A stretch of DNA of 51,484 nucleotides from Nitrospirota bacterium (GTDB lineage Bacteria > Nitrospirota > Nitrospiria > SBBL01 > JAADHI01): assembly GCA_029261215.1 (NCBI GenBank), contig JAJDBT010000031.1:1-51484 (forward strand), written 5' to 3'. The notes beneath the pieces are model-generated. The model made no database searches and had not been told where the DNA came from. It worked only from the letters and a program-made list of their open reading frames with translations. Below, one piece after another: positions 1-51,484 of the stretch (positions are counted from its first letter, which is position 1; every line of letters begins with the position of its first letter). The position numbers and the translations under genes were made by a program.

Positions 1-31
1 TTTTTCTCTCTTTTTTCTCTATGTTTTTCAT
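1..31 (-). CDS. Start of an unidentified gene running off the left edge
   Basis: An ATG on the minus strand at 31-29 follows a GGAGG box at 40-36 with a four-base gap, and reads open to the window edge. Only about ten residues are visible, strongly basic and acidic (MKNIEKKERK). Too little is present to name a product. The good ribosome-binding site just beyond the end of the truncated kinase suggests a separate gene rather than the lost kinase C-terminus. Confidence 0.35.
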   Translation of the reverse strand, partial: MKNIEKKERK

Positions 32-127
32 GTGGCCTCCGTTGTTTGTTTTGTCTGTTTTGCGGTTTCGCTGATTGCTCTTACCTACAATACGGACTCG
101 GAGGTCATTTCTCAATTTCAACTAAGT

Positions 128-442
128 TTAGGACACTCTGGGAAAAAACTCCATGACGATGTAGTGTGTTTTGTGGTCTTCGAGCACATCAAAAACCCGG
201 ATGATATTTTTATGATCCAGGCGGGCCATTGCGCGGGCTTCTCTCTGAAATCGTTCTAAAAATGAGATGTTTTCTGAAAATTGAGGATGAAGGACTTTGA
301 GGGCAACGCTTCGTTGAAGGTCTGAATGAAGCGCTTCATAGATGATGCCCATGCCGCCGCGCCCTACTTCGCGGATGATTTTATATTTTCCAGAAAGGTG
401 TCTTTTTTGCACGATTTTGCTTTTCAGTTGTGGTGGACTCAA
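128..442 (-). pseudogene. Truncated eukaryote-like Ser/Thr protein kinase (N-lobe only)
   Basis: The 104 residues match the N-terminal lobe of a Hanks-type (PknB-like) kinase. A glycine-rich loop (GRGGMG) is followed by the VALK lysine, a helix with FQREARAM supplying the alpha-C glutamate, and the hinge YIVMEFFP. A stop follows shortly after the hinge. The catalytic HRD loop, DFG motif and whole C-lobe are missing, and all three minus-strand frames close within about 20 codons beyond the break, so this is not a single frameshift. It cannot phosphorylate as it stands. The start is a TTG with no clear ribosome-binding site. A TATAAT box lies at 487-482 on the minus strand without a convincing -35. 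It probably remains from deletion or insertion; an assembly fault is the alternative. Confidence 0.65.
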
Positions 443-533
443 GGCAGAGCGGGGTCTTGTGAGCGCATGCCCGCATAGATAATTATAGTGCTTTTTTCAG
501 GGAATGGGGTCGAGCGACAAGCGGGTGTTGATG

Positions 534-1466
534 TTAACCCGGCTGTTTTTCAGAAAAGGCGTTGATTTCTTCTTTAGAAAAACCCAGCAAATAAAGGACG
601 GTGATCAGGCTTTTTTGAGTGATGCTGTAGCGTGCAGCCGCACGAACGGCGGGTTTTGCATTAAAGGCGATGCCGAGTCCGGCTTTTCGGATCATGGGCA
701 GATCGTTTGCCCCGTCTCCGATGGCGATGACCTGATCCAGAGAGAATCCCTCCCGGTGTGCAATTTCTTCCATAAGCGCCGCTTTTTTATCGCCGTTGAC
801 AATTTCCCCGGTAATGCCGCCCGTGAGGATGCCATCTTCAATTTCCAAGCGGTTTGAATGCGCATAGTCGAGCTGGAGCACGCTTTGAACTCTGGACGTG
901 AAATAATCGAATCCACCCGAAAGAACGCCCGTTTTATATCCACACTGTTTTAAGATCGAAATCAGGTTTTCTGCTCCCAGGGTGAAAGGCAGTCGGTCGT
1001 AGACTCTTTTTAAAACAGAAACGGGCAGGCCTTTTAATAATCCGACGCGCTTTCGAAGGGATTGGTTAAAATCAAGTTCCCCGTTCATTGTCTGATGCGT
1101 AATTGAAGCGACGGCTTCGCCGATACCAGCCTCTTTTGCCAGTTCGTCAATCACTTCAACTTGAATCAAGGTGGAATCCATATCCATGACAATCAGTTTT
1201 TTGTCTCGTCGAATGGCGTTATCTGTCTGGAGGGCGATATCGACGCCAAAGGGCGTGCTCAGCTCAAGCAGTTTTTTTGTGAGCGTTTCAGGATCGACTG
1301 AGTCTTCCATGCGGAGTCTGATTTCGATGCAGGCCGGTTGAGTCTCGGAAAGTGTTTTAGTATTTAGTGTGATGATTTTGTGATTTTCCAAAAAAGCCGT
1401 GATTTGGTCTCGGATCTCAGGGGAAAGTGAGGGGCCAAAACAGGTCAATACAAAATTTATCTGCAT
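534..1466 (-). CDS. serB: Phosphoserine phosphatase
   Basis: A 310-residue HAD-superfamily phosphatase that hydrolyses O-phosphoserine to serine, the last step of serine synthesis in the cytoplasm. The HAD motif DMDST gives the nucleophile and acid/base pair Asp95 and Asp97. Motif II is the SGG near residue 184, the motif III lysine lies in GDKKA around 227, and motif IV is GDGAND at 250-255. Residues 1 to about 85 form an ACT-like regulatory domain, as in the long SerB form. It is transcribed away from the LpoA-like gene, and a sigma70-like promoter lies 56-84 bases upstream of the ATG. No other serine genes are nearby. The truncated kinase lies downstream on the same strand. Confidence 0.95.
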   Translation of the reverse strand: MQINFVLTCFGPSLSPEIRDQITAFLENHKIITLNTKTLSETQPACIEIRLRMEDSVDPETLTKKLLELSTPFGVDIALQTDNAIRRDKKLIVMDMDSTLIQVEVIDELAKEAGIGEAVASITHQTMNGELDFNQSLRKRVGLLKGLPVSVLKRVYDRLPFTLGAENLISILKQCGYKTGVLSGGFDYFTSRVQSVLQLDYAHSNRLEIEDGILTGGITGEIVNGDKKAALMEEIAHREGFSLDQVIAIGDGANDLPMIRKAGLGIAFNAKPAVRAAARYSITQKSLITVLYLLGFSKEEINAFSEKQPG

Positions 1467-1521
1467 TAAAATCTTCTTTCAAAAAAATAGGTACGTTTGA
1501 ATCTCGGTGAAGCGGGTATAG

Positions 1522-1550
1522 TTTATACAATAAAGTTTCCTTCGAGACAA
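1522..1550 (-). promoter_or_regulatory. Sigma70-like promoter for serB
   Basis: Read on the minus strand: TTGTCT at 1550-1545, a 17-base spacer and TATAAA at 1527-1522, about 55 bases before the serB ATG. Spacing is ideal and both boxes are close to consensus. Confidence 0.55.
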
Positions 1551-1635
1551 GTTTTGGCGGTTTAGGCGCTTGGGCGGATCATTAATTCGGGTGTCGATTT
1601 TGAAGGCTCAGGCATTTCTCGTTCTTCGGTGTTTC

Positions 1636-1664
1636 TTGACATCAAGTGTCTGTTATCATATGAT
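1636..1664 (+). promoter_or_regulatory. Consensus sigma70 promoter for the LpoA-like gene
   Basis: A perfect TTGACA (1636-1641), 17-base spacer and TATGAT (1659-1664). The expected start of transcription near 1671 leaves a leader of roughly 125 bases before the gene. The stretch 1467-1793 between the divergent genes holds this promoter and the serB promoter; I see nothing else in it. Confidence 0.8.
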
Positions 1665-1793
1665 AAACCCTGTTTATTTTGAGGGTCGCTGATGGGTTTA
1701 TTTATACTTTTTCGGTGATAGATAGAGATCCTTCGAGAAATTTTTTCTCCCGATTTCTCCCCCAAAAATCGTTGTTTTCCCAGGAAATCAGGC

Positions 1794-3794
1794 TTGAGGG
1801 CTATGCATTTTAAATATCTTTTATCAGGAGGGCTTTGTTTTTTTCTGCTCTCCGTGAGCATTGCGTTTTCCCAGGGAATGAATGTCATGCCGGAAGCGCG
1901 TAGCGGCATGGATGTGCCGGCTTCTTCTCCTTCTTTGGGAGGCGACCTCCATATTGGAGAAATTCCGGAACTCTTTTCAGGCGCTTCTTTTGAAGAACGG
2001 ACAAGCTTTTCCCAGGCAAAATCCTTTTTTGATCAAGGAAGCTACGACCTTGCGCGATCGTCCCTGGAGGATATGATCAAGGCTTATCCCAATAGTCCAC
2101 TGTTACCCGATGTTTATCTTTTGCTGGGAGAAAGCGATGTGGCGATGGGGAAAAGCAAACGCGCTGCAGAGTCTTTTCAGACCTTTATCGACTCTTTTCC
2201 TGATGAAATGAGGATTCAGGTCGTTCAGCATCGTTTGAGTGGGCTTTATTTCAGTCTTGGGGAATTGAAAAAGGTGCTTGAGCTTTGGGAAGGCATTCAA
2301 AATGAAGAAGGCTCAAAGCAGATTGTTTACGATAAATTAATTGCGATTTATTCGACCCGAAACGCATCTCTTGACGTGCTGCGTGTTTTGATGAAAAAAA
2401 GGGAAATCGCATCAGATTCTGTGAGTCGTACCCTCGTTGAGCAGGAAATCAGGGGTTTGATTCATGAAAAACTTCAAAAGGACGATCTTCAATCTATTTT
2501 AAAGGAGTTCGGAATGACCTTTCCTTCAGATGAGGCCATGATCCGATTGATTCAGTTTTTTGACCTCAAAGGCGATTATTATCATGAAGAACAGGAGGTC
2601 GTTCGTTTTCTTTCAGAATTTCCAGAGCACACTTTTTCGATGCAGGCGCGCCAGTCTCTATTGCAAATCAAAGACAAAATTAAACGAAACAGGTACTTGA
2701 TTGCGGTGATTCTGCCTCTCTCCGGAGAGCTGGCTCCTTTTGGAAATAGCGCATTGTCTGGAGCCGAACTTGCGGTTGAACTTTTTAAGGAGGAATTGCC
2801 GGGTGCATCCGTTGGGCTTGTCGTGCGCGATTCCTTGGGAGATCCTTCGCGCCTTCGCCTGACAGATGAGGGCTGGTTGAATGAATATCAGCCGGTTGCT
2901 GTCGTCGGCCCCTTACTGAGCAAAGATGTTAACCGTCTGGCCCCGATCATCGCGAAGTCGGAATTGGCGCTTATTTCACCTGGCGCGACTTCTCTTCAGT
3001 TGGTTTCTCTTGGGGAATCTGTTTTTCGTAATGCGGTCACCAATCGCTATTTATGTAAAGCCATTGCGGAGTATGCTGTTTTAGAGCTGGAAGTGGAGCG
3101 TTTTGCGGTTCTTTTTCCTGATGAAGGTCTGGGGCGTTTGTGGGTGGATTGTTTTTCTGCCGGGGTTGAAAAACTGGGCGGGGAGGTGGTACTCACGGAA
3201 GCCTATCCTTTGAACAGCACTGATTTTTCAAGCGCAATTTTGAGGCTTAAAAAAGCGGATCTTCAGCAAGAGGGATATATTGACGACATTGAAAACGAGG
3301 AAGGTGAACTGGAAAAGACTTACATCCCGGGTTTTGAGGCGATCTTTTTACCTGCCGATGCCGTTCGGGCAGGATTGATTGTCCCGCAGTTGCTCTTTCA
3401 TGAATTTGAAGAAGTAAATGTTCTTGGAACGAATAGCTGGAATTCCCTAGAATTTTTAAAGCTTGTGGGGGCCAATGCGGAGGGAGTGGTCTTTGTGGAT
3501 GGCTTTTTTAAAGACAGCCCAGACCCGACTGTCCAGACCTTTGTGAAGGCATATCACGCCCGTTTCCATCAGGCGCCCGATTTATTTGCAGCACAAACCT
3601 ATGATGCGACGCGGGTTATTTTGGCTTCCTTAAAAAAGGGTGCTTTGACCCCAGGTGCTGTGAAGACTGCGATCTCGGAAATCATCGACTTTCCGGGTGC
3701 TTCCGGTTTTATCTATGAAGTTTTAGAGGGAGAGTTTATCAAAGAGCCTTTTTTTATGAGTGTGGAAAAGGGTAAGTTTATTCAGGTGAACTGA
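1794..3794 (+). CDS. LpoA/LppC-like periplasmic binding-fold protein with N-terminal TPRs
   Basis: 666 residues. An N-terminal signal segment (KYLLSGGLCFFLLSVSIAFS) directs export. Residues about 55-290 are helical repeats of TPR/YfgC-like type (FFDQGSYDLARSSLEDMIKAYPNSPLLPDV). Residues about 300-660 form a type I periplasmic-binding fold as in leucine-binding proteins and the LppC/LpoA family (IAVILPLSGELAPFGNSALSGAELAVE; later FAAQTYDATRVILASL). This TPR plus binding-fold order is that of LpoA, the outer-membrane activator of PBP1A. No lipobox cysteine is seen after the signal, unlike E. coli LpoA, so it may be soluble in the periplasm. The start is taken at TTG 1794, with AGGA eight bases upstream; ATG 1803 is the alternative. 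It stands behind its own consensus promoter. Confidence 0.75.
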   Translation: MRAMHFKYLLSGGLCFFLLSVSIAFSQGMNVMPEARSGMDVPASSPSLGGDLHIGEIPELFSGASFEERTSFSQAKSFFDQGSYDLARSSLEDMIKAYPNSPLLPDVYLLLGESDVAMGKSKRAAESFQTFIDSFPDEMRIQVVQHRLSGLYFSLGELKKVLELWEGIQNEEGSKQIVYDKLIAIYSTRNASLDVLRVLMKKREIASDSVSRTLVEQEIRGLIHEKLQKDDLQSILKEFGMTFPSDEAMIRLIQFFDLKGDYYHEEQEVVRFLSEFPEHTFSMQARQSLLQIKDKIKRNRYLIAVILPLSGELAPFGNSALSGAELAVELFKEELPGASVGLVVRDSLGDPSRLRLTDEGWLNEYQPVAVVGPLLSKDVNRLAPIIAKSELALISPGATSLQLVSLGESVFRNAVTNRYLCKAIAEYAVLELEVERFAVLFPDEGLGRLWVDCFSAGVEKLGGEVVLTEAYPLNSTDFSSAILRLKKADLQQEGYIDDIENEEGELEKTYIPGFEAIFLPADAVRAGLIVPQLLFHEFEEVNVLGTNSWNSLEFLKLVGANAEGVVFVDGFFKDSPDPTVQTFVKAYHARFHQAPDLFAAQTYDATRVILASLKKGALTPGAVKTAISEIIDFPGASGFIYEVLEGEFIKEPFFMSVEKGKFIQVN

Positions 3795-3854
3795 CATTAT
3801 TTTAAGAAACAGGGTATCATCAGGGCATTTTATCAGGCGTAATGGAACGAGAAT

Positions 3855-5276
3855 ATGTTTAAAAAGATTTTAATCGCAAATCGTGGCGAAATTGCCTTGC
3901 GAGTGATTCGGGCCTGCAAAGAACTTCGTGTCCCAACTGTCGCGATTCACTCCGATGTCGATGCGGCGTCGTTGCATGTTCGTTACGCAGATGAGGCTTA
4001 TCTGGTTGAGCCGGGTCCGATCGAGGGTTATTTAAGTATTTACCGAATTATCGATTTGGCCAAGCAAAAAGGCGCTGATGCGATCCATCCGGGCTATGGT
4101 TTTCTCGCGGAAAATGCTGAATTTGCCGAGGCATGTGAAGCCAATGGCATTACCTTTATTGGTCCGCCTGCGGATGTGATTAAAACGATGGGCGATAAAA
4201 TTGCGGCGCGTCGAAAGATGATTGAAGCCGGAGTGCCGGTTGTTCCCGGTTTGGCGGATCCGTTGTCATCGGTTGAGGAAGCCGTACGTTTTTCTGAAGA
4301 AATTGGTTATCCGGTGATGTTAAAAGCCTCTGCGGGTGGGGGTGGGAAGGGTATCCGTGTTTGCCGAAATCGAGAGGAATTGAAGCGGCTTTTTCCCATC
4401 ACACAGGCAGAAGCCAAGGCGGCTTTTGGCAATGATACGATTTATGTCGAAAAAAATATTATTTCGCCCCACCACATTGAGATTCAGATTCTTGCCGACA
4501 AGCGCGGCAATATGGTGCATTTAGGGGAACGTGACTGCTCGATTCAACGGCGGCATCAAAAATTAATAGAGATCGCGCCGTCGCTTCTGCTGGACGATGC
4601 CCTGCGTGAACGAATGGGGCAGGCTGCCCTTGCTGCGGCACGTTCAGTCAATTATGTGAGTGCGGGGACGGTCGAGTTTTTAGTGGATGCGGATCGGAAT
4701 TTTTATTTTCTTGAGATGAATACGCGGATTCAGGTTGAGCACACCGTGACTGAAGAAGTTTCGGGGATCGATATTGTCAAGGAGATGATCCGGATTGCGG
4801 CAGGGCGGACAATTCATGATCGACAGGAGGATATTTTTCTGCGTGGTCACGCGATTGAGTGCCGAATTAACGCCGAAGATCCGAAGAATAATTTTATGCC
4901 GACCCCTGGAGAAATTACGGGTTATTATTCACCGGGCGGGATTGGGGTTCGCATCGACGGAAATATTTACAAGGGTTATGTTGTCCCCCCTTATTACGAC
5001 CCTCTGCTGGCCAAATTGACCGTGAGGGCCAAAACCTGGAATGGCGCGGTTCGGCGAATGAGCCGGGCTTTGGACGAGTATGTGATCCGGGGCGTTAAAA
5101 CGACAATTCCCTTCTTGAAACAAGTGATGGAGGATGTGGACTTTCAAAGTGGTGCATTTGATACGAGCTATATTGAGACCCATCTCGAAAAACTGAATGT
5201 CGCAACGCCTGCAAACCATATGGATAAGGTCGTTGCAATCGCTGCGGTGATTGCGGCCCATTCTAGAAGGGAATAG
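3855..5276 (+). CDS. pycA: Pyruvate carboxylase subunit A (biotin carboxylase)
   Basis: A 473-residue ATP-grasp biotin carboxylase that uses ATP and bicarbonate to carboxylate biotin. The N-terminal domain opens with KILIANRGEIALRVIRA. The ATP-binding glycine loop is KASAGGGGKGIRV near 156-168, and the catalytic core reads EMNTRIQVEHTVTEE around residue 285. The C-terminal biotin-carboxylase domain is complete. AccC of acetyl-CoA carboxylase would look alike. The next gene, 41 bases downstream, encodes the carboxyltransferase plus biotin carrier of a two-subunit pyruvate carboxylase and no accB is present, so the anaplerotic enzyme is the better reading. Length is slightly above the usual 450 residues of AccC. 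Confidence 0.85.
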   Translation: MFKKILIANRGEIALRVIRACKELRVPTVAIHSDVDAASLHVRYADEAYLVEPGPIEGYLSIYRIIDLAKQKGADAIHPGYGFLAENAEFAEACEANGITFIGPPADVIKTMGDKIAARRKMIEAGVPVVPGLADPLSSVEEAVRFSEEIGYPVMLKASAGGGGKGIRVCRNREELKRLFPITQAEAKAAFGNDTIYVEKNIISPHHIEIQILADKRGNMVHLGERDCSIQRRHQKLIEIAPSLLLDDALRERMGQAALAAARSVNYVSAGTVEFLVDADRNFYFLEMNTRIQVEHTVTEEVSGIDIVKEMIRIAAGRTIHDRQEDIFLRGHAIECRINAEDPKNNFMPTPGEITGYYSPGGIGVRIDGNIYKGYVVPPYYDPLLAKLTVRAKTWNGAVRRMSRALDEYVIRGVKTTIPFLKQVMEDVDFQSGAFDTSYIETHLEKLNVATPANHMDKVVAIAAVIAAHSRRE

Positions 5277-5317
5277 ATCAATATCGTGGAAACAAATCAG
5301 AACAAAAGGGAGCGCAC

Positions 5318-7198
5318 GTGGCAGATCGAACTAAAAAAGCAGATTTAAAACCAAAACAATCGCCGGTTCAATTCATGGATACGACGCTTCGGGATGGACA
5401 TCAATCGCTCCTTGCCACACGCCTTAAATTAGAGGATATGCTTCCCATTGCGGAAAAGATTGATCAGGCGGGGTATGCCTTTATTGAAATGTGGGGCGGG
5501 GCGACATTTGATTCTGCGATCCGTTATTTAAAAGAAGACCCTTGGGAGCGTATACGCGCCTTAAAGAGGGTCATGCCCAATACGCCTTTTCAGATGCTGC
5601 TTCGTGGACAAAACCTCATCGGGTATCGGCATTATGCCGATGATGTGGTTGAGCGCTTCATCGACCGCGCGATCATAAATGGCATCAATGTGATTCGTAT
5701 TTTTGATGCTTTGAATGATTTAAGAAATTTAAAAACATCTTTCCGGGCAACGATGAAGTACGGCGGAAAGGTTCAGGGCGCGATTTGTTACACAGTGAGC
5801 CGGTTTCATAACAATGATCTTTTTGTCGAGCAGGGAAAACGACTGGAAGACATGGGTTCGGATTCGATCTGTGTGAAGGATATGGCAGGTCTGCTTTCCC
5901 CTTACGATGCGTTTGATTTGATCAGTAAATTAAAGGCAGAAATCTCTGTGCCGATTCATCTCCACACGCACGACACCAGCGCCATGGCCGTCGCGACTTA
6001 TGTTAAAGCAATAGAAGCGGGTGTGGATGTCATTGATACGGCAATTTCTTCTATGGCGTCGGGAACCTCTCAACCCCCGGTTGAAACTTTAGCCAGGGTA
6101 TTGGAAGGCGGTCCGCGAGATCCAAAGTTTGATATGGATCTGCTGACTGAAATTGCAGACTACTTTATTGAGGTCCGTAAAAAATACAGCGAATTTGAAT
6201 CGGATTATACGGGGGTGGATCCGCGTGTTCTAACCTATCAGATTCCAGGGGGGATGACTTCAAACCTTGCACAGCAGCTTTCCGAGCAAAAGGCGTTGCA
6301 CCGGATGAGAGATGTCCTTGATGAGGTTCCGAGAGTCCGTGAGGATTTTGGTTTTCCGCCTTTGGTGACCCCTGCTAGTCAAATTGTGGGAACACAAGCC
6401 ACACTGAATGTTTTGACCGGAGAGCGCTACAAGGTGATTACGACCGAGACGAGCAATTATTTAAAGGGGCTTTATGGCAAGCCCTCTGGTCCGATCAATG
6501 AGGAAATTCAGAAAAAGGCCATTGGAGATGGTGTGCCGGTAACGGTGCGTCCTGCAGACTTGCTTGAACCAGAGATGGAAAAAGCAAAAAAAGATTTGGA
6601 AAAAGAATTGGGCAAAGAGGTTGAAAATATTGAAGATGTGCTTATATATGCCTTATTCCCGAAAGTTGCGTTGGATTTTTTCAAATACAAGGACAAACCT
6701 GTTGCAGAGAAAAATCTGGATTCCGCCTCTGCAGCAGAGCCTGCTGGTCCCTTGATTGCTCCGAGCGAGTTTAATGTTAAGATTCATGGTGAGAATTTTG
6801 ATGTAAAAGTGGGAGGGGTCGGGCATCCGGGCGAAGGCGGAAGGCCTTATTTTATCTATATTAATGGTCAACTCGAAGAAGTGATGGTTGAGTCGCTTAT
6901 GGAGGTGATGCCTTCAGCGGAAGGAAGGATCGAGTCTCATGCCGGTGGGCGTTCAATCAGGCCCAAGGTTGCCCATGATGGTGATGTGACGAGTCCAATG
7001 CCCGGGGCCGTTGTCAGTCTTAAAGTTAAAGAGGGCGAAGCCGTTAAAGCAGGAGCTGTTGTTTTGGTCATTGAAGCCATGAAAATGCAAAGTGAAGTAC
7101 ACACGGCGATTGACGGTGTTGTGATCGCGATCCATGTTTCAGAAGGTGACCGGGTAAATCCTGATGAAGTGTTAGTTGAAGTTCGACCAACATCGTAG
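5318..7198 (+). CDS. pycB: Pyruvate carboxylase subunit B (carboxyltransferase and biotin carrier)
   Basis: 626 residues that transfer the carboxyl group from biotin to pyruvate, giving oxaloacetate. An HMGL-like TIM barrel comes first (DTTLRDGHQSL near 22-32, the CVKDMAGL lysine segment, and the metal-binding HLHTHDTSAM). The conserved carboxylase domain (PYC_OADA) follows, and a C-terminal biotinyl domain carries EAMKM with Lys589 as the biotin site. The start is GTG with a GGGAG box upstream. The same architecture occurs in the alpha subunit of the sodium-pumping oxaloacetate decarboxylase. The membrane beta and gamma subunits are absent here and a biotin carboxylase is adjacent, which favours the ATP-driven pyruvate carboxylase. 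Confidence 0.9.
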   Translation: MADRTKKADLKPKQSPVQFMDTTLRDGHQSLLATRLKLEDMLPIAEKIDQAGYAFIEMWGGATFDSAIRYLKEDPWERIRALKRVMPNTPFQMLLRGQNLIGYRHYADDVVERFIDRAIINGINVIRIFDALNDLRNLKTSFRATMKYGGKVQGAICYTVSRFHNNDLFVEQGKRLEDMGSDSICVKDMAGLLSPYDAFDLISKLKAEISVPIHLHTHDTSAMAVATYVKAIEAGVDVIDTAISSMASGTSQPPVETLARVLEGGPRDPKFDMDLLTEIADYFIEVRKKYSEFESDYTGVDPRVLTYQIPGGMTSNLAQQLSEQKALHRMRDVLDEVPRVREDFGFPPLVTPASQIVGTQATLNVLTGERYKVITTETSNYLKGLYGKPSGPINEEIQKKAIGDGVPVTVRPADLLEPEMEKAKKDLEKELGKEVENIEDVLIYALFPKVALDFFKYKDKPVAEKNLDSASAAEPAGPLIAPSEFNVKIHGENFDVKVGGVGHPGEGGRPYFIYINGQLEEVMVESLMEVMPSAEGRIESHAGGRSIRPKVAHDGDVTSPMPGAVVSLKVKEGEAVKAGAVVLVIEAMKMQSEVHTAIDGVVIAIHVSEGDRVNPDEVLVEVRPTS

Positions 7199-7210
7199 AT
7201 TGGTTTAAAG

Positions 7211-7903
7211 ATGAATGAGCTGATTCAGCAAATGAGTATTATGGCGCTTCCTCTGATTTTCGCGGTGACGTTACACGAGGCTGCCCATGCCTGGGTTGCG
7301 GATAAAAAGGGAGATCCGACTGCGCGGCAACTGGGCCGTATCACAATGAACCCCATCGCACATATTGACCCTTTTGGCACAGTGATTATTCCGCTGATGC
7401 TCTTTGCTACCACAGGCTTTATCTTTGGCTACGCAAAGCCTGTTCCCGTCAATGCCTTTAACCTAAGGCGCCCAAAGGAAGACATGGCCTGGGTGGCTGT
7501 AGCGGGTCCTGGGATGAATCTGATTCTCGCTGTCATTAGCGGCATTTTATATCGACTGATTTCAGATCCCGTTTTTTTGGGTGGCGGATCGCTTTTTTCG
7601 GGTATGAGCCCGACCCTTTCATTTTTTCTTCTGCCGCTTCGTGAAATGTTGCGATTTTCAGTAATTATTAATGTTGTGCTGATGATCTTTAACTTGATTC
7701 CCATCCCTCCATTGGATGGAGGGCGGGTTTTAGTCGGGCTTTTACCAAACAACCAATCTCGGATGGTCAGTCGGATTGAGCCGTACGGAATGCTTGTCTT
7801 GGTCTTTGTTGTCTTTTTGGATCCATTTGGGTTAATGCAAAAAGTCGTGTGGCCTCTTGTTTCGATCGTTTCTCGTTATATCTTTGGTGATGTTTATATC
7901 TAG
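7211..7903 (+). CDS. M50-family membrane metalloprotease (site-2 protease type)
   Basis: A 230-residue polytopic membrane protein with the zinc site HEAAH at 22-26 in the first transmembrane helix. It also has the family marker NPIAHIDPFGT, and the third ligand lies in NLIPIPPLDGGRVL near residue 165. It belongs to the short S2P/M50B group without PDZ domains, which cleaves peptides inside the inner membrane. No substrate, such as an anti-sigma factor, is encoded next to it. It starts 12 bases after pycB and probably shares its transcript. The adjacent gene on the other strand converges with a gap of only ten bases. Confidence 0.9.
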   Translation: MNELIQQMSIMALPLIFAVTLHEAAHAWVADKKGDPTARQLGRITMNPIAHIDPFGTVIIPLMLFATTGFIFGYAKPVPVNAFNLRRPKEDMAWVAVAGPGMNLILAVISGILYRLISDPVFLGGGSLFSGMSPTLSFFLLPLREMLRFSVIINVVLMIFNLIPIPPLDGGRVLVGLLPNNQSRMVSRIEPYGMLVLVFVVFLDPFGLMQKVVWPLVSIVSRYIFGDVYI

Positions 7904-7913
7904 TTCTTCCTGC

Positions 7914-8093
7914 CTAGTCATGTTCTGGTTCAGCTGAACCGTGCCGGTGGACGATTTTGTCCTCGTCAAAAATTTCCTGCATTTCTTCTGCGAGTGATTC
8001 GGATTCGTTTGGAATCACTCGCAGTGGAATACGGAATGGTTCTTCATTTGTCTCTTTTGGTTTTTTATCTGGGTGATCTTCTTTTTCTGGCAT
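7914..8093 (-). CDS. Small acidic hypothetical protein
   Basis: 59 residues starting MPEKEDHPDKK, chosen because a full AAGGAGG box lies just upstream of this ATG on the minus strand. A longer reading from 8135 has no such signal. The protein is hydrophilic and highly charged, with a proline- and lysine-rich first third and an acidic centre (ESESLAEEMQEIFDEDK) likely to be helical. It has no signal peptide or membrane segment and I do not recognise a family. Its coding sequence contains an 11-bp perfect inverted repeat (7990-8022). It lies between the converging M50 protease and the divergent moaA. Confidence 0.6.
   Translation of the reverse strand: MPEKEDHPDKKPKETNEEPFRIPLRVIPNESESLAEEMQEIFDEDKIVHRHGSAEPEHD
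7990..8022. repeat. 11-bp perfect inverted repeat inside a small gene
   Basis: GCGAGTGATTC at 7990-8000 is the reverse complement of GAATCACTCGC at 8012-8022, with an 11-base spacer. It lies within the small acidic protein gene and can form a stable hairpin in either transcript. No T-run follows, so it is not an ordinary terminator. Confidence 0.7.
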
Positions 8094-8188
8094 GGTGTCC
8101 TCCTTATCAGTGATTTGGATTGCAATGTACCACATTTTATGCTTAAATGTTTAGGGTTTAATATATCTGGACTATTTTAGAGTGTTAC

Positions 8189-8217
8189 TTGACAGATTGT
8201 TACTTGTTTTGTAGAAT
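8189..8217 (+). promoter_or_regulatory. Consensus sigma70 promoter for moaA
   Basis: TTGACA at 8189-8194, 17-base spacer, TAGAAT at 8212-8217. The predicted transcript starts near 8224, leaving a leader of about 38 bases that carries a TAAGGAGG box before the moaA ATG. Confidence 0.75.
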
Positions 8218-8261
8218 TACATATATTTTACGATCACCTGAAGCCTTTTTAAGGAGGAAAT

Positions 8262-9257
8262 ATGACCTCACTTGTTGACCCATACCAAAGATCCATTACC
8301 TATATGAGGGTATCCATAACAGATCGCTGCAACCTGAGATGCGTGTATTGTATGCCAGAGGAGGGCTTAAACTGGACTCCAAGCGATGAAATATTATCTT
8401 ATGATGAAATGTTACGCATTATTAGTGTCGCAGCAAAAAGAGGGCTGAAGAAGGTTAGAATTACTGGCGGTGAACCGCTTGTTCGGAAAGGGGTCATTGG
8501 CTTTGTTGATCAGTTGAATCGAATTCCCGGAATTGAAGAGCTGGCGCTGACAACAAATGCTGTTTTTCTCAAACAAATGGCGGGTGACCTTTATAAAGCC
8601 GGGTTAAGAAAAATTAATATCAGCCTCGATTCTCTAAACCCTAAAACATTTGCGGAAGTTGTTCGTCGCGATATTTTTGACATGGTTTGGGAAGGGATTG
8701 AAGAAGCTGAGCGAGTCGGGTTTACACCACTTAAGATCAATGTCGTTCTTCAACAGGGTGTTAATGACCATGAAGTGGTTGACTTTGTCAATTTGACCCG
8801 ACGCAAGCCTTATCATGTGCGGTTTATCGAATATATGCCGTGTGCCAACTGGGATACATGGGTTAAAACATACAAGCCTTTTCAGGCAGTTGTTGATGAA
8901 GTTGAAGAAAAATTCGGACAGTTGATCCCGGTCAATGGTTCAAATGAAAATAATTCTGGCCCCGCTGAAAACTTTAGATTACCAGGTGCACCTGGGGTTG
9001 TCGGTTTTATTCATGCCGTTAGTCATGATTTTTGTGATACCTGTAATCGTGTGCGTCTCACTGCTGATGGTCAGATCCGTCCTTGTCTTTTTTCGGAGAT
9101 TGCCGTGGATTTTCGTGATGCGATCCGAAATGGGTGTGGCGACGATGAGATTGCAGGATTACTGGATCAGGTTTTATATGTTAAGCCCGAATATCATGAG
9201 TTGGATATGATTGCCCAAGAGAAAAAATTGACCACAATGGTCAATATTGGTGGTTAA
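8262..9257 (+). CDS. moaA: GTP 3',8-cyclase MoaA
   Basis: 331 residues, the normal length. This radical-SAM enzyme converts GTP to the cyclic intermediate of molybdenum-cofactor synthesis. The first cluster site CxxxCxxC is at Cys23, Cys27 and Cys30 (TDRCNLRCVYC), followed by the SAM motif TGGEPL. The second cluster is held by FCDTCNRVRL and a later Cys in RPCLF. The protein ends in the Gly-Gly pair needed for activity. It is a single-gene unit with its own promoter and terminator; no other cofactor gene is in the window. A molybdoenzyme must exist elsewhere in the genome. Confidence 0.95.
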   Translation: MTSLVDPYQRSITYMRVSITDRCNLRCVYCMPEEGLNWTPSDEILSYDEMLRIISVAAKRGLKKVRITGGEPLVRKGVIGFVDQLNRIPGIEELALTTNAVFLKQMAGDLYKAGLRKINISLDSLNPKTFAEVVRRDIFDMVWEGIEEAERVGFTPLKINVVLQQGVNDHEVVDFVNLTRRKPYHVRFIEYMPCANWDTWVKTYKPFQAVVDEVEEKFGQLIPVNGSNENNSGPAENFRLPGAPGVVGFIHAVSHDFCDTCNRVRLTADGQIRPCLFSEIAVDFRDAIRNGCGDDEIAGLLDQVLYVKPEYHELDMIAQEKKLTTMVNIGG

Positions 9258-9280
9258 CAGAATCAATTTTATATGAGTTC

Positions 9281-9312
9281 AAAAAAAAGAGGCTTAGAGC
9301 CTCTTTTTTTTG
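9281..9312 (+). terminator. Rho-independent terminator after moaA
   Basis: A hairpin of AGAGGCT and AGCCTCT with a three-base loop, flanked by eight As before and a run of eight Ts after. It is A/T symmetrical, so it could work in both directions. It closes the moaA transcript. Confidence 0.9.
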
Positions 9313-9374
9313 TTTCTATCGTCTGAGCAGGAGCGATGATTTCCCTTGTCTTAGTTAGATAGATAGACGATATC

Positions 9375-9403
9375 TTGCAAAGCAATAGGTAATTCGCTAT
9401 ATT
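9375..9403 (+). promoter_or_regulatory. Sigma70-like promoter before the FGE-fold gene
   Basis: TTGCAA at 9375-9380, 17-base spacer and TATATT at 9398-9403, about 50 bases upstream of the ATG. Boxes are near consensus with ideal spacing. Confidence 0.5.
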
Positions 9404-9455
9404 TAGAATCCTTTTTATAAAGATCGTATTAGCACATTATTTGGAGCGTTGCCTA

Positions 9456-10364
9456 ATGAGTCTCAGGGGAATTTTAATTGTTTCGGGTTTTATGATTTTT
9501 TTCACAGTCCTTATTTCCATTGCGATGGTTTATGAATCTTTTAAGTCTCAAAAGATGCAGGCCTCCGCAAAGTCGATTAAGGTGAAAGAACGATCTTTAG
9601 CTGAGCTTAAACAGGTCGATTTTAGTGTGTTTGAGACGATTCAAGGCGGAGATGCGCGTGAAATGGTGCTCATCCCTTCGGGGTCTTTTACGATGGGTGG
9701 CGGAAGCGAAGGCGATTTTGACGAACAACCGCAACGCGTTATATATTTAGATGCATTCTACATGGACAAATACGAAGTAACGAATGCCAACTATCGTCGT
9801 TTTACGCAAATGTTGAAACGTCCTGACCCGGTGATTCCTGTTTTTGAAGATGATACGGCTTTATTATTGGGCGACCTTCAACCCGTTGTCGGAGTAACGT
9901 GGCTTGAAGCGGTTGCATATTGTCAATGGGCTGGTAATCGCCTTCCCACTGAAGCCGAATGGGAAAAAGCGGCACGAGGCCCGGATGGCGCTAAATATCC
10001 TTGGGGAGATCCCTTTCATCCTAAAGTTGTGAATGGCCGTGGAGATGAGGATGGTTTTAAATATTCTGCCCCAGTAGGAAGTTTCGAGGAAGGCAGGAGC
10101 CCATACGGACTTTATGACATGTCTGGGAATGTGTCTGAGTGGGTTTCAGACTGGTATGACCAATTTTACTATAAAGATGCACCTTTTAAAAATCCGACTG
10201 GACCGAGTGATCCTGGCATTATTAAAGTTCTTTCGTATCGAGGTGGTTCATTTCATAACACGGCACATGATTTAAGGGCTTCAAAGCGGTTTGGCGGAGC
10301 ACACCCGGAAAGAGGAGAAAGTTCAGTCGGAATCAGATGTGCAAGAGACTATAGTAGCGAATGA
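9456..10364 (+). CDS. Membrane-anchored FGE-sulfatase-fold protein (SUMF1-like)
   Basis: 302 residues: a short N-terminal membrane helix (GILIVSGFMIFFTVLISIAM), a linker, then a complete FGE-sulfatase domain. Family motifs in order are MVLIPSGSFTMGG, EVTNANYRRF, RLPTEAEWEKAARG, YGLYDMSGNVSEWVSDWY and RGGSFHN...VGIRCARD. True aerobic formylglycine-generating enzymes use two copper-binding cysteines in the segment after RGGS; here that segment has none. A sulfatase-activating role is therefore unlikely. Relatives with this fold include NirV, PvdO and EgtB-type proteins, and the actual role is unknown. The start is ATG 9456 with GGAG nine bases upstream. The anchor suggests a periplasmic domain. 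Confidence 0.8.
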   Translation: MSLRGILIVSGFMIFFTVLISIAMVYESFKSQKMQASAKSIKVKERSLAELKQVDFSVFETIQGGDAREMVLIPSGSFTMGGGSEGDFDEQPQRVIYLDAFYMDKYEVTNANYRRFTQMLKRPDPVIPVFEDDTALLLGDLQPVVGVTWLEAVAYCQWAGNRLPTEAEWEKAARGPDGAKYPWGDPFHPKVVNGRGDEDGFKYSAPVGSFEEGRSPYGLYDMSGNVSEWVSDWYDQFYYKDAPFKNPTGPSDPGIIKVLSYRGGSFHNTAHDLRASKRFGGAHPERGESSVGIRCARDYSSE

Positions 10365-10542
10365 CAGAACCATTGTGGGATTAAAAATTTCGTGAAAGAC
10401 CTTTTCACATCTTTTCTCTCCAGCATGGCTTGACGATTCTTTAGGCTAAATTTCAGATAGTGACTAAAACTGGTTGTTGTGTGGACGTTTTTTGATGCGT
10501 ATTCGTTCGTGTTGTGTTCTATGAATAAGGTGGTGATCCGAA

Positions 10543-10623
10543 ATGGGAAATGTTGTGTTGATTGGGGCAATGGTCTTTCTTCTTTTTCTTGCGGGATTAT
10601 CGGCAAAACCACCGAGTGACTAG
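10543..10623 (+). CDS. Possible 26-residue single-span membrane protein
   Basis: ATG at 10543 opens a short frame reading MGNVVLIGAMVFLLFLAGLSAK and ending PPSD. It is almost wholly one hydrophobic helix with a polar tail, the profile of small membrane proteins. An AAGGTGG stretch upstream is a weak ribosome-binding site at slightly long spacing. The other 300 bases between the FGE-fold gene and lepA (10365-10664) hold nothing else I can support. It may be chance. Confidence 0.3.
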   Translation: MGNVVLIGAMVFLLFLAGLSAKPPSD

Positions 10624-10664
10624 CACATTAATAATAGAAATGTACGATTTTTAAAAAGGCCTCT

Positions 10665-12476
10665 TTGGAAACAGGTATTCAGCAAAACAACATTCGTAAT
10701 TTTTCAATTGTTGCTCATATTGATCATGGAAAGTCTACTTTAGCAGATCGTCTGCTTGAGTTTTCTGGCGCTGTTACGACGCGAGAGTCAAAAGATCAGC
10801 TTTTGGATGACATGGATCTGGAGCGAGAGCGTGGGATTACGATTAAAGCACACGCTGTTCGGATTACTTATCAAGCCGAAAATGGGACCCGTTATACCTT
10901 TCATTTAATCGATACCCCTGGACATGTTGATTTCTCTTATGAGGTCTCCAGAAGCCTTGCTGCATGTGAAGGGGCATTGCTGGTTGTCGATGCGTCGCAA
11001 GGGGTTGAGGCACAAACCATTGCGAATGCCTATCTTGCGATCGACGCGGGCCTTGAAATTATCCCCATCATTAATAAAATCGATCTTCCGAGCGCAGACG
11101 TTGAAAATACACGGGAGCAAATTGAAGAAATCCTTGGCTTGGATGCATCTCAAGCCATTCCAACGAGCGCCAAAGAGGGCATCGGAATCCGGGAAATTTT
11201 GGAAGCCATTGTGAAGCATGTCCCACCGCCCAGTGGTGATTGCAATGAACCGCTTCAGGGACTGATCATTGATTCGTGGTTTGATAACTATCAGGGTGCT
11301 GTCATCCTGGTGAAGATCGTTAATGGCCATTTGGAGAAGGGGACTCATATTCGCTTGATGTCCACCCAAAAAAATCATGAAGTACTTTCTTTGGGGGTTT
11401 TTTGCCCAAAACCGACAGTCCTTGATCGTCTTTCAGTGGGGGAGGTCGGCTATATTATTGCGGGCATACGAGATGTTGGAGATACAAAAATTGGTGATAC
11501 GGTTACAGAAGTTAAAAGACCTGCCTTAAGTCCAATCCCAGGCTATAAAGAAGTCAAACCCATGGTTTTTTGCGGGCTTTATACCATAGACACCGATCGG
11601 TTTGAAGATCTGCGAGATGCCCTGGAAAAGCTGCGTCTAAATGACTCCTCGTTTCAATTTGAGCCCGAAACGTCATTGGCCTTGGGTTTTGGTTTTCGTT
11701 GTGGTTTTTTGGGTTTACTCCATATGGAAATTATCAAAGAGCGGCTTGAAAGAGAGTATCGTTTGTCGTTGATTGGAACGGCTCCAACCGTTGTGTATCA
11801 TGTGACCACAGTAAAAGGTGAAGTCCAGAAGATTGATAATCCCGCTCAATTACCGCCAGTAGGGCAGATTGTCTCTTTTCAAGAGCCTTTTATCAAGGGT
11901 GTGATTATTTCACGCAGCGATTTTTTAGGGGCCATATTAAAACTTTGTCAGGATCGTCGCGGGACTCAAGTTGACCTGAAATATCTGGATGCACAACGGG
12001 TGATGCTGACCTATGAATTGCCGCTCAATGAAGTTGTGCTTGATTTTTATGATCGCTTAAAATCTGTCTCCAAAGGGTATGCCTCTTTCGACTATGAAGT
12101 CACGGGGTATCAGGATGCAGACCTGGTTAAGGTCGATTTGATGTTGAATGGGGAGGTTGTTGACGCACTCTCCTTTATTACGGATCGCAAAAAATCATAC
12201 CTCCGGGCCAGGCAGCTTGCTGAAAAAATGAAAACGATTATTCCAAGGCAAATGTTTGAAGTCGCGATTCAGGCCGCAATTGGGGCGAAGATTATTGCGA
12301 GAGAAACCGTGACCGCCCTTAAAAAAAATGTAACCGCAAAGTGTTACGGTGGCGACATTACACGAAAGAGGAAATTATGGGAGAAGCAGAAGGAAGGCAA
12401 GAAGCGGATGAAGCAGGTCGGTCGGGTGGAAATCCCACAGGAAGCCTTTCTGGCGGTTCTCAAGGTGCAGGAATAA
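10665..12476 (+). CDS. lepA: Elongation factor 4 (LepA, back-translocating GTPase)
   Basis: 603 residues, the typical length. This ribosome-bound GTPase acts on stalled or mis-translocated ribosomes. The P-loop is AHIDHGKST at 17-25, the switch II region holds [16 protein letters not shown], and the G4 motif is NKID. The EF-G-like domains and the LepA-specific C-terminal domain ([22 protein letters not shown]) are complete. The start is TTG with an AAGG box just upstream. Its stop overlaps the lepB start as TAATG, so the two are translationally coupled, the same gene pair as in E. coli. Confidence 0.95.
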
Positions 12477-13120
12477 TGCACCCTGATGATTTAAGCCGAA
12501 AATCGATTTGGCGCGAATACGCAGAAACCCTTGTCATTGCCATTGTTTTAGCTCTGTTTATCCGGACTTTTGTCGTCCAGGCATTTAAAATTCCCTCAGG
12601 ATCCATGATTCCCACACTTCAAATTGGAGATCACATCCTCGTAAGCAAATTTATTTATGGCATTCGTCTTCCTTTTACGGATTTTGTTGTTGTTCCGATT
12701 TCCAAGCCCGATCGGGGCGATATCATTGTCTTTCGATTTCCAAAGGACGAATCAAAAGATTTTATCAAGCGCGTGGTCGGGGTTCCCGGAGATAAGATTG
12801 AACTTAGAGAAAAAGTACTGTATGTCAATGATGTTGAACAAAGCGAATCATTTACCAACCATGGAGCAGATGAGGCGCCCTTCAGAATCGTCCCGGAGCG
12901 CGATAATTTTGGCCCGGTCAGTGTCCCTGAAAATGCCTATTTTGTGATGGGTGATAATCGTGATCACAGTCTCGATTCCCGCTTTTGGGGTTTTGTCGAT
13001 TTTTCAAAAATAAAAGGCGAGGCTTTTCTTATTTACTGGTCCTGGGACAAGGAGAAATCCTTTTTTGACTGGATCGGCGGTTGGGGACGTTGGGAACGAA
13101 TCGGGAAAATTATTCGTTAA
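12476..13120 (+). CDS. lepB: Signal peptidase I
   Basis: 214 residues starting at the ATG that overlaps the lepA stop by one base. An earlier in-frame start inside lepA exists but is not needed. An N-terminal membrane helix (TLVIAIVLALFIRTFVVQAF) is followed by the catalytic serine in PSGSM (Ser43) and the general-base lysine in FIKRVVG (Lys98). The C-terminal box is GDNRDHSLDSRFWGFV. It removes signal peptides on the outer face of the inner membrane. It is shorter than the E. coli enzyme and resembles the compact single-anchor form. Confidence 0.95.
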   Translation: MHPDDLSRKSIWREYAETLVIAIVLALFIRTFVVQAFKIPSGSMIPTLQIGDHILVSKFIYGIRLPFTDFVVVPISKPDRGDIIVFRFPKDESKDFIKRVVGVPGDKIELREKVLYVNDVEQSESFTNHGADEAPFRIVPERDNFGPVSVPENAYFVMGDNRDHSLDSRFWGFVDFSKIKGEAFLIYWSWDKEKSFFDWIGGWGRWERIGKIIR

Positions 13121-13139
13121 ATTTAGAGAAAACCTGCGT

Positions 13140-14126
13140 ATGAATCAAAAAAAACAACGATTTAATGCCCTTTTGAATGAATTTTCCGGCCGTAGAGTCC
13201 TCGTTCTCGGTGATTTAATGTTGGATCATTATATCTGGGGAACAGTTAAGCGGATTTCTCCGGAAGCTCCGGTGCCTGTGGTGGATGTCAATTCCGAATC
13301 TCTCCTTCTCGGGGGTGCAGGCAATGTGCTCAATAATATTTTGGGACTCGGCGGTCAGGTCTCTTTTTGTAGTGTGATCGGGTCAGATAGTGCAGGGCAG
13401 TGGATCAAAGAACGTATGGCCTCAAAAGGCGTCGATCTCGCCGGATTGATTGTTGAGGCCAAGCGGCCGACGACAAAAAAAACGCGTATTATTGCACATC
13501 AGCAACAAGTGGTGCGTTTCGATCATGAAGATCGCAGTGTATTACCAGCGAAGACGAATCGTCTGCTGGTTGATTATGTTTTGCGTGAGCTTCCTCGTGT
13601 GGACTGCCTTGCCATTTCGGACTATTCAAAAGGGGTCGTGACGAGTTATTTGCTTCGAAAAGTCCTTCCTGCGGCGCGTGAACAAGGGATCCCCATTATT
13701 GTTGACCCAAAGGTCAATCATTTCAACTTGTACAAAAATGTGACCTTGGTGACTCCGAATAATCTGGAGGCCTCCCAGGCTTCCGGGATTGATATCCACG
13801 ATGAATCGTCTTTACTTAAGGCGGGAGAAGCCATTTTAAAAAAACTGTCGTGTGATGCGGCCTTAATTACTCGGGGAGAGCACGGCATGAGTCTGTTTGA
13901 AAAGGATGGCGCCATCACGCATATTCCGACAGATGCAAAGGCGGTGTTTGATGTGACGGGTGCGGGCGATACGGTTTTAAGTACGCTGTCCCTCGCATTG
14001 GCGGTTGGAGCACCCTTGCCGGATGCCGCAAGGTTGTCTAATCTTGCGGCGGGCATTGTTGTGGGCATTGTCGGAACGGCCGCCATTGAGCGGAAAATGC
14101 TACAACAGATGTTGTCCTCAGATTAA
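13140..14126 (+). CDS. rfaE1: D-glycero-beta-D-manno-heptose-7-phosphate kinase
   Basis: 328 residues of the PfkB (ribokinase) family matching the kinase domain of HldE. It phosphorylates heptose-7-phosphate at C1 on the way to ADP-heptose for the LPS inner core. The N-terminal signature is RRVLVLGDLMLDHYIWG, with ISPEAPVPV next. The C-terminal anion hole and catalytic base lie in DVTGAGDTVLSTL. The adenylyltransferase domain of the fused E. coli HldE is absent, so this is the split form and its partner lies outside the window. The start ATG 13140 has only a weak AGAG box; it follows lepB by 19 bases. Confidence 0.9.
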   Translation: MNQKKQRFNALLNEFSGRRVLVLGDLMLDHYIWGTVKRISPEAPVPVVDVNSESLLLGGAGNVLNNILGLGGQVSFCSVIGSDSAGQWIKERMASKGVDLAGLIVEAKRPTTKKTRIIAHQQQVVRFDHEDRSVLPAKTNRLLVDYVLRELPRVDCLAISDYSKGVVTSYLLRKVLPAAREQGIPIIVDPKVNHFNLYKNVTLVTPNNLEASQASGIDIHDESSLLKAGEAILKKLSCDAALITRGEHGMSLFEKDGAITHIPTDAKAVFDVTGAGDTVLSTLSLALAVGAPLPDAARLSNLAAGIVVGIVGTAAIERKMLQQMLSSD

Positions 14127-14129
14127 ATA

Positions 14130-14158
14130 CATCAAGACGGCTTGCATCAGTCTTGATG
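14130..14158 (+). other. Hairpin between the heptose kinase and thioesterase genes
   Basis: CATCAAGAC (14130-14138) pairs perfectly with GTCTTGATG (14150-14158) across an 11-base loop. A second, mutually exclusive hairpin (GCATCA with TGATGC, four-base loop) shares the right arm. No T-run follows. It may be an mRNA structure that separates expression of the two genes. Confidence 0.45.
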
Positions 14159-14189
14159 CCAGCATCCATGAAATATTAGACAATAAACG

Positions 14190-14702
14190 ATGCAAAAAAA
14201 ATCACTCAACCAGGTTTTACTTCAGGAAAATGATTGTTTTGGCTGTGGTCACCTCAATCCTCATGGTCTTAAAATTGAAGTGAACCGGGATCCGGAAGAT
14301 GCAAGTCGGATCGTTGGGGCATTCTATCCTGCAGCCCATATGGTTGGTTTTCCAGGAATAACGCATGGCGGGGTGATTTATACGGCCCTGGATTGTCTGG
14401 CATCATGGACGCCGACCATTCTTTTAAGCGAAATGAAAGCGGCATGGATCCTTGGTTCCGCAGCCATTCGTTATCTTCGTCCCGCTGCTCCTGCGCGACC
14501 AATCATGCTTTCTGCGCGTATCAAAGGGGGTGTTTCAAAATGGAAACCGATTGTGGTACAGGCGCAGGCACGTAATGAAACGAATCAGCTTTTAGCTGAA
14601 GGACGGTTCAAAGTTGTCCCCTTAACGCCGGATCGATTTAAAACCGTAGCGGGTTTGGATGAGGTACCGGAAAACTGGCGGCACCTCATGGGTGTGTCTT
14701 AA
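14190..14702 (+). CDS. Hot-dog fold thioesterase (PaaI-like)
   Basis: 170 residues. The N-terminal CFGCGHLNPHGLKIE motif and HGGVIYTALDCLASW mark a 4HBT/PaaI-like acyl-CoA thioesterase. The HGG segment sits at the active-site helix of the hot-dog fold. The substrate cannot be told from sequence; neighbours in LPS and membrane processes give no clear hint. No strong ribosome-binding site is seen before the ATG. It is followed closely by the YdjM-like gene. Confidence 0.75.
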   Translation: MQKKSLNQVLLQENDCFGCGHLNPHGLKIEVNRDPEDASRIVGAFYPAAHMVGFPGITHGGVIYTALDCLASWTPTILLSEMKAAWILGSAAIRYLRPAAPARPIMLSARIKGGVSKWKPIVVQAQARNETNQLLAEGRFKVVPLTPDRFKTVAGLDEVPENWRHLMGVS

Positions 14703-14724
14703 GGCGAGTTGATTAGGGTTTTCG

Positions 14725-15624
14725 ATGCCAAATACACTTGCCCACCTGGGTCTGGCTGGTCTCTTAACTCGCGGGGTTTTGCGTGATGTCGATTTAAGGT
14801 GGGTTTACATTGGGGCGATTATTTCGGATCTGCCCTGGATCTTGCCACGCAGGTTTCGTACGATTTCTCCCGGTCTTGATTTATTAGATCTCCGTCTTTA
14901 TGTCATTGTTCAGGCGACATTGTTTTTTTCTCTGATATTGAGTGCTGCATTTGCCTTAATGTCTACTTTCCCCCTGAAAAATTTCTTTGTGCTGGGTTTT
15001 GGGAGTTTTGTCCATCTCTTTTTGGATGCCTTTCAGATTAAACGTGCGAACGGTGTCCATTTTTTTGCGCCCTTCGATTGGCGGTTAACACAGTTTGCTT
15101 TTTTCTGGCCGGACAGCATTCCGACCTATTTCATCACGGCATTGGGTTTTTTGTATTTACTTCTGAATTGGAAGAAAAGTGCCCAAGGCCCGTGGCCACT
15201 TCAAATAAAGGCGAAGAGGCAGGTTTGTGGCGCAGTGATGTTGTTGGGGCTGTATTTCTTGCTGCCCTTGGCCCTTATGCGTGCACCCGAGGCAAAAAAT
15301 AATCATTTTGCAAAAACACTCCGGGAAGTGGATGCGCGACCGGGAAAACCCATTGAGTTTGATCGTGCGTTTTATCGGCATGATCCCTCACCCGGAAAAC
15401 TGCTCTCTTTTCATGGAGAGGTTTTTGAAGTTGTTGGACTCAGGCTGGATCATTCTGGGCTGATCTCTATTCGCGGAGTATTTATCGATCAAAACACGGT
15501 TCAGGTAAAAGACTACAACCTTCATTCAAGTTATTTCAGGGACAATGTAACTTATGTGGGCTTGGCCCTCATTGTCTTTTTGTGGGCATGGAGTGGTTTC
15601 CTGTCTTTTGGAAAAGTCAGATGA
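14725..15624 (+). CDS. YdjM/DUF457-like membrane metal-dependent hydrolase
   Basis: 299 residues with five or so hydrophobic helices. The N-terminus carries the family pattern NTLAHLGLAG, and further on are IISDLPW and GSFVHLFLDAF, supplying the His and Asp residues seen in the LexA-regulated YdjM and related inner-membrane putative hydrolases. The C-terminal half has a non-cytoplasmic-looking segment and a last helix. Biochemical function is not established for this family. It ends a run of genes starting at lepA. Confidence 0.6.
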   Translation: MPNTLAHLGLAGLLTRGVLRDVDLRWVYIGAIISDLPWILPRRFRTISPGLDLLDLRLYVIVQATLFFSLILSAAFALMSTFPLKNFFVLGFGSFVHLFLDAFQIKRANGVHFFAPFDWRLTQFAFFWPDSIPTYFITALGFLYLLLNWKKSAQGPWPLQIKAKRQVCGAVMLLGLYFLLPLALMRAPEAKNNHFAKTLREVDARPGKPIEFDRAFYRHDPSPGKLLSFHGEVFEVVGLRLDHSGLISIRGVFIDQNTVQVKDYNLHSSYFRDNVTYVGLALIVFLWAWSGFLSFGKVR

Positions 15625-16084
15625 TCGGTATTTAGATACACGTATTTTCCAAGGGAAAGAAGATTTGTCTGAACGCATCCAGTTTTGCGAGTTCCGAGAA
15701 GTTGAGCGACAGATAGCGGAAGGCCAATATTTTCTCCCTCCAAGGTTATCCTCAAATTTAGGGGCAATCGCAGTGGTATGAAACCTTATGAGCAAAGTTA
15801 ATCCCTCATTGAATATCTCTATGAACCATATTCCATTGAGAAACTAGATGACGTCCAATCCCAACTTCTCTGGGTCGTTTTGAAAGGCCCATAAATTCCA
15901 AAGCCCTAGGGAGAAGCCGACAGAGTAAAACCCTCTGATTTTTCCCGATTGCTCGTGCGAGGGAACGAGCACGTGCCATTTTAAATACTGTGAGTGGTTT
16001 TTTATTTTAAGGTCGTGAAGGGCAGTGATTAAGCACAGTTTCAAATATGCAGGTTTTTAAAGGGGATTAGATCTGGTTTTGGGC

Positions 16085-16120
16085 AAAAAAAAGAGCCCTC
16101 AAAAAAGAGGACTCTTTTTT
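16085..16120. terminator. Bidirectional terminator between converging genes
   Basis: GAGCCCTC and GAGGACTC form an eight-pair stem with one mismatch around a six-A loop, preceded by eight As and followed by six Ts, so it can stop transcription from both sides. It closes the YdjM-like gene on the plus strand and the BamC-like gene on the minus strand. The rest of 15625-16132 shows no gene I can support, only short overlapping frames without ribosome-binding sites. Confidence 0.85.
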
Positions 16121-16132
16121 AAGATCCTTTTT

Positions 16133-16831
16133 TTAGGGTCTTTGTACTTTATCGACTGGAAGTGGGTTGATATTGAGATTGACGTGTTTTGCGGGGTCGA
16201 CTGCAGGGTTTGCAGTTGCGAGCTTCTCTTCGATGGCTTTGAAGAGGTCTTCAACTGAATATCCGGCCATTTCCTTGTTCGGATCCCCTTTGTCCCATGT
16301 TCGTTTTTCGTCATTATGAACCAAGAATTTACGTTTGATCGATATTTTTATTTTTGTGACTGTGGGCACGGCAGGAGGCGCTGCCTCCGCTTTTGCTACG
16401 GCCCCATCTGTTGCGGGCGCTTCTGCTGCCGTTTTTTCCGGTTTCGTTTCAGTCTTGGCCGGTTCGGTTGGTTTCTCAGCCACGGGTGCAGCTCCAGGAG
16501 CTGGAACTTCAATCTTTTTCAGATTAATTTTGTAGGAATCTTTGTATTGTTTCTCAACGACAGGGCTGGCTGACCAGATTTTGAAATATCGCCACTCCGG
16601 GGTCTGTACCCGGCCCTTTTCTTTTTTAATTTTCATGTTTTTATGAGGATGAACTGCAAATCCTTTCTCAGTGATAACGGCAATTGTGGCATCCCAGACC
16701 TTGTCGTAATCCTGATTAAAGAGCCGTTCCCCTTTTTTTAATTTTACCGGGGCATCGGCAGCAAAGGCAGTTATCTGCGTTGAAAATGCCAACGAGATTA
16801 GAAATAAAGAAACGAAAAATTTTCTTGTCAT
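16133..16831 (-). CDS. Secreted protein with BamC-like domain and Pro/Ala-rich linker
   Basis: 232 residues. The start at 16831 follows a GGAGGA box on the minus strand. A signal peptide (KFFVSLFLISLAFSTQITAFA) with an AFA-A cleavage site and no lipobox cysteine directs it to the periplasm. Residues about 25-95 (DYDKVWDATIAVITEKGFAVHPHK) resemble the BamC/NlpB-type fold in which a residue pair after VWDA begins a helix. A linker rich in Ala, Pro, Glu and Lys (about 96-160) separates it from a second beta-rich part (KIKISIKRKFLVHNDEKRTWDKG). I do not recognise the exact family; the BamC likeness is by pattern only. It has its own TTGACA promoter. Confidence 0.6.
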   Translation of the reverse strand: MTRKFFVSLFLISLAFSTQITAFAADAPVKLKKGERLFNQDYDKVWDATIAVITEKGFAVHPHKNMKIKKEKGRVQTPEWRYFKIWSASPVVEKQYKDSYKINLKKIEVPAPGAAPVAEKPTEPAKTETKPEKTAAEAPATDGAVAKAEAAPPAVPTVTKIKISIKRKFLVHNDEKRTWDKGDPNKEMAGYSVEDLFKAIEEKLATANPAVDPAKHVNLNINPLPVDKVQRP

Positions 16832-16865
16832 TATCTCCTCCGAGAATAGGGCCACATTGTGGGTA

Positions 16866-16894
16866 GTTTTAGACGGTTTTCGTTTTTCTGTCAA
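16866..16894 (-). promoter_or_regulatory. Sigma70 promoter for the BamC-like gene
   Basis: On the minus strand: TTGACA at 16894-16889, 17-base spacer, TAAAAC at 16871-16866, about 35 bases before the ATG at 16831. Confidence 0.65.
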
Positions 16895-17011
16895 GGAAAA
16901 ATAGGTATATGGCAGTAAAATTGGCTCAGTACTGTGTCCATTGTGTGATATCGACGTTCATTGAGGCTTTGAGGTGCTTTACTCGTCTATTGCATTATGG
17001 TACTTTAAAGC

Positions 17012-17578
17012 ATGCAATCGTTTAGAAAATATTCAAAATCTATCCTCCCTTTTTTTGTCTCCGGATTTTTGATTTTTCTCGTATTTTCCCTTTTTGTCGG
17101 TCTAAAAAAGAAAACTTTTCAGGGCCTTGCGATTGATGTGGCGCAAACGGCCGAAGTGCAGATCAAGGGACTCTCTTTTACGCAAACAGAAACAGGACAG
17201 TTGTCATGGGAACTGGTTGCAACAGAGGCTGTGCTGACGGAAAAGGGGCAGAAAGCGTTGCTTCAAAACATTTCCGTAACCATTCCTTATGGTTCGGGTT
17301 CAACGCTCTCCCTGCAAGGGGATGAAGGTTTTGTAGACACAGAGAACAAAGACTTTTCTCTGTGGAAGAAAACGGGGCTGATGACCATTAATCTGGAAAA
17401 CGGCTACACATTACAAACATCGGGTTTGAAGTGGAACGCATCTCAAAGAAAAATTATCTCGGACGGAAAAGCCTCCATTTCTGGGAGGAGCATGAGTGTA
17501 GATGGGAATTCATTGAGTGTTTCAATGGACAACCAGGAAATGACGGTTATCGGTGATGTTAAGGCCTTGGTTCATTAA
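17012..17578 (+). CDS. lptC: LPS export protein LptC
   Basis: 188 residues: a single N-terminal membrane anchor (ILPFFVSGFLIFLVFSLFVG) and a periplasmic beta-jellyroll of the LptC/YrbK type (QIKGLSFTQTETGQLSWELVATEAVL). It hands LPS from the inner-membrane LptBFG transporter to LptA. Its 3' end overlaps the start of lptA by 23 bases and lptB follows, confirming the assignment. Sequence similarity within this family is low, so context carries much of the weight. Confidence 0.85.
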   Translation: MQSFRKYSKSILPFFVSGFLIFLVFSLFVGLKKKTFQGLAIDVAQTAEVQIKGLSFTQTETGQLSWELVATEAVLTEKGQKALLQNISVTIPYGSGSTLSLQGDEGFVDTENKDFSLWKKTGLMTINLENGYTLQTSGLKWNASQRKIISDGKASISGRSMSVDGNSLSVSMDNQEMTVIGDVKALVH

Positions 17579-18119
17579 GAAATTTTACGCATCACTTCTC
17601 GTCCTTTTCCTGATATTGATTTTTTTGATTTCTGGGCCGAAACTTTTTGCCGCTGAGTCCCAGAAGTCTCATAAAAAAAATGTTCCAATCTCAATTACTT
17701 CAGAGAAAATGATTTTAAAAAACCTCAAAAATCAAATTGTTTTTGAGGGGATGGTCTTGATTAGTCGGGGTGAGGTGAAGATCAATGCAGACAAGGCCGA
17801 GGTCTTGTTGTCAGAATCCAGCGAAACCCCTTCTCTTTTAGGCGGAGTAAATGATGGACGAGAGGTGTCTCAAATTGTTGTGACAGGGCATGTTCGTCTT
17901 ATTCGTGGCAATCAACAAGCAAAAGCCGACAAGGGCGTTTATGAAAGGGGTCAGGACGTTTTTATTCTAACGGGCAATCCGGAAGTATGGGATGACGATT
18001 TTCATGTTAAAGGCAAAGTCATTACGTTTTTTATAGAGGAAGAACGGACGCTTGTTGCAGAAAGTCAGGCTGTGATTCGCAACGGATCACAAGGATTGGT
18101 CAAAAAAGAGTTAAATTGA
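17556..18119 (+). CDS. lptA: LPS export bridge protein LptA
   Basis: 187 residues from ATG 17556 (a GTG one codon earlier is possible). A signal peptide (FYASLLVLFLILIFLISGPKLFA) precedes an OstA-like beta-jellyroll: ITSEKMILKNLKNQIVFEG, INADKAEVLLSE, VVTGHVRLI, ADKGVYE. It forms the periplasmic filament that carries LPS to the outer membrane. It overlaps lptC and precedes lptB by 63 bases, in which a short GCCGT/ACGGC hairpin occurs without a T-run. Confidence 0.9.
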   Translation: MLRPWFIKKFYASLLVLFLILIFLISGPKLFAAESQKSHKKNVPISITSEKMILKNLKNQIVFEGMVLISRGEVKINADKAEVLLSESSETPSLLGGVNDGREVSQIVVTGHVRLIRGNQQAKADKGVYERGQDVFILTGNPEVWDDDFHVKGKVITFFIEEERTLVAESQAVIRNGSQGLVKKELN

Positions 18120-18182
18120 GGTGCCGTAAGACGGCCTAGCTAAATCCCATTCTTGTGGTAGCTTGTTCATTTTGAGGTCGTT

Positions 18183-18929
18183 ATGCTTGAAGCATCAGGG
18201 CTGGAAAAAATCTATAACGGCCGACAGGTTGTTCGTGATGTAAGTCTGCATGTTAATCGTGGGGAAGTCGTGGGTCTTTTGGGGCCAAATGGCGCCGGAA
18301 AAACAACCACTTTTTATATGATTGTCGGCTTGACTCCGCCCAGTCACGGAACAATTTCTCTAAATGGAACGGAAATCACAACCCTGCCGATGTATAAGCG
18401 CGCCCGCCAGGGGGTGAGTTATTTACCTCAGGAACCGTCTATTTTCAGGAAGCTTTCTGTCGAAGATAATATTCTGATCGTGCTTGAAACACTTGAACTT
18501 TCGCCTTCGGATCGAGATACGCGTTTAGAAAGTCTTTTATCTGAATTAAGTATCACTCATTTAGCCAAAAATAAAGCCTATACACTTTCGGGGGGCGAAC
18601 GGCGCAGGCTTGAGATTACGCGTGCGTTGGTGCTCTCACCACAATTCATTTTGTTGGATGAGCCCTTTGCCGGGATAGATCCGATTATTGTTTTAGAATT
18701 ACAGAAGGTGATTCGGCATCTTAAACAGAAAGGGATTGGTGTCCTCATTACTGATCACAATGTGCAAGAGACCCTGGCCATCACGGATCGGACTTACATT
18801 ATTCACGATGGTAAAATATTAATTTCCGGGACGCCTTCTGAAATCGCGAATAACCCTGAAGCGAAGACCTTGTATTTAGGCGACCGCTTCCGTTGGGACG
18901 CGCAGCACGACTCACGAGTGAGCCATTAA
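18183..18929 (+). CDS. lptB: LPS export ABC transporter ATPase LptB
   Basis: 248 residues. Walker A GPNGAGKT is at 34-41, the Q-loop lies in YLPQEPSIFRKLSVEDN, the signature LSGGERRR is near 135-142, Walker B is FILLDEPFAGID, and the switch histidine is in ITDHNVQETL. These long motifs are typical of LptB. It powers extraction of LPS from the inner membrane with LptF and LptG, which are not in the window. The next gene, rpoN, follows nine bases after the stop, the conserved lptB-rpoN order. Confidence 0.97.
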   Translation: MLEASGLEKIYNGRQVVRDVSLHVNRGEVVGLLGPNGAGKTTTFYMIVGLTPPSHGTISLNGTEITTLPMYKRARQGVSYLPQEPSIFRKLSVEDNILIVLETLELSPSDRDTRLESLLSELSITHLAKNKAYTLSGGERRRLEITRALVLSPQFILLDEPFAGIDPIIVLELQKVIRHLKQKGIGVLITDHNVQETLAITDRTYIIHDGKILISGTPSEIANNPEAKTLYLGDRFRWDAQHDSRVSH

Positions 18930-18938
18930 AAAGGGGTA

Positions 18939-20417
18939 ATGATGTCTTGGTCTGATGGCGGCATGAAACCGAAACTTGAATTAAAGCTGTCGCAGAAGCT
19001 GGTTATGACACCTCAGCTTCAACAGGCGATCAAGCTGTTACAACTTTCCCGACTTGAACTGGATGAAGTCGTAAATCAGGAAATGGTTGAGAATCCACTT
19101 CTTGAAGAACAGGGGAATGAAGGGCCTGAAGAAGAATTCAACCCTGAATCGCCAGAACCTGCAGAACCTGCCTCCGAGACAAAAGAACTTGAGGGAGATC
19201 TCCCTGAAAAGAGAGAAGAGTTTGATTCGAAGTGGGAAGACTATTATCTCGATGAAGGTCGGGACGATGGTTGGAGCGCTTCGAACATTTCGCAAGATGA
19301 GGAACGGCCTTCCTATGAGCAGACCCTGACCAAAGCCACATCCCTGGCAGAGCATTTGTTGTGGCAGTTCAGTTTGAGCGCAACCTCAGACAGGGAAAAA
19401 GAAATCGGCACGGCCATTATTGGAGAAATTGATGAAAATGGCTATCTGAAAACCCCGCTGGAGGAAATTGCGGCGATTACAAATACATCAGTCGAATCAA
19501 TCGAAGTGATGTTGAAAGTGATTCAAGGCTTTGACCCTGCGGGTGTCGGGGCCAAGGATCTTGAGGAGTGTCTTTTGATTCAAGTTAAGCAACTTGATCT
19601 TTCGGGTTCTCTTGTTGAGTCGATCATTAAAAACCACCTTTTGGATCTGGAAAAAAAACGATATCAGAACATTGTAAAAGCGTGTGAATGTACGATTGAA
19701 GAGGTTGTTGAAGCCTCAAAAATCATTGAACACTTGGAACCAAAACCCGGTCGCCCATTCTTTTCATCGGAAAATGTTTACATTACACCCGATATTTACG
19801 TGGTGAAAGCGGAAGACGGCCAATACGTTGTCGCCTTGAATGATGATGGTTTGCCCAAGTTAAAGATTAGTCCGTTTTACCGGACCTTACTCCGCTCGAA
19901 AGGCGAAGTCAGTGATAAAACGAAGTCTTATCTGGAAGAAAAATTCCGGTCGGCGCTTTGGCTTGTCCGAAGTATTGAACAACGGAACAGAACCATTCAA
20001 TTGGTGGGCGAAAGCATCGTGAAATTTCAGCAGGAGTTTATGGAAAAAGGAGTCAGTGCGCTTAAACCGCTGATCTTGAGGCAGGTGGCCGATGATATTG
20101 AGATGCACGAGTCTACGGTTAGCCGGGTCACGACAAATAAATATATGTACACTCCGCAAGGCATTTATGAATTAAAGTTCTTTTTTAATGGGAGCCTTCC
20201 CCGTATTGGCGATCAATCTGACAACCTTTCATCCATTGCCGTTCGGGAAATGATCCGAAAAATGGTGGAGAATGAAGATCATACACATCCTTTAAAAGAT
20301 CAGGAAATCGTCACGCTTTTAAAGGACGCAGATATTGAAATTGCGCGAAGAACCGTTAGTAAATATCGTTCGTGGCTTAAAATCCCACCGGCCAGTCGCA
20401 GGAAACAACCCTATTAG
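18939..20417 (+). CDS. rpoN: RNA polymerase sigma-54 factor
   Basis: 492 residues with all sigma54 regions. Region I is glutamine- and leucine-rich (LKLSQKLVMTPQLQQAIKLL). An acidic region II spans about 50-125, followed by the core-binding domain, the helix-turn-helix (ESTVSRVTTNKYM) and the RpoN box ARRTVSKYR at 469-477. It directs polymerase to -24/-12 promoters and needs AAA+ activators, so sigma54 regulation exists in this organism. An AAAGGGG box precedes two adjacent ATGs (18939 and 18942). It stands in the common order lptB-rpoN-hpf-rapZ. Confidence 0.97.
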   Translation: MMSWSDGGMKPKLELKLSQKLVMTPQLQQAIKLLQLSRLELDEVVNQEMVENPLLEEQGNEGPEEEFNPESPEPAEPASETKELEGDLPEKREEFDSKWEDYYLDEGRDDGWSASNISQDEERPSYEQTLTKATSLAEHLLWQFSLSATSDREKEIGTAIIGEIDENGYLKTPLEEIAAITNTSVESIEVMLKVIQGFDPAGVGAKDLEECLLIQVKQLDLSGSLVESIIKNHLLDLEKKRYQNIVKACECTIEEVVEASKIIEHLEPKPGRPFFSSENVYITPDIYVVKAEDGQYVVALNDDGLPKLKISPFYRTLLRSKGEVSDKTKSYLEEKFRSALWLVRSIEQRNRTIQLVGESIVKFQQEFMEKGVSALKPLILRQVADDIEMHESTVSRVTTNKYMYTPQGIYELKFFFNGSLPRIGDQSDNLSSIAVREMIRKMVENEDHTHPLKDQEIVTLLKDADIEIARRTVSKYRSWLKIPPASRRKQPY

Positions 20418-20459
20418 ATTTTGATTGTGTGTTGTTGTTGAAGAAGTAAGGAGGTACTT

Positions 20460-20981
20460 ATGGAAGTATTGATTTCTGGAAAACAATTGGATGTGACACC
20501 TGCCTTGAAGCAGTATATTGAGAATCGTGTAAAAAAAATTGAAAAATATACGATGAAGGTGACACAAGTGGTTTTTACACTCAAAGTCGAAAAGTATCGC
20601 CACATGGCCGAAGTACTGGTCAAAGTCAACGGTTTTATTTTGCAAACAGAGCAGGAAACCGATGAAATGTATGCCTCTGTTGATAAAGCCATGAGTAAAA
20701 TCGAACGGCAACTCAAGAAGCATAAAGAGAAACTCCATAATCATCGGGTTCATCATGATGTGACCGGACACAAAGAAACCCCTGTTCCAGATTGGGCTGA
20801 TTTGAATATTAAAAAGCGCAAACAATTTCCTTTGGAAGCGATGAGTATTGAAGATGCGGCTTTGCAGATGGAGCTGTTGGGGAATGGTTTTTTCCTCTTT
20901 GAAAATCGTGACAGCAAGCAGGTCAATGTTTTGTATAAAAGAAAAGATGGCGGTTTGGGGCTGATCGAACGGTCTCCCTAG
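20460..20981 (+). CDS. hpf: Long-form ribosome hibernation-promoting factor
   Basis: 173 residues. The N-terminal half (MEVLISGKQLDVTPALKQYI...KVEKYRHMAEVLVKV) is the HPF/YfiA ribosome-binding fold. A linker leads to a C-terminal dimerisation domain (KRKQFPLEAMSIEDAALQMELLGNGFFLFENRD). That second domain marks the long HPF, which joins two 70S ribosomes into inactive 100S dimers during starvation. The ribosome-binding site TAAGGAGG is near perfect. It sits directly after rpoN as in many proteobacteria, where sigma54 and hpf are co-transcribed. Confidence 0.95.
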   Translation: MEVLISGKQLDVTPALKQYIENRVKKIEKYTMKVTQVVFTLKVEKYRHMAEVLVKVNGFILQTEQETDEMYASVDKAMSKIERQLKKHKEKLHNHRVHHDVTGHKETPVPDWADLNIKKRKQFPLEAMSIEDAALQMELLGNGFFLFENRDSKQVNVLYKRKDGGLGLIERSP

Positions 20982-21003
20982 GTCGAGTGCGCGGGTGTTG
21001 TCG

Positions 21004-21885
21004 ATGAACAGTGCGCCGAAAGATATTCGACTTGTGATTATTAGCGGACTTTCCGGTTCTGGAAAAAGCTGTGTCATCAGGTGTTTTGAAGATCTCGGTT
21101 TTTTCTGTGTCGACAATCTCCCGCCTCAGCTCCTGCCTCAGTTTGTTGAACTCTGTAGAACATCCTCAAATCCTATTTCACGCGCGGCCATCGGAATTGA
21201 TATTCGGGAAGGCACCTTCCTATTGGATTTTCTGAATATCTATGACAAGCTGATTGCCGAAGGCTATGAGATGGAGCTTCTTTTTTTACATGCACAAGAT
21301 GAAATTTTACAGCGGCGTTTTTCCGAATCCCGTCGCCCCCATCCATTGGCTAAAGAGGGGCCTGTATCAGAAGGCATTAAACGAGAGAGGAAAACCTTGA
21401 ACGATCTCCGCAGCCGTGCAAATCGGGTGGTTGATACCTCTAATTTGCATGTCCATGAGTTGAAAGAGGTCATCACTCAATATTATCTTGAAAAAAAGAA
21501 AGATCGACGGTTAAATATTGCTCTGATGTCATTTGGCTATAAGTTCGGGGTGCCTTTTGAGCTCGACCTGCTTTTTGATGTACGGTTTCTGAAAAACCCG
21601 CATTTTGTTGAGCACTTGAGGCCTTTGACCGGGAATGATCTCCCGGTACAAACCTTTGTCCTTGATCTACCCGAGGCTAAAATTTTTCTTCAAAAGCTAT
21701 ATGATCTTCTGGATTTCCTGCTTCCCCTTTATGAAAAGGAAGGTAAAAGTTACCTAACCATTGGTGTGGGTTGTACGGGTGGGCGTCATCGCTCCGTTGC
21801 GCTTGTCAATCAGGTCACCGCCTTTTTAGCCGAAAAAGGAATGAAGGTGCATTCCCGTCATCGGGATATCGCCGTAGACGACTAA
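21004..21885 (+). CDS. rapZ: RNase adapter / nucleotide-binding protein RapZ (YvcJ family)
   Basis: 293 residues from ATG 21004; GTG 20995 and TTG 20998 are in-frame alternatives and no strong ribosome-binding site decides. The P-loop is GLSGSGKS at 15-22. DNLPPQLLPQF follows, and the C-terminal half has the family motifs FGYKFGVPFELDLLFDVRFL and GVGCTGGRHRSVALV. In E. coli RapZ controls GlmS synthesis by presenting GlmZ RNA to RNase E; in other bacteria the role is less clear. It follows hpf directly. The ptsN gene usually found between them is absent. Confidence 0.93.
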   Translation: MNSAPKDIRLVIISGLSGSGKSCVIRCFEDLGFFCVDNLPPQLLPQFVELCRTSSNPISRAAIGIDIREGTFLLDFLNIYDKLIAEGYEMELLFLHAQDEILQRRFSESRRPHPLAKEGPVSEGIKRERKTLNDLRSRANRVVDTSNLHVHELKEVITQYYLEKKKDRRLNIALMSFGYKFGVPFELDLLFDVRFLKNPHFVEHLRPLTGNDLPVQTFVLDLPEAKIFLQKLYDLLDFLLPLYEKEGKSYLTIGVGCTGGRHRSVALVNQVTAFLAEKGMKVHSRHRDIAVDD

Positions 21886-21925
21886 TATCATTGGTTTTTA
21901 TCATCATGAGAGTTAAGGGGCAAAT

Positions 21926-22522
21926 GTGGCAAATTATGTGATTGGCATATCAGGGGCAAGTGGTGCAATTTATGGTGTGACGCTGCTTGAACATTTACTC
22001 AAAGAACAACATCAAGTTTATCTCATTCTTTCCCAATCCGCGCGGCTGATCATTCGGGAAGAACTGGGTTGGGAGTGGGGTCGGCATTTTTCAGAAACCC
22101 TGGCGGTTTTGAGCAGTAAATATCCTGGCGAGCAACTTATTTATTGTGATGAAGGGGATATGACCGCACCGGTCGCCAGTGGCTCTGTGCCTACGAGCGG
22201 CATGGTAGTTGCGCCCTGCTCGATGAAGACCCTAGCGGGTATTGCGCACGGGTTTTCATCAAACTTGATTGGTCGCGCGGCCGATGTGACTTTGAAGGAA
22301 AGGCGTCCCTTGGTTCTTATTCCTCGGGAGACGCCACTCCATCGTGTTCATCTCAAAAATATGTTGACTGTTTCTGAAATGGGGGCCATATTGCTCCCGG
22401 CCATGCCCGCTTTTTACAACCACCCCAAAACGATCGACGACCTTGTGCGTTTTGTGGTGGCCCGCGCACTTGACCTCATGGGTGTGAAAAATACGCTCTC
22501 GACACGATGGAATGAAGTATGA
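21926..22522 (+). CDS. ubiX: Flavin prenyltransferase UbiX
   Basis: 198 residues. GISGASGAIYG near the N-terminus binds the flavin phosphate, and the later MKTLAGIAHGFSSNLIGRAADV and RETPLHRVHLKNM are UbiX hallmarks. It makes prenylated FMN, the cofactor of UbiD-type decarboxylases, used for ubiquinone/menaquinone synthesis or aromatic-acid metabolism. The start is GTG preceded by TAAGGGG. Its end overlaps the next lipoprotein gene by four bases (ATGA), so they share a transcript. No ubiD is in the window. Confidence 0.95.
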   Translation: MANYVIGISGASGAIYGVTLLEHLLKEQHQVYLILSQSARLIIREELGWEWGRHFSETLAVLSSKYPGEQLIYCDEGDMTAPVASGSVPTSGMVVAPCSMKTLAGIAHGFSSNLIGRAADVTLKERRPLVLIPRETPLHRVHLKNMLTVSEMGAILLPAMPAFYNHPKTIDDLVRFVVARALDLMGVKNTLSTRWNEV

Positions 22523-22992
22523 AGCGGTTCATCTCAATCTATCAGCACTTAATCCTATGTGCGATGGTTCTTTTTTTTGCCTCCTGCCAGTCCACTCAAA
22601 CTGAAAAAGAAATTCCAGGCTGGGAAAATGTCACGCTTCATGCCACAGGTTTTGGCCGTATTGAAAAGACGTGGTCCATCACGGAAAGAGTTCAGGCCGT
22701 TCAGAAGGCCAAAATTGATGCCTATGCTCAATTAGAATCCGATATCTTGGCGCTCAAGATCAATTCAACAAAAAAAGTCGATGACCATGCAAAAGAAGAC
22801 GAGGTTTTGAAAAAGAAAATTTCTGCCTATGTCCGAGGTGCAAAAATTATACAAACGGAGAATAGCGATCTGGGCGTTAAAGTCTATGCCGAACTCTTTC
22901 TTGGAGGGAATTTCAAGGCAACGATCGGCTTAAATCAGAAACGTCAGAAATCATCCTCTGATCCTCGAAGAGCAGAGGAGCTTTCCCCTTAA
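22519..22992 (+). CDS. Small LPP20-like lipoprotein
   Basis: 157 residues. A signal peptide with a lipobox (FFASC, Cys23) predicts a lipid-anchored protein. The mature part (GFGRIEKTWSITERVQAVQKAKIDAYAQLESDILALKIN) has the pattern of LPP20/FlgT-N-like domains, in which a helix rich in Ala and Lys follows a short strand. The C-terminus (RQKSSSDPRRAEELSP) looks disordered. It overlaps ubiX by four bases, and a 305-base gap with the pilus promoter follows. Function unknown. Confidence 0.6.
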   Translation: MKRFISIYQHLILCAMVLFFASCQSTQTEKEIPGWENVTLHATGFGRIEKTWSITERVQAVQKAKIDAYAQLESDILALKINSTKKVDDHAKEDEVLKKKISAYVRGAKIIQTENSDLGVKVYAELFLGGNFKATIGLNQKRQKSSSDPRRAEELSP

Positions 22993-23078
22993 AATATCCT
23001 TTTTTATCCCCGTTATCCCATTCGTTTTCCTTATATGTTAGTACAATATCAATTAACTTTATAAATTATAAGCCTTTC

Positions 23079-23106
23079 TTGACAGGTCGTGAACTCTAAG
23101 TATACT
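23079..23106 (+). promoter_or_regulatory. Sigma70 promoter of the pilMNOPQ operon
   Basis: TTGACA at 23079-23084, 16-base spacer, TATACT at 23101-23106. A leader of about 185 bases follows before pilM. The rest of the 22993-23297 gap shows no gene and no clear RNA motif. Confidence 0.7.
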
Positions 23107-23113
23107 TAGGGTT
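23092..23113. promoter_or_regulatory. Palindrome over the pil promoter -10 box (operator candidate)
   Basis: The core CTAAGTATACTTAG at 23096-23109 is a perfect 14-base palindrome, extended by AAC on the left and GTT on the right with a single mismatched pair, giving 22 bases. It covers the whole -10 box. A dimeric regulator bound here would block polymerase. Confidence 0.55.
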
Positions 23114-23297
23114 GCTACATGTTTTTGGTATCTATGTCCTTGTTTTAGAGACGTATTTACTTAAAAAACGAGGGAAAACCATTCTTTTATATGGACTCAT
23201 TTTGTGGGTGAAAAGTAATGATAAGCGAGGTCTTGTTTTTGAGTTTAGTTCAAGACGAAATGAACTGCGTCTGTTGTAAGAAAAGGAGATTATCATA

Positions 23298-24371
23298 ATG
23301 GGCTTTTCTCTTTTTCCTAAGGCAAAAAACCTGATTGGCCTCGATATCGGCTCAGGTGCGATTAAGCTCGTTCAACTGACTAAAGGAAGTAGCGGGTACA
23401 AGTTAAAGCGCTTTGATGTCCGGGTTTTAGAATCTGAATTGATCGTGGATGGGACCATCATGGACTCCGAACGTGTGATTGCAGTGATTAAAGACTTACT
23501 GGACGAACACGCGATTAAGGAAAAAGATGTCGCTTTTTCTGTCTCCGGCCATTCTGTGATTGTGAAGAAAATTCAGCTGCCGGTGATGTCAGAAGAGGAG
23601 CTTGAAGAATCGATTAAATGGGAAGCGGAACAGTATATTCCTTTTGATATCAACGACGTCAATATTGATTTTCATATTTTAGAATCGATGGATCCGGAAG
23701 ATGCACGGGATCAGATGGATGTTTTGCTTGTGGCTGTAAAAAAGGAAAAACTGACTGAATATACTTCAGTGGTCACCGAGGCCGGATTAAGCCCGGTCAT
23801 TGTTGATGTAGATGCCTTTACACTTGAAAATATGTTTGGCGCAAATTACGAAGTGATGGATGGGGAAGTTGTTGCACTGGTTGATATTGGTGCGAGTGTA
23901 ATGAACATCAATGTCATTAAAGGCGGTGCATTTGCTTTTACGCGTGATATCTCGATTGGTGGGAACCGTTATACGGAAACCATTCAACGAGAGTTCAATG
24001 TAAATTACGAACAAGCGGAGCAAGCAAAGCGGGGAGAGTCGGTCGAAGGGATTGATCCTGAAACATTCTCGAATATCGTCAATCTTTTAAATGACAAGAT
24101 TGTTTCCGAAGTGGTTCGATCTTTTGATTATTTTAAAAGCACATCAAATAATGAAGACATTAATCGGATCTTATTGAGTGGTGGCGGTGCCAAGGTTTCA
24201 AATTTGCTCGCATGTCTTGAAGAAAAATCAGGCATCCCTGTTGAAATGGTCAACCCTTTTAAACGCATTGAAATTTCGGAAACACAGTTTGATCTGGATT
24301 TTATTCGAGAGATGGCACCCCTGGCCTCGGTTGGCGTTGGTTTGGCCCTCCGTGAAATTGGAGACCGGTAA
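23298..24371 (+). CDS. pilM: Type IV pilus assembly protein PilM
   Basis: 357 residues with the actin-like ATPase fold. The phosphate loops are IGLDIGSGAIKLVQL near the N-terminus and ALVDIGASVMNI in the middle, and the adenosine motif is ILLSGGGAKVSNL. PilM is cytoplasmic and binds the PilN N-terminal tail, linking the motor to the PilNOP alignment complex. An AAAAGGAG box precedes the ATG. It is first in the pilMNOPQ-aroKB order. Confidence 0.95.
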   Translation: MGFSLFPKAKNLIGLDIGSGAIKLVQLTKGSSGYKLKRFDVRVLESELIVDGTIMDSERVIAVIKDLLDEHAIKEKDVAFSVSGHSVIVKKIQLPVMSEEELEESIKWEAEQYIPFDINDVNIDFHILESMDPEDARDQMDVLLVAVKKEKLTEYTSVVTEAGLSPVIVDVDAFTLENMFGANYEVMDGEVVALVDIGASVMNINVIKGGAFAFTRDISIGGNRYTETIQREFNVNYEQAEQAKRGESVEGIDPETFSNIVNLLNDKIVSEVVRSFDYFKSTSNNEDINRILLSGGGAKVSNLLACLEEKSGIPVEMVNPFKRIEISETQFDLDFIREMAPLASVGVGLALREIGDR

Positions 24372-24374
24372 ACG

Positions 24375-24923
24375 ATGATTAAGATCAATTTACTAGGTGT
24401 TCACAAAAGCAAGAAAAAGAAAAAGAAAGTAGCGGTTGAGTCTCAGCTTATTTGGCTGGGTCTTTTTTCGATTCTGCTGGTGCTGGGCTGGTTTGTTGGA
24501 TGGCGGGTTTTAGATCAAAAGGTCACCCACTTGCAAAGCATTGAAAAAGAACTGTCTCAGGAGTTAACCACTCTTAAAGCCCAAGTAAAGGTCGTAGAGA
24601 ATTTTGAAGCCAACAAAAAAATTGTCAGAGAGAAAATTGCGGTGATTGAGCAGCTTCGAAAAAATCAATCCATCCCCGTTTTTCTTTTAAACGAAATCAG
24701 TCAGCGTCTTCCAGAACGGGTCTGGCTGGTGAACTTAAGTCAAAAATCGGGTGCGATTGAGCTTTCGGGTAAGGCCGTCACTAATAATGAAATTGTTGAT
24801 TTTATTAATAATTTAAAGAAAGCGTCGTCTTTTAAAAATATCCAGATTCTAGAGTCTCGACAAGGGAAGGACGGAGATATTTCGGTATATTCTTTTCGTC
24901 TAAAATGGGATGTTGTGATTTGA
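24375..24923 (+). CDS. pilN: Type IV pilus assembly protein PilN
   Basis: 182 residues. The cytoplasmic tail starts MIKINLLGVHK, the short motif that docks into PilM. A membrane helix follows (LIWLGLFSILLVLGWFVGW), then a periplasmic coiled coil (about 50-100) and a ferredoxin-like domain (RVWLVNLSQKSGAIELSGKA). It pairs with PilO in the inner-membrane alignment complex. It starts three bases after pilM. Confidence 0.93.
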   Translation: MIKINLLGVHKSKKKKKKVAVESQLIWLGLFSILLVLGWFVGWRVLDQKVTHLQSIEKELSQELTTLKAQVKVVENFEANKKIVREKIAVIEQLRKNQSIPVFLLNEISQRLPERVWLVNLSQKSGAIELSGKAVTNNEIVDFINNLKKASSFKNIQILESRQGKDGDISVYSFRLKWDVVI

Positions 24924-24957
24924 TTTTTTTAAGCTGAAGGGTGTCATAGTATAAAAA

Positions 24958-25548
24958 ATGGCGATTGATATTGAAACAATAAAAAGTCTCACGAATAAGC
25001 AAAAACTTGGAATGCTGTTTATCCTTTTTGTGGGAGTGATCTCTGCGTTTATCTGGTTTGTTTTTATTCCAAAAAACGAAGAAATCCATCGACTTGATCG
25101 GGAGGTTTCTACGCTGAACAATGAAATTAACGTGCTGCGTGTAAAGGTTCGGCGGCTCGCGGAGTTAAAAAAAGAAGATGTCAAACTCCAACGAAAGTTG
25201 CAGGAAATGAAAGAGCAGCTTCCCCCCGAAGCAGAGGTTGAATTTTTGTTGAAGCAAGTTTCTGATCTCGGCGGCCGAAGTGGGCTTGATTTCAAGCTTT
25301 GGCGTCCGGGTGGAAAAGTTATGAATGCATCAGGGTTATATTCAGAAATTCCTGTGAATGTCGAGGTGGCTGGTGGGTATCATTCTGTCGGTATTTTTTT
25401 CGATAAAATCAGCAAGATGAGGCGAATCATTAATATTTCCAATATTAAGATGTCTTCGCCAACAATGGAAAGAAATCAGGTGTTGATTCAGACCAGTTTT
25501 TCAGCAACGGCATTTGCATCTGCAGAAAAGACCGAGGCGGAAAAATGA
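24958..25548 (+). CDS. pilO: Type IV pilus assembly protein PilO
   Basis: 196 residues: a short cytoplasmic tail, one membrane helix (LGMLFILFVGVISAFIWFVF), a periplasmic coiled coil (EEIHRLDREVSTLNNEINVLR) and a ferredoxin-like domain (GLYSEIPVNVEVAGGYHSVG). It forms heterodimers with PilN and binds the PilP lipoprotein. No clear ribosome-binding site is seen in the 34-base gap after pilN. It overlaps pilP by four bases (ATGA). Confidence 0.93.
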   Translation: MAIDIETIKSLTNKQKLGMLFILFVGVISAFIWFVFIPKNEEIHRLDREVSTLNNEINVLRVKVRRLAELKKEDVKLQRKLQEMKEQLPPEAEVEFLLKQVSDLGGRSGLDFKLWRPGGKVMNASGLYSEIPVNVEVAGGYHSVGIFFDKISKMRRIINISNIKMSSPTMERNQVLIQTSFSATAFASAEKTEAEK

Positions 25549-26075
25549 GACGATATTGCTTGATCAAGATGATTTTTCTTTGTTTTTTTATTGCCGCGTG
25601 TAGCGATGAACCGGTTATTCAAGCAGAACGGCCAGCTCCTGTAGCTGTATCGCCTGTATCGGCTGGCCCGGCGATTGAGAGCGATGAAGCGGTTTCATCG
25701 TTTCTTGAAGTAAAAAAGCAGCCAGTGGTCTCCTACAATGGAGTTGGTCGGCGCGACCCTTTTCGGTCGATTGTTGCACTCTCCGAGGGCCGCCCAAAAT
25801 CTGTTAAAACGCTTCCGCCGCTTCAGAGAAATGAAGTTTCTGATTTGAGGCTTCAGGGCATTATTTGGGGTGAGTACGGTCCAAGAGCCATCGTCAATAC
25901 ACCGGATGGCAAGGGGTATACCGTTCGAGTCGGAACACCCGTCGGGTTTAATCGCGGCGTCATCAAGCGAATCACCCAAAATCAGGTCATTATTGAAGAG
26001 ACGCTTTTAAATATTTTCGGTGAACCGAAAAAGAGAAGTATTGTGATGGAACTTCATCCCGAAAAGGAGGGATAA
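25545..26075 (+). CDS. pilP: Type IV pilus lipoprotein PilP
   Basis: 176 residues with a lipoprotein signal (FFIAAC, Cys19), a disordered Pro/Ala-rich stretch and the marker VVSYNGVGRRDPFRSIV. A small HR-type beta domain follows (LRLQGIIWGEYGPRAIVNTPDGKGYTVRVG). PilP bridges the PilNO complex to the N0 domain of the secretin PilQ. It is followed by pilQ after four bases. Confidence 0.93.
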   Translation: MRRYCLIKMIFLCFFIAACSDEPVIQAERPAPVAVSPVSAGPAIESDEAVSSFLEVKKQPVVSYNGVGRRDPFRSIVALSEGRPKSVKTLPPLQRNEVSDLRLQGIIWGEYGPRAIVNTPDGKGYTVRVGTPVGFNRGVIKRITQNQVIIEETLLNIFGEPKKRSIVMELHPEKEG

Positions 26076-26079
26076 TAGA

Positions 26080-29064
26080 ATGTTTAGCCCATTGGTCCGG
26101 GGGTCCCGGTTTACCCAGATTGTGATGATTACTGCTTTTTCAGGACTAATCCTATCCTGTACGATAAAACAAATAGCGCCCAATGCGAGTTCGGCTCCTG
26201 TTGTGACGATTCAGGATATTCGGGTGACCGAAGGCACTGAAAAAACGATGATAGAGATTGAAAGCGAAGAACCGATGATTTATACCACCTTTCGCCTCTC
26301 TGATCCTGATCGTCTTGTTATAGATATGGCGGATGTTAGTCTCGCTCAGTTTTCAGGGGACATTTTTATTGAGGGAGGCCCGGTTCGTTCTGTTCGCCCG
26401 GGAAAAGGGGAAGGCCGTAATATTTCTCGTCTTGAATTTGAACTTTCAGGAGAAGTCGAAACCGATGTGAGAACAGAAGGTTCAAACCTGCTTGTAGAGG
26501 CGACCCAGGTCGCCAAGGTCAATAAAGGGTTTGTCTTTTTTGAAGATGAAAGTCCTGCAGAACCGCAAGACATCGCGATGAAAGTGAGCGATACACTACA
26601 AGAGCCGATTGCACCCTCACCCTTAACTGAGGATATGATTACCTCACCAGACATGCCTGAGATGTCAAGCGAGATGGCATCTGACGATGCCCTTTCCGAC
26701 GTTCAGGGTCAAGTGGTTCTTGTGCAGTCCATTTCCATGCCGGTCGCCGAGGCAGTGCTCGAAAAGCCAAAGGCAAGCAAAATGTCTGTAAAAGCGCCCG
26801 TCTCTCTCTCAGATGCGAAAAAAATTTCCTCGGTTGAATTTGAAAAAGGCGAGGACTTGAAACTCATTGTTCGTTCAGATGGTGTTTTGAAACCCAGAGC
26901 CTTTTTCATGGGTTCTGGCGATAAAAAACGTTTGGTCATTGATTTGCCAGATGTGAAGATGACGTCTTTTAAAAGGCATGTCGCCATTGAAGATCATCGT
27001 GTAAAGCAGGTTCGTATTGGACAGCATGCAAAGAAGTTACGTCTGGTACTTGATTTAATGGCACCTGTTTCCTATACATTGTCTCAAGTGGGAGAAGACT
27101 TAAATATACTGCTCAAAGATCCCTCAGAATCCGAAAGTAAACCGGCTGTGCTTCAATCTGCAAAAGGTAAGGTGCAAGAGGGAGATCAAGGCGGTGAAGA
27201 TATTGCTGAAATGAAAGTCGCCCCTGAGGTCGCTCCGATAAAAGACTTAAATGAGCAGGGTGTAGCTGCGGTCTCTGAAAAAGTAGTCACGGAAGAGGCG
27301 TCTTTAAATCTTGAGGAAAAAACCTTGGTCCTGAGCTTTCCTTCTCTTGCGCTCGCAGAAGCCGCGACCTTCCCCTCGGCTTTACCTGTCGCCCTGTCCA
27401 CGCAGGATGCAGGTGATTCTAATGTGCAGGAAGCGGATGAGGCCATGACCGCAGCGCTGGAAGAGGTTGAAAAAACAGAACACATGCCGGAGGAGAAGAT
27501 CGCGCCACAGCAAGACGGGACCTCTTTTGAAAAAAAGGGTTCCGTGGAAAGCCCGGTAGATCTACCCAAAATGGGCTCTGATACTCCGGAAGAAAAAATG
27601 CTTGAGGATTCTGTTCCAGCCCTTGTTTCAGATACATCAATGGAAGAAAAAGAAATGACTCCGGAAATGACAGGTAAGCAGGCGGAAAGTCCTGAAGATG
27701 TCCTTATGAAGGAGATTGAAGAAAAAGAAGCGAAGAAAAAAATATTGCTCCGCCGTAAACGCCGGGAAGCCGCAAAATCAAAGCGCGAAGCCCTGAGTTT
27801 GGCGAACGCTGCGGCTGAAGTGTCTCTAGACACAGAGCCTCCCAAATATATCGGACGCAAAATTTCACTCGATTTTCAAGACGCGGAAATCACCAATGTG
27901 GTACGACTGATTGCGGACGTGAGCGGCCTGAACTTTGTCATGGGTGATGATATCACGGGAAAAATCACGATCAATATGGACGATGTTCCCTGGGATCAGG
28001 CGCTTGAAATCATATTGGAAATCCGAAACTTAGGGATGGTGCGTGACGGTAATATTATCCGAATCGCGACTTTGAGCAACCTGAGCAAGCAGCGTAATGA
28101 AAAAGCACAGGCGATGGAAACGAAGATTCGTGCTGAAGAACTCATGACTCGGGTGCTTTATGTGAACTACGCCAAAGCGGAACAAATGAAAACCCTTCTT
28201 CAGAAGCTGCTGACGACGCGGGGGGAGATTATGGTCGCCTCCCGGGTAAATGCCCTGGTCGTCAAGGACGTTGAGGCCAATGTCGATCAGGTTGAAGAAA
28301 TGGCTAAAAAGCTGGATACAAAAACACCACAAGTGCTGATCGAGGCACGAATTGTCGAAGTTCAGCCGAGCTTTAAGCGGAGTTTGGGTGTAAAGTGGGG
28401 GGCAGATTTCAAAACCAATAACGGGGGAAACAGCTTCGGGATCGGAAATGCCACAGGCGATTCGGGTGTGTTTAACCAGGGACCGGATTTTGCCGTCAAT
28501 TTGCCTGCAGCCAATCCGCTTGGCGGCATCGGCTTTAGTTTTGGCCGGTTTACAGAAAGTCCGTTTCAACTCGACTTACGCATCTCTGCGGGTGAATCAC
28601 AGGAAATGACCCGTATTGTTTCTACGCCTAAAATTATGGTACTCGATAATAATGAAGCGCTGATCAAACAAGGGTCTCAAATCCCTTTTCAGTCCTCATC
28701 TGCAAATGGTGGTAATAACATTCAGTTGATCGACGCGAGCCTTCAATTAAAAGTGATTCCTCATATTTCCCCTGATGGGGGGATACTTTTGGAGCTGGAT
28801 CTGACAAAAAATGAGCCGGGGCCGCCTGTTCAGGGTTCGAGCCAGCCGTCTATTTTTGAAAAAGAAGTGAATACACAGGTGCTGTTGATGAATGGTGAAA
28901 CCATGGTGATCGGTGGGATTTACGAGACTAAAAGCACAGAATCAGAGGCCGGGATTCCTATCCTGAAAGATATTCCGGGTTTAGGCTGGCTCTTTAAAAG
29001 TAAAGATACCAGCGAGTCAACAACGGAGCTGCTGATTTTTATTACACCGACGGTGATGGAATAA
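26080..29064 (+). CDS. pilQ: Type IV pilus secretin PilQ
   Basis: 994 residues, longer than the usual 700-900. Two AMIN domains (about 40-135 and 245-345) bind peptidoglycan. An acidic, low-complexity linker rich in Glu, Ala, Ser and Pro spans about 346-585. An STN/N0 domain (RKISLDFQDAEITNVVRLIA, from about 590), a secretin N1 domain (LYVNYAKAEQMKTLLQKLL) and the beta-barrel secretin domain ending in LLIFITPTVME follow. A possible lipobox (GLILSC, Cys27) suggests that it may be lipid-anchored. It is the outer-membrane pore through which the pilus passes. Confidence 0.95.
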   Translation: MFSPLVRGSRFTQIVMITAFSGLILSCTIKQIAPNASSAPVVTIQDIRVTEGTEKTMIEIESEEPMIYTTFRLSDPDRLVIDMADVSLAQFSGDIFIEGGPVRSVRPGKGEGRNISRLEFELSGEVETDVRTEGSNLLVEATQVAKVNKGFVFFEDESPAEPQDIAMKVSDTLQEPIAPSPLTEDMITSPDMPEMSSEMASDDALSDVQGQVVLVQSISMPVAEAVLEKPKASKMSVKAPVSLSDAKKISSVEFEKGEDLKLIVRSDGVLKPRAFFMGSGDKKRLVIDLPDVKMTSFKRHVAIEDHRVKQVRIGQHAKKLRLVLDLMAPVSYTLSQVGEDLNILLKDPSESESKPAVLQSAKGKVQEGDQGGEDIAEMKVAPEVAPIKDLNEQGVAAVSEKVVTEEASLNLEEKTLVLSFPSLALAEAATFPSALPVALSTQDAGDSNVQEADEAMTAALEEVEKTEHMPEEKIAPQQDGTSFEKKGSVESPVDLPKMGSDTPEEKMLEDSVPALVSDTSMEEKEMTPEMTGKQAESPEDVLMKEIEEKEAKKKILLRRKRREAAKSKREALSLANAAAEVSLDTEPPKYIGRKISLDFQDAEITNVVRLIADVSGLNFVMGDDITGKITINMDDVPWDQALEIILEIRNLGMVRDGNIIRIATLSNLSKQRNEKAQAMETKIRAEELMTRVLYVNYAKAEQMKTLLQKLLTTRGEIMVASRVNALVVKDVEANVDQVEEMAKKLDTKTPQVLIEARIVEVQPSFKRSLGVKWGADFKTNNGGNSFGIGNATGDSGVFNQGPDFAVNLPAANPLGGIGFSFGRFTESPFQLDLRISAGESQEMTRIVSTPKIMVLDNNEALIKQGSQIPFQSSSANGGNNIQLIDASLQLKVIPHISPDGGILLELDLTKNEPGPPVQGSSQPSIFEKEVNTQVLLMNGETMVIGGIYETKSTESEAGIPILKDIPGLGWLFKSKDTSESTTELLIFITPTVME

Positions 29065-29073
29065 AGGCATGTT

Positions 29074-29598
29074 GTGAAAAATATTGTGTTATTGGGGTTT
29101 ATGGGAACAGGTAAAAGCATTATTGGCCGGCGGCTGGCGGTAGAGTTGGGAAGTCGTTTCGTGGATACGGACCATCACATCGAAAAAATGGCTAAAAAAC
29201 GGATTCCTCAAATTTTTGCAGACGAGGGCGAGAGCCATTTTAGAAAATTGGAAGAGCAGGCTGTCGCTGAGGTGGCCGCCTGGGAGGGTTATGTGATTTC
29301 GACGGGCGGCGGAGTGGTCTTGAACCCCAAAAATATGGAAGCTCTTGGGAGAAATGGGATTTTTGTCGCCTTGACAGCCCGGCCCGAAGTGATATTAAAA
29401 CGTGTGCAACGACGTGCGGGAGAACGTCCCTTATTGCAGGGGCCCGACCCGCTTGGCAATATCACCCGGCTTTTAACCGAGCGGGAAAAATTTTATGCGG
29501 ATTCGAAAGTCAAAGTAGATACCTCTGATATTCACATTGAAGAGAGTGTGCGCTGCATCGTCGAGCGCATCTCCCAACTGACAGGAGCGACGACCTAA
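29074..29598 (+). CDS. aroK: Shikimate kinase
   Basis: 174 residues, standard length. Walker A is GFMGTGKS at 8-15. The shikimate-binding residues lie in FVDTDHHIE, SHFRKLE and STGGGVVLN, and the lid arginines in RRAGERPLL. It phosphorylates shikimate in aromatic amino-acid synthesis. The start is GTG. Its place after pilQ and before aroB repeats the pilQ-aroK-aroB arrangement of gammaproteobacteria. Confidence 0.96.
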   Translation: MKNIVLLGFMGTGKSIIGRRLAVELGSRFVDTDHHIEKMAKKRIPQIFADEGESHFRKLEEQAVAEVAAWEGYVISTGGGVVLNPKNMEALGRNGIFVALTARPEVILKRVQRRAGERPLLQGPDPLGNITRLLTEREKFYADSKVKVDTSDIHIEESVRCIVERISQLTGATT

Positions 29599-29602
29599 TT
29601 TT

Positions 29603-30700
29603 ATGAAACAGGAAAAATCCATTCATCTCGATCTGGGTAAAAACAGTTACGATATTCACATCGCACAGGGTGAAATAGACCGCCTCGGCGAACGACTGGA
29701 AACCCTGGCATTTAAAGGCCAGGTGGCCGTGGTTACCAATCCCAAAATAGATCGACTTTATGGTGAGCGCGTGAATAAGGGACTCCGAAAATCAGGGTAT
29801 CGGCCTATTGTGATTCAAATCCCGGCAGGAGAGCGTTATAAAACACTCAAGCAGATTGGGCGTATTTATGACCGCCTCATTGAACATCGTTTTGAACGAA
29901 AAGACCTTCTGATTGCTTTAGGAGGAGGGGTCATCGGGGATATGACGGGTTTTGCCGCTGCGACTTTTTTAAGAGGCGTTCCCTTTGTCCAATGCCCGAC
30001 GACCGTGGTTGCGCAAGTCGATGCCAGCATCGGCGGTAAGACGGGCGTGGACCATCCCAAGGGGAAAAACCTGATCGGTGCTTTTCACCAGCCTCGTTTT
30101 GTTTCAAGCGATCCGGCTGTGCTGACAACGCTTCAAAAAAGGGAATACCGTTCTGGTTTGGCTGAAGTAGTGAAATATGGCGTGATTTCCGATGAACGTT
30201 TTTTTAGCTATCTTGAAGAAAACAGCCGCGATATTCGGGCACTGGATCTGGACAAAGTCTCAAAGTGCATTGAACGCTCTTCCGAGATTAAGGCTCAAAT
30301 TGTGGCATCGGATGAACGGGAATCCGGTCTTCGCAAGATCCTGAATTATGGGCATACGATTGGACACGCCGTCGAAACCCTGACCGGTTACCGGAATATC
30401 AATCATGGCGAAGGCGTGGCGATGGGCATGATTGCAGCGAGTCGTTTAGCGGTCGAATTAGGGCTGTTGCGTGCTCAGGATGTTACACGGCAGGTTGCGC
30501 TTTTGGAGGCTTTTGGGCTTCCGACGCGTTTGCCCGATTTAGACCCTGCGGATATACTTAATGTGATGGCAGGCGATAAAAAAGTGATGGGCGGGGAGAT
30601 CTATTTTATCCTCCCGAAAAAGATCGGTTCGGTGGAAGTGATGAAGGTAGATAAAAAAGTACTGCGGCGCTTTTTAAAGGCACTGCCCAAATATGTGTAG
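29603..30700 (+). CDS. aroB: 3-Dehydroquinate synthase
   Basis: 365 residues. The NAD-binding segment GGGVIGDMTGFAAATFLRG and VAQVDASIGGKTGVDHPKGKN are clear, and the zinc ligands lie in LNYGHTIGHAVE and NHGEGVAMGM. It converts DAHP to 3-dehydroquinate, the second step of the shikimate pathway. It begins four bases after aroK and is followed ten bases on by a small lipoprotein gene, so all may belong to the pil transcript. Confidence 0.96.
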   Translation: MKQEKSIHLDLGKNSYDIHIAQGEIDRLGERLETLAFKGQVAVVTNPKIDRLYGERVNKGLRKSGYRPIVIQIPAGERYKTLKQIGRIYDRLIEHRFERKDLLIALGGGVIGDMTGFAAATFLRGVPFVQCPTTVVAQVDASIGGKTGVDHPKGKNLIGAFHQPRFVSSDPAVLTTLQKREYRSGLAEVVKYGVISDERFFSYLEENSRDIRALDLDKVSKCIERSSEIKAQIVASDERESGLRKILNYGHTIGHAVETLTGYRNINHGEGVAMGMIAASRLAVELGLLRAQDVTRQVALLEAFGLPTRLPDLDPADILNVMAGDKKVMGGEIYFILPKKIGSVEVMKVDKKVLRRFLKALPKYV

Positions 30701-30709
30701 GAGTTTCAA

Positions 30710-31177
30710 ATGAGAAGAGCAGTCCTTTTAGTTTCTCTGGTATTTTTTATTTCAGGTTGTGGCGACTTGGCCCCAACAGATTCAGTCGTAACCGGACCGG
30801 CAGACAGTACTACAACTCTGAATCGGTCTACAGAAGCGACAAATGTGATTTATTCTCCACTTGATTTTACCGTCAGCAGCCCAGAAGGAGACCCTCGGCC
30901 CCAAGTGCAGATCGAGTTTTTTAGAGGGGGCGACGCTTTTCTTTCTGATGTGGATGGAAATTTGTTGAGTAATTCTTCTCAGGTCAAGAATACGACAGAT
31001 GATCGAGGACTTGGTCGGGTTTCTGCAGTTGTTAATGTCCCAGGTTGTGTCGGTACGACAAATGTTGTTGCACAGGGCTCAGTTTTAGCGACAGTCGGCT
31101 CTGCGTCTGCCCTGTGGAAGGTCAATATCACCAGAACTTGTGCGACGACCACGACCACTCCTGCACCTGCACCCTAA
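30710..31177 (+). CDS. Small surface lipoprotein with an Ig-like domain
   Basis: 155 residues. A lipoprotein signal (LVFFISGC, Cys17) is followed by a Ser/Thr-rich stretch and a single beta-rich domain (VIYSPLDFTVSSPEGDPRP...SVLATVGSASALWKVNITRTC) resembling a bacterial Ig-like fold. It ends in a low-complexity TTTTTPAPAP tail. Two cysteines in the mature part could form a disulphide. It starts ten bases after aroB and lies before a larger Ig-like lipoprotein; both are new relative to the usual pil-aro cluster. Confidence 0.6.
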   Translation: MRRAVLLVSLVFFISGCGDLAPTDSVVTGPADSTTTLNRSTEATNVIYSPLDFTVSSPEGDPRPQVQIEFFRGGDAFLSDVDGNLLSNSSQVKNTTDDRGLGRVSAVVNVPGCVGTTNVVAQGSVLATVGSASALWKVNITRTCATTTTTPAPAP

Positions 31178-31219
31178 TAAGATGAGTGAGACATAATATC
31201 AATGAGAGAGAGGTTACCG

Positions 31220-32848
31220 ATGAAAAGGGGACGATTATATTCGACGATGCTGATGCTGCTGGTTTTATTGAGTGGAGGATGTTCCGCCGATTCGGTCACT
31301 GATCGCACTTCTAGTGGGACAACCTTTACGACAAGTTCAGCTTCTGTCGGAGCCATTACCCTTTCTGCAAGCCCTTCCAGCTTAAGCGCACTGGGCACGG
31401 CGGCTATTACAGCGACCGTGACGGATACGCTGGGCGCGAATGTGACGGATGGCACGGCAGTTTCTTTTTCGGTAACGACCAATCCGGGTTTGGGGATTGT
31501 TTCTTCAACGGCAACCACGGTATCGGGGATTGCGACTGCGACCTTCACCAGCGGAAGTGCGGCCGGAACAGTGGTCATTACCGCAACGGCGGGGGGTGTG
31601 ACCCAAACGGTTTCCTTGACGATTCTGGGTGTGAATGTCGGCAGCATTGAGTTTACATCCGCGACTCCGAACGCCATCGGGGTGAAGGGGTCAGGACAGC
31701 CCGAAACCTCGATTATTGCTTTTACCGTTAGAGACGTGAACGGACAGCTGGCGAGTGATGGGACAAACGTTTCCTTTGTGTTGGATGGTCCGAACGGCGG
31801 AGAACTTTTGACGCCTCTGAACGGGTCTACAGTCGATGGTGTTGTTTTGACCACCCTGCAAGCGGGTTCTGTCGCTGGCCCAGCGCGTGTGACGGCCACA
31901 ACGACGGTAGGTGCCACTACGATTTCAACCGGCTCAACGGGTGTTTCCATCGGTGGAGGTGTTCCGAATTTACCGCATATGACAATTACGACAACAATCT
32001 TTAATCTGGCAGGTCTTTCGACTGCAAATCTTACGACGAATATTACCGTTTACAATGCGGATCGTTTTGGAAACTATAATGTGCTTGAAGGCACCTCTGT
32101 TTCTTTTTATACGGAAGCGGGGGCAATGGATGCCAGCAATGTGACCGATGCCACCGGCATCGCCACTTCTGTTTATCGTACACAAAACCCGGATCCCCTG
32201 ATTTATTCTGTGGCAAATCCATATGGTGCAGGTCCTGCGATTCCTCCCTTTACCACGGGAGATCCTGCGAACGGACAGTCTGCAGTCATTGCAGTGACCC
32301 GGGGTGAGGAGTGTTTTGTGGATAATAACGGAAACGGCGTGTTTGATGGGGGTGATACTTTTCCGGTTGGCACCTGTGACATTGGAGAACCTTTTATCGA
32401 CGAAAATGATAATGCGACCCATGACGCAACGGAATTCTATGTCGACGGGAATGCCAATGGTTCATATGATGCTGGAAATGGCGTGTGGGATGGTAATATC
32501 ATGATTTGGAAGCGGATCACGCTTACCCTTTCAGGACCAGTTTCTACGGTAATTAGTCCTCCTGCAGGGTTTGCGGTTCCAAACGCGGGCAGTATGGCGT
32601 TCAGGGTTTGTTTGGCGGATCTTAATTCAAATGCGCCGATGGGAGGGGGGACGGTCGAGATCACTGCATCCAAAGGGACGCTTTTCGGGGGAGGAGAGCT
32701 GACGATCCCCGATATTGCGGGTGGTCCATATTGTCCCCAGTTTACGATTGAAGACAACGCCCCGACAGATACGGATCCTCCTGCTTCCTTAATTATTTCA
32801 GTCGAATACGCGGGTGGAACCAACACGTTTTCTGGCACAATTGATTGA
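31220..32848 (+). CDS. Large Ig-like (Big) lipoprotein with Ca-binding-type repeats
   Basis: 542 residues from ATG 31220, chosen because a GAGAGAGG box sits seven bases upstream; ATG 31202 is less likely. A lipobox (LVLLSGGC) predicts lipidation. Residues about 40-240 contain two bacterial Ig-like (invasin Big_1 type) domains (ITLSASPSSLSALGTAAITA, VGSIEFTSATPNAIGVK), and a third follows around 255-350. Three acidic loops (DNNGNGVFDGGD from 368, DENDNATHDATE from 394, DGNANGSYDAGN from 409) resemble Ca-binding EF-hand or thrombospondin type 3 repeats. A last beta domain ends the protein. Likely a surface adhesin or structural protein; its partner is unknown. Confidence 0.65.
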   Translation: MKRGRLYSTMLMLLVLLSGGCSADSVTDRTSSGTTFTTSSASVGAITLSASPSSLSALGTAAITATVTDTLGANVTDGTAVSFSVTTNPGLGIVSSTATTVSGIATATFTSGSAAGTVVITATAGGVTQTVSLTILGVNVGSIEFTSATPNAIGVKGSGQPETSIIAFTVRDVNGQLASDGTNVSFVLDGPNGGELLTPLNGSTVDGVVLTTLQAGSVAGPARVTATTTVGATTISTGSTGVSIGGGVPNLPHMTITTTIFNLAGLSTANLTTNITVYNADRFGNYNVLEGTSVSFYTEAGAMDASNVTDATGIATSVYRTQNPDPLIYSVANPYGAGPAIPPFTTGDPANGQSAVIAVTRGEECFVDNNGNGVFDGGDTFPVGTCDIGEPFIDENDNATHDATEFYVDGNANGSYDAGNGVWDGNIMIWKRITLTLSGPVSTVISPPAGFAVPNAGSMAFRVCLADLNSNAPMGGGTVEITASKGTLFGGGELTIPDIAGGPYCPQFTIEDNAPTDTDPPASLIISVEYAGGTNTFSGTID

Positions 32849-32946
32849 TTCGGGTTTTGAAAAAATCTGGATTTTCCCCTTACTTTATGACTTAGCGTGG
32901 ATGAAAACGTCCGCTGAGTCATCTCCAGATCAGAAAAAAATCGGAT

Positions 32947-32985
32947 AAAGTGAAGGCCTTGGGATTCTCCCAAGGCCTTCACTTT
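32947..32985 (+). terminator. Strong 17-bp hairpin after the pil-aro-lipoprotein unit
   Basis: A perfect 17-bp inverted repeat (32947-32963 and 32969-32985) with a five-base loop. The arms begin AAAGTGAAGGCC and end GGCCTTCACTTT. The tail after the stem is only TCTCG, so it lacks a proper T-run, though the stem itself ends in three Ts. It may act as a terminator or protect the mRNA 3' end. Confidence 0.6.
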
Positions 32986-33105
32986 TCTCGTATGGCCATG
33001 GATTAAAAAAAAAATCTCCATTTCTTCCCTCTCAATTCTAGCTAAATATGCTACACTCAGCATTTTCAGGCCTTGACTGGGCATATGTCCTAAGGATTTT
33101 TGTAG

Positions 33106-34881
33106 ATGCGGTTGTGGACGAAGCGGCTTTTGCTGCTGTCGCGTAAAAAAAGTTTTAGTTTCCTCAATTTAGTGACCCTTTCCGAAGAACGAACGCTGAT
33201 GGTGCTTGCCGTCGTCGTTGGTCTTTCTTCTGGCGTAAGCGCGTTCGTTTTTAAACACATGATTGATGGTGTGTACCATTTTTGCTGTGAGACGGGTACC
33301 TCCACTGATATTTTTTCTGGCCATTGGTATCGTGTTTTTCTGCCCGCGATTGGCGGCCTGCTGGGAGGCCTGCTCATTTATTATTTTGCCAGAGAGGCCA
33401 AGGGCCACGGTGTGCCAGAGGCGATTTTTTCGCTGCGCCGCCGCGGTGGTCGTGGCCGCCCCCGCGTGGTTTTTGTGAAATCTGTGGCGAGCGCCTTTAC
33501 CATTGGCACCGGCGGATCAGCCGGAACCGAGGGGCCGATTATTCAGATCGGTGCGGCCGTGGGTTCTTCCATCGGGCAATTATTTAATGTCACGCCGGCC
33601 TATTTAAAAACCCTGGCCGCCGCGGGTGCGGCAGGGGGCATGGCCGCCGTTTTTAATGCCCCGATTGCAGCGGTTATTTTTGCGATGGAAGTTCTGCTGC
33701 GAGACTTTACGACGCAAGCCTTTTCGATGGTTGTTTTTTCGTCTGTGATTGCATCTGTCACTTCCCACGTTTTACTTGGAAACAATACCTTTTTGCCGAC
33801 GCCGTCTTTTGGCATTCAGCATCCGGCGGAGCTGGGGCTCTATTTTTTGATGGGACTGATCCTGGCCCCCCTTTCAACCTTGTTTATTAAAATCTTGATG
33901 CGGACGGAAGAATTTTTTGATGAAATTAAAGGTATTCCTGATCCGATCAAACCGATGATTGGCGGCCTCTGCGTGGGGCTTATCGGGCTTTTTGTTCCGA
34001 GAATTTTGGGCGCGGGTTATTTTGAAGTGACGGATGTGCTTTCTCCTGATAAAGATCCCCTGACCTGGGGGGTCGGTTTTCTGGCCATCCTGGTTTTTGG
34101 GAAGATGATCGCGACATCTATTTCCCTTGGTTCGGGTGGTTCCGGCGGCATTCTGATGCCCTCCCTTTTTATCGGTGCGATGATGGGGAGTCTTTTTGGT
34201 ACGCTGGCCCATGGTATTTTTCCCAATATTGCGCCGACAGGGGCGTATGCCCTCGTCGGGATGGGGCTTGTTTTTTCGGCGGTGGCGAGCGCGCCCGTGA
34301 CGGCTATTGTGATGATGTTTGAAATTACGCAGGATTATCGTATTGTACTGCCCTTGATGTTTGCTGTGACGGTATCGATGCTCATGTGTCGTCAGATGGG
34401 GGAGGTCGGCCTTTATGCGCGTGTTCTTTTAAAACGCGGCGTGAATCTGGCAGGAGGAGATGTCCACGATCCGGTGATGACGGTCTCTGCAAAGGAAGTG
34501 ATGGTTAAAAATGTCGAAATTGTTTGGGAAAACATGTCGGTGGAGAAGTTGACTCAAATTATTGACCAAAGTCATCACACTGGGTTTCCTGTGGTGAATG
34601 CACAGGGCGAATTGACCGGGATGGTGACGTATGTTGAGATTCACAAAGCCTATCAAGATCATCTGGATCTGAAAACCACTTTGATCGGACAGATTATGCG
34701 GAAAAATATGCCGCTCTCATTTCTGGATGATGTGCTGGTCGATGTGGTTCGCCTCATGCAGGAACACAAAACGGATCGCATTTCCGTTGTTGAATCCGAC
34801 AACCCAAAACGCCTGGTCGGCTTGATTACGCGAGCCAACATTATGGCAGCCTATCAGCCCTCTTTCAAACGGTCTGAATAG
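33106..34881 (+). CDS. CLC-family chloride channel/antiporter with CBS domains
   Basis: 591 residues: a CLC membrane domain (about 25-440) and a tandem CBS pair (about 455-575). CLC motifs are GHGVPE at 100-105 (the E. coli GSGIPE, with His for the Ser), GSAGTEGP at 137-144 with the gating glutamate Glu142, and GSGGSGGILMP. Aligned on NAPIAAVIFAMEV, the E. coli internal proton glutamate Glu203 corresponds to Val195, as in CLC channels. Chloride flow without tight proton coupling is therefore possible. The CBS pair would bind adenine nucleotides and regulate the pore. It is preceded by the strong hairpin and has no operon partner. Confidence 0.9.
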   Translation: MRLWTKRLLLLSRKKSFSFLNLVTLSEERTLMVLAVVVGLSSGVSAFVFKHMIDGVYHFCCETGTSTDIFSGHWYRVFLPAIGGLLGGLLIYYFAREAKGHGVPEAIFSLRRRGGRGRPRVVFVKSVASAFTIGTGGSAGTEGPIIQIGAAVGSSIGQLFNVTPAYLKTLAAAGAAGGMAAVFNAPIAAVIFAMEVLLRDFTTQAFSMVVFSSVIASVTSHVLLGNNTFLPTPSFGIQHPAELGLYFLMGLILAPLSTLFIKILMRTEEFFDEIKGIPDPIKPMIGGLCVGLIGLFVPRILGAGYFEVTDVLSPDKDPLTWGVGFLAILVFGKMIATSISLGSGGSGGILMPSLFIGAMMGSLFGTLAHGIFPNIAPTGAYALVGMGLVFSAVASAPVTAIVMMFEITQDYRIVLPLMFAVTVSMLMCRQMGEVGLYARVLLKRGVNLAGGDVHDPVMTVSAKEVMVKNVEIVWENMSVEKLTQIIDQSHHTGFPVVNAQGELTGMVTYVEIHKAYQDHLDLKTTLIGQIMRKNMPLSFLDDVLVDVVRLMQEHKTDRISVVESDNPKRLVGLITRANIMAAYQPSFKRSE

Positions 34882-35050
34882 CTTGTTCAGCCGCCGATTC
34901 GTCTCAAATCCTACGGATTAGCTCAATGATTTCTACAGTACAGGTGAATACGCCTTGAGTATCCAGGGCCTCTGGCCTTGTCTTTCAGGCGACCTGACGG
35001 TTTGATTGCGTCTTTTATGCATTTTGTTCGTTTCCGGCGTGTTCACGCTG

Positions 35051-35059
35051 TGTTATGAT
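35051..35059 (+). promoter_or_regulatory. Extended -10 promoter for the ABC-2 exporter pair
   Basis: TGTTATGAT is an extended -10 (TGn before TATGAT, hexamer at 35054-35059), about 28 bases before the GTG start. No -35 box stands out, as expected for this class. The rest of 34882-35086 shows nothing I can support. Confidence 0.45.
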
Positions 35060-35086
35060 GCCTCTGTTTTTTTGTAGGGTTTCCCC

Positions 35087-36421
35087 GTGTTTAAAATCAT
35101 CCTTAAAAGCAAGCTGCGGATTATCGGCAGAAACTTGACGCAGGACTGGGCAACCTATTTTATTTTAGGGCCAGTCATGATGGGAGTGGCCTCATTGCTG
35201 GGGCGGCGCATTTTTAATGACTTTGCCTTTGGTGTGGGCCGGATTCAGGCGGTTTCCATTTCTGAGCCTTTGGCGGTGCGCCTGGCTTTTGCCACTTTGG
35301 CACTCAAGGTTTTTTTTAATTTTCTCCCCATGGCGAAGCGGCTTTACCCTACGGAACGTTCGCTTGCCATCGAGGATTTATTGCCGATAAGCGTTCATGT
35401 CCGCTACAAGGTGTTTTATTTCGATCAGTTGTTTCGTGATCTGCCTTTTTTTGTGGCGGGGATGGTGATATTACTTTTTTTTGGACAGACACAACTCTTG
35501 GTCTGGCCCTTATTTATTTGGGCTTTTTTCCCCGGTATTGAAATCGGATTTACGCTGACATGGGTTCATTTCTGGTCGGCGAATCGAAAACAACTTGCCG
35601 GGGTTTTTGGGGCGGTGATGATCTTGCTCGTAGTGCTTCCTGTTGCCCAATTTAGCTGGTGGGCTGACTTTTTTACGATTTTATTTGTTCCGCTGGGGTA
35701 TTACCAGGGGTTTAAAGTCTGGCGATATCGCGATATGGGCCGCTTCGAGCAGTTTTTAATGGTTCATCAGGACCGGAATAACAAAATTGGGGCGGCATCT
35801 GTTTTAGCTCAGCTTTCTCACATTATTCCAAAAAATATTCGTCCCTTGGTGCTGCGGGATCTGATTTTAACGGCCCGGAATTTTGTGCCCCAAATTTGGC
35901 GAAATGTGTTGCTGGTCGGTCTCGTGGTGCTTTCGGTTGTGAACCGGGGTAATATTGATGTAGCGGCTTACTGTGCTCTGGCGGTCTTTATGATGGCGTC
36001 TACGGTGGCCCCGCTTTTTTCGTTACAGCGGCCTTATCGCGCAATGGACAATGCCCTGCCGATATCGGCGGAGCAGGTTTGGTGTGCAAAGTTAAACTAT
36101 GCCCGTCTCATTAGTTTTCCGATTCCTTTTATTTTTTGGGGCATTGAGCTGTTTCTGCGGCCGCGGCCGATTTCTGAAGCGCTTGTTCTTCTTTTGACTT
36201 TGGTGCTGCTTGGCATTGCGGTCTCTTCATTGGTAGGCGGCAGTATTTGCGAGGGGGATCAGCGGCCCGTGCTTCAATACATTATTGCGGCTTTTATGTC
36301 TGTCTTGGCGACCTTGTTTATTGTGGTTTTTAACCCGGCCATGTTTTTGCTGCTCTTTCCTGTGTTATCGAGCTTGAAGGGGTCTGCCATCACGCGTCTT
36401 GAAAATGAAGGAGTTTCTTAA
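35087..36421 (+). CDS. ABC-2-type transporter permease
   Basis: 444 residues with about ten to eleven hydrophobic helices and short basic loops, and no signal peptide. Followed three bases later by an ATPase of the bacteriocin/antibiotic exporter type, it is the membrane half of an ABC-2 exporter. A repeated theme appears: two similar stretches (AIEDLLPISVHVRYKVFYFDQ and AMDNALPISAEQVWCAKLNYA) suggest an internally duplicated permease, one copy per half. The substrate cannot be told. The start is GTG with AGGG upstream. It could be one of the YthQ/EcsB-like families. Confidence 0.7.
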   Translation: MFKIILKSKLRIIGRNLTQDWATYFILGPVMMGVASLLGRRIFNDFAFGVGRIQAVSISEPLAVRLAFATLALKVFFNFLPMAKRLYPTERSLAIEDLLPISVHVRYKVFYFDQLFRDLPFFVAGMVILLFFGQTQLLVWPLFIWAFFPGIEIGFTLTWVHFWSANRKQLAGVFGAVMILLVVLPVAQFSWWADFFTILFVPLGYYQGFKVWRYRDMGRFEQFLMVHQDRNNKIGAASVLAQLSHIIPKNIRPLVLRDLILTARNFVPQIWRNVLLVGLVVLSVVNRGNIDVAAYCALAVFMMASTVAPLFSLQRPYRAMDNALPISAEQVWCAKLNYARLISFPIPFIFWGIELFLRPRPISEALVLLLTLVLLGIAVSSLVGGSICEGDQRPVLQYIIAAFMSVLATLFIVVFNPAMFLLLFPVLSSLKGSAITRLENEGVS

Positions 36422-36424
36422 ATC

Positions 36425-37141
36425 ATGCTGCTTTCTGTTTCGAATGTGACTAAACGCTACGGAGATCTGGTCGCACTGCATCCCTTTAGTATGGAACTTG
36501 AGTGCCAGATTTATGGCCTTATCGGGAACAATGGTGCCGGAAAATCAACTTTAATGAAAATGATTGTGGGATTGATTCCCCCGGGTAAAGGCAAGATTGT
36601 TCTGGGGGATTTAAATGCGAAGGAATCCCCGGAAGAAGTCAAACAATATATCGGATATCTCCCGGAATCCCCCTTGCTCTATCCGAGGTTGACCCCGGAA
36701 GAATTTCTACGTTACGTCGCAGAAATAAGAGGTATTGCTGCGCCAGAAGAAGAGATTGAACAATGGCTCAATCTCTTCAGTTTATCGGAGAAACGCAATG
36801 CGTTTTTAAATGATCTATCGTATGGCATGAAGAAAAAAATCGCGATCTCTGCGGCTTTCATTGGAAAACCCCCACTCTTGGTGTTGGATGAGCCCTTTAA
36901 TGGTTTGGATGTGGCCACGATGGAAGCGCTTTCTGAGATGATTGTGAAATATCATAAAGACGGCGCAACCATTATTCTCTCAAGCCACCTGATGGCTTAT
37001 ATCGATCGGCTCTGTCAGCAAGTGGTCATCCTGAAAAAAGGAAAGGTGGTGGCACAGGGGAGTCCGGATGATTTGAAAAAAGAGACGAATCAGGATACAT
37101 TTCATGATACCTTTCTTTATTATTCGCGGGACTCTGAATAA
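36425..37141 (+). CDS. ABC transporter ATPase (ABC-2 exporter)
   Basis: 238 residues. Walker A is GNNGAGKST, the Q-loop is near YLPESPLLYPRLTPEEF, the signature LSYGMKKK is unusual but common in the CcmA/YthP group, Walker B is LLVLDEPFNGLD and the switch histidine is in SSHLMAYID. This type energises two-component exporters. It partners the permease immediately upstream. No cargo, bacteriocin or immunity gene is adjacent. Confidence 0.93.
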   Translation: MLLSVSNVTKRYGDLVALHPFSMELECQIYGLIGNNGAGKSTLMKMIVGLIPPGKGKIVLGDLNAKESPEEVKQYIGYLPESPLLYPRLTPEEFLRYVAEIRGIAAPEEEIEQWLNLFSLSEKRNAFLNDLSYGMKKKIAISAAFIGKPPLLVLDEPFNGLDVATMEALSEMIVKYHKDGATIILSSHLMAYIDRLCQQVVILKKGKVVAQGSPDDLKKETNQDTFHDTFLYYSRDSE

Positions 37142-37205
37142 ACGTTTTGGGTCAAGTTTTGGGAAAGTCTGGAATACGTGATTCTTAAAAATGGATGAAG
37201 GCATG

Positions 37206-37970
37206 ATGAAAAAAGTGATGTTGGTCTTGGTTTTCTTATCCTGGACTGTGAACAGTGACGCCATTGTGAATATTGAAAAAATGCGGAAAGATCCAAGCAA
37301 AGAAGGATTTAGCGGTCATATGGAGTTGTCTTTTGGAGGCGCTTCGGGCAACACCAAAAAAAATGGCGGTTACGCAGGGACACGTCTCCAGTGGCGGAAG
37401 GACCACATTATCAATTTTGCGGTATTGCGCTATGCTTATGGCGAAAGTGCGGGAAATCGCGATACGAATAATTCCTTTTTTCACGCACGGCATATTCATC
37501 AACAAACATCCTGGCGGGCAGACGAAATTTTTGTTCAGGGCGAAACGGATGAATTTGCGCGACTCTCATATCGCGGACTCATTGGTGGCGGAGAACGCTT
37601 TGCTCTCATTAGAAATCCAAAAGGGCAGAGTGCCTTTCTCGGCATGGGTGTCTATTATGCGATGGAACGACTCGAAGATACCGCGGGTACGACGGATGGC
37701 GGCAGAGATGAATTTTTTAGGCTCAGCACCTATTTCAGCTACACTCACCAGATCAACGCTCAGGTGAGTGTGATTAGTACCACGTATTATCAACCCGCGC
37801 TGGAGCAGTTTTCAGATTATCGTCTTCTTGAAGAAGCAGGTATGGGTATTAAAATGTCGGATCGGTTTATGTTAAACCTTTCGCTGGACATCATTCACGA
37901 CAGCAAGCCCCCTCAAACAGTCAACAAAACCGATATCATCTATAGCACAGGTTTGGAATATCAATTCTGA
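37206..37970 (+). CDS. DUF481-type outer-membrane beta-barrel protein
   Basis: 254 residues from ATG 37206, the third in-frame ATG; GAAGG lies four bases before it. A signal peptide (KKVMLVLVFLSWTVNSDA) is followed by amphipathic strands (GHMELSFGGASGNTKKNG, INFAVLRYAYGE, FFRLSTYFSYTHQINAQVSV). It ends YSTGLEYQF, the C-terminal Phe being the usual outer-membrane barrel signal. The pattern fits DUF481 (YdiY-like). Function unknown; it sits 64 bases after the ABC ATPase. Confidence 0.7.
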   Translation: MKKVMLVLVFLSWTVNSDAIVNIEKMRKDPSKEGFSGHMELSFGGASGNTKKNGGYAGTRLQWRKDHIINFAVLRYAYGESAGNRDTNNSFFHARHIHQQTSWRADEIFVQGETDEFARLSYRGLIGGGERFALIRNPKGQSAFLGMGVYYAMERLEDTAGTTDGGRDEFFRLSTYFSYTHQINAQVSVISTTYYQPALEQFSDYRLLEEAGMGIKMSDRFMLNLSLDIIHDSKPPQTVNKTDIIYSTGLEYQF

Positions 37971-38174
37971 GCCTTGTGCCCTTCATATCAAAAACACCTG
38001 TATTAATGTGCCCGCCACCCTTTGCCAAACTGAAGACCCTCGGATACACTTAGATTAAACATGGTTTTCACTCGCCTTGGAATGCTTGGGTCGTGGGTAT
38101 GCTATTTCATTGGCCCGCCGCCCCTGAGCTGAATCAGACATGATTTGAGGCAAGCAAACAGGAGATTTATAAAG

Positions 38175-38720
38175 ATGCAAGGCATTATCTACATGCAACT
38201 CAAAAAATTCGTTGTGACCACCGTGGGAAAAGACGATTGGACTCAGTTGCTTGACAAGTCGGGTCTTGAGAGCAGGCTTTATCTGCCGACCAACACCTAC
38301 CCAGATGAAGAGTTTAGCACCCTGCTTTCGGCTATTTCCAAGGCGAGTGACCGTTCTCGTTCGGCCATTCTGGAAGAATTTGGCCAATTTGTCGTCCCTG
38401 AATTATTCGCATTATATGGGACATTTATCTCGCCGGAATGGAAGACATTGGATCTGATTGAAAACACGGAACAAACCATTCACAAGGTCGTCCGGCTCAG
38501 AAATCCTGGCGCCGATCCGGCCCGACTAAAAACTATTCGTCGGACAATTGATGAAATCGAAGTGACGTATGATTCTCCGCGTAAAATGTGCAGTCTGGCA
38601 AAAGGGATTATTCACGGTGTTGCAGCGCATTATGAAGAACGTGTCTCAATCGACGAATCAAGGTGCATGCTGATGGGCGATAACTGTTGTAAGTTATATG
38701 TCAAAAAAGAAGTGATTTGA
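38175..38720 (+). CDS. Stand-alone H-NOX (haem NO/O2-binding) sensor
   Basis: 181 residues from ATG 38175, which has AGGAG ten bases upstream; an earlier reading from 38145 lacks this. The fold matches H-NOX along its length: MQGIIYMQLKKFVVTTVG, DDWTQLLDKSGL, YDSPRK and IIHGVAAHYEERVSI. His103 aligns with the proximal haem ligand (His102 in the Thermoanaerobacter protein), and YDSPR at 132-136 is the YxSxR motif that holds the haem propionates. Four cysteines (139, 164, 171, 172) resemble the Cys/Zn cluster of Vibrio and Shewanella H-NOX proteins. The usual partner, a histidine kinase or diguanylate cyclase, is not adjacent. Confidence 0.85.
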   Translation: MQGIIYMQLKKFVVTTVGKDDWTQLLDKSGLESRLYLPTNTYPDEEFSTLLSAISKASDRSRSAILEEFGQFVVPELFALYGTFISPEWKTLDLIENTEQTIHKVVRLRNPGADPARLKTIRRTIDEIEVTYDSPRKMCSLAKGIIHGVAAHYEERVSIDESRCMLMGDNCCKLYVKKEVI

Positions 38721-38797
38721 TTGCGATTGCGGTCGCATTAATAAAACTGCGCATTAAGGCATGTGGAGATTGTGTTCCGATTTTTGAGTACGATCTA

Positions 38798-38839
38798 AGC
38801 CGCTTCGTATCTATTCAGAAAATGAGCGGCTGTTTTTTT
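38798..38839 (+). terminator. Likely terminator after the H-NOX gene
   Basis: AGCCGCT and AGCGGCT (7 bp) are separated by 20 bases and followed by a run of seven Ts. The long loop makes it weaker than the typical terminator. It closes the H-NOX gene. Confidence 0.6.
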
Positions 38840-39094
38840 GATCAGGCGTGACGTTCTGGATTCTCTTCCCTTGTTCCCATTCACTCAAGTTTACTCTTCC
38901 ATTCACGTATTCTAATTAAAAGTAAAATTCGGATTTTCCTCTTTTTATCGCAATGATTCAATATTCGTTTAAAAGGCTTGCGAGGGGGTGAATCATCTTG
39001 GTATAAAAAGGCGCGAGTATCGCTTTTTATGTCCATCAATTCAAAAGCGTGTCCGATAACACTTTATTTCAATGGCAGGGGTGAGGGGAATTTT

Positions 39095-39397
39095 ATGAAG
39101 ATGAAAAAGGGGCTTGGTTTTTGTCTGGTCTTTCTGTTGCTCCTATCAGTGCAGGGTTGTCTTTATTCTAATGTCCAGCGCCCTCTTGATACTGACTTTA
39201 ACAATACGACCCTTGGCGCGAAGGTAGGGTATTCTCATGCGACCTCTATTCTCTGGTTGTTTGCCTGGGGGGACGCGGGAACACGTGCTGCCGCAGAAGA
39301 CGGCGGAATCATCACAATCAAACACGCAGACTCGAAGATCAAGGTAATGCTCTTCGGTTTGTATACACATACGACAACGGTTGTCTATGGGGACTAG
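39095..39397 (+). CDS. TRL-like lipoprotein, first of a tandem pair
   Basis: 100 residues from ATG 39095, preceded by GAGGGG. The lipobox is SVQGC (Cys22). The mature part (RPLDTDFNNTTLGAKVG...GIITIKHADSKIKVMLFGLYTHTTTVVYGD) follows the TRL family: a short conserved N-terminus, then IKHAD and FGLYT motifs. The neighbour is a paralogue that begins within its last codons. Role unknown; TRL proteins of other bacteria are small envelope lipoproteins. Confidence 0.65.
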   Translation: MKMKKGLGFCLVFLLLLSVQGCLYSNVQRPLDTDFNNTTLGAKVGYSHATSILWLFAWGDAGTRAAAEDGGIITIKHADSKIKVMLFGLYTHTTTVVYGD

Positions 39398-39695
39398 AGT
39401 GATGTGTTGCATTATGGCCCTATCGCTGTCCGGGTGTTTGTATACCCATACGACGCGGCCTCATACGACAAACTTTCATAATACGTCCATCGGATCGAAA
39501 AAACTGGTTTTAGATGAGCGGCGGATCTCTGAACCTGCGACCGGCCTTCAACTTTCTGTCCAATGGAGTGAGGACCTTATCCGGTCTGAAGCCAAAAAGG
39601 CGGGGATGTCGACGATTGCTTATGCAGATGAGGAAAGACTCAGTGTTTTGTTCGGGATCTACAGCCATCGAAAATTGTGGGTTTATGGCGATTGA
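39387..39695 (+). CDS. TRL-like lipoprotein, second of a tandem pair
   Basis: 102 residues from ATG 39387, overlapping the end of the first copy by 11 bases; ATG 39402 is a possible shorter start. A lipobox (SLSGC) leads to CLYTHTTRPHTTNFHNTSIGSKK, then IAYADEERLSVLFGIYSHRKLWVYGD. It shares the TRP/N-terminal and GIYSH/WVYGD patterns with the gene upstream, but the middle has diverged, so the duplication is old. The last residues WVYGD align with VVYGD of copy 1. Confidence 0.6.
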   Translation: MGTRVMCCIMALSLSGCLYTHTTRPHTTNFHNTSIGSKKLVLDERRISEPATGLQLSVQWSEDLIRSEAKKAGMSTIAYADEERLSVLFGIYSHRKLWVYGD

Positions 39696-39745
39696 TCCGA
39701 GTATGAAAAAGAAGATACAATAACACCTTTATTTTAGAGAGAAAA

Positions 39746-40273
39746 ATGTCGTACCTGGAAATTTTAAAATATCCTGATGCCCAGCTGCTTGAACACTCCC
39801 AGCCGGTGGTGAATATCGACGGCGTCCTTCAACATCAAATTGATCAGATGTTTGAAACGCTCTATGTTTCGCAAGGCCTGGGTTTGGCCGCGCCACAGGT
39901 GGGTTGCCTGCAGTCGTTTTTTGTTTATGACCTTGGCTTGCAGGAAGAGAAACCGAAGCCGGGAGCAGGACGGGTTGTCATCTTAAACCCTGAAATTGTT
40001 GAAACGGAGGGGGAAGAAATTGCAGAGGAGGGATGTCTTTCCATCCCCGGTTATTTTGAAAGAGTGAACCGCGCGTACCGCGTACAGGTCAAGGGGCTTG
40101 ATCGTGAAGGAAAAGAGGTCCGCATCGAAGGCGAAGGTTTGACCGCCCGTCTTTTTCAGCATGAAATAGACCATTTAAACGGGGTATTAATGCTCAGTCA
40201 TCTCAGTCGGCTCAAGCGCGATATCTTTTTAAGAAAATTCAAAAAACAGAAGAAACAAGCTGAACTCAAGTAA
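39746..40273 (+). CDS. def: Peptide deformylase
   Basis: 175 residues. Motif I is GLGLAAPQVG at 44-53, motif II EGCLSIPG with metal ligand Cys97, and motif III QHEIDHLNG with His139, Glu140 and His143. It removes the formyl group from new proteins. The fmt gene follows after one base, the classic def-fmt pair, so formylation and deformylation are made together. Confidence 0.97.
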   Translation: MSYLEILKYPDAQLLEHSQPVVNIDGVLQHQIDQMFETLYVSQGLGLAAPQVGCLQSFFVYDLGLQEEKPKPGAGRVVILNPEIVETEGEEIAEEGCLSIPGYFERVNRAYRVQVKGLDREGKEVRIEGEGLTARLFQHEIDHLNGVLMLSHLSRLKRDIFLRKFKKQKKQAELK

Positions 40274-40274
40274 G

Positions 40275-41249
40275 ATGCCAGAAGACGCCTTCCCCGCTGG
40301 AGTGCTCCGTATTGTTTTTATGGGAACCCCTGATTTTGCCTTGCCTTCATTTCGAGCCCTCGCCGCCTCAGAAAACATCATTGCGGTTGTGACACAGCCT
40401 GATCGGCCCAAGGGTCGCAAAGCTTTACTCACGCCGCCGCCGATCAAAACCGCCGCGATCGAGAGAAATATCCCCGTTTTTCAGCCGGAACGCCTTAAAA
40501 AATCGGCGGACTTAATCGAGACACTTGGAGTGCTCAAGCCGGATCTCATCGTCGTCGTGGCCTTCGGGCAGATATTGCCCGAAGCTGTGCTCAGTATTCC
40601 CAAAAAGGGGTGTATTAATGTGCATGCCTCCTTGTTGCCCAAATACCGGGGGGCGGCGCCGATTCAGTGGGCCATCATTCGAGGAGAAACGGAGACCGGC
40701 GTGACGACGATGCAAATGGATATCGGCATGGATACCGGCCCAATTTTATTGAAACGGTCCTTAAAAATAGGATCGGAAGAAACGGCGGAATCGCTTTCTC
40801 CAAAACTTGCTGAGCTGGGCGCCTCACTCTTGCTTGAAACCGTGATTGAATTAAAGGCAGGACGATTAGTCGCAAAGCCTCAGGATGAAACAAACGCGAC
40901 GCTTGCCCCACTGCTTAAAAAAGAAGCTGGTGACCTGAAATGGGATGACAACGCCGTTTCCATTCACAATCGATGGCGGGGACTTTTCCCCTGGCCGGGA
41001 ACGACGACGTTTTACAAAAAAGAGCGTTGGAAGGTTACCGCAATGACAGTGGGTGATGAAAAAGGGCGCTCGGGCAAACCCGGAGAAGTCTTGGGGCTTA
41101 GTGCAAAGGGACTTGAAGTGGCGGCCTCTGATGGTTATATCCTGATCAAGCGTCTGCAGCCGGAGGGGAAAAGAGAGATGTCCCCGATTGAGTATGCGGC
41201 GGGTCATCCCTTAGAAATCGGGATGATATTACAAACACAAAAAAGTTAA
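40275..41249 (+). CDS. fmt: Methionyl-tRNA formyltransferase
   Basis: 324 residues. The N-terminal formyl-transferase domain shows [18 protein letters not shown], the catalytic [20 protein letters not shown] and a DTGPI motif near 155. The C-terminal OB-type domain has [10 protein letters not shown]. It formylates initiator Met-tRNA with 10-formyl-tetrahydrofolate. It follows def directly; the ATG lies one base after its stop. Confidence 0.97.
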
Positions 41250-41280
41250 ATCAACAATCTCTCCGAATGGAGGAGAAAAA

Positions 41281-42138
41281 ATGAATATTTTGAAAACGAC
41301 ATTTTTAATGACTTTGATGACCGTCTTACTGGTTGTGGCGGGGCAGGCATTGGGTGGACAAAACGGAGCGATGTTTGCGTTTGTCTTCGCTTTGGCCATG
41401 AATGGTTTTAGCTACTGGTTTTCGGACAAAATTGTATTAAAGATGTACCGCGCCAAGCCGGTGACAAAAGATGAAGCGCCAATGGTTTACAGCATCGTTT
41501 CTGAGCTGGTACAGAAAACCAATATGCCCATGCCCAAAGTATATGTGATCGATAATCAAACACCGAATGCGTTCGCCACCGGGCGGAATCCGGCTCATGC
41601 GGCAGTCGCCGTGACCACCGGGATTGTGAGCCTTTTAAACCGTGAAGAGTTGACAGGGGTTCTTGCGCATGAGTTGTCGCATGTGCGGCACCGGGACATT
41701 TTAATCGGCACCATCGCCGCGACAGCTGCGGGCGCCATTTCAATGCTGGCGAACATGGCCCAGTGGGCCATGTTGTTTGGCGGTTTTGGCCGTTCAAATG
41801 ACCGGGATGAAGGCGGCGGCGGTTTTATCGGCGCTCTGGCGATGATGATTTTAGCCCCTATTGCGGCAATGTTGATTCAAATGGCAATTTCACGGTCGCG
41901 TGAATTTGAAGCGGATGCTGGTGCAGCCCGGATGACGGGCAATCCTCAGGGGCTTGTTTCTGCTTTGCGGAAACTGCAAGAAGGGAACAAACGCATCCCG
42001 ATGAAGGCGAATCCGGCGACCGCGCATATGTTTATTGTCAGCCCTTTAAGCGCGGGGGGTGTGGCATCGCTTTTTTCAACACATCCACCGATGGATGAGC
42101 GGATCAGTCGTTTGGAAGGGATGGTCTACGGTCGATAA
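41281..42138 (+). CDS. htpX: Protease HtpX
   Basis: 285 residues. Two N-terminal helices ([30 protein letters not shown]) anchor it in the inner membrane. The zinc site HELSH is at 130-134, with a third ligand in [14 protein letters not shown]. It is an M48 protease that removes damaged membrane proteins. A GGAGGAG box precedes the ATG. Its 3' end overlaps the rsmB reading frame. Confidence 0.96.
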
Positions 42139-43510
42139 GCCCGTTCGAAAAAAGAAACACGGCCATGATTTAAAAAAGGTGCCCGCCGATGCTCGAAAAA
42201 CGGCATTGGCTGTTCTCAGTCAGGCAGAAGAAAGCGGCCAAGATCTCAGTGCCCTGCTGAACAGCGCGTTTGCGATCCGTGAATTAGACCGGCGGGATCA
42301 AGCGCTTGTGACCGAGCTGGTTTACGGGGTCTTTCGCCAACGTGGGTTTTTGGATTGGCAAATTGACCAGTTTTCCCGGGTCAAAAAAGTGAAGCGGCCC
42401 ACGCGCTTCATCCTGCGACTTGCCCTTTATCAACTTTTATTTTTAGACCGTATCCCGGCGTATGCCGCCGTGAATGCCGCTGTGAATCAGACAAAAACGG
42501 CAGACGGGCTTTCGGGCAGCCGTTTTGTGAATGGCCTGCTTCGAAGTATTCTGCGGTTAAAAAATCAACTTCCAGAACCGGATCAGGCGAACCGTCTGAC
42601 GTATCTCTCGGTCATGACTTCCCACCCGGAATGGATGGTTCAACGGTGGCTGGCCCGTTTTGGTGAAGAAAAAACCCGTATCCTTTGCAGAGGAAACAAT
42701 GAAGCCCCACCGATGACTTTGCGTGTGAATCGCCTGAAAACGACTCGCGACAAATTGTTGGAAGAGTTAATCTCAGCGGATACGGGAAGTGCGACGGCGA
42801 CACACTTGTCCTCGGAAGGTGTGATTGTGAAGGGACTTTCTGTGGCCCAAATGCCTTCTTTTAAACGGGGTGAGTTCTACATCCAGGATGAAGGGGCGCA
42901 GTTGACGGCTTATCTGGTGAATCCGCAAGCGGGAGAGCATATTCTTGATGTTTGCGCGGCGCCGGGGGGCAAGGCAACTCATTTGGCCGAATTATCTAAT
43001 GGAAAAGCTCTGGTGACGGCGACGGATCTTCATCCGGATCGTCTGGCGCTGTTGCAGGAAAATATAGACCGTCTTGAAACACCGGGCGTTCGCATCGAAA
43101 AAATGGATTGTGCGCTTTCAGCCGGACGTCTTTACGATAAAATTTTGGTCGATGCCCCGTGCTCCGCGCTTGGTATTTTGCGGCGAATCCCGGAAGGAAA
43201 GTGGTCCAAAAAATCCGCGCTCATTCAAAGCGCTGCCGGGGTTCAACTTGAGATTTTGGAAAAAATCCTGCCCTACCTTAAAGTGGGCGGGCGATTGATT
43301 TATGTGACGTGTTCAACCGAGTGGGAAGAAAATGAGTCCGTGGTCGAAGTCTTTTCAAAAGAGCATAAAGAGTTGATGCTTGAAAATCCATCTCTCGACC
43401 TTCCGCTTGAGGCCAGGCGGTATATCGACTCACAAGGGTATTTTACAACAGCCTTCAATTCGGATAGTATGGATCGGTTTTTTGCAGTCCGGTGGACCAA
43501 GGATCACTGA
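42095..43510 (+). CDS. rsmB: 16S rRNA (cytosine 967-C5)-methyltransferase RsmB
   Basis: 471 residues from ATG 42095, which overlaps htpX by 44 bases. GTG 42179 would also give a full domain and is perhaps better, since homologous sequence begins near ARKTALAVL. The N-terminal domain is NusB-like (about 30-165). The catalytic domain has the SAM motif [32 protein letters not shown] and the nucleophile in [10 protein letters not shown]. It methylates C967 of 16S rRNA. It follows def-fmt-htpX, completing a common translation cluster. Confidence 0.92.
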
Positions 43511-43579
43511 AGCCGAGATGACATTATTTATTGTTTAGAGTGACACAAAAATTAAGGCAATTATTAAAGGAGTAATGAA

Positions 43580-44392
43580 ATGGCTTGGTGGGGAGCAGGC
43601 ATAGGCGGAACAATCGGACTTCTGTTTGGCGGGCCGATTGGGGCCATCATTGGTGCGGGTATTGGGAGTACGCTGACAAAAGATTCGGGGCAATACGAAC
43701 ACCTCGGATCGGATCAACAACGTCAAATCGGTTTTCTCGTTTCTGCTTTTTCAATGCTGGGAAAAATGGCGAAGGCCGATGGTGTGGTATCTCATGATGA
43801 AATCGCTTTTGTAGATGGTTTTATTAAAAGGCAGCTTGAACTGGATCCCAAATCACGCCAGGTGGCTATGGAGATCTTTAGCCGGGCCAAAAATGACAAC
43901 ACCTCGATTTATAAATACGCTGAGCAATTCACTGAAATTTTTGTCTTGGACGACGCGATGCGGGAGACGATTTATCGTGTCCTTTTTATGACCGCTTTGG
44001 CAGACGGACAGCTTCATCCGGCGGAAAGAGAGATCTTGCAGCAGCTTCCGCTTTACCTTCAATTAAGTGATGATGCCTATTCTCGCCTTGAAGCGGAATT
44101 AAGCGGTCGTTCAAGGTCGGGATCGGGATCTCAGTCAAGATCCGGCAGCGGCCGGGCGGCATCCGGTTTCTCTGAAAATCTGGACGCATCCTATAAAATT
44201 TTGGGAGTCGAAAAAACGGCGACAGATGCGGAAGTCAAAAGCGCGTTTCGTAAAAAAGCGCAGGAATACCATCCTGATAAACTTGCTTCCAAAGGACTCC
44301 CTGAGGGCTTTACCAAGTTTGCAAAGGAGCAGATGCAGCAATTCACGGAGGCCCATGACAAAATTATGAAGAGCAGAAAACAGAATGCCTAG
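43580..44392 (+). CDS. djlA: DjlA-like protein: TerB and J domains
   Basis: 270 residues. A glycine-zipper membrane segment (GGTIGLLFGGPIGAIIGAG) is followed by a TerB/DUF533-type helical domain (about 50-165) and a Ser/Gly/Arg-rich linker. A C-terminal J domain carries the HPD motif in EYHPDKL. This order matches DjlA, a membrane-bound co-chaperone for DnaK. The protein ends within the start of rpe (8-base overlap). A perfect AAAGGAG box precedes the ATG. Confidence 0.85.
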   Translation: MAWWGAGIGGTIGLLFGGPIGAIIGAGIGSTLTKDSGQYEHLGSDQQRQIGFLVSAFSMLGKMAKADGVVSHDEIAFVDGFIKRQLELDPKSRQVAMEIFSRAKNDNTSIYKYAEQFTEIFVLDDAMRETIYRVLFMTALADGQLHPAEREILQQLPLYLQLSDDAYSRLEAELSGRSRSGSGSQSRSGSGRAASGFSENLDASYKILGVEKTATDAEVKSAFRKKAQEYHPDKLASKGLPEGFTKFAKEQMQQFTEAHDKIMKSRKQNA

Positions 44393-45050
44393 AATTGCCC
44401 CCTCTATTTTGTCCGCCGATTTTTCAAAACTGGGCGAAGAGATTCGCGCGATTGACCAGGGCGGCGCGGACTGGATTCACGTGGATGTGATGGACGGTCG
44501 TTTTGTCCCGAATCTCACCATTGGTCCCTTGGTTGTTGAGGCCGTGAAAAAGGAGACCGAACGGCTGGTAGATGTGCATTTGATGATCGTTGAGCCGGAT
44601 TCACTGATTCCTGAATTTATTAAAGCCGGCGCCGATTCCGTAACCGTGCACATTGAAGCCTGTCTACATCTGCACCGCACGCTTCAATTGATTAAAAGTC
44701 TCGGTAAAAAAACAGGGGTTTCATTTAACCCCGCGACCCCGATTTCTCTGATTGAGCCTGTTCTGGACGATGTTGACCTTCTCTTGATCATGTCGGTTAA
44801 TCCGGGTTTTGGCGGACAAAAGTTTATTGAAAACGCCTACAATAAAATTCGCGAAGCAAAAGAAATGATTCGAAAACGAAACCTCAAAACTCTGATTGAA
44901 GTGGATGGCGGTGTGAATGTGAAAAATGCCAGGGCCTTGTCTGAGGCAGGCGTGGATGTTTTTGTGGCCGGAACAGCCGTTTTCAACAACAAGGATTACC
45001 CCGACTATGCGGATGCGATTGCAGCCTTAAGAAAAGAGGCGACGCTTTGA
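44385..45050 (+). CDS. rpe: Ribulose-phosphate 3-epimerase
   Basis: 221 residues, the usual length. It opens APSILSADFSKLGEEI, with metal-ligand motifs HVDVMDGRFVPNLTIG, VHLMIVEP and MSVNPGFGGQKF, and IEVDGGVN near the C-terminus. It interconverts ribulose- and xylulose-5-phosphate in the pentose pathway. It overlaps the preceding djlA-like gene and its TGA overlaps the TTG start of pheS. Confidence 0.97.
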   Translation: MPRIAPSILSADFSKLGEEIRAIDQGGADWIHVDVMDGRFVPNLTIGPLVVEAVKKETERLVDVHLMIVEPDSLIPEFIKAGADSVTVHIEACLHLHRTLQLIKSLGKKTGVSFNPATPISLIEPVLDDVDLLLIMSVNPGFGGQKFIENAYNKIREAKEMIRKRNLKTLIEVDGGVNVKNARALSEAGVDVFVAGTAVFNNKDYPDYADAIAALRKEATL

Positions 45051-46624
45051 TCGACGAAATCGCGCTGTCTCATTTAATTGAGGGCTTACATCCTCTCGAA
45101 AAACAGTTGCTGAGATTTTTTGCAAGTGCCCCACGATGGGATGACCCCAGCGTGATTGCGAATTCAGGTTTAAAACCTGCCCAGGTTTCGACGGCGATTG
45201 AATGGCTGCTGGCCAAAAAAATCATTGCTGTTTCTTCAGATCAAGTCCATAGCATGGTGCGTTTGACCGAGGTCGGTGAAGGATATGCGGCCCAAAAAAA
45301 TCCTGCCCTGAGAATGGCTGAAGAAATTCTTGAACGGGGAGAAGTCTCCATTCGGGATCTCCAGCAGCGCGCCGATATGGAATCAGAAGAAAAAAGCCGG
45401 GCGATTGGCGCACTCAAGGCCAGTGGTGCGGTTTCTGTGGTCTCCGGAGGCTTGCTCAAAATTTCAGATGAAGCCCGATTGTCTGCGTTCAGAGATCTTC
45501 AAAACGTAATAGATCTTTTAAAAAAGAAGCAGGGACTTGCCGCCTTATCCGACTTTTCAGAGCAGGATCAATCCATCATTGACGAAAACCACCGTAAACG
45601 CAGCCCCTCAAAAGGCATTTTTCGCGTGGATCTCGATGTCGAGCGTGTTTATGAAAAAACAGAGCTGTTTACACCCATCTATGAAAAAATAGCCGCTGAA
45701 AAAGTGCTTGAAACTTTAAGCGGGCTTTCTCCCGAGATTTTGAAAGAAGGCACATGGAAGGGAAAGGATTTCCGTAAATACAACATTCAGCTGCCGCCAC
45801 CGAGAATCAGCGGCGGAGCCTTGCACCCCTATAAAGCATTTTTGGATCAAGTGAAAAGTAAGTTTGTTTCGATGGGTTTTGCAGAAATGCGCGGGCCTCT
45901 GGTTGAGAGTGAATTTTGGGACATGGATGCCCTTTTTATGCCGCAATTTCATCCTGCCCGTGAAATCCATGATGTTTATTTTGTGAAAGACAAGCCGCAC
46001 GATCAAAGCATCCCCAAGGAAGTGGTTGCCCGTGTTGCGGCCGCCCATGAAAATGGTGGAGAAAGCGGATCACGTGGATGGCGGTATCCTTTTGATACAG
46101 AGCGTACGCGGCGATTGATTCTGCGGAGCCAGGGTACCTCTGTTTCTGCCCGGACACTGGGAGAAGGCGCGAATCACCCCGGAAAATACTTTTCAATTGC
46201 CCGGTGTTTTCGTTACGATCAGGTCGATGCCACACATGCCCCTGACTTTTTTCAGGTAGAAGGCATCGTGCTGGGCGAGGAAATTCATTTTAGAACCCTT
46301 TTGGGTCTCTTGACCCTTTTTGCGAAAGAAGTGGCGAAGGCCGATGAAATCAAATTTTTGCCCGCCTATTTTCCCTTTACCGAACCCTCTGTTGAAATGC
46401 ACGTCCGGCACCCCAAGTTGGGCTGGATGGAGCTGGGCGGGGCCGGTTTATTTCGGCCGGAAGTCACCGGGCCGCTTGGCGTGAATGTGCCCGTCATTGC
46501 CTGGGGTTTGGGGCTGGATCGCATGGCCATGATTGCCCTGGGTATTTCGGACATCCGCGACCTTTTCTCCGCCGATCTGGGCCTCATCCGCGAAAAACAG
46601 CGTGTGAACCGGATAGAAAGATAA
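45047..46624 (+). CDS. pheS: Phenylalanyl-tRNA synthetase alpha subunit, archaeal/eukaryotic type
   Basis: 525 residues against about 330-350 for ordinary bacterial PheS. The first 200 hold winged-helix units (LRFFASAPRWDDPSVIANSG, ARLSAFRDL), as in archaeal and cytosolic enzymes. The class II core follows: GFAEMRGPLVESEFWDMDALF, HPAREIHDVYFV, the TERTRRLILRSQGTSVSARTL motif and GWMELGGAGLFRPEV with GLGLDRMAMI at the end. The start is TTG overlapping the rpe stop, with an AGAGG box. The beta subunit that follows is also of the short archaeal form. It was probably gained by transfer in the lineage's past. Confidence 0.9.
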   Translation: MIDEIALSHLIEGLHPLEKQLLRFFASAPRWDDPSVIANSGLKPAQVSTAIEWLLAKKIIAVSSDQVHSMVRLTEVGEGYAAQKNPALRMAEEILERGEVSIRDLQQRADMESEEKSRAIGALKASGAVSVVSGGLLKISDEARLSAFRDLQNVIDLLKKKQGLAALSDFSEQDQSIIDENHRKRSPSKGIFRVDLDVERVYEKTELFTPIYEKIAAEKVLETLSGLSPEILKEGTWKGKDFRKYNIQLPPPRISGGALHPYKAFLDQVKSKFVSMGFAEMRGPLVESEFWDMDALFMPQFHPAREIHDVYFVKDKPHDQSIPKEVVARVAAAHENGGESGSRGWRYPFDTERTRRLILRSQGTSVSARTLGEGANHPGKYFSIARCFRYDQVDATHAPDFFQVEGIVLGEEIHFRTLLGLLTLFAKEVAKADEIKFLPAYFPFTEPSVEMHVRHPKLGWMELGGAGLFRPEVTGPLGVNVPVIAWGLGLDRMAMIALGISDIRDLFSADLGLIREKQRVNRIER

Positions 46625-46627
46625 ATC

Positions 46628-48328
46628 ATGCCGACCATTGAAGTGAAGCTCAGCGATTTTGAATCGCTCTTAAAAGGAAAGCTGGATGAGGAAAAACTTG
46701 AAACCCTTCTTGAAAAAGTAAAGGGGGAGGTCAAGGATTTTGAGCGGGAGAACGATGCCACCAAGATTGAGCTCAACGATACCAATCGACCGGATCTTTG
46801 GTCTCCGGAAGGGATTACGCGGCAGATTCGACCCGCCGTAAAAAACTGGCCTGAGGCCTATCCTTTTTTTGATGCCAAAACAAAACCTGCCAGGAAGGTG
46901 ATGATTTCAGAAGCGGTGGGCGCTGTCCGGCCCTATCTGACCGCCTGTATTGCGCGGGGTTTGACGATCACTGAGCCCATCTTGAAGCAGTTGATCCAAG
47001 CCCAGGAGAAATTGGCCGACAGCTTTGGCCGAAACCGTCAGTTGGTGTCGATTGGTCTTTATCGCCTGAATAAAATCAGCTTTCCCGTAAAATATGACCT
47101 GGTCGATCCTGAAACCACGGCCTTTGTGCCCTTGGGTTTTGAAACGCCGATGACACTGAGGCAGATCATTAGTGAGCATCCCAAAGGCATTGCCTATGCC
47201 AATACCTTGTCGGGTGCGGAACGATTTCCCATTTTGACTGATGCCAAGGGGGAAATCCTGTCTTTCCCGCCGATCATCAATAGCCGTGTTTTGGGAGAGG
47301 TGGCGGTCGGCGATTCAGAACTGTTTGTCGAGGTCACGGGAACTGATCTGCGTATGGTGACCCTGGCGCTAAATATCTTTGCGGCGAATCTGGCCGACCG
47401 GGGGGCCGCAATCGAACCTGTTGCACTGCATTATGAAAAAGAAACGGCGTTTGGCGCGGTCTTCCAAACGCCTTATGACCTTTCAGAGCCGGTGACTTTG
47501 AAGCTTTCGGAATTGAACCGAGTTTTGGGTGAGACGGTCGCGATAGATGAAGCCGCGAGACTTCTGTCAGCTTATGGCCTCAGCGTTAAGACGGATGGGG
47601 AGAAGATCACGGTGCGGGCCGCGCCGTATCGGGATGATTTGATGCACCCGATCGATGTGGTTGAAGATTTTGCCATTTCGCGGGGCTACAATTCTTTTGT
47701 GCCGGTTCTGCCCGCAACATTTACCGTGGGATCGTTGTCAGAAATTGAGTTGTTTTCTGATGAACTACGGCATGCGATGGCGGGTTTTGGTTTTGAGGAA
47801 GTGGTTTCCAATATTTTAGGGTCGTCAGAGGATTTTATTGAAAAAATGGCCTTGAGTGTGGATGACACGGATCGCCCGGAGACACGCATTATTCAAATCG
47901 AAAACCCGATGACGGAGCGTTTTTCATTGCTGCGCTCGTGGTTGTTGCCCTCCTTGCTTCGTGTGGAAGGGGCGAGTTCAAAGGCTTTTTATCCTCATCG
48001 TCTCTTTGAAGCCGGTGAAGTGGCGCGTTTGACGCCGCATGCTGCTGATCATACCGAAACCGTGGTGCATCTGGCGGCTTTAATTGCGCATCCCACCGCC
48101 AATTTTTCAGAACTGCACGCTGTACTCGAAGCGCTTTTTGCCCGTCTTTCGCTCTCATACCACCTTGAGCCCTTTGTTCATCCCAGTTTTATTGCCGGTC
48201 GTTCTGGAAAAATCATGCTTGAGCAGGCAGAAGTGGGTTTGATTGGAGAAGTTCACCCCGCCGTACTGGATGCCTGGCAAATCGGTATGCCGACCGTCTC
48301 TTTCGAACTGGCTTTAGAAAAACTCTAA
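46628..48328 (+). CDS. pheT: Phenylalanyl-tRNA synthetase beta subunit, archaeal/eukaryotic type
   Basis: 566 residues against about 790-800 for bacterial PheT. It lacks the N-terminal EMAP-II-like tRNA-binding domain and the C-terminal ferredoxin-like anticodon-binding domain. It opens MPTIEVKLSDFESLLKGKL, has the archaeal B5/B3-4 blocks (IELNDTNRPDLWSPEGI) and the class II-like C-terminal fold (EVVSNILGSSEDF, HRLFEAGEVARLT). It starts four bases after pheS and forms the alpha2-beta2 enzyme with it. Confidence 0.9.
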   Translation: MPTIEVKLSDFESLLKGKLDEEKLETLLEKVKGEVKDFERENDATKIELNDTNRPDLWSPEGITRQIRPAVKNWPEAYPFFDAKTKPARKVMISEAVGAVRPYLTACIARGLTITEPILKQLIQAQEKLADSFGRNRQLVSIGLYRLNKISFPVKYDLVDPETTAFVPLGFETPMTLRQIISEHPKGIAYANTLSGAERFPILTDAKGEILSFPPIINSRVLGEVAVGDSELFVEVTGTDLRMVTLALNIFAANLADRGAAIEPVALHYEKETAFGAVFQTPYDLSEPVTLKLSELNRVLGETVAIDEAARLLSAYGLSVKTDGEKITVRAAPYRDDLMHPIDVVEDFAISRGYNSFVPVLPATFTVGSLSEIELFSDELRHAMAGFGFEEVVSNILGSSEDFIEKMALSVDDTDRPETRIIQIENPMTERFSLLRSWLLPSLLRVEGASSKAFYPHRLFEAGEVARLTPHAADHTETVVHLAALIAHPTANFSELHAVLEALFARLSLSYHLEPFVHPSFIAGRSGKIMLEQAEVGLIGEVHPAVLDAWQIGMPTVSFELALEKL

Positions 48329-48402
48329 GCGTGGTTTTCGCGCTTTGTGCCTTGATAGAAGGAAAATTCAAGCACGTTGAACACGGACAAGAGGGTTTTG
48401 TT

Positions 48403-48903
48403 TTGGACGAGATGAACGTGGAAGAACGAGCTGAAACCTTGGTCGCTTACCGAAAGTTTATGGCCTCCCAGCAGACCCTGTTATTGTCTACAGCTTCGTG
48501 CGATGGCTTGCCGGAGGCCAGTTATGCCCCCTTTGTGCGCGATGATGCGGGGGCGTTTTATATTTTTGTCAGTGAGCTGGCGAGGCATACGGGGAATTTG
48601 CTAAAAAACCCGCAAGCGGCTGTGCTGTTTATTCGTCCGGAGTCCGAATCTCAAAATGTATTTGCACGTGAGCGCGTGGTCTTTCGCTGCAGTGTGACGG
48701 AAGTTGGATCAGATGAGACCCTTTACCTCTCTCAAATTAATGCCTTGCAGCAGAAATTTGGCGATGTGGTGAGTATTTTAAGGACGCTGACTGATTTTCA
48801 CCTTTTTGCGTTAAAGCCTGAAAGTGGACAATATGTCGTGGGGTTTGGGCGGGCTTATGCGATTTGTTTAGATCGCGACGACTTGATGTACGACATCCCC
48901 TGA
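48403..48903 (+). CDS. HugZ-like / pyridoxamine-phosphate-oxidase-fold protein
   Basis: 166 residues from TTG 48403, chosen for a GAGGG box eight bases upstream; ATG 48412 or GTG 48331 are alternatives. The split-barrel fold is clear (FMASQQTLLLSTASCDGLPEASYAPFVRD, VSELARHTGNLLKNPQAAVLFI), and the C-terminal DFHLFALKPESGQYVVGFGRAYAI matches HugZ haem-utilisation proteins. Some of these degrade haem, others bind FMN. Function here is uncertain. It begins shortly after pheT and no haem-uptake gene is adjacent. Confidence 0.75.
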   Translation: MDEMNVEERAETLVAYRKFMASQQTLLLSTASCDGLPEASYAPFVRDDAGAFYIFVSELARHTGNLLKNPQAAVLFIRPESESQNVFARERVVFRCSVTEVGSDETLYLSQINALQQKFGDVVSILRTLTDFHLFALKPESGQYVVGFGRAYAICLDRDDLMYDIP

Positions 48904-48919
48904 TTGCGGGTGTTGATGT

Positions 48920-49036
48920 CTATTGACCCCATTGAGTCAGTGTACGTGCACAGAACCCTGCAATCCAGATAAAGAGGATCATCAGTGACAGCCCCGTCAA
49001 TGTAGTGATCGTTGCGAGTTTTTTTTCCTGGCTCAT
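48920..49036 (-). CDS. Small 38-residue membrane protein
   Basis: ATG at 49036 on the minus strand, with GGAG five bases upstream (CCGGAGCGAAT before the start). The frame reads MSQEKKLATITTLTGLSLMI, then LFIWIAGFCAR, then TLTQWGQ. It is a single hydrophobic helix after a positively charged head. The ribosome-binding site and topology argue that it is real. It is followed upstream by the HicB-like gene on the same strand. I know no family. Confidence 0.5.
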   Translation of the reverse strand: MSQEKKLATITTLTGLSLMILFIWIAGFCARTLTQWGQ

Positions 49037-49078
49037 ATTCGCTCCGGTTTTTGAAGCATATTGAGGGTGAACTGCATG

Positions 49079-49282
49079 TTATCCAACAGATTGGGCCATC
49101 GATGAATACTCATGGAAAGTATGAGTAAGGTCTTCGATGCCAAAGTATTGTAAAACCGCATCCCGGACATTGTTTAAAGTCTCTTCTTCGTCCATCCCTT
49201 TGCCTGTACATCCGGGCAGTTCCGGGACATAAGCTTTAAATCCGCCGTGGTCAATGGCTTTTAGTACGACTTTCAATTTCAT
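49079..49282 (-). CDS. HicB-like (UPF0150) protein
   Basis: 67 residues from ATG 49282, which has GAAAGGAG upstream; a longer reading from 49324 is not needed. The frame MKLKVVLKAIDHGGFKAYVP, then ELPGCTGKGMDEEETLNNVRDA, is the HicB partial-RNase-H fold typical of toxin-antitoxin antitoxins. No DNA-binding C-terminal domain and no HicA toxin gene is found next to it. It is therefore an orphan of the short, widespread kind, or an unrelated solo protein of the same fold. Confidence 0.75.
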   Translation of the reverse strand: MKLKVVLKAIDHGGFKAYVPELPGCTGKGMDEEETLNNVRDAVLQYFGIEDLTHTFHEYSSMAQSVG

Positions 49283-49383
49283 TTTTCGACTCCTTTCTTG
49301 GATTGCACCACTTCCTGTATTCACCGGAGTGTTTCCCGATCCCTATTTTTAGTCTACCAAATAAAATAGCAAGGGACGTGCCA

Positions 49384-49581
49384 ATGTATATTTCTCTTCA
49401 TTTCTTGTTTTTTTATTTAAAAAAAGCGCTTTTGTTGGAGGCGTTTGTTTTAGTCGGGTTATTTTTTATGAGATTTGGAAGCCCGTATTCCAGATACCGG
49501 AAGATTACAGCGTATGTTTTGGGATCAAAAATGATGTGCCTGAGTGTGTTGAGGCACTTTGTTTCGGCCATCTGTTTATAA
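49384..49581 (+). CDS. Possible 65-residue membrane protein
   Basis: ATG 49384 follows AAGGGA at eight bases. The first half is hydrophobic (YISLHFLFFYLKKALLLEAF, VLVGLFFMRFG), the second half basic (SPYSRYRKITAYVLGSKMM). No family is recognised, and the composition could be chance in an A/T-rich gap. Confidence 0.3.
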   Translation: MYISLHFLFFYLKKALLLEAFVLVGLFFMRFGSPYSRYRKITAYVLGSKMMCLSVLRHFVSAICL

Positions 49582-49599
49582 ATGAATGATCGTTTTTGA

Positions 49600-50343
49600 T
49601 TAAATGTTTGAGTCGTTCATTTGATTGAGTGCGATATATGTCTTTTTTCCCTCCAGGAATGGATTTGCATCATGGCTCTTTGGCCCAAGGGCCATGAATT
49701 TTTCATAGGTTTTTAAAATACGGGCGGTGTAAGCCTTTGGGAGTTTTTGATCGCGTGCCTGCATATTGGCCACTCTCGCCGGGCCATAATTATACGCTGT
49801 CAGGGCAACTTCAATTTGACCAAAACGTTTGTGCAGGGTTGAAAGGTAGTGTGTACCCATTTTGATATTACTCTCCGGATCAAAGAGGGTTTTCTTTCCA
49901 TGCCAGGGGATATTCTTGGCCAGAGCAAGGGCTTTGCCGGTGTTTGGGAGAATTTGCATTAGTCCGAGCGCGCCTTTTCTTGATTTAGACCAATTGTAAA
50001 AAGAGCTTTCTTTTGCCATAAGGGCCATAATCAATTCCGGGTCATAATTGTAGGTTTGGCTTTCTTCGTAGATAAGCTCGGCAATGGTGATTTCCATTTT
50101 TTTAGACAAGCCCGTTTGATATTTTTTTAAGATACTGTGAATTTTACCCAGTTTCAGCGTTTTTATTTTTTCTGTTTTTTGAAGTGCCTGTTTTTCAATT
50201 TCTAGGAGATGAAGCGCTGCTAAACGGGAGGCGGCCACTTTGTAATCCTGTCCTGTAATCGATACAGGCGTGAAGGGCAAAATGACTAAAATCAACAGAA
50301 TGGGGACTGATTTTTTCAAAAAACCTATTCGTGTATTTTGCAT
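49600..50343 (-). CDS. Lytic transglycosylase (SLT domain)
   Basis: 247 residues. An N-terminal signal/anchor (SVPILLILVILPFTPVSITG) is followed by a helical spacer and a GH23 SLT domain (about 95-215). The catalytic glutamate is Glu112 in MAKESSFYNWSKSRKGALGL, with the family motifs GLMQILPNTG, NIKMGTHYL and ALTAYNYGPARV. It cuts glycan strands of peptidoglycan to 1,6-anhydro products, often to make room for envelope machines. GAAGGAG precedes the ATG. Its 5' leader holds a GEMM-I riboswitch and an intrinsic terminator, so transcription is likely set by a cyclic dinucleotide. Confidence 0.93.
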   Translation of the reverse strand: MQNTRIGFLKKSVPILLILVILPFTPVSITGQDYKVAASRLAALHLLEIEKQALQKTEKIKTLKLGKIHSILKKYQTGLSKKMEITIAELIYEESQTYNYDPELIMALMAKESSFYNWSKSRKGALGLMQILPNTGKALALAKNIPWHGKKTLFDPESNIKMGTHYLSTLHKRFGQIEVALTAYNYGPARVANMQARDQKLPKAYTARILKTYEKFMALGPKSHDANPFLEGKKTYIALNQMNDSNI

Positions 50344-50360
50344 TGTTTTGTCTCCTTCGC

Positions 50361-50404
50361 AAAAAAAAACCCATCTTTCTCGGATAAGAGAAGACGGGTT
50401 TTAA
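50361..50404 (-). terminator. Intrinsic terminator in the transglycosylase leader
   Basis: On the minus strand a stem starting AAAACCCGTCTT, with loop TTATCC, is closed by AAGATGGGTTTT and runs into a tract of nine to ten Ts. It lies between the aptamer and the ribosome-binding site, so it is the expression platform of the riboswitch. The loop segment CTCTTATC is complementary to GATAAGAG at the 5' edge of the aptamer (50507-50500), a possible antiterminator pairing. Confidence 0.85.
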
Positions 50405-50413
50405 AAATCTCCT

Positions 50414-50512
50414 TTTCGGCAGCCCCGCTTTCCTGAAAAGGGGATTATGCTGCCTTTTCAGGACCGGAAGCTTTGCGTCACCACCTTACGGTGGTTTTGC
50501 TCTTATCGGTCG
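50414..50512 (-). promoter_or_regulatory. GEMM-I cyclic dinucleotide riboswitch aptamer
   Basis: On the minus strand the core reads GAGCAAAACC, the hairpin CCACC-GUAA-GGUGG with a GNRA loop, then UGACGCAAAGC and CCGGUCC. A 10-bp P3 stem follows (CCTGAAAAGG with CCTTTTCAGG) and then GCGGGGCUGCCG. These match the GEMM-I aptamer of c-di-GMP class I riboswitches in order and spacing. Aligned on GCAAACC, Vc2 position 20 (G) reads A here, as in GEMM-Ib riboswitches that sense 3',3'-cGAMP, while C92 is kept. A terminator follows immediately and a lytic transglycosylase gene comes next. Ligand choice is inferred from one base. Confidence 0.85.
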
Positions 50513-50539
50513 GTTTTAAGTTTTAGTATCGTTATTCTT

Positions 50540-50567
50540 AATTTACCAAAATTATTGAATATGTCAA
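50540..50567 (-). promoter_or_regulatory. Sigma70 promoter of the riboswitch-transglycosylase transcript
   Basis: On the minus strand: TTGACA at 50567-50562, 16-base spacer and TAAATT at 50545-50540. The transcript would start near 50533, giving a leader of about 190 bases that contains the aptamer and terminator. Confidence 0.65.
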
Positions 50568-50642
50568 TGTTTGGTGGATTATGAAAAGCATAAGCTTTAG
50601 AAGAGTGATCACGAATTCTTCCTTCTGCTAACGCATTTGTCG

Positions 50643-50648
50643 TATGAT
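50643..50648 (+). promoter_or_regulatory. -10 box placing the start of transcription on the slp ATG
   Basis: TATGAT lies six bases before the ATG at 50655, so RNA would begin at or next to the start codon. No ribosome-binding site is seen before the ATG, consistent with a leaderless mRNA. No good -35 box is present. Confidence 0.35.
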
Positions 50649-50654
50649 TAGACT

Positions 50655-51212
50655 ATGAATGGTCGTCGTAAAAGTGGAGCATGGCTTTCCTTGATTCGCG
50701 AAAGCATCATAAGTGTATCGCCTCTTTTGTTTCTTATTCTGTTTTTGTTGACTTCATGCAGTCCAAAGATTATTCCGGATGAAATCGACGCTAAAATAGA
50801 CAAAACCCTTTCTTATAAAGAAATTGAGAAAAATCCGGAAAAATACCTTGGAAAGAGGGTTTTGCTGGGTGGGGAAATTATCGAAACTCATGTTACGCAA
50901 GGCGGTTCAGAAATAGAAATTCTTCAAAAACCCCTGAACTCCGGACGTGCGCCCCGGTTTACAGATGAATCCTTAGGTCGTTTTTTTATCTCCGCTACCA
51001 CGTTTTTAGATCCGGTGATTTACAAGAGCGGACGGCGGATTACTGTGGTGGGTATCGTAAAAGGCAGCAAAACAAGACAGATTGGAGATGCGAAACGGAT
51101 CTACCCGCTCCTGGGAAAAGAATATCTCCACCTTTGGGCTCCCGGCTCAAGGTCTCCTGAGGATGGAAATCCCCGAATTAGCATCGGTTTCGGGGCCATT
51201 TTTCACGATTAG
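50655..51212 (+). CDS. slp: Slp-family outer-membrane lipoprotein
   Basis: 185 residues. A long basic N-terminus leads to a hydrophobic core and lipobox LFLLTSC (Cys35). The mature part has the Slp pattern: SYKEIEKNPEKYLGKRVLLGGEI, EIEILQKPLNSGRAPRFTD, GRFFISATTFLDPVIYKSGRRITVVGIVKG. In E. coli Slp is induced on starvation and acid, and sits in the outer membrane. No ribosome-binding site precedes the ATG, and a -10 box is so close that the mRNA may be leaderless. It stands divergent from the riboswitch transcript. Confidence 0.85.
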   Translation: MNGRRKSGAWLSLIRESIISVSPLLFLILFLLTSCSPKIIPDEIDAKIDKTLSYKEIEKNPEKYLGKRVLLGGEIIETHVTQGGSEIEILQKPLNSGRAPRFTDESLGRFFISATTFLDPVIYKSGRRITVVGIVKGSKTRQIGDAKRIYPLLGKEYLHLWAPGSRSPEDGNPRISIGFGAIFHD

Positions 51213-51348
51213 TCTGAACATCAGTGTATTTGATCCCTAAGTTTTTCTTGTTTTGTGCTGAATTGAACATATTCTTGGTTCTGTCCATATGAATTAATTG
51301 TTCAATTTTTTGAATCTCGGAATCGTTCATGGTTTTGAAGGACAGAAG

Positions 51349-51484
51349 TGGACCCCAAAAAAGAGACAGTGGCGTAAGTGAAAAACCTGAGGTATTTTAG
51401 ACAACCCCAGGAGAAAGAAAATGAGTCGAAAACGAAGAAACCATTTGCCCGCATTCAAAGCCAAAGTCGCGTTGGCCGCCATTA
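51349..51484 (+). mobile_element. Left end of an IS3-family insertion sequence (cut by window)
   Basis: The stretch from about 51349 (TGGACCCCAAAAAAGAGACA) has the look of an IS3-family end, starting TG. It precedes the transposase OrfA start. The other end and target duplication lie outside the window, so the boundary is inferred. Between the Slp stop (51212) and this end I see no gene. Confidence 0.55.
51421..51484 (+). CDS. IS3-family transposase OrfA, N-terminal fragment
   Basis: ATG 51421 with AGGAG nine bases upstream opens MSRKRRNHLPAFKAKVALAA and runs off the window. This is the start of the helix-turn-helix OrfA (InsE/HTH_Tnp_1) of IS3-type elements (typical form: K/R-rich, then FKAKVALAA). 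The element is read toward the right edge. Completeness cannot be judged. Confidence 0.85.
   Translation, partial: MSRKRRNHLPAFKAKVALAAI

Follow-up and report, generated by a model that had tools for sequence, protein, structure and literature searches.

Riboswitches that respond to cGAMP are known mainly from Geobacter, and the published ones turn genes on. The Geobacter switches of the GEMM-Ib type (pilM, pgcA/GSU1761 and Gm0970) combine a GEMM-I fold having A20 and C92 with a transcription terminator, in hosts with Hypr GGDEF enzymes, and the pilM terminator takes in the 3′ strand of the aptamer; among the A20/cGAMP GEMM-I switches that we found with a published direction, the direction is ON (PMC6456294, PMC9262584). 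The OFF switch Cd1 of Clostridioides difficile, a c-di-GMP-I riboswitch that senses c-di-GMP and controls flagellar genes, uses a transient antiterminator under kinetic control, and its terminator is compatible with the ligand-bound aptamer (PMC9262584). The window analysed here, i.e. the whole 51,484-nucleotide stretch of contig JAJDBT010000031.1 from a Nitrospirota bacterium, contains a leader that shares the GEMM-I fold, A20, C92, a transcription terminator and a host with putative Hypr GGDEFs with the Geobacter switches, but differs from them in that the terminator is separate from the aptamer and is predicted to pair with its 5′ strand, in the gene behind it and in the phylum. We predict, with a probability of roughly 0.55, that this A20 (GEMM-Ib) riboswitch controls a lytic transglycosylase gene by transcription termination, as an OFF switch with cGAMP as the ligand. 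The analysis suggests that the sign of control is the new element, since OFF is opposite to the cGAMP switches studied so far.

The initial annotation had placed on the minus strand a promoter, a GEMM-I aptamer with A at the position of Vc2 G20 and with C92 kept, an intrinsic terminator before the ribosome-binding site and a lytic transglycosylase gene, and had named the covariance-model score as a check on the aptamer; all of these were borne out, in the order promoter, aptamer, terminator, ribosome-binding site and gene (Table 1). RF01051 was matched over its full model (1-87), the score of 64.7 bits lying well above the gathering score of 35, and was the sole Rfam family at gathering level in the window. 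Membership of RF03167 (c-di-GMP-I-GGC) was rejected, the score being 57.1 bits against a cut-off of 59. In the covariance-model alignment, A50501 stands at model position 11, which we take to be G20 in Vc2 numbering, and CC (50419-50418) is kept at what we likewise take to be C92/C93; the window aptamer therefore has the A20 with a kept C92 that marks GEMM-Ib. The promoter boxes have 10 of 12 consensus matches. A consensus scan alone found one promoter with 2.8 expected, i.e. not above chance, and orthologous leaders have kept TTGAC(A)-16/17-TGGTAnnTT-like boxes at the same place as the promoter at 50567..50540. The terminator consists of a hairpin of ~13 bp (50402..50366) and a U tract reaching 50361, and the leader fold had a z of -4.7, with 0 of 200 shuffles equally good. 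Folding indicated that this terminator, which starts 12 nt past the aptamer match, can form together with the aptamer. Two neighbouring genes were also noted: a divergent gene at 50655..51212 (+) whose product matches the Slp family of outer-membrane lipoproteins (PF03843, 129.8 bits, under the NCBIfam cut-off), and a gene at 49079..49324 (-) for a small HicB-type antitoxin-like protein (PELPGC...) with neither a Pfam nor an NCBIfam match.

Table 1. Positions of the promoter, riboswitch and gene features on the minus strand of the window
Feature	Position	Strand	Basis
Sigma-70-like promoter	50540..50567	-	-35 TTGACA 50567..50562, 16-nt spacer, -10 TAAATT 50545..50540
GEMM-I (c-di-GMP-I) riboswitch aptamer	50415..50511	-	RF01051, 64.7 bits, E = 1.8e-10
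A20 (Vc2 numbering; G in c-di-GMP type aptamers)	50501	-	Covariance-model alignment; C92 equivalent = C50419
P strand GAUAAGAG, 5′ ligand-binding strand of aptamer, with A20; predicted antiterminator arm	50500..50507	-	8-11 bp complement in terminator, kept in relatives
T strand CUCUUAUC, upper stem and loop of terminator	50383..50390	-	Complementary to P strand
Small helix GGAGAU (50412..50407) : GUCUUC (50395..50390)	50390..50412	-	MFE fold, transcript ending at T strand
Intrinsic terminator, hairpin and U tract, no overlap with aptamer	50361..50402	-	Leader fold, full-length folds
Ribosome-binding site AAGGAG	50352..50357	-	Sequence
Family-1 lytic transglycosylase gene (SLT domain), 247 aa, ATG at 50343	49600..50343	-	PF01464, 103.6 bits

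The product of the gene downstream of the leader matched the Pfam SLT domain (PF01464), contained a hydrophobic N-terminal stretch resembling a signal peptide, and had a predicted catalytic Glu (E112) aligned with Slt-type enzymes of known structure. When a profile of its SLT group was run against 270 genomes of the host's class, five genes scored at least 365 bits (the host's own gene, one in G002, two in G001 and one in G019), whereas every other SLT scored 214 or less. All five, from four genomes and two families, are directly preceded by an A20 GEMM-I aptamer with its terminator; the link between the A20 GEMM-I leader and the SLT group is conserved. A role in pilus or secretion assembly, suggested by the initial annotation, found no support: in the stretches read, neither the SLT gene nor any of its orthologs lies in a pilus or secretion operon, and a PilZ gene comes after the G001 ortholog at C40. 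In the openly licensed literature we found no paper joining GEMM, riboswitch and lytic transglycosylase, and none joining c-di-GMP-I, riboswitch and Nitrospira-like names. It was also noticed that the host genome has an SLT paralogue (38% identical; C106:16483-17142, L353:7349-8206 +) located ~2 kb downstream of a putative Hypr GGDEF gene, with one gene on the opposite strand between them; no GEMM match was found beside this paralogue.

Careful examination of the leader revealed that the P strand, GAUAAGAG (50507..50500), is complementary over 8 bp to the T strand, CUCUUAUC (50390..50383). Because the terminator is separate from the aptamer and can pair, through its upper stem and loop, with the ligand-binding strand, an arrangement recurrent in 14 leaders, we consider it fairly probable that the window riboswitch is an OFF switch, with an antiterminator formed without ligand and termination occurring with ligand. 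According to this model, without ligand the GAUAAGAG strand would capture the 5′ half of the nascent terminator, so that the hairpin would form too late and the transglycosylase gene would be read; cGAMP supplied by the Hypr GGDEF enzymes of the host would bind the aptamer and lock the strand in it, upon which the terminator would form and no wall-cutting enzyme would be made. For each of the five SLT leaders, equilibrium folding of growing transcripts gave P:T pair probabilities of 0.86-0.99 as soon as the T strand had emerged, compared with medians of 0.16-0.52 for shuffled T regions. The probability dropped to ~0 with the 3′ half of the terminator available, except for a partial return later in the G019 leader, and at full length the terminator fold beat the antiterminator by 4-9 kcal/mol; for these two reasons, the OFF model needs kinetic control. 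In the predicted folds of four of the five SLT leaders, the antiterminator is supplemented by a short helix directly 3′ of the aptamer core; in the window leader, it is the small helix that keeps the lower T strand within the predicted antiterminator (MFE fold). The lower stem of the terminator might form while the loop is paired, giving a pseudoknot.

In Cd1, the terminator is likewise separate and coexists with the bound aptamer, and the antiterminator forms ahead of the terminator 3′ half. Folding and conservation both pointed to the Cd1-type OFF layout for the SLT leader, namely a separate terminator opposed by an antiterminator made from aptamer sequence, the difference being that the Cd1 antiterminator comes from the aptamer 3′ strand (C87), whereas the main helix in the window comes from the 5′ ligand-binding strand. 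Alternatively, the window switch could be an A20 GEMM-Ib ON switch like those of pilM and pgcA in Geobacter, with cGAMP preventing termination and inducing the transglycosylase. Such a switch would agree with the direction published for its class and with the ligand-free equilibrium fold, which is the terminator, but we regard it as unlikely, since the known ON route needs a strand common to terminator and aptamer, as in pilM, and since the conserved P:T complement would have no role in it. The terminator of the SLT leader does not include the aptamer 3′ strand, and the ON layout was rejected for this leader in the absence of a common strand.

The other A20 family of the clade, designated CTTTG (CTTTGCTCAGAG), provided an internal comparison for the OFF reading. 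In most of its members, a hairpin, GAGCCGCCAAAGG...CCUUUGGCGGC, is built from the 3′ strand of the aptamer and is followed by U's; in the host's own copy, L003, the hairpin is present and the U tract is poor, so that the ON layout is less certain for this copy. Judged from its sequence, this arrangement is the published pilM ON layout. CTTTG-family and SLT-type leaders share the A20 aptamer and occur in the same genomes, but in the former the aptamer 3′ strand lies in the hairpin, and the genes code, among others, for fibronectin-type surface proteins and for multihaem cytochromes having 12-15 CXXCH motifs, close in kind to those of the Geobacter cGAMP regulon (PMC6456294). One reading method applied to both A20 families therefore predicts ON for CTTTG and OFF for the SLT type.

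As to the ligand, cGAMP appears on sequence grounds to be the likeliest one for the window riboswitch, and we hold this to be quite probable. The initial annotation had proposed looking in the genome for further GEMM copies and for Hypr GGDEF enzymes, and both searches were productive. The host genome has four GEMM-I copies above the cut-off and a weak fifth; A20 is present in two, those of the window and L003, the latter preceding a gene for a fibronectin type III protein, and G20 in the other three. Of its ~40 GGDEF domains, two have GHxxGS instead of GHxxGD, i.e. the residue contacting the base is Ser, not Asp, as with Ser348 of GacA, which is the Hypr signature (PMC6456294), and by this signature both are Hypr candidates; the second of them lies at C94:4655-5815. 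The first (C106:14000-14506) belongs to a GAF-GGDEF protein whose best solved match was the Hypr domain of Geobacter metallireducens GacA (6d9m, 171 bits; next, 112), its Ser being aligned to Ser348; it differs from GacA at the cross-dimer residue 304, which is Tyr in GacA and an aligned Leu in the host protein. Of 41 relatives, 29 had an ortholog of this GGDEF, with the Ser kept in every one; an ortholog occurred in 23 of 24 genomes with A20 GEMM-I versus 6 of 17 without (counts compiled by hand; Fisher p = 4e-5, kinship ignored). It is conceivable that, in spite of A20, c-di-GMP is what the window switch senses, or that it does not tell the two dinucleotides apart: a response to both has been reported for the A20-type switch in front of omcST (PMC6456294), the base at position 20 steers selectivity and is not essential for binding (PMC9262584), and with ~40 canonical GGDEFs in the host genome c-di-GMP is a possible ligand. 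We nevertheless consider this improbable, because the genome keeps three G20 copies alongside the two A20 copies, A20 switches co-occur with Hypr GGDEFs, and the CTTTG-family genes include multihaem cytochromes, as in the Geobacter cGAMP regulon. Two G20 leaders of genome G006 (L128 and L129) were observed to resemble the A20 type in their stem and in terminator style but to carry GAAAAGGG, and their complement is weak; a ligand switch inside one leader family is possible.

With cGAMP as ligand, an OFF switch using the ligand-binding strand as antiterminator would stand beside A20 ON switches in the same genomes, such that one signal would raise cytochromes and surface proteins and shut off a wall-cutting enzyme; we put this forward tentatively, at slightly less than even odds. 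If true, a complete cGAMP circuit would be present in a second lineage, one within Nitrospirota (an A20 family, Hypr enzymes, and ON and OFF layouts), opposite gene responses to one signal would be explained, and the cGAMP signal would be tied to peptidoglycan cutting.

Within the clade, the potential P:T pairing was present in 14 leaders, spanning 8-11 bp with, few exceptions aside, no more than one mismatch; these leaders stand in front of the five SLT genes and of genes for a response regulator, an HDOD protein, a PilZ protein (leader L121, which has G20) and others. For comparison, 114 A20 leaders of other clades sharing the GATAANAG strand had a longest complement with a median of 5 nt, and only four of them (L200, L201, L235 and L245) reached 9 nt or more, so that P:T is not general to A20 leaders and a wide spread among them was rejected. 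P:T scores of clade leaders differed from those of the other-clade controls with p = 4e-6, a value that takes in all 27 clade leaders with this strand kind, including those lacking the element; for the window leader p was 0.017, the weakest among the SLT leaders, and for its SLT relatives 0.003-0.01. Covariation between P and T was not significant, with one pair changed on both sides and 187 of 500 shuffles scoring as high, a test that is uninformative because the P strand, fixed by its ligand-binding role, hardly varies. That the complementarity is left over from the duplication of leaders and has no role, regulation taking another route or having been lost, would fit the homology of these leaders and the near-invariance of the P strand, but is very improbable, considering that several families have preserved CUCUUAUC(GG) although terminator loops usually drift, that the pairing extends to 10-11 bp in some leaders and shows a matched change on both sides in the HDOD leader (GAUAAAAG/CUUUUAUC), and that sliding the partner by 1-3 positions cut P:T pairing from 89% to 39-53%.

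Among deltaproteobacterial A20 leaders, L201, L235 and L245 likewise have a terminator complementary to the ligand-binding strand over 8-12 nt, and the OFF layout may thus not be limited to the clade of the host. In addition, four leaders of a related A20 type (CACCGATAAGAGCACA/TACA; L123, L140, L304 and L339) were found to have the same terminator complement, and the genes behind them include one for a spore-coat-U-like protein.
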